Assembly (NCBI GenBank): GCA_937951485.1
Contig: CALEDJ010000056.1
Coordinates: forward strand, 1 to 23,765
DNA length: 23,765 nucleotides
Direction of reading: 5' to 3'
Source: an uncultured bacterium
GTDB taxonomy: Bacteria > Hydrogenedentota > Hydrogenedentia > Hydrogenedentales > CAILVY01
The notes under the pieces were generated by a model. The model was given only the letters and a program-made list of their open reading frames with translations. It had not been told where the DNA came from and searched no databases. Made by a program: the position numbers and the translations under genes. Below are positions 1 through 23,765 of the stretch, piece after piece. Numbering within the stretch: the first letter of the stretch is position 1; every line of letters begins with the position of its first letter.

Positions 1-330
1 CTCTTTTGAATTTCCCGCAGCCGGCGCGGATGCCCGCAGCCGCGGTCCGCAATAAGGACAGGCTGAGTATTCCCGGGACAAATCCGCGCCAACATCTCCA
101 GCACCTCCCTTTCCGCGGCGAGATTGTCCGTTGCGCAGAAAACGCCAGATGCGTTTTATGCAGTGTTTTGCCGCTATTTCCCCCGACATGGCCCGTCCTG
201 ACGCCAATACCCCAACCCCCTTCATCAACAGCGCGGCGCTTACGATGGCCGCCAACGTCCCGGCCCGCGACAAGCGCATGTCTTGTACATTGGCCACTAT
301 CCGTGTCAGAATCCTGATCGTGGCGTACAT
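1..330 (-). pseudogene. IS4-like transposase, N-terminal part, frameshifted and cut by the window edge
   Basis: Reading leftwards from an ATG at 330, preceded by a GGAGGG ribosome site seven bases upstream, the first 67 codons give a basic N-terminus with RIVANVQDMRLSRAGTLAA and IKRIWRFLRN. This resembles the N-terminal region of IS4-type transposases. After about position 129 the likely coding frame moves by one base. The shifted frame reads DNLAAEREVLEML and then PVLIADRGCGHPRRLREIQ, where IADRG resembles the first catalytic Asp of the DDE domain. The original frame also stays open but reads as meaningless sequence. One extra G at 128/129 explains the change, so the copy is probably dead unless this is a sequencing error or a programmed shift. 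The rest lies outside the window. The family call is from motifs only. Confidence 0.55.
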
Positions 331-454
331 GGTCTTTCCCTCCAAATGGAACTCGATTTCTCAACTTGAGACCATTTTAAGGCAAAAAAGACCATGCGCG
401 CCTTTTATCTATCGCTTCATCTGAAAACTGGGGATCACTGAGGCTGCAACCGGT
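331..454. other. Non-coding flank of the transposase remnant
   Basis: No gene is seen between the transposase start and the phosphofructokinase promoter. The stretch around 421-446 (CTGAAAACTGGGGATCACTG) sits where an insertion-sequence terminal inverted repeat would be expected. The other end is outside the window, so this cannot be tested here. Confidence 0.3.
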
Positions 455-484
455 TTGCAGGGCGGGGACTCCGCGTGCGATAAT
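455..484 (+). promoter_or_regulatory. Candidate promoter for the phosphofructokinase gene
   Basis: TTGCAG at 455-460 and GATAAT at 479-484 are separated by 18 bases. The -10 matches five of six consensus positions and the -35 only three. Transcription would start near 491, giving a leader of about 65 bases. Confidence 0.35.
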
Positions 485-556
485 AGGGTTCCCTGATTAT
501 TCCCTTTCGTTGAACCCCGAAGAATCCCGATAAACGCAACCAAAGGAGTGAATCGC

Positions 557-1774
557 ATGTCGCAAGTGAGCGGAAAAGTACTGATCGCGCAGGGCGGCGG
601 CCCGACGGCGGTGATCAATCAGAGTCTTGTGGGCGCGGCGTTGGCGGCGCGGCAGTATCCGCAGGTCACGCATGTCTATGGCGCGCTGCACGGGGTGCGC
701 GGGGTGGTCAACGAGGAATATGTTGACTTGACGGAAGCGACGACACACAACCTGGAGATGGTGGCGCAGACGCCGTCGTCGGCGCTGCTGTCAACGCGCG
801 ACAAACCGGATGCGGCCTATTGCCACAAGATTTTCGAGGTGTGCCAGGCGCACAACATCAGATATTTCTTCTACATCGGCGGAAATGACAGCGCGGACAC
901 GTGCCGGATTGTCAGCGAGGAATCCAAGAATGCCGGATATGAACTGCGGGTGATCCATATCCCGAAGACGATAGACAACGACTTACGGGTGACGGACCAT
1001 TGCCCGGGCTACGGGTCGGCGGCGAAGTTCGTGGCGCAGGCGTTTGCGGGGGCGAACCTCGACAACCGGGCGATCCCCGGCGTGTACATCGGGGTGGTGA
1101 TGGGGCGGCATGCGGGTTTCCTCACCGCGGCGTCGGCACTGGCGCGCAAATTCCCCGATGACGGCCCACACCTGATTTATCTGCCGGAACGCCCGTTCGG
1201 TAAAGACCGGTTCCTGGCGGATGTCAAGAGGGTTCACGATGAATATGGGCGCTGCGTAATCGCGGTTTCCGAGGGCATTGTCGGCGAGGACGGCAAGGCC
1301 ATCGCGGAACAGTTCACGGGCGGCGAAAAGGACTCGCACGGCAACGTCCAATTGTCGGGCACGGGCGCGCTGGGCGACCTGTTGAGCGAGTGGATAAAGT
1401 CCGGCCTGTCCATCAAGCGCGTGCGCGCCGATACGCTCGGCTACCTGCAACGGAGTTTTTTGGGGTGCGTCAGCGAGGTGGACCAATCCGAGGCGCGGGA
1501 GGTGGGCGAGAAGGCGGCGCACTACGCCATCCGCCACAACCAGGACGGGTCAGTGGCGATCCGGCGCGTGGGCGATTATTCTGTGGAATACTTCCTTACG
1601 CCGCTGGAGACGGTGGCGCGGCTGGCCACGGAAATGCCGGATGAATACATCAACAGTGAAGGTAACGGCGTGACCGAAGCATTTCTGCGCTATGTGCGGC
1701 CGCTGGTCGGCGCGATGCCGATGGTTGCGCGCATTCAGGCGCCACTGGTCGAAAAAATCCTGCACAAAAAATAG
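557..1774 (+). CDS. 6-phosphofructokinase, pyrophosphate-dependent type
   Basis: A cytoplasmic glycolytic/gluconeogenic enzyme of 405 residues that phosphorylates fructose 6-phosphate to fructose 1,6-bisphosphate. The PfkA fold is shown by the N-terminal GGGPTAVIN loop (residues 13-21), GGNDS at 108-112, PKTIDND at 136-142 with the predicted catalytic base D140, and MGRHAG at 182-187. Asp at 111 and Lys at 137 are the two positions that, in this family, distinguish pyrophosphate users from ATP users, which carry Gly at both. The phosphoryl donor is therefore predicted to be PPi and the reaction reversible. ATG 557 is chosen over the in-frame GTG at 548 because AAAGGAG at 542-548 is then spaced eight bases from the start. 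It is monocistronic in appearance, with a 173-base gap before the aminotransferase. The length fits the long bacterial PfkA clade. Confidence 0.9.
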   Translation: MSQVSGKVLIAQGGGPTAVINQSLVGAALAARQYPQVTHVYGALHGVRGVVNEEYVDLTEATTHNLEMVAQTPSSALLSTRDKPDAAYCHKIFEVCQAHNIRYFFYIGGNDSADTCRIVSEESKNAGYELRVIHIPKTIDNDLRVTDHCPGYGSAAKFVAQAFAGANLDNRAIPGVYIGVVMGRHAGFLTAASALARKFPDDGPHLIYLPERPFGKDRFLADVKRVHDEYGRCVIAVSEGIVGEDGKAIAEQFTGGEKDSHGNVQLSGTGALGDLLSEWIKSGLSIKRVRADTLGYLQRSFLGCVSEVDQSEAREVGEKAAHYAIRHNQDGSVAIRRVGDYSVEYFLTPLETVARLATEMPDEYINSEGNGVTEAFLRYVRPLVGAMPMVARIQAPLVEKILHKK

Positions 1775-1804
1775 CGCGCGAAAGAGGCGTTCGCTCGACA
1801 GCGG

Positions 1805-1833
1805 TTGATTTCCGGGAAATTCCCGCCTATGAT
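1805..1833 (+). promoter_or_regulatory. Promoter with internal palindrome, upstream of the aminotransferase
   Basis: TTGATT (1805-1810) and TATGAT (1828-1833) are 17 bases apart, which is ideal sigma-70 geometry. The spacer contains the 13-base palindrome CGGGAAATTCCCG at 1813-1825, arms CGGGAA and TTCCCG about a central A. A protein bound there would overlap the polymerase footprint, so it is a candidate operator. The predicted start near 1840 leaves a leader of about 108 bases. Confidence 0.55.
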
Positions 1834-1947
1834 ACGCGCTTTCCGCAGGATTCGCCGCCGCTTTGCTGTATCTGTGGAAACGGCGTGAACTCCCTGCCGC
1901 CGGACAAGTGTCGCTTTGCGTTTTGCGCAGATGGATGCCGTTGATCG

Positions 1948-3249
1948 ATGAGAAGAAACATTGTACATGAAGGCGCGAAGAACCTAAGTTACGAGATTCG
2001 CGAAATTGTCACGGTGGCGCGTCAAATCCGCGATTTGGGCCGCCAAATCACCTGGGAGAATATCGGCGATCCGATAGAAAAGGGCGAGGAACTCAACCCG
2101 TGGATTCGCGAGATTCTGTGTGACCTGCTGGAGCAGCCGGCAAGTTACGGTTATTGCGACACGGCGGGCGTGCGTGAGACGCGGGAGTTTCTCGCGGGCG
2201 TGGTGAACGCGCGGGGCAACGGGGCGAAGATCACGCCGGACGACATCATCTTCTTCAACGGTATCGGCGACGCGGTGGCGAAGGTCTATGGCTTTCTGAA
2301 GCGAGAGGCGCGGGTGCTCGGTCCGTCCCCCGCGTACAGCACCCATTCCTCGGCGGAAGCCGCCCACAGCGGCTACGAGCATGTCACATATCAACTGGAC
2401 CCCTACAACGGCTGGCTGCCGGACTTGTACGACATCCGCAACAAGGTCAAGTACAACGATTCCATCGCGGGCATTCTGCTCCTCTCGCCGGACAACCCCA
2501 CGGGCGCGGTCTATCCGCGCGGATTGCTCGAGGAGATCGTCAAGATCGCCCAGGAATACAACCTCTTCATGATCGCCGACGAAATCTACACACACATTGT
2601 GTACGAGGGCAATCCGCGCCTGCACATGAGCCAGTGGATTGACGACGTGCCCGCGATTTCGATGCGCGGCATCAGCAAGGAATATCCGTGGCCCGGTGCG
2701 CGCTGCGGCTGGATCGAAGTGCTGAACAAAAACCGCGATGAGAATTTCGCCACCTACGTGGACAGCCTGCTCGCGGCCAAACGCCTGGAGGTCTGCTCCA
2801 CGACGCTGCCGCAGATGTCCATCCCCCGCGTGATGGGCGATGCGCGCTATCCGGCGCATCTCCGGCATCGCGCGCAGATTTTCAACCAGCGCGCGGAGGA
2901 AGCCATGGCGGCGTTCCGGGGCTGCGACGCGGTGGTGGTCAACAAGCCCGGCGGCGCGTTCTACTTCACCGTGATGTTCAAGGACGGCGTGCTGAACGAC
3001 CGGCAGCGGCTGCATATCGAAGAGCCGCCCATCCGCGCCCGCATCGAGAACCTCGTACGCAACGTGACGCCGGACAAACGCTTCGTGTATTACCTCATGG
3101 GCGCATACGGCATCGTCGTTGTGCCGCTCACCGGCTTCCAGTGCGCGCACGAGGGCTTCCGCATGACCCTGCTGGAGACCGACGACGCCAAGCGCGCCTG
3201 GATTCTCAAAACGATCCGCCAGGCCATTGAGGAATACGTCGCCAGTTGA
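1948..3249 (+). CDS. PLP-dependent class I/II aminotransferase
   Basis: A 433-residue fold-type I aminotransferase. Visible landmarks are the substrate/cofactor loop SPDNPTG (D182-G186), IADEIY with the pyridine-nitrogen-binding D211, the Schiff-base lysine K244 in GISKEYPWPGARCGW, and the carboxylate-binding arginine R405 in HEGFRMTLLE. The aspartate/alanine-type subfamily is likely, but the amino-donor specificity cannot be read from sequence. Compared with the usual 390-400 residues it has a somewhat longer C-terminal half, with the insertion around 345-370 containing the segment LHIEEPPIRARIENLVRNV. The ATG at 1948 has no clear Shine-Dalgarno sequence. No alternative ATG or GTG nearby fits better, so the exact start is less certain than the gene itself. 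Confidence 0.88.
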   Translation: MRRNIVHEGAKNLSYEIREIVTVARQIRDLGRQITWENIGDPIEKGEELNPWIREILCDLLEQPASYGYCDTAGVRETREFLAGVVNARGNGAKITPDDIIFFNGIGDAVAKVYGFLKREARVLGPSPAYSTHSSAEAAHSGYEHVTYQLDPYNGWLPDLYDIRNKVKYNDSIAGILLLSPDNPTGAVYPRGLLEEIVKIAQEYNLFMIADEIYTHIVYEGNPRLHMSQWIDDVPAISMRGISKEYPWPGARCGWIEVLNKNRDENFATYVDSLLAAKRLEVCSTTLPQMSIPRVMGDARYPAHLRHRAQIFNQRAEEAMAAFRGCDAVVVNKPGGAFYFTVMFKDGVLNDRQRLHIEEPPIRARIENLVRNVTPDKRFVYYLMGAYGIVVVPLTGFQCAHEGFRMTLLETDDAKRAWILKTIRQAIEEYVAS

Positions 3250-3287
3250 ATATGCCCAACGCCCCCAGGGCGAGTAATACGCCGATC

Positions 3288-3299
3288 CAAAACGTTTTG
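3288..3299. repeat. Perfect 12-bp palindrome CAAAACGTTTTG
   Basis: Self-complementary AAAACGTTTT core of the kind bound by LacI/GalR-family repressors. It lies just past the aminotransferase stop and between convergent genes, where an operator would have no obvious promoter to control, so its role is unknown. Confidence 0.35.
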
Positions 3300-3380
3300 A
3301 ACAATAATCAGAATCCAGTGATGTCCAAAACATTGCCGGCCCTGAGTGAAGCCTTCTGTTATGGTGGCCTGCCCCCCTCA

Positions 3381-3412
3381 CCCCAGCCCGCTCCCGAAGG
3401 GAGAGGGCTGGG
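3381..3412. terminator. Hairpin between convergent genes (bidirectional terminator or dispersed repeat)
   Basis: CCAGCCCGCTCCC and GGGAGAGGGCTGG pair as a 13-bp stem with one mismatch around a GAA loop. It separates the aminotransferase and glycosyltransferase genes, whose 3' ends face each other. No T-run follows on either strand, so intrinsic termination would be weak. The sequence resembles the dispersed CCCTCACCCCAGCCC-type repeat seen in many bacterial genomes. The remaining bases of 3250-3484 hold no gene. Confidence 0.45.
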
Positions 3413-3484
3413 ATAAACCCGACCGAAGATCGCCAGAGAATCAGCAGGCTGAACCCTGTACTCCAAAACTTTGAGACGCAGCGT

Positions 3485-4600
3485 TTATTGTGCGCCACTA
3501 CGTGCGGCGACCACTTCCAGCGCTACGCGCTCCAGCAATTCGGCGACACGGCTGGGGCGGTATTCATTCAGGGCGGTTTCGCGGGCGCGCGCGCCAAGTT
3601 CGGCGCGGAGCCGGTGGTCATTCATGAGGCGCAGGATCGCATCGGCAAAGGCTTGCGCATCATTGTCGGGGACGATGAGGCCGGTTTCCTCGTGGGTGAT
3701 GGGGTACGCGGCGCTCTGGCAGGCGACGATGGCTTTGCCGGCGGCCATGGCGTTCAGGAGTTTGATCGGATAGCCCGACCAGGACACGCGCGGCACGGCG
3801 AAGACGGAATCCCGGGCGAGCAGGCGCTTGAGCGAATCGAAGCCCGGCGTGGGCACGATTTCCGCCCCCGGCAGGCAGGCCTGCTGGGCCGTCGCAATCA
3901 CCAGCCGCGCGTCGGGTTTCGCCTTGCGCACGAGGGCCATCGCCTCAAAAAGCAGTCCGATATTCTGGTAAGCGTCGAGGTTGCCGGTATAGAGCACAGG
4001 CGGGGTGTCGCGGGTCGGCGTGACAGGCTCAAAGCGGCCGGCATCCACCGGCGGGGGAACAATGACCACCTTATCGTGCGGGCATCCCCGCACGATGAGA
4101 TGTCCGGCAAGCCGGCGATGCGGCGCCACCACCCGGTCGGCGTGTCTGGGAAAGGCGCGGTCGAGCCAGCGCCCCAGCCATGTCGGCAGGGCCTTCCAGC
4201 GGAAATAATAGGGCAGTTCGTCCGACATGGCGTTGTGCGCATGGTAGAGGATGGGCCGCACGCCCGCCGCCAGCGCCACCAGCAGCGCCTCGTAGTTGTG
4301 CGCGCACACCAGGTCAATCCGCGCTTCGCGCACCACGCGCCGCAGCGTGAACGCAAGCGCCACATCCAGCGCGGGCTTTGCCAGAAAGGGTCCTGCGTCC
4401 GTGCGCCCGTCGCCGGGGATGCGGCGGCAGCGGTGGATGGGCAAGCCGGTGGTGTCCTTTCCGATACCGTGGCCGTAAACCACGAGATGCACCTCGTGTC
4501 CCCGGCTGCGCAGCGCGAGCGCATTCTCACGCAGGAATACCTGCGATCCCTGCGGCACGGGATAGGGGCACGCGCCCACCATGGCGATGCGCAGGCTCAT
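3485..4600 (-). CDS. Glycosyltransferase, GT4-like (GT-B fold)
   Basis: A 371-residue cytoplasmic or peripheral-membrane sugar transferase. The N-terminal Rossmann half starts IAMVGACPYPVPQGSQVFLRE, with the glycine-containing loop typical of GT-B enzymes followed by the RGHEVHLV strand. The C-terminal half has VLYTGNLDAYQNIGLLFEAM and then the nucleotide-sugar-binding region YPIKLLNAMAAGKAIVAC around residues 275-292 and ETGLIVPDND. The usual first Glu of the E-x7-E motif is replaced by Lys (IKLLNAMAAG), which may affect donor binding or mark a divergent subfamily. The start ATG overlaps the stop of the upstream hydrolase gene as ATGA (4600-4597), so the two are translationally coupled. It probably adds a sugar to a surface glycan or lipid. 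Donor and acceptor are unknown. Confidence 0.82.
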   Translation of the reverse strand: MSLRIAMVGACPYPVPQGSQVFLRENALALRSRGHEVHLVVYGHGIGKDTTGLPIHRCRRIPGDGRTDAGPFLAKPALDVALAFTLRRVVREARIDLVCAHNYEALLVALAAGVRPILYHAHNAMSDELPYYFRWKALPTWLGRWLDRAFPRHADRVVAPHRRLAGHLIVRGCPHDKVVIVPPPVDAGRFEPVTPTRDTPPVLYTGNLDAYQNIGLLFEAMALVRKAKPDARLVIATAQQACLPGAEIVPTPGFDSLKRLLARDSVFAVPRVSWSGYPIKLLNAMAAGKAIVACQSAAYPITHEETGLIVPDNDAQAFADAILRLMNDHRLRAELGARARETALNEYRPSRVAELLERVALEVVAARSGAQ

Positions 4601-6198
4601 TCGTAGTACCCCAGGGCGCGCAACCGCTTCTCGATCCGCGCCTCCTCTTCCGGTGTATACGGTTGCTCCCCGGAGAACGCGGACGGTTCCGCGCCCGCGC
4701 CGTGTGCCGGCATTTCCACGCTCCCCACAATGTCGCCCAGCAACGGGCGTCCATCCATCGGCGGCCCGGCGACTCCCAATACCGTCAACACCGTTGGTGC
4801 GATATCTTCCAGCGAGGCCGCGCTCCGGTTCGCCCGCTCCGAGAGAAAGAGCACCCCCGTGGGACGGTGGGCGCCGTTCATGCCGCGCTCCCTGCCGCCG
4901 ACCGCTTCATCGGGCCGGATGCGGCGGAAAGAAGGCCCGCCCCGCGCCCGCAGGCACGAATGCGAATAGCCGTTTTCCAGCGCGAGTTCGAGAATGATGT
5001 CCGGCGCGTCTTCCACGCAGGGTCCCGCATACAACGCCGCGCGCGGCCACGCCCGCGCCACCGGCGGCCAAGCCTCCAACCGCGCACACAGGTCGTCCAC
5101 CACGGCATCATACTCCAGCGGGTCCACGCACCCCTGCGGGTCCCTGCCGCGAACATTGATACGGATTGACGGAAAATAGTTCAATTCCTCCGACCATGCC
5201 CGCGTGCGCGGCCAGTCAATGCCGCCAAACCGCGCGCGGCTTTCCGCGCACGCCGCCAGCGGGCGCAACTTGCGAAAGGCGACCCCGCGCCAGTGGCCGG
5301 GCACCAGCGTCAACGCCAGCCATTTCATCGCGCCCCCGCCGATCGGCGAAAAGCGGAGATAGCCGTGTTCCGCAAGCCAGTTGTTGAGATGTACGACACC
5401 CGTGCCCGCACCGCCGAAACCGTGGTCCGACACCACCGCCACGGTGACATCATCGCCTGCGGCGTCCATCAGGCGGCCCACCGCGTCGTCCAGCCGCTGG
5501 TACACGGCGCGGATGGCGAATTCCATGCCGGGCCGGTGGCGCGGCGAATCCGGGTCATGAAACATCCAGAAATGATGCGATGCCGTGTCCGATTCGCCGA
5601 AAACGACCATGAAGAAATCCCACGGTTCGCGGCGCAACAGTTTGCATGCGATGGCGGCCTTCTTGTCAACGCCCTCCAGAAGCGATGGCAGCGCGCGCGC
5701 ATGCCAGCGCGGACCGATGTTGTCCTCCTGGAAATCCGCGAAGCGCCACTCCTTCACTTCCGGGTGGAGAATCGGCGGATAGACGAACGACGGGTCAATC
5801 CGGGTCGCGACCGGCGAATCAAAGCCCGCCACCATGAACCCGTTCACCTTCTCCGGCGGATAGGTCGCGGGTACGCCAAGCACGCCCACGCGCCGCCCCG
5901 CATCGGAAAGAACCTTCCACAGCGCCGGCGTTTTGCGGCAACTCGAATTGACAAAGCGCAATGCGTGCGCCCCAGGCGCAGGCGCCGTGAAATCGAAAAT
6001 GCCGTGACGCCCCGGATTCACCCCCGTGACACAGGTCGTCCACGCGGGAAAGGTCGCGGGCGGCGTCGTGCTCCGCAGCGGCATGTACGCCCCGCGTTCG
6101 CGCAAGCGCGCCAGATGCGGCAGGCGGCCCTCGGCCATCCACTGTTCCGTCAATGTCGGGTCCGCGCCGTCAAGTCCTATCAATAGAAAACGCCCCAT
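4597..6198 (-). CDS. Alkaline-phosphatase-superfamily hydrolase (type I phosphodiesterase/nucleotide pyrophosphatase-like)
   Basis: A 533-residue metal-dependent phosphoester hydrolase or transferase. The N-terminus reads MGRFLLIGLDGADPTL, where D10 is the expected metal ligand. ATFPAWTTCVTGVNPGRHG follows, with T49 as the predicted nucleophile, and then the VVSDHGFGG metal site. No signal peptide is visible, so a cytoplasmic location is likely. The protein ends in RLRALGYYE, a tail that recurs in the fusion gene at 9300. ATG 6198 is chosen because homology-like sequence begins there; the open frame upstream to 6567 has no matching character and runs through repeat sequence. No separated Shine-Dalgarno is present, and an extended -10 promoter lies directly upstream, so the message may be leaderless. 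It forms an operon with the glycosyltransferase. The substrate is unknown; a nucleotide-sugar or lipid-linked phosphodiester is an inference. Confidence 0.8.
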   Translation of the reverse strand: MGRFLLIGLDGADPTLTEQWMAEGRLPHLARLRERGAYMPLRSTTPPATFPAWTTCVTGVNPGRHGIFDFTAPAPGAHALRFVNSSCRKTPALWKVLSDAGRRVGVLGVPATYPPEKVNGFMVAGFDSPVATRIDPSFVYPPILHPEVKEWRFADFQEDNIGPRWHARALPSLLEGVDKKAAIACKLLRREPWDFFMVVFGESDTASHHFWMFHDPDSPRHRPGMEFAIRAVYQRLDDAVGRLMDAAGDDVTVAVVSDHGFGGAGTGVVHLNNWLAEHGYLRFSPIGGGAMKWLALTLVPGHWRGVAFRKLRPLAACAESRARFGGIDWPRTRAWSEELNYFPSIRINVRGRDPQGCVDPLEYDAVVDDLCARLEAWPPVARAWPRAALYAGPCVEDAPDIILELALENGYSHSCLRARGGPSFRRIRPDEAVGGRERGMNGAHRPTGVLFLSERANRSAASLEDIAPTVLTVLGVAGPPMDGRPLLGDIVGSVEMPAHGAGAEPSAFSGEQPYTPEEEARIEKRLRALGYYE

Positions 6199-6204
6199 CC
6201 TGCG

Positions 6205-6213
6205 ATTATAACA
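6205..6213 (-). promoter_or_regulatory. Extended -10 promoter for the hydrolase-glycosyltransferase operon
   Basis: On the minus strand TGTTATAAT occupies 6213-6205, a perfect TATAAT with the TGn extension that can replace a -35 element. No -35 match is seen at 16-18 bases. The expected initiation point (about 6199/6198) coincides with the A of the ATG at 6198. Confidence 0.5.
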
Positions 6214-6314
6214 GAGCGCCTTTGTTCCGCACGCGGCCCTTGCCCCCGATATGTAACCTGAAGCGGCGCCGCCGCAGCCATATCCGTTCAGCAAGTCTCC
6301 AGGAATCCCCTCCA

Positions 6315-6400
6315 TCGTCATTCCCGCACACACGGGAATCCAGTCATCATGCAGCGAAGACCTTCGATTTTTCTGGCCCCCGCTTTCGCGGGGGTGACGG
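6315..6400. repeat. Inverted pair of short palindromes (dRS3-like element)
   Basis: ATTCCC-N8-GGGAAT at 6320-6339 is followed by CCCCCGCTTTCGCGGGGG at 6377-6394. Read on opposite strands, both units begin CGTCA and end in CCAG, so they are diverged inverted copies of one unit whose stems differ by compensating changes (ATTCCC/GGGAAT against CCCCC/GGGGG). The first unit has exactly the ATTCCC-N8-GGGAAT form described for Neisseria dRS3 repeats. The whole lies in the intergenic space between divergent genes. Confidence 0.55.
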
Positions 6401-6431
6401 GCCTTTGGGCGCAAAAAAGCAGGCATCATCA

Positions 6432-6456
6432 GCATGCTGAAGCATGAACAACATAC
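6432..6456 (+). repeat. 25-bp REP-like repeat, left copy
   Basis: Identical over 25 bases to 9121-9145 and in the same orientation. It contains the hairpin CATGC-TGAA-GCATG and the tail AACAACATAC. It lies about 100 bases before the GH67-like gene. Confidence 0.75.
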
Positions 6457-6590
6457 GTGATGCCCATTCCCAAGCGGCCGCAGGTCGCGCTGCGGGTTTC
6501 CCATTGAGGAGGCAGGGGTGAAAAGAGGGGCGACTTCGGGATAAAGTGACAAGCAACCCAATGACACGACAACAAACTTGGGATCGGATC

Positions 6591-9053
6591 ATGCGGATAT
6601 GGAGTTCCTTTTGTGCGGCAATGCTTGTGCCGCATTGCCTTGCGATGGCGGAACCGGTCGGGGACCCGTGGCTGATCGTGGTGAGTGCGGCCCAGCAGGA
6701 TGACGAAGCGGTGCGTGTCGTGCTGGAGGATTTCCAGTCGGCCGCGGCGCAGTGCGGGTTGCTTGTCACAGTAACCTGTGACGAAACCGAAAACGCCGGC
6801 GGCAATACGGTTATTCTGGGCGATGCGACGCGCAATCGCCGGACCGCGCGGCTGGTGCAGGCGGGCGCATTGGCACTCCGGCCGGAGATTGATGCCGAAG
6901 GCCATGAAATCCGCACGATTGAACAATTCGGCGGGCGAACGCTTGTGGTGGCGGGGGGATCGGTGATTGGCGATGTCTATGGCCTCTATTGGGTGCTGGA
7001 CCGCCTGCGCGTGCACCGGCGCATTCCCGACATCAACCAAGTGCGCGAACCGGCGATGAAGGTGCGCCTGGCGGCCGCATGGGGCCGGCACGGGTTTGGC
7101 GGAAGCACCAGGGAGCAGATGCGCGTGGCCCTGCGGCACAGTTTCAACTGGGTGTCGGGACCGAACATCCTTGATCTCGTGCCGTGGAACGCCGAACCTG
7201 AGGCGACGAACAACGCGCAGCACCGCGAGGAAACGCGGGAATTGATCGCCTATGCCCACGCGCTGCACATGAAGTACTTCAGTTTTTCCAATGAATTCAC
7301 GTATCACCCCTCACTGCTCGAAGAAACCGGCGCAAGCCTCTCCCCCTGCGATCCGAAGTTCTGGGACGCGGTGCAGGAGAAGTTCCGCAAACTCTTCACC
7401 GCCCTGCCCGAACTGGACGGCATCGAGGTGTGCAACGATGACATCTCCGGATTCTGGGAACGCTACCGTCCCTTCGATCTGACGCGCGAGAACCGCGACT
7501 GCGACTGGTCCTACGTGAAGCGCTTCCACACCTTCGTGAAAAAGGTGCATGAGGTGGTCGTCGGCGAATTCGACAAAACCTACTTCCATTTCACGTGGGG
7601 CCTGCGCGACCACGAGGTCCATTGCCAGCCCGACGTGTTCCGGGAGATATTCACGGACGCCATCCCCACGAGAAACCTCTATCTCATCCCCAAAATCACG
7701 CGGGCCGACCGCTGGTGGCACCAGCCCTACAACGCCACCTTCAACCTGACGCCGCACGAGACGCTGGTGCTCTTCGAGACGATGAATTACTACGAAAGCG
7801 GGGCGTCCAACCTGTTCCCGACCTATTCCGGACAGTATTTCCAGCGGGGATTGCAAACCTTCCTGCTGCCCGAAGACGGCAATCTGCGCGGGGCGGCGGG
7901 CCTGGCGGGAACGCTCCGGGAAGGCTGGGACACGACGAGCGCCTATTGCTACGTGCTCTACCGGCTGATGTGGAACCCCAATGAATCCGCAGAGCAGATC
8001 GCCCGCGATTTCTGCGCCATTCACTTCGGCCCCGAGGCGGCGGAAGAAATGGCGGAAATCTACCTGCTCACGCCCTCGGCCTACAAATACGGCCTGCACA
8101 TCGAGCCGATTTCCTACGGCCAGTTCAATTCCTTCCTGCACATGCGCGTCGGCACCTTTCCGGCGGACGGCTACCCCGCCATTGACGGCGGCAAGGAACA
8201 CCTCGAATTCCTGCGCCGCATCTACCTGCGCTGCAAACCTTGGCAGACGGAGACCATGCGCGCCCTCGAACACGGCCGCGCCGTCGCGGCGGAGATGATG
8301 GACCGGTTCCAGCGCGTCAAGCCGCGCATCGCCGACCCCGACACCGCCGCAGACCTCGAAAACCGGCTGCGCATGACGCAGAACCTCATCCGCACAAATA
8401 TCGGCTATGTGGATACCCTCTTCGCCTGTTTCGATTACATGGACGCCCCGACCCCGGAACACCGCGCCGACCTCGCCCAATCTCACGAGAAATTCGCCAA
8501 AGCACGGGCGGATTTCATCAACACCCCGGGCTTCAACTATCAACTCTTCGGCGTGGACGTGCTGCTGCGGAACGCCGCCGCCGCGCTGGACAATCTCGAA
8601 GCGGCGCAGGCGCGCCTGGCGCGCATCCCGAACCGGCGCGAACTCGATGCGCTGATCGCGCGCCAACAGCAACGTTACCGCGAAGTGCTCGAAAGCCACC
8701 GCGACCAGGCGGTCCGCTTCGCCCGCTTCGAGATTCTCGTGGACGGACAGGACCTGCTCATCCTCTCCGGCGACCGGTTCCGCGTCGAACACCTCCGCTG
8801 GGACGCCGCGCAGGTGGCCGTGAGCGAAATCCTGAGCGATCTCCCGCGCGAGGCCGTCACCGTGATTCCCAAGGACATCGAATCGCGCCCCATGCACCCC
8901 TTCGTGCTCGAACAACCCGCGCTGGAAAACGATTATACGGCGCGCATCTATCTCGACGACCTCCCCGGCGGACACGGCTGGATGATTTTTGACCTCTACT
9001 ACGTCCCCCTGCCGCCCGACGCCCTCGGCCTGCAAGTACCCTGGGCCGAATAA
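6591..9053 (+). CDS. Exported GH67-like (alpha-glucuronidase-type architecture) protein
   Basis: About 820 residues. An N-terminal signal peptide is visible (MRIWSSFCAAMLVPHCLAMA, then EPVG). The next 130 residues form an alpha/beta domain with TVILGDATRNRR and GGSVIGDVYGLYWVLDRLRV, as in the N-terminal domain of GH67 and GH20-like glycosidases. A TIM-barrel-like middle has GIEVCNDDISGFWERY and YFHFTWGLRDHEV. The C-terminal helical part reads SAYCYVLYRLMWNPNESAEQ and then IARDFCAIHFG, close in pattern to the C-terminal domain of alpha-glucuronidases. The catalytic acids were not assigned, and DUF4838-type relatives are an alternative. Start choice: ATG 6591 fits the signal peptide, while GTG 6546 and ATG 6561 are also in frame and none has a convincing ribosome site. 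It likely acts in the periplasm or outside the cell on glycans. It is flanked on both sides by the same 25-bp repeat. Confidence 0.6.
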   Translation: MRIWSSFCAAMLVPHCLAMAEPVGDPWLIVVSAAQQDDEAVRVVLEDFQSAAAQCGLLVTVTCDETENAGGNTVILGDATRNRRTARLVQAGALALRPEIDAEGHEIRTIEQFGGRTLVVAGGSVIGDVYGLYWVLDRLRVHRRIPDINQVREPAMKVRLAAAWGRHGFGGSTREQMRVALRHSFNWVSGPNILDLVPWNAEPEATNNAQHREETRELIAYAHALHMKYFSFSNEFTYHPSLLEETGASLSPCDPKFWDAVQEKFRKLFTALPELDGIEVCNDDISGFWERYRPFDLTRENRDCDWSYVKRFHTFVKKVHEVVVGEFDKTYFHFTWGLRDHEVHCQPDVFREIFTDAIPTRNLYLIPKITRADRWWHQPYNATFNLTPHETLVLFETMNYYESGASNLFPTYSGQYFQRGLQTFLLPEDGNLRGAAGLAGTLREGWDTTSAYCYVLYRLMWNPNESAEQIARDFCAIHFGPEAAEEMAEIYLLTPSAYKYGLHIEPISYGQFNSFLHMRVGTFPADGYPAIDGGKEHLEFLRRIYLRCKPWQTETMRALEHGRAVAAEMMDRFQRVKPRIADPDTAADLENRLRMTQNLIRTNIGYVDTLFACFDYMDAPTPEHRADLAQSHEKFAKARADFINTPGFNYQLFGVDVLLRNAAAALDNLEAAQARLARIPNRRELDALIARQQQRYREVLESHRDQAVRFARFEILVDGQDLLILSGDRFRVEHLRWDAAQVAVSEILSDLPREAVTVIPKDIESRPMHPFVLEQPALENDYTARIYLDDLPGGHGWMIFDLYYVPLPPDALGLQVPWAE

Positions 9054-9080
9054 CCCGCAGTCCGTCCAACTTCTTCGCAG

Positions 9081-9145
9081 GTCGTTCACGCTTCCGCGTG
9101 CGGGCGTATCTGCATCCCCCGCATGCTGAAGCATGAACAACATAC
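9081..9145. repeat. Inverted REP-like pair (BIME-like element)
   Basis: The left unit (9081-9104) has stem CACGC-TTCC-GCGTG followed by CGGG. The right unit (9117-9145), read on the minus strand, has CATGC-TTCA-GCATG followed by CGGGG. The units match at about 20 of 24 positions, and the changed stem bases compensate each other (C-G against T-A). Two inverted palindromic units around a 12-base spacer are the layout of bacterial interspersed mosaic elements. The right unit contains the 25 bases shared with 6432-6456. Confidence 0.7.
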
Positions 9146-9299
9146 TGGTCCGACCCACTCCCCAATCCGACCCACTCTCCAAAACACTCCGGGGAAGACA
9201 CCCCCCCCCGGTCATATGCTATCCTTGAACGTGTGGCCGCAGGCCTCCCATACAACTGTCAACCCTGAACACAACCTTACAAAATGAGGAAAATCCCTG
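9146..9299. other. Upstream region of the fusion gene
   Basis: No gene. It contains two copies of CCGACCCACTC (near 9150 and 9168) and a run of nine C at 9201-9209, which is prone to sequencing error. TATGCT at 9215-9220 is a possible -10, but no good -35 was found. Confidence 0.35.
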
Positions 9300-12200
9300 G
9301 TGAAGCGCTTTGTCAGCACTGCGATCAAAGTATGTGTCACGGCAGGCTTGTTCGTCCTGTTGTTCTGGCCGGAATTTTTCGGATTGCGCCCGGACCTCTT
9401 CGGCGGCGTGAAACCCGCCGATGTCGTGCGGGAAGTGCGCGAGGCGCAGGCGCAGCATGTGGTGTTCTGGCTGACCTTCGCGCTGGTGGTGCGGTTGTCG
9501 GGCATGCTCTGCGGCGTACTGCGATGGCGTATCCTGTTGCGGGGACAGGGCTTGCAAATGCCGTTCTGGTACATGGTGCAGAGTTGGTTCGTGGGGCGGA
9601 CCATCGGGATTTTCCTGCCCGGCACCATCGGTCTTGACGGCTATCGCCTCTATGACTCCTCCCGCTATACCGGCGAAGTGATCAAATGCACGACGGTGAT
9701 CGCGGTGGAGAAACTGATCGGTTTCATCGCGCTTACCGGGCTGGTCTTCCTGACGCTGCCCTTCGGCCTTGGCATTCCGCACCTGCGCATCAATCCCGGG
9801 GTCCTGGCGGGCATACTCGCCGTGCTTGGCGCGGTGGTGGCGGCGTTTTTCCTGCTGCTCCTCAATCCGCGGGTGATCCAGGTGCTGGTAGCGGTGCTGC
9901 CCACGCCCGCGGTCGTGCGGGGGAAACTGGACAAATTGGGCGCGGCGGCCACGGCCTACAGCGGCAACCGTGGCGCGCTGCTGCTTGCGGTGTTCTATGG
10001 CCTGATGGTCCATCTGGCGGCGTGCATCATGTATTTCGGCACGATGATGGCCATTCGCGCCTCAAATACCAGCCTTTTCGACATCCTTTTCGCCAGCCCG
10101 CTGATGATCTACGGCACCGTGATTGGCCCCTCCATCGGCGGCGAAGGCATCCGCGAAATCGTGTTTGTCACCCTCTTGGGCGGCAAAAGCGGCGCGGCCA
10201 CGGCGGTGACCTTCGCGCACCTCGGCTGGTGGGTCGGCGATGTGGTGCCGTTCCTGGTCGGCCTGCCGATACTGGCCTTGCGCAAACGGCCCAGCCGGGC
10301 GCAACTCACCAGCGCTCTGGCCAGCGCCCAGCAACAGGCGGCGGGCGCGCCCGCGAAGGATTACCTCCATCTGGGCGCGGAGACCGTGGCGCGGTACCGC
10401 GCGGCGATTTTCGGCAGCGCGGCGGCGGGACTGATTGCCGGCCTGATCGCCGGCGCCATCGTCGGCCTTGGCGAATCCTTCTGGCTCCACCGGATGCTGG
10501 GCGGCCTTACGGAACCGAGTTGCTTCACCTGGGGGCCGCTGGTCTATGGCGTGCTGTTTGCCGCACTCGGCCTGGGCATCGCGGGCGCCCTGATTTTCCT
10601 TTTCCTCCTGCTGGACCGCTTTGCGCCGTGGCCCGCGACCTTTGCCTTGTGCCTCGGCGGGACCCTGGGCGCAGGCGGGCTGGTTATCGGCCTGTGGCGC
10701 GTCCAGCGCGATATTGTAAGCCGCCTCCCGGTGGACGCGCGCGCCGGCCTGGCGCCCTATGTCCAGACCGCGATCGTGGCCGCGCTCGCAGCGTTGATCG
10801 CCGCCGTGGCGGCCTTTGTGGTCGCGCGCGCCGCGCGCGGCGCAGCGGGCCGCAGGTCGCCGGTCGCGCTTATCGCCATGGGGATTGCCGCATACCTGCT
10901 GCTTGTCGCAGGCGGCGCGGCCTTCGGCCGCATCAATGCGCCCGCCGCGACACGGCCTGAATTTGCGCCCAGGTCTGATGTGTCCGGACCCAATATCATC
11001 CTGGTGGCCATTGACGCGCTCCGCGCGGACGTGCTGCGGACCTACGAACCCAACGCCCGGGCCGAGACGCCCGCGCTGAACGCTTTCATCCGGGACAGTG
11101 TGCTGTACCCGCACAGTTTCTCGCAGGCGTCGTGGACCAAGCCCGCCTTCGCGACTATATTCACCGGATTGCATCCCGAAGCGCACGGGGCCACCGGGAA
11201 GGCATCGGTGTTGCCTCGGGGCATCGAAACCCTCGCCGGTCTGCTGGCCGAAGGCGGGTACTACGCCAAGGGCCTGTCCAACAACCCCAACACCACCGCC
11301 GTATTCGGCTTTGATCAGGGGTTCACGGACTACACCGACCTGAAGCCGCGACTGTATTTCTTCGCCGGGCCTTCCGCCGCGCGCCTCTCCATGTACGAGG
11401 TGCTGCGCAAGGGACGGCAGCGCATCGCGCAGCGCCTCAGTTTCCTGCCGGGCATCGGCGGCCTGAACATATATGATTTCTACCAGCCCGCCGAGGCCGT
11501 CACGCGCGAAGCGCTCGCCTGGATTGATTCCGGAGCCGCGCCCGCCGGTGCGCCGTTCTACCTCTATCTGCATTACATGGACACCCACGATCCCTTCATG
11601 CAGCACGACCAACCCGGTGTGGGCTATGCCCGCTCCGTTCTGAGAGAAAACGTGGACCCCGCGCTGGAAGCCCCCATGCGCGAAGCCTACGACAGCGAAG
11701 TCGAATATCTGGACCGCCATCTCGGCGCGTTGTTCCAGGGGCTGAAAGACAGGGGCCTCTACGACGACGCCCTGATCGTCTTTACATCGGACCACGGCGA
11801 GGAATTCTACGACCATGAGGGATGGTGGCACGGATACACGCTCTATGAGGAAATGCTGCATGTGCCGCTGATCATCAAACTCCCCGGAAACCAACATGCC
11901 GGACTGCGTCAGGAAGGCATCGCGCGGCATGTGGACCTCGCCCCCACCATGCTCCACTTCGCGGGACTGCCCAAGGGCGAGAAAATGGAAGGCATCTCCC
12001 TGTTCGGGCCGGACAACGCGCCCGCCAACCATGTCACCGCGTTTTCCTTCGCGCACAATGACTTTGAGGGCAATCTGCTCCGCGCCGTCCGCGCACTCGA
12101 TGCAAAACTCATCCACGCCGAAGCGGTACGCACGCGGGACCTGGCCCCCGTGGAACTGTACGACATCCTCAAAGACCCCGGCGAGCGGGTCAATCTCGCC

Positions 12201-12356
12201 GAAGACCCGGCGCAGGCCGATCGCCGCGCCGCGCTCGAAGGCGTTCTCGAACAGCACCGGCAGGGTCTGCCCATCGCCGAACGCGACACCACGCTCGAAG
12301 CCCCCATGTCCCGCGACCTCGAGGATCAACTCCGCTCCCTCGGATACCTGGAATAG
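9300..12356 (+). CDS. Membrane fusion protein: LPG-synthase-type flippase-like domain plus sulfatase-fold domain
   Basis: A 1018-residue polytopic membrane protein. Residues 1-330 resemble the UPF0104/lysylphosphatidylglycerol-synthase transmembrane domain, with the signature GRTIGIFLPGTIGLDGYRLYD then VEKLIGFIAL and several hydrophobic helices. Residues about 360-555 add further membrane segments. Residues 565-1018 are a sulfatase/alkaline-phosphatase fold: NIILVAIDALRAD with metal ligand D572, SWTKPAFATIFTGLHPEAHG, TSDHGEEFYDHE with D831 and H832, and H844. The sulfatase C/S-x-P-x-R motif is absent; T613 in S-W-T-K-P occupies the nucleophile place. A formylglycine sulfatase is therefore unlikely and a phospho-transferase or -hydrolase more likely. 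The start is GTG at 9300, with GAGGA nine bases upstream. The C-terminus is QLRSLGYLE. It probably modifies or moves a lipid-linked envelope component; the substrate is unknown. Confidence 0.8.
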   Translation: MKRFVSTAIKVCVTAGLFVLLFWPEFFGLRPDLFGGVKPADVVREVREAQAQHVVFWLTFALVVRLSGMLCGVLRWRILLRGQGLQMPFWYMVQSWFVGRTIGIFLPGTIGLDGYRLYDSSRYTGEVIKCTTVIAVEKLIGFIALTGLVFLTLPFGLGIPHLRINPGVLAGILAVLGAVVAAFFLLLLNPRVIQVLVAVLPTPAVVRGKLDKLGAAATAYSGNRGALLLAVFYGLMVHLAACIMYFGTMMAIRASNTSLFDILFASPLMIYGTVIGPSIGGEGIREIVFVTLLGGKSGAATAVTFAHLGWWVGDVVPFLVGLPILALRKRPSRAQLTSALASAQQQAAGAPAKDYLHLGAETVARYRAAIFGSAAAGLIAGLIAGAIVGLGESFWLHRMLGGLTEPSCFTWGPLVYGVLFAALGLGIAGALIFLFLLLDRFAPWPATFALCLGGTLGAGGLVIGLWRVQRDIVSRLPVDARAGLAPYVQTAIVAALAALIAAVAAFVVARAARGAAGRRSPVALIAMGIAAYLLLVAGGAAFGRINAPAATRPEFAPRSDVSGPNIILVAIDALRADVLRTYEPNARAETPALNAFIRDSVLYPHSFSQASWTKPAFATIFTGLHPEAHGATGKASVLPRGIETLAGLLAEGGYYAKGLSNNPNTTAVFGFDQGFTDYTDLKPRLYFFAGPSAARLSMYEVLRKGRQRIAQRLSFLPGIGGLNIYDFYQPAEAVTREALAWIDSGAAPAGAPFYLYLHYMDTHDPFMQHDQPGVGYARSVLRENVDPALEAPMREAYDSEVEYLDRHLGALFQGLKDRGLYDDALIVFTSDHGEEFYDHEGWWHGYTLYEEMLHVPLIIKLPGNQHAGLRQEGIARHVDLAPTMLHFAGLPKGEKMEGISLFGPDNAPANHVTAFSFAHNDFEGNLLRAVRALDAKLIHAEAVRTRDLAPVELYDILKDPGERVNLAEDPAQADRRAALEGVLEQHRQGLPIAERDTTLEAPMSRDLEDQLRSLGYLE

Positions 12357-12366
12357 GAGGCTATGC

Positions 12367-12861
12367 TCACGGCGCGCCGCCCGGGAGGCAGGGCCGGGGA
12401 TCCACGGCGATGCCGTTGCGTCGGACCTCATAGTGAAGATGCGGGCCGGTGGCGTTGCCGCTTTGCCCAACCCTGCCGATGACCTGCCCGCGCTGAACCG
12501 TGTCGCCCGCGCGGACGCGCCGATCGCTCAGATGCGCGTACAACGTCTCGAAACCGCCCCCGTGGTCCAGATGCACAATTTGCCCATAATCGCGCTGAAC
12601 CCCGGAAAAGACCACGCGACCGTTGGCCGTGGCATGCACAGGTGTACCGAACGGGACGACGATGTCAATGCCCTGGTGACGGCGCGCGCCGCGCGGCGCG
12701 CCGAAGGGGGATGAAATCACCGCACCGGAATGCTGCACCGGCCAGATGGCGGGGATGTGGAGGTTGCGGAACCCGTCGTGCCTGAGCGGCGGCTCGCGCC
12801 GCGCCCGGGCGCACCCGCTGCCCGCCGCGATGACTGCCGCGACGCAACACGCTATACACAC
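12367..12861 (-). CDS. M23 peptidase (LytM/lysostaphin-like), probable lipoprotein
   Basis: A 164-residue murein endopeptidase-type protein. The zinc site is complete: H62 and D66 in HQGIDI, H110 in LYAHLS, H141 and H143 in PHLHYE. The N-terminus is hydrophobic and ends in AAGSGC, giving a possible lipid-anchored Cys17, so attachment to an envelope membrane facing peptidoglycan is likely. The start is doubtful. GTG 12861 is the only usual start codon in frame and gives no positive N-region, whereas the frame stays open upstream through RRIV to the permease stop, with no ATG, GTG or TTG. A CTG near 12885 would restore a charged N-region. The gene lies 108 bases after the permease in the same frame. 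Its stop is only 10 bases from the stop of the convergent fusion gene. Confidence 0.8.
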   Translation of the reverse strand: MCIACCVAAVIAAGSGCARARREPPLRHDGFRNLHIPAIWPVQHSGAVISSPFGAPRGARRHQGIDIVVPFGTPVHATANGRVVFSGVQRDYGQIVHLDHGGGFETLYAHLSDRRVRAGDTVQRGQVIGRVGQSGNATGPHLHYEVRRNGIAVDPRPCLPGGAP

Positions 12862-12969
12862 AATTCGGCGCGCAACCCCACCGAGCAGCGCCGATACCGT
12901 GCGTTTTTGATGGATGCTGATGACAAAACCTCTTGCCGTTGCCGCCGAACGCGGCGCGCCGCGCGCGGA

Positions 12970-14670
12970 TCACCGCGCGCGCGTTTCCTCATAGCGGATG
13001 TACCAGTAGGTGCCGCTGATGAAGTAGGTCAGCGTGGGCCAGATCAAAAGGGATTTGAACAGCGCAAACCGCTGATCAAAGCCTTCCATGCCCATGGCGA
13101 AAATCCACAAGGGCCATCCGATACACACAATCAGCGACGCGAGCGCCAGCGCGCCGGAGACATAAAAATCAAATCCCGGCGCGCGTCGTTCGCCAGCCGT
13201 CTGCGCCGGCGTTGCCTTTGCGGGGGCCGCCGCTGCTTCGAGTTCCGGCAGTTCCTCGCGCGCGCCGGCCACCGCCGCAAACGCGATATACAGCACCGTG
13301 GTCACCACCCATACCGGCACGAACAGGAAAAACAGGTGCAGCGCGCCTGTCTGCTCAAGCGTCAGTGCCATCGCTATGGCGATGCCCCAACTGGCCAGTG
13401 CGGGCCAACTCACCACAAGTTTCTTCCGGGATACCCAGTATTGCGTGAAGCCGATCTTCGGAAAAATCCAGTGCTCTGTGAACACAATCGCGCCGACCGG
13501 CGCCAGCAGCAGTCCGTAGTAGCCCACAAAATCAAGCAGTTTGGTGAACACAAACGGGAAACACGCAATCGCCGTCGTGGCCGCGCCCACGAACAGCGTC
13601 ACCAGCCATCGCGGCCAGCCCGGCGTCACCGCCTGCAAGGCCAGCCCCGCACGGTACAGCGTCGGGTTCGACGTGGTCCATCCCGCGATCACCACCGCGA
13701 GAATCCCCGCCACGCCCAGGGCGTTCATGGCCACTTCGCCCGCGTCCAACTGGGTCAGGCTCGTTTGCAGCGCCACTGCTGCCGCCGCGCCCATCACCCC
13801 CGCGCAAATCCACGCCAGAAAATGCCCCAGAAACATCCCGAACGCCGAGTAGAGACCGTAGGACGCCCGTTTCGCGTAGCGCAGGATCGCCATGTCGGAG
13901 AGGCCGCCGTGCATGGCCAGGTTGCATATCCAGGCGAAGGCCGCCACATGCCACACGCTGATCGGGTCTCCCCCGGCCAGCGGCGTGCCGGTCCAGATAC
14001 GCAGATTCGCAAGGGTCCAGAAATCGCGGAGGGAATGCACCGACATCACCTCGGGGGTATTCGCCGCCAGGAATGGCAGCGTCGCCAGCGCGCCCGCAAT
14101 GAACATAAGAAACATCCAGGGCGCGCAGACTTCGGCGAACTGCGCCAGGCGTTTGAAGCCGAGAATCGCCAGCGTCACCACCACCGCACCCACAACGATC
14201 ACCACCAGCACAAAGCGGATGTCTTCCGGGTACCACTGCGTCTGCGGCGGAATCCCGAACGGTATCCGCACCGCCGAGGCCGACACGGTGATCATGCACC
14301 CCGCCAGAATGCAGAACAGGAAAGCATTGAGCACATTGTAGATGGTTGTCGTGGCGGGGCCTGCGACCTTTCGCAGATACCAGTACAGCGTCAGGCGCGT
14401 TCGCACCGCAATGGGCGCGCAGACAAAAGTCCAGGTTAGCACCGCCAGCAGATTGCCCACGATCAAGCCGACGAAGATATCAAAGGCCGACGCGCCCCAT
14501 GTCACGAACAGCGCGCCGATGACAAACTCCGTGCCCGCGACATGCTCCCCCGCATAGACCCCCGCAAAATGCCGTCCCGGCTGCAACTGGTCTTCGGAGA
14601 CCGGCTCCCGCTCGAACTCATACAGGCGGTCCAGCGCCTCGATGACATTCAGGTCCTTCTCCCCGCTCAC
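12970..14670 (-). CDS. NCS1-family permease (purine/cytosine/allantoin type)
   Basis: A 566-residue integral inner-membrane transporter with about 12 hydrophobic helices. The family is shown by GTEFVIGALFVTWGASAFD near the N-terminus and by W331 within GWTTSNPTLYRAGLALQAV (about residues 330-349), the NCS1 nucleobase-cation symporter pattern. A long hydrophilic stretch rich in Ala, Glu and Pro (about LPELEAAAAPAKATPAQTAG) precedes the last two helices. GTG 14670 is chosen as start because AGGAGG at 14684-14679 is spaced eight bases from it; the upstream in-frame ATG at 14691 overlaps that site and would have none. It probably imports a nucleobase or related nitrogen compound with Na+ or H+, but the solute cannot be named. 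It may be cotranscribed with the downstream M23 gene. Confidence 0.82.
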   Translation of the reverse strand: MSGEKDLNVIEALDRLYEFEREPVSEDQLQPGRHFAGVYAGEHVAGTEFVIGALFVTWGASAFDIFVGLIVGNLLAVLTWTFVCAPIAVRTRLTLYWYLRKVAGPATTTIYNVLNAFLFCILAGCMITVSASAVRIPFGIPPQTQWYPEDIRFVLVVIVVGAVVVTLAILGFKRLAQFAEVCAPWMFLMFIAGALATLPFLAANTPEVMSVHSLRDFWTLANLRIWTGTPLAGGDPISVWHVAAFAWICNLAMHGGLSDMAILRYAKRASYGLYSAFGMFLGHFLAWICAGVMGAAAAVALQTSLTQLDAGEVAMNALGVAGILAVVIAGWTTSNPTLYRAGLALQAVTPGWPRWLVTLFVGAATTAIACFPFVFTKLLDFVGYYGLLLAPVGAIVFTEHWIFPKIGFTQYWVSRKKLVVSWPALASWGIAIAMALTLEQTGALHLFFLFVPVWVVTTVLYIAFAAVAGAREELPELEAAAAPAKATPAQTAGERRAPGFDFYVSGALALASLIVCIGWPLWIFAMGMEGFDQRFALFKSLLIWPTLTYFISGTYWYIRYEETRAR

Positions 14671-14742
14671 AATCCAACCCTCCTGCCGCATTCAAGAACC
14701 CATGCCCGCGCCCCAGTCGCGCGTATGGTCATTCACAATAGG

Positions 14743-14758
14743 ACGCCGCCTTCGGCGT
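14743..14758. repeat. Small hairpin upstream of the permease
   Basis: ACGCCG-CCTT-CGGCGT, a six-base-pair perfect stem, about 75 bases before the permease start on the minus strand. Function unknown; no promoter of good quality was found beside it. Confidence 0.3.
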
Positions 14759-14871
14759 GTCAAATTCCTGGCGTGGCCGCACGCGCTTTACCGCCGTGCG
14801 CGCCGGTTGTTGACGGGACGAAGTTCCTTTGTAAACGCCATGGACGTGATGGACTTTCCCATCCTTGGAAC

Positions 14872-14889
14872 TCCGGCTTGTCAGCCGGA
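14872..14889 (-). terminator. Hairpin after the DUF6807 gene
   Basis: TCCGGCT-TGTC-AGCCGGA is a perfect seven-base-pair stem, 28 bases beyond the TAA of the DUF6807 gene. No T-run follows on the minus strand, so it could be a factor-assisted terminator, an RNA-stabilising hairpin or a dispersed palindrome. Confidence 0.4.
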
Positions 14890-14917
14890 CGGGCACACCG
14901 GAAATGCGCCGCAGGCG

Positions 14918-15844
14918 TTACGGCCACAACGCCATCAACCGCTCGTTCATCGCTGCGACGGTCGCGGCGTCCTTCTCCCCGTCCCACACGGCAATCGCGT
15001 GCCGGAAACGCACCGTATCGCCCGGCGTCAGGGGCATCGGCTCTTTCCACAGGTTGCGCGTGGCCGACAGGTAGGCGAAAGGCTTCTGCATCGTGAACCA
15101 GAGCGCCGGATAGCGCGGGTTGTCGGGATGATCGAACATCGCGACGGTAACACGCCGCCCTTCGGCCACGCCCGTGTACGCGCACCAGGGACCGGGCGTG
15201 AGCCGTTCGTCGCCGCGCACGATTTCCCCCGGCGCGCCCACCGCGTACAGGAACGCGCCGTCCTTGTCCATGGACTCCACGAAACGCATCCCCAGCCCGT
15301 AGTAGTGCGACCCGGTCAACACGACCTCGTCCAACCCTTCAATCGCGGTCAGTTCGGATTCCCAGAAAACCAGCGTGGCGTTGTTTTCCGCGTCGTACAT
15401 GGCGCGAATCAAACGGCGTTCCTCCAAGACCGACACGTCCTTCGCGGTGCGCCACCGCAGCATGTGCGTCACCCCCTGCTTCGGCGGCGCTCCTTTTGTC
15501 GCTCTTGGCGGCGGTGTCAGATGCAGATGCATCTGCCTGCCGCACTCCGGCGTTTCCGACCAGAAACTCTCTCCGTTCACCCCCACGGCAAACATCAGGC
15601 CATGGTGATGCAGATGGTCCTCCGGCGCATCCCGCAGGATATTCGTCCCCGCAGGCGTGAACAGTTCCTGGACATAGGGTTTGAACGGCACATTCCCATG
15701 GCGGTAGCGCAGCAGGACGCGCCACTCGGACTTGAAAACCACCTCCCCGCGTTCCATGGTCACCGAGACCGGGGGGAATTCATCACTCGCGGCGCCCAGC
15801 GCCGCCAGCAATACACTCAACACCGTGCAACTCATCATCGGCAT
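14918..15844 (-). CDS. Secreted DUF6807 / PmoA-like family protein
   Basis: A 308-residue exported protein. ATG 15844 is preceded by GAGG six bases away and encodes a signal peptide (MPMMSCTVLSVLLAALGAAS, then DEF). The family landmark is the His-rich motif D76-HLHHHG-L83, corresponding to the D-H-x-H-H-x-G-L/I motif of proteins annotated as DUF6807 or 'methane oxygenase PmoA'. It is followed by aromatic-rich strands such as GPWCAYTG and YPALWFTMQKPFAYL. Despite the Pfam label there is no reason to expect methane oxidation; these proteins are usually beta-sandwich and occur in polysaccharide-degrading bacteria. The gene follows the propeller gene on the same strand after 112 bases and precedes the permease. 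The biochemical role is unknown. Confidence 0.72.
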   Translation of the reverse strand: MPMMSCTVLSVLLAALGAASDEFPPVSVTMERGEVVFKSEWRVLLRYRHGNVPFKPYVQELFTPAGTNILRDAPEDHLHHHGLMFAVGVNGESFWSETPECGRQMHLHLTPPPRATKGAPPKQGVTHMLRWRTAKDVSVLEERRLIRAMYDAENNATLVFWESELTAIEGLDEVVLTGSHYYGLGMRFVESMDKDGAFLYAVGAPGEIVRGDERLTPGPWCAYTGVAEGRRVTVAMFDHPDNPRYPALWFTMQKPFAYLSATRNLWKEPMPLTPGDTVRFRHAIAVWDGEKDAATVAAMNERLMALWP

Positions 15845-15956
15845 TTTTTCCTCATAATATGCTCTGATATATCTGCGAAACAGGCTTTTTCGCTGCTCTC
15901 CTGAAGACCAGCGTCCTCGTTGTCCCATTTGTTCTGTCTTTGTGCACCTTTCGAGG

Positions 15957-18809
15957 CTATCCGGCGCGTATCTCTGCCGGCGCCGCTCCTGCGCAGAATC
16001 CGTCTTCTGTACCCTGTTCCGGACAATGATAATAGCCGCCGGCATTGTAGAACTGAATCAGCCGCAGAAGTTCAGACAGACTGATTTGCCAATTTTGCGG
16101 GTTATAGTCCGAAGCGTGCGGCGCACACAGATGGTTTGCGCCGGCTCCCGGTATATAACCATCTTCCGTATCGCCTGGAGAATCAGCGCAGTGGTAGCCG
16201 TTGGAGTTGAAGAACTGGATCACACGCAAGAGTTCTGACAGGCTGATTCTGTTGTCGCCATCCCGATCAGCGCTATGGTATGCCGGCTCTCCCGCTCCCT
16301 CACCTTCACCTTCCCCCTCGCCTTCGCCTTCACCTTCTCCCTCGCCTTCACCTTCCCCCTCGCCTTCGCCTTCACCTTCTCCCTCGCCTTCACCTTCCCC
16401 CTCGCCTTCGCCTTCCCCCTCGCCTTCACCTTCCCCCTCGCCTTCCGTTGCATCGAATCGTTTCATCACTTGAAGGCCGCCTTCGTCTTTTCCGGCGACA
16501 TAGAGGTGAAAGCCGTCCGGCGAAACTGCGGCGGCGGCGGCCCCGCGCAAGGCGGTGAAACCGTTCTGATTGTCATAATCTGCGCCGAGAAAGATCAGCC
16601 GCCCTGTGTCGGCGTTTTTCTGGAAGGTGGTTACCGCGTGCGAGAGACTCGCGGGGATATAGGCATACGCGCTGTCAGGCGCCCAGACGCCCGGCAGATG
16701 CCCGTTCATGCCGACAATGCCGCCGACATTGTGTCGGTACTGCTCCAGAAAAAGCAGCGTGCCGGTGGCGAGGTTGCGCTGATATACATTCAGATAAGTG
16801 CTTGTGGTCACCAGCGCAGTACCTCCATCGGGCGAAGTGATGAGGCCTTGGAGGCCTCCCCAGGCAGGGTCCGACATCATGGAAACAAAAGTCAACGCGC
16901 CGTTGGCGGGATTGCGGGAATAGATGTTAATGGCGAAACTGCTCAAAGCGGTGACGTAGACATGACTGCCGTCGGGGCTGACCGTGGCGCGGGTCGGCGT
17001 CATCAATTGGTCGGGACCTGCGCCACTTTCCCGCACCTGAACCAACGTCAGCAGCCCCGACCCGGCGATTCGGGAAAACACGTTGACAGCGTTGGACTGA
17101 TGAGAAGTGACATAAAGGTGCGCGCCGTCCGGCGAACATGCAATAGATGACGGGCGCTTCAGTCGGTCCAGGTTATCTTGTCCGTTCAGGTAGATTTTAA
17201 GAAAGGTAATGCGGCCGGTGTCGGCGTTGCGTGAAAACACGGTCACTGCGTCATCGAGATAGCCGGCACAATAGAGATGGGCACCGTCGGGCGCCACGCA
17301 CAGGCTGCGGACATTGCTTATGCCGCGGATGCCGGGGTTGTTGTTGAATACGCTTTGCACATGGGTGAGCCGGCCCGACACAAGATTGCGCGCGAACACG
17401 ACTATCGCGCTGTCCTCTTCTGAGCCGGCATAGACATGTCTGCCATCCGGCGACATGGCGACAGCAACGATGCCTTCAAGCCCCGGCGGCCCGCCGATGC
17501 CGTCGCGCACCTGTTCGGAAAGAATGACCTGGCCTGTGGTCAGATTGCGCCTGAAGTGAACTACCGCGTCATCCCCCGCGCCGCACACATAAATACTGCG
17601 CCCATCCTGGGAACATGCCGTGGTCCAGGCCATTTTCAGGCCGCCCACGTCGCGCGCTTCAAAAAACGTGGCGAAGTGCGCCAGGTCACCGGTGTCGCTG
17701 TTGCGCGAGAGCACCACCAGGGCCGCGGGCTCAGCCGTGCGGTCCGGGTTGCCGCCGGCGACGGTGTATTCCGCCTGCTGGCACACCGCCAGCAGGTGGT
17801 TGCCGTCCGGCGTCAACGTGATGCCCCGCACTGCGCTCATTCCGGGAACCTGCACCGCATCGTATTCGTAATGCAGCACATCTTTGACATGGGTGAGCAT
17901 CCCTGTATTCGCGTTACGCGCATAGATCACGACCGCATCCCCGTCAAAGGCAGACACATAAACAAAACGCCCGTCGGCGGATATTGTCACGCCATAAGGC
18001 TTGAGCAGCCGGGCGGGGCCGCTGAGATACGTCGCCAACGGCGACAAATCCCCCGTCTCCGCATCCCGTGCCCACGCTGTCAGCGCCGATGCGCCCATCC
18101 GCGCCACATACACATGCTTCCCATCCTGCGACAGCGCCATGCCTGCCGCACCCGTCATGGCGAGCGTATCCTCGAAACGCTGCACAAAATGCAGTTCTCC
18201 CGAAACGATATCCCGACCGAAAACCGCGCCGCCCTTGTCGCTCATGCTTGATACATAAACATGCTTCCCGTCCGGAGAGACCACTATCCAATGCGGATCG
18301 GCCATCCCGCTTATCCCCTCAAAGTGGTTTAAATACGTGTCCAGGAAAACCAGGCGACCCGTCGTCATATCGCGTTCAAAAGCAACCACCGACCGGCTCC
18401 GCGAACCGCATACATACACATGCTTGTCGTCCGGAGAAACAGCGATCCCCCGCGGCCCCATCAACCCCATCACGCCCCCCTCTCCATCCACAAGCACTTC
18501 CGTCAAGGTCAGCACGCCGCTGCCGGAATTCCGGGAAAAAACCGATACGGCATCATCATCCTCCGCACTGACATATAAAAATCTGTCATCGTGCGTGACC
18601 GCCGCGTGCGCGCAACCGTTCAGTCCCACTGCGTCAAAATGCGCTTCCAGCGCGTTCCAATGGCCCGAAGCCGCCATCGCGCCCGGCGTCAACAACGCCG
18701 CCAGCAACCAGACGCCGCAGGTCGCGACGCGACGGGAGCAGTCCGCTCTCCTGCTTTCGAGCCGCCGGACACTCTCAGTCCCTGCTGTGCCTTCATGCCG
18801 TGCCATCAT
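15957..18809 (-). CDS. Secreted double beta-propeller protein with (EG)25 linker and duplicated dockerin-like C-terminus
   Basis: About 950 residues. A long basic N-region and hydrophobic core ([20 protein letters not shown]) form a signal peptide. Fourteen lactonase/YVTN-like repeats follow, each about 50 residues of the form SPDGKHVYV...AVxVFxRNxxTGxLxFL. Fourteen suggests two seven-bladed propellers, and the first 20 mature residues resemble the half-repeat missing from the last blade. Next comes an uninterrupted (EG)25 linker (16445-16296). Then two copies of a calcium-loop/helix unit appear: D850[20 protein letters not shown] and D903[21 protein letters not shown], each ending in a Cys-containing TEDG(Y/F) segment. 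The second loop is degenerate. AGAGGG before 18815 favours starts at ATG 18809 or 18806; 18815 is also possible. It is probably a surface or cell-associated binding protein; enzymatic lactonase activity is not supported. Confidence 0.8.
16296..16445 (-). repeat. Hexanucleotide tandem array encoding (Glu-Gly)25
   Basis: Twenty-five in-frame six-base units encode Glu-Gly. Synonymous codons alternate (GAA/GAG and GGC/GGT/GGG/GGA) in an ordered way. A 42-base higher-order unit at 16303-16344 is repeated exactly at 16345-16386 and partially after that, indicating recent segmental duplication. Unit loss or gain keeps the reading frame. Confidence 0.9.
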
Positions 18810-18815
18810 GCTCAT

Positions 18816-19137
18816 CCCTCTCCCGTTCCGCCTCCCCGAAGGGGAACCGGGTTGCCCCTTCCTGCCATCTGTACTGCCGCGGACGCATCGCCCCGTCCTC
18901 CCATGCGCTGTCTTGTCAACCGCACAATAAGACTAATACCTTTATCTTGCTTCACGCAAGGAAAACCGGTTCCATTTCAGCGCAATCCGGTAAGACATTG
19001 AACTATGGTATTGCGCTCTTTACATCCTCCGCGCTGTGCGCCGTTCGGCCAAAGGGCTGCGTACCCTTTTTCACAAGTGCCCGAACAAGACGCATTATAA
19101 GGCCCATTTTGCACCTGCCGGGGAATGGAATCAGCCC
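18816..19137. other. Divergent intergenic region, left part
   Basis: No gene seen. It holds the GGGAGAGGG ribosome site of the propeller gene next to 18815, a minus-strand TATAAT at 19099-19094 without a good -35, and a weak AAAGGG/CCCTTT hairpin at 19051-19069. Confidence 0.4.
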
Positions 19138-19167
19138 TTTACGAAGGAGCATCGCACAGGATATAAT
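19138..19167 (+). promoter_or_regulatory. Candidate promoter for the giant Gly-rich protein gene
   Basis: TTTACG (19138-19143) and a perfect TATAAT (19162-19167) are separated by 18 bases. The predicted start near 19174 gives an untranslated leader of about 180 bases. Confidence 0.5.
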
Positions 19168-19225
19168 TGGTTGAGGGTGGGGACAGGGCAAGATGAACAG
19201 CGCCGTAATCAGCAATAGATATCGG

Positions 19226-19284
19226 CGGTCGCAAGGCTGCGGGTGCGACCGTTTGAGGCGTAACAAACCTTTTTTTCAAAAAGG
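19226..19284 (+). other. Structured leader hairpins, unassigned
   Basis: Two consecutive stems lie in the predicted leader: CGGTCGCA with TGCGACCG (19226-19251, 10-base loop) and CCTTTTT with AAAAAGG (19268-19284). A seven-T run occurs near 19298-19304. No known riboswitch consensus was recognised; cis-regulation or attenuation is possible. Confidence 0.35.
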
Positions 19285-19352
19285 CGGGGGCGTCTCGTTT
19301 TTTTGTGGCTTCTTCTGGTGCGATTTTGGCCCAACACAATAAGGAACACGTC

Positions 19353-22300
19353 ATGAAACAGGGCTGGATTCATGGATTTGCGGCGGCGTGCATGGCGCTT
19401 GCGGGAGCGCTGGCTCCAGCGCCGGCATCGGCGCATGACTACCTCCTGGGCGACAACTGGGCAAACCTGCAGGAACTCGCCGCGGCGATGGAAACAATCA
19501 TGGGCGAACTGATGACGCCGAGCGCAGGACCCGAAGCGGGTTGCAACCTCTGGATCGGCGAATGCGATGTGCCGCCTATCTGGGCGGCCGTCTCCGGCCA
19601 GGCCGGGCCGGGCTGGGTCGGCTATGACCACGGCCGCAACCCGGCCAACAACGCCACGGTCGGCACGGGCATTCTGGATGATCACCATCTGGCCTTGCTG
19701 GATGCCATCCTCGACCCGAACAGTTGCCTCGACGGATTGCATCCGGATGCCGTGGACGCCGTGCGCGCGGCCTTCGCGGCCAATCTCCAGACCGTGATGA
19801 ACACGGAAATGACGGTGCAGCAGGTGCGGATATCGGCGGAACTCCCCTTTCCTCTGCCCAACATAGACCAGCGTGAAGATATCACCACCGGCCGGATGAA
19901 AACCGTCAACCTCGCCGGTCTGTACACCGCCGAGTTCTTCGTGCCGCATCTGTTCAAAGACACTTACAAAGAGGACGGCGTCACCATAGACACCCGGGCG
20001 CTGTTGAGCGAGGCGCATCCTCTGTTGCGCGACGCGCTGGCCAATCTGGGCGCGGCCTACATGACCATCGGCGACTCATATGGCGTCGCCTATTGGCAGG
20101 CCTTTATGGGCCGGCTCGCGCTGAGTTTCGTGGTGGAACTGCTGCCCGGCCTGCTGGCGCAACTCGGCAAGGACGCCGACAATCCCAAGGCCGATGCATC
20201 CTGGGGGATCATGCTCAACGGACTCTCCGAAGAAGCCATCAAAGCATCTCTGGACATCGGTGACACCAAGGCCCTGTGCCCGCCGTGGGGCAACGTGCCC
20301 AATCTCGACCAGACCGTCCGCATCGAGGGCATTGACATCATTGGAACGGTGGATGTGCGCATTCGACTCGAAGATTGGCGGCTCTGCAACACCCTGAACG
20401 GCATGGCCGGCACCTTCACATGCGGTAACTATGTTTGCTTGACGAGCCTGCTGTCCGCCACGGACGGCGGCGATCTGAACGGCGATCTCCGAAGCAATCT
20501 GACATCCTTCCGGGAGGCGGGCGGCGTGCTGGAAGGATTTCTCCACCGCGAGAGCGCCTGGTTCCCCGCCGCGCTGATCATCGCGCAGCAGCCCCAAGGC
20601 AGCGCCGGCGCGTGGAACACCAACGAATTCCCCATTTCCGTGGGCATGGAATACGGCGTCAATCCCACCCATGTCTTCACGTGGTTCACTGGAACTGATC
20701 CCGATAACCTCGCCCAGAACGGCATGCCGTCCAACAGCAGCACGGCGGTCCTGCAGGATCTGGTTCCCGGCGTCAATTACGCCAAAGTCTTTGTGAATGT
20801 GGGCGAAATCTGCGGCACAGAAGCCATCTGGTCGGAGATGGTAGAAATTGATATCCGCCCCCTGGTCATCATCGAGCATCCCCCCGCCGAGGTCGTTCTG
20901 GTGATTGGAGAATTCACCTGGTTGGACCTGGTGGAAGCCGAAATCTACGATTACAGCGGCCTGACCTACCAGTGGTTCCGCCGTCCGGGATTGACCGGCG
21001 AATTCCTGCCCTACGGCGATCCCACCAGCGACGGCAATCTCTTCTTCAACGGGGTGTCCTTTGATGACGCCGGTTATTATTTCTGCCGCGTCACATCCGA
21101 TCTCTACGGCCATTCCGTGGATTCCACGGTGATGCAGGTCTTCGTTTCGGCATATTCCACCAAAATCTACGATGCCTGGGAAGGCGCGGGACCGCAAGGC
21201 GCGCTGATAGTCGCCGACGCCGAAGACACGGAAATCATCATTGACACCGACAACCTCACCCTCAGCATCACGGATGGCCCGGTTTTCACGGGCGAAGAGG
21301 AGATCGGCGTCGCCGTCTTCCGTTTTGAAGAGGTCTATGTGGAATCCGGCGCCGTCTTCGTGTTCGGATCGCGTCCGCTGTCCATCGTTTCCGCAGGCAA
21401 CATGGTCTGGGCGGTGCCGCTCGTGGCGCCGCCGGGACAACTCGGCGGCGGCACGGGCGGCACGGGCGGCGCGGGCGGCGCAGGCGGCGCGGGCGGCGCA
21501 GGCGGCACGGGCGGTCGTGGCGGTTCCGGCGGCGCAGGCGGCGCGGGCGGCAAGGACCTCCTGCACGCCGACGGATGGTCCGGCGGCGCAGGATCGAACG
21601 GCGTCCCGGGGGATGCCGGCGCGGACGGCGGCATGGGGAGCGCCGGGCAACCCGGCCAGGCGGGCGCGCTTGGCTTCGCGGGTCTGGGATCCGGAGGCTT
21701 CGGTGCGCCGGCGGTCGAAAACGATGGCGTATCGTGGGGCTTCGGAGGCACCGGCGGCTATCGTCCCACCGGCGCGGGCACGGGCGGCCGTGGTGGCAAC
21801 TATGGAAGATATCTTACCAGCCCCGATGCGGATGCCGGCGGCAACGGCGACCCGGGCCAGGCCGGCGCCACTGCTATCCCCGGCGGCCCCGGCAGGCCGG
21901 GCAACATGGGCGGCAATGCCGAATTCACTGTCGCCGCGGATACGCTGGCGCTTGCCGGCGGCAATGGCGGCGGCGGCGGTTCCGGCGGCGCGGGCGGCGG
22001 CGGTGGCGGCGGCGGTCAGGGCGGCGCAGGGGGCGGCGGCGGCGGGGGCGGTGGTGGCGGCGCCATGGGTTATGTCGGACGCCAGGGTGGCGCAGGCGGC
22101 GGCGGTGGCACGGGCGGGGGCGGCGGGGGCGGCGGCGGCGGCGCGGGCGGCGCGGGCGGTTCCGGCGGTTCGAGCGGCAACATCATGGGTGCGTTCGGTA
22201 TCGCCGGCGCATCCGGCAGCGGCGGCGCAACGCCCCCGAATGGCCCCTCCGGCAATCCATCGTCTTCACGGAATGTCGGCGGCACCGGCGGCGGTGAATT

Positions 22301-23765
22301 CGGCGGCGCGGGTCAGAATCTTGATGTCGGGCTGCCGGCTTCATCCCCCGGTGGTGGCGGCGTTGGCGGCGGTGGCGGCTCCGGCGCGGCAGGCGGCCCC
22401 GGCGGCGCGGGTGCGACCGGCGCAAGCGGCGGCGGCGCATTCATTCTTGCGGCGGCAGGACTGCTGGATGTCTCCGGCGCATTGCTTGACGTGAGCGCCG
22501 CCACGCCGGCATCCGGGCAAAACGGCCAACCCGGCGCACCCGGCAGCGGCGGCGCGCCCGGTGGCGGTGGCGGTGGTGGCGGCGCGCCCAGCCCGCCCGA
22601 TTCCGGATGGAACGGCAGTGGCGGCAGGGCCGGTGCAGGCGGCGCCGGCGGCGCCGGCGGACGGGGCGGCAACGGCGGTACCGGTGGCGCAGGCGGCGCC
22701 GGCGGCAGCGCCGGTCATGGCACGCCCGGCATGGTGAAACTGCATGGCTCGGTAGTGCGCCTGGGCGGCGCTTTGATTCGCGCCATGAACGGCGCAACGC
22801 TCAACGCCGTGCACAGCGGACGGCTCACCATCATTTCCAACATGTATGCGCCGACAGCGGCCGGACCGATGCCCGCCATCGAGGGCGGCATTGTCGCCGG
22901 TTTGACCGACAATCCCCCTGTCCTGACGGATTTCAACCCCTATATCGGCGACCGCACCCCGTTGATTGGCGAATTGGACGATCTGGTGCATTTTTCCGGC
23001 TATGCCGGAACCCACGGCTGGCTCCTTCCCGGTTTCTGGAACGATGTCCATCCCTTCGGCGTGAACCAGGGAATTCAGTTTACGGTTTTGCGTTTTCTTC
23101 ATGGCAAGTCTGCCTTTAACGGATATGATCAGGTGCTGATTCGCAACACCAATCAGAGCGGAGCGATTGACGGTGTCAAGATTCGCATTGCAGGCGGTCC
23201 CGTGCAAAGCATTCAGGGGTTGGGATATCCGGAAGGCCGTCTCCATGCCGGGCAGACCTGGACCACCGTCGTGCCGTCAGGCGCTTCCGTCATCGCGGGC
23301 ATCGCACCGGAAATCACTCCCATTGACGACGCCGTGTTGGACCACGGCGCCCCCTACAGCGTCACCCCCACAGTCACCGGAACCATGCCGATGGCGTGGA
23401 CGCTCCTTGAACCCAGCCCCGCCCCCGGCGACATGACCGTCCATCCCGACACTGGCACACTGACTTGGACCGCCGACTATGCCGCATCCCCGCTCTTGAT
23501 CATCCTTGAAGCGGCCAACGGCGTCGGCACGGACACCGTTTCATGGGGCATCACGGTCCTGCCGCCCGCCGAGGGCGAGGGCGAGGGCGAAGGCGAAGGC
23601 GAAGGCGAAGGTGAAGGCGAAGGTGAAGGCGAAGGAGAGGGCGAAATCGTTTGCTCTCCGATGCCCCTTACCCCGATTCCGCCCGGTCCGGGCGACTTTG
23701 ACTTCTGTGCCGCGATGAACACCGTTTACTGTTCGCTGGAACCGCTGATGTGGCTTTTGCCGGAA
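19353..23765 (+). CDS. Giant secreted Gly-rich surface protein with Ig-like domains and (EG)12 linker (3' end outside window)
   Basis: One frame runs without stop from ATG 19353 to the window end: 1471 codons, partial. AAGGA (19341-19345) is spaced seven bases from the ATG. A signal peptide ends ALAPAPASA at residue 27. Residues 28-515 are of unknown fold. An Ig-like domain spans about 515-605, with Y539-Q-W541 and DAGYYFCR (C578). Residues 697-1126 are extremely Gly-rich (GGAGGAGG, GGGGG), broken by hydrophobic strands such as AEFTVAADTLALAGG and GGGAFILAAAGLLDVSGALL, as in beta-helix or polyglycine-II structures. A beta-rich region follows, then a He_PIG/cadherin-like domain (about 1327-1400, with TGTLTWTADY). 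An (EG)12E linker at 1407-1431 precedes a Cys-containing tail. It is probably an adhesin or envelope structural protein; no enzymatic motif was found. Confidence 0.8.
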   Translation, partial: MKQGWIHGFAAACMALAGALAPAPASAHDYLLGDNWANLQELAAAMETIMGELMTPSAGPEAGCNLWIGECDVPPIWAAVSGQAGPGWVGYDHGRNPANNATVGTGILDDHHLALLDAILDPNSCLDGLHPDAVDAVRAAFAANLQTVMNTEMTVQQVRISAELPFPLPNIDQREDITTGRMKTVNLAGLYTAEFFVPHLFKDTYKEDGVTIDTRALLSEAHPLLRDALANLGAAYMTIGDSYGVAYWQAFMGRLALSFVVELLPGLLAQLGKDADNPKADASWGIMLNGLSEEAIKASLDIGDTKALCPPWGNVPNLDQTVRIEGIDIIGTVDVRIRLEDWRLCNTLNGMAGTFTCGNYVCLTSLLSATDGGDLNGDLRSNLTSFREAGGVLEGFLHRESAWFPAALIIAQQPQGSAGAWNTNEFPISVGMEYGVNPTHVFTWFTGTDPDNLAQNGMPSNSSTAVLQDLVPGVNYAKVFVNVGEICGTEAIWSEMVEIDIRPLVIIEHPPAEVVLVIGEFTWLDLVEAEIYDYSGLTYQWFRRPGLTGEFLPYGDPTSDGNLFFNGVSFDDAGYYFCRVTSDLYGHSVDSTVMQVFVSAYSTKIYDAWEGAGPQGALIVADAEDTEIIIDTDNLTLSITDGPVFTGEEEIGVAVFRFEEVYVESGAVFVFGSRPLSIVSAGNMVWAVPLVAPPGQLGGGTGGTGGAGGAGGAGGAGGTGGRGGSGGAGGAGGKDLLHADGWSGGAGSNGVPGDAGADGGMGSAGQPGQAGALGFAGLGSGGFGAPAVENDGVSWGFGGTGGYRPTGAGTGGRGGNYGRYLTSPDADAGGNGDPGQAGATAIPGGPGRPGNMGGNAEFTVAADTLALAGGNGGGGGSGGAGGGGGGGGQGGAGGGGGGGGGGGAMGYVGRQGGAGGGGGTGGGGGGGGGGAGGAGGSGGSSGNIMGAFGIAGASGSGGATPPNGPSGNPSSSRNVGGTGGGEFGGAGQNLDVGLPASSPGGGGVGGGGGSGAAGGPGGAGATGASGGGAFILAAAGLLDVSGALLDVSAATPASGQNGQPGAPGSGGAPGGGGGGGGAPSPPDSGWNGSGGRAGAGGAGGAGGRGGNGGTGGAGGAGGSAGHGTPGMVKLHGSVVRLGGALIRAMNGATLNAVHSGRLTIISNMYAPTAAGPMPAIEGGIVAGLTDNPPVLTDFNPYIGDRTPLIGELDDLVHFSGYAGTHGWLLPGFWNDVHPFGVNQGIQFTVLRFLHGKSAFNGYDQVLIRNTNQSGAIDGVKIRIAGGPVQSIQGLGYPEGRLHAGQTWTTVVPSGASVIAGIAPEITPIDDAVLDHGAPYSVTPTVTGTMPMAWTLLEPSPAPGDMTVHPDTGTLTWTADYAASPLLIILEAANGVGTDTVSWGITVLPPAEGEGEGEGEGEGEGEGEGEGEGEGEIVCSPMPLTPIPPGPGDFDFCAAMNTVYCSLEPLMWLLPE
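21439..22730 (+). repeat. GGC-rich triplet repeat region encoding polyglycine
   Basis: Dense GGC/GGN codons with interspersed GCG, ACG and TCC encode Gly-Gly-X runs through residues 697-1126 of the giant protein. The low complexity makes it prone to slippage and assembly collapse, and it generates many spurious Pro/Arg-rich open frames on other strands. Confidence 0.8.
23571..23645 (+). repeat. Hexanucleotide array encoding (Glu-Gly)12-Glu
   Basis: Twelve in-frame GAR-GGN units plus a final GAA. It is similar in unit and peptide to the array in the divergent propeller gene but shorter, and without the 42-base higher-order unit. Confidence 0.9.

Follow-up and report, generated by a model that had tools for sequence, protein, structure and literature searches.

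The window analysed here comprises 23,765 bp and is the complete contig C56 of a 77-contig genome of Candidatus Hydrogenedentota. At its right end, a very long reading frame with a Gly-rich centre runs off the contig. The locus raises the question of whether this frame is a real gene and, if so, what kind of protein it encodes.

An open frame at the contig end

The frame starts with an ATG at position 19353 on the forward strand and continues without a stop to position 23765 (1471 codons), as the earlier note had stated. Its 5' end is complete and its 3' end is cut by the contig. Residues 1-27 (19353..19433, +) form a predicted signal peptide, MKQGWIHGFAAACMALAGALAPAPASA, which is followed by HD in a cleavage-like site (APASA-HD). 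Export of the protein is indicated at this level. The frame is real, since homology spans the N-terminal domain, the Gly-rich module and the post-Gly module. In a GC-rich repeat region, where Pro/Arg-rich antisense frames are also open, a spurious frame has to be considered, and the long antisense ORFs at 20076-21650 and 22341-23246 would fit it. This explanation has practically no probability left. It is refuted by the existence of homologues, whose conservation across the phylum is seen at the protein level, and the signal peptide and the codon-position GC of 0.68/0.56/0.75, which resembles that of coding DNA, also stand against it. We conclude that 19353..23765 is a real, incomplete gene, predicted to encode a very large exported protein.

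Gene callers normally output partial genes at contig edges. Therefore, contrary to what the earlier note had expected, the frame would not be missed for want of a stop. The frame never closes because the assembly breaks at a repeat. The final 141 bp of C56 are identical to positions 1-141 of contig C63 and also to the last 141 bp of contig C29, and this overlap probably reflects a repeat, common to these contigs, at which the de Bruijn graph was broken. The window being the whole contig, it has no DNA downstream of 23765; in C63, the frame is carried on through a tail domain and reaches a stop after codon 348 of that contig, 301 codons past the common stretch. If C63 is the true partner of C56, the full protein has about 1772 aa. 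The join is putative, since C29 could just as well be the contig that lies upstream of C63.

The common 141 bp lie across the boundary between an EGEGEG linker and the tail. This (Glu-Gly)n linker (23570..23645, +) is encoded by a (CGAAGG)n repeat detected by TRF and is followed by the start of the C-terminal tail domain (23646..23765, +), which continues on C63. Linker-like DNA has more than 80 match places in the genome, and the linker probably breaks the assembly systematically. Among 41 related loci from GTDB genomes, 23 show a frame without an upstream stop in the available DNA, mostly at a contig end; genes with the module are often cut in assemblies. As a separate observation, contigs C4, C38, C42, C34, C24, C43 and C10 of the same genome (G000) have EGEGEG-type DNA at their first bases or close to them.

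Conservation and predicted fold of the Gly-rich module

The Gly-rich part is a conserved unit of about 700 aa and not random low complexity. Residues 691-1130 contain 46% Gly and show a clear GGX period, with an autocorrelation of non-Gly residues of 0.52 at lag 3 and about 0 at lags 1, 2 and 4. In all 19 aligned modules the lag-3 value is 0.37-0.53, compared with a maximum of 0.12-0.24 after shuffling. Hydrophobic strands are kept before, within and after the Gly-rich stretch, and many of their columns are hydrophobic in 95-100% of the modules. These conserved places are residues 775, 858-867, 1030-1047 and 1127-1135; residues 775, 858, 865 and 867 are hydrophobic in 94-100% of the 17-18 sequences aligned there. 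The Gly-Gly-X pattern and the hydrophobic strands of the earlier note were thus recovered, whereas a regular spacing of the strands was not, since they occur at a few fixed places only. A disordered region whose homologues do not keep the strands, which that note had named as the outcome speaking against its proposal, was not found as far as the strands are concerned. Mean pairwise identity is 43% in caps and strands, 19% in non-Gly loop columns and 88% in Gly columns, a contrast between caps and loops that is partly built in because loop columns were chosen by their Gly content.

None of the 19 modules matches any Pfam model at E ≤ 0.1, Beta_helix included, and no match to the Gly-rich module was found in NCBIfam or PHROG. 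Sequence searches of the PDB gave only compositional matches of the collagen or linker type and weak Ig matches. The Gly-rich part is a new module, absent from the libraries queried.

For structure prediction, AlphaFold2 was run on the 19-row alignment; both models described here derive from the same 19 sequences. The model of the protein has a mean pLDDT of 73.5 and a pTM of 0.67, with confident strands in the N-cap, at 1029-1046 and at 1127-1161. The N-cap and first coils of the predicted beta-solenoid (residues 605-697; 21165..21443, +; GVAVFRF...GSRPLSIVSAGNMVW) are kept in all 19 modules and modelled as beta strands with pLDDT 79-97. Gly-rich loop 1 follows (residues 698-1025, 328 aa; 21444..22427, +), with tandem GGC-type repeats in its DNA (TRF) and hydrophobic return points at 775 and 858-867. 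The solenoid is then taken up again by the strands GGGAFILAAAGLLDVSGALLDVS (residues 1026-1049; 22428..22499, +), whose hydrophobic columns are 95-100% conserved in the 19 sequences and which reach pLDDT 89-97. Gly-rich loop 2 (residues 1050-1122, 72 aa; 22500..22718, +) comes next. The post-Gly module (residues 1123-1318; 22719..23306, +; profiles A2/A3) appears to hold the last solenoid coils (GTPGMVKLHGSVV...SGRLTIISN) and then an Ig-like beta cap, the latter assigned from VIA matches of model residues 645-727 to Ig-like folds.

The predicted confidence within the loops is uneven. It is 81-97 beside the core and about 30-68 at the tips. In loop 1 it is high at 696-715, low at 726-745, high at 756-785, lower at 786-835, high at 836-895, low at 906-995 and high again at 1006-1025, and loop 2 runs from high through low to high. 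Two of the stretches in which confidence recovers contain the conserved hydrophobic positions 775 and 858-867. Loop 1 may thus leave the core and come back about three times, and loop 2 once. Indel density shows no correlation with pLDDT. The loops may well be disordered at their distal tips.

The model strands on both sides of the Gly-rich loops match the K2-2 tailspike in VIA (Z 6.2, 137 residues, model positions 15..593, 4.5 Å). A second model, of the naturally short relative L102, repeats the strand pattern and gives Z 6.1 to K2-2 and CBA120 TSP4, with its Gly-rich loops below pLDDT 50. Unrelated structures can also reach a VIA Z of about 6; Foldseek gave no match in the PDB at E ≤ 0.001 and no significant match in BFVD. 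Together with the strands kept in 19 modules and their beta structure in both models, these matches favour the Gly-decorated beta-helix of the earlier note, and one beta-solenoid broken by two Gly-rich loops of 328 and 72 aa is moderately supported by the predictions. Polyglycine-II is a rare fold, with the snow-flea antifreeze protein among its cases. Packing of this kind is plausible for the Gly-rich stretches, because they have the GGX period and because those predicted with confidence next to the core are assigned to neither helices nor strands in the model, as polyglycine-II would be. This reading comes from secondary-structure strings and pLDDT, and the loops are of low confidence in the second model.

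Distribution, partner domains and tails

With the post-Gly profile, the module was detected in 25 of 68 genomes of the phylum, in 1-9 copies each, and it is missing from the other 43. A scan of 84,980 GTDB species genomes with a single peptide pattern gave the 41 loci mentioned above, all with titles naming Candidatus Hydrogenedentota, Hydrogenedentes or Hydrogenedens, or an unnamed bacterium. The module has so far been found in one bacterial phylum, and because of the single pattern its absence elsewhere is only indicative. No relative was found in phage, plasmid and viral contigs. In the genome studied here, the module also occurs on C32, twice on C2, on C51 and, in part, on C68. These paralogues have the module in common, while their remaining domains are swapped.

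The N-terminal domain (residues 28-415; 19434..20597, +) forms a family of its own, defined by profile matches and by a paralogue on C14 with 30-32% identity. It has no PDB relative by sequence. Profile matches occur in 23 of the 68 genomes, all of which are also positive for the Gly-rich module (Fisher p 4e-16 over 68 genomes, with shared ancestry ignored). Both units lie in one ORF in G016:C219, G010:C84, G004:C146 and G043:C394, as judged from ORF lengths and coordinates, and were seen directly in one ORF in L104; their order varies among those relatives. The C14 paralogue (L124:3419-8881) combines the same N-terminal domain with Ig, HYR and Bact_surface_Ig-like domains and a membrane tag, lacks the Gly-rich module, and contains a right-handed Beta_helix-like region (Pfam E 2e-4, below the cut-off).

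The earlier note had also proposed Ig-like and He_PIG-like domains. The Ig-like domain (residues about 505-600; 20865..21152, +) matches V-set and Ig_2 below the Pfam cut-off here, is 41% identical to a segment of L092 (E 1e-17) and is clear as Ig_3 in paralogues. The He_PIG-like beta domain (23307..23569, +) is recognizable at motif level only, with no He_PIG match in Pfam up to E = 1.

A 14-letter stretch of the tail has 38 matches in the genome, among them the divergent neighbour at 15957-18815. The continuation on C63 scores 21.6 against flexitail (NF041520; cut-off 40) and 21.9 against EF-hand_5 (cut-off 25.9). Among 37 GTDB relatives with a visible 3' end, 30 end in a hydrophobic stretch with Arg/Lys, as counted with a loose regular expression, and three have the EF-hand-like tail. 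Many relatives (L081-L121) end in [V/I]P-x-GxxGL, a hydrophobic stretch and RRRK, a recurrent C-terminal tag without an NCBIfam match in the paralogues scanned. Exosortase (PF09721) was considered as the sorter of relatives with a membrane tag and rejected, as it does not track the Gly-rich module: genomes of families f5 and f8 carry the module without PF09721, and many others have only a weak partial match. No literature was found that joins Hydrogenedentes with glycine-rich proteins or exosortase.

Proposed function and comparison with known systems

On balance, we slightly favour a modular exported surface adhesin in which a solenoid with Gly-rich loops displays variable binding tips. The Gly-rich part would form a parallel beta-solenoid, with two long Gly-rich excursions breaking into its turns. 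The GGX stretches beside the core would pack as polyglycine-II-like rods, come back to the core at a few conserved hydrophobic positions and carry, at a distance from the solenoid, tips that are variable and in part aromatic. Ig-like domains would serve as stalk and spacer. The EGEGEG linker and EF-hand-like tail would fix the protein to the cell, a task that in most relatives would fall to a membrane-spanning tag ending in Arg, and we infer anchoring by either tail. The ligand of the tips would be a glycan or surface, whose recognition would suit tips that vary on a rigid Gly scaffold. Export, the Ig domains, the putative anchoring tails and the variability of the loop tips point to an adhesin or matrix protein, and adhesion is probably the function.

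Two other explanations have to be weighed. The Gly-rich loops could be flexible disordered spacers or a hydrated matrix of silk- or mucin-like type, with only the caps folded and no particular binding. The low confidence of the distal parts (pLDDT down to about 30, and below 50 in the L102 loops) agrees with this, and the GGC repeats in the DNA suggest expansion by slippage. However, hydrophobic return points kept in 94-100% of the sequences, a GGX period in all relatives and confidently modelled Gly stretches beside the core stand against it, and we regard this explanation as possible, though rather unlikely. It is still less probable that the protein is a structural component of an S-layer or envelope, in which solenoid and Gly sheets self-associate into a coat. 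A coat would be in keeping with the number of copies per genome, the size of the protein, its Ig-like repeats and the common anchoring tails, whereas 1-9 paralogues with differing partner domains are not uniform, and the module is missing from 43 of 68 genomes.

The working model for the adhesin reading is a phage protein. In gp38, the long-tail-fibre adhesin of Salmonella phage S16 (a polyglycine sandwich), an experimental structure shows a beta-helix with turns extended by polyglycine-II, and its variable loops have been proposed to bind the receptor (PMC6851490). The two Gly-rich extensions of gp38 have 18 and 77 residues, compared with 328 and 72 aa for the loops of the predicted solenoid here. 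The Gly motifs of gp38 (about 50% Gly) are parted by variable segments, and here, too, sequence with 43-47% Gly and a lag-3 period keeps its Gly columns while the rest varies. In contrast to gp38, the protein described here is cellular, carries a signal peptide, lies amid Ig-like domains and has about four times more Gly-rich sequence, and its polyglycine-II packing is hypothetical. No homology to gp38 or other phage proteins was found by tblastn in 50,697 phage records, in viral contigs or in PHROG. Gp38 is not among the VIA matches listed, which excludes nothing. The structures that come closest to both models are pectate-lyase-like and tailspike parallel beta-helices (K2-2 TSP, CBA120 TSP4 and WceF; Z 5-6); unlike these, the predicted solenoid has very few coils and is interrupted by long Gly-rich loops, and no sequence relation was found.

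Mycobacterial PE_PGRS proteins offer a second precedent, by modelling of their PGRS domains as polyglycine-II sandwiches (PMC10216338). Like the protein described here, they are surface proteins in which long GGX stretches contain few hydrophobic residues. The protein here differs in phylum, in its signal peptide, in its EF-hand-like or membrane-tag C-terminus and in the conserved predicted solenoid strands that flank the Gly-rich stretch on both sides, and the PE domain has no Pfam match in it up to E = 1. The N-cap motif G[SN]RPLSI (21309-21416, residues 653-688), just before the Gly-rich stretch, recalls the GRPLI of PE_PGRS, probably by chance.

Most likely, the protein is a modular surface adhesin that represents a new, enlarged form of a structural kind already known. 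More tentatively, and with somewhat less than even confidence, the family may represent giant, phylum-specific cellular adhesins, gp38-like but larger, with a polyglycine-II bundle and hypervariable tips that arose independently of phages and PE_PGRS. Proteins rich in Gly tend to be dismissed as low complexity; in this case, a conserved module that is apparently folded occurs as a multicopy element in about one third of the genomes examined from the phylum. Confirmation of polyglycine-II packing would extend this rare fold to another group of surface proteins in bacteria, and would offer a way to study how a little-studied phylum attaches to surfaces or substrates.

Two other genes of the window deserve mention. 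The product of the divergent neighbour (15957..18815, -) is a predicted exported, lactonase-like beta-propeller with seven blades, in which the EGEGEG linker is found again together with an EF-hand-like tail; this tail carries a double ISLSELLR motif as in the Gly-rich protein. Further upstream, a single ORF (9300-12356, +) combines a sulfatase domain with an LPG_synthase_TM region, an unusual-looking pairing.
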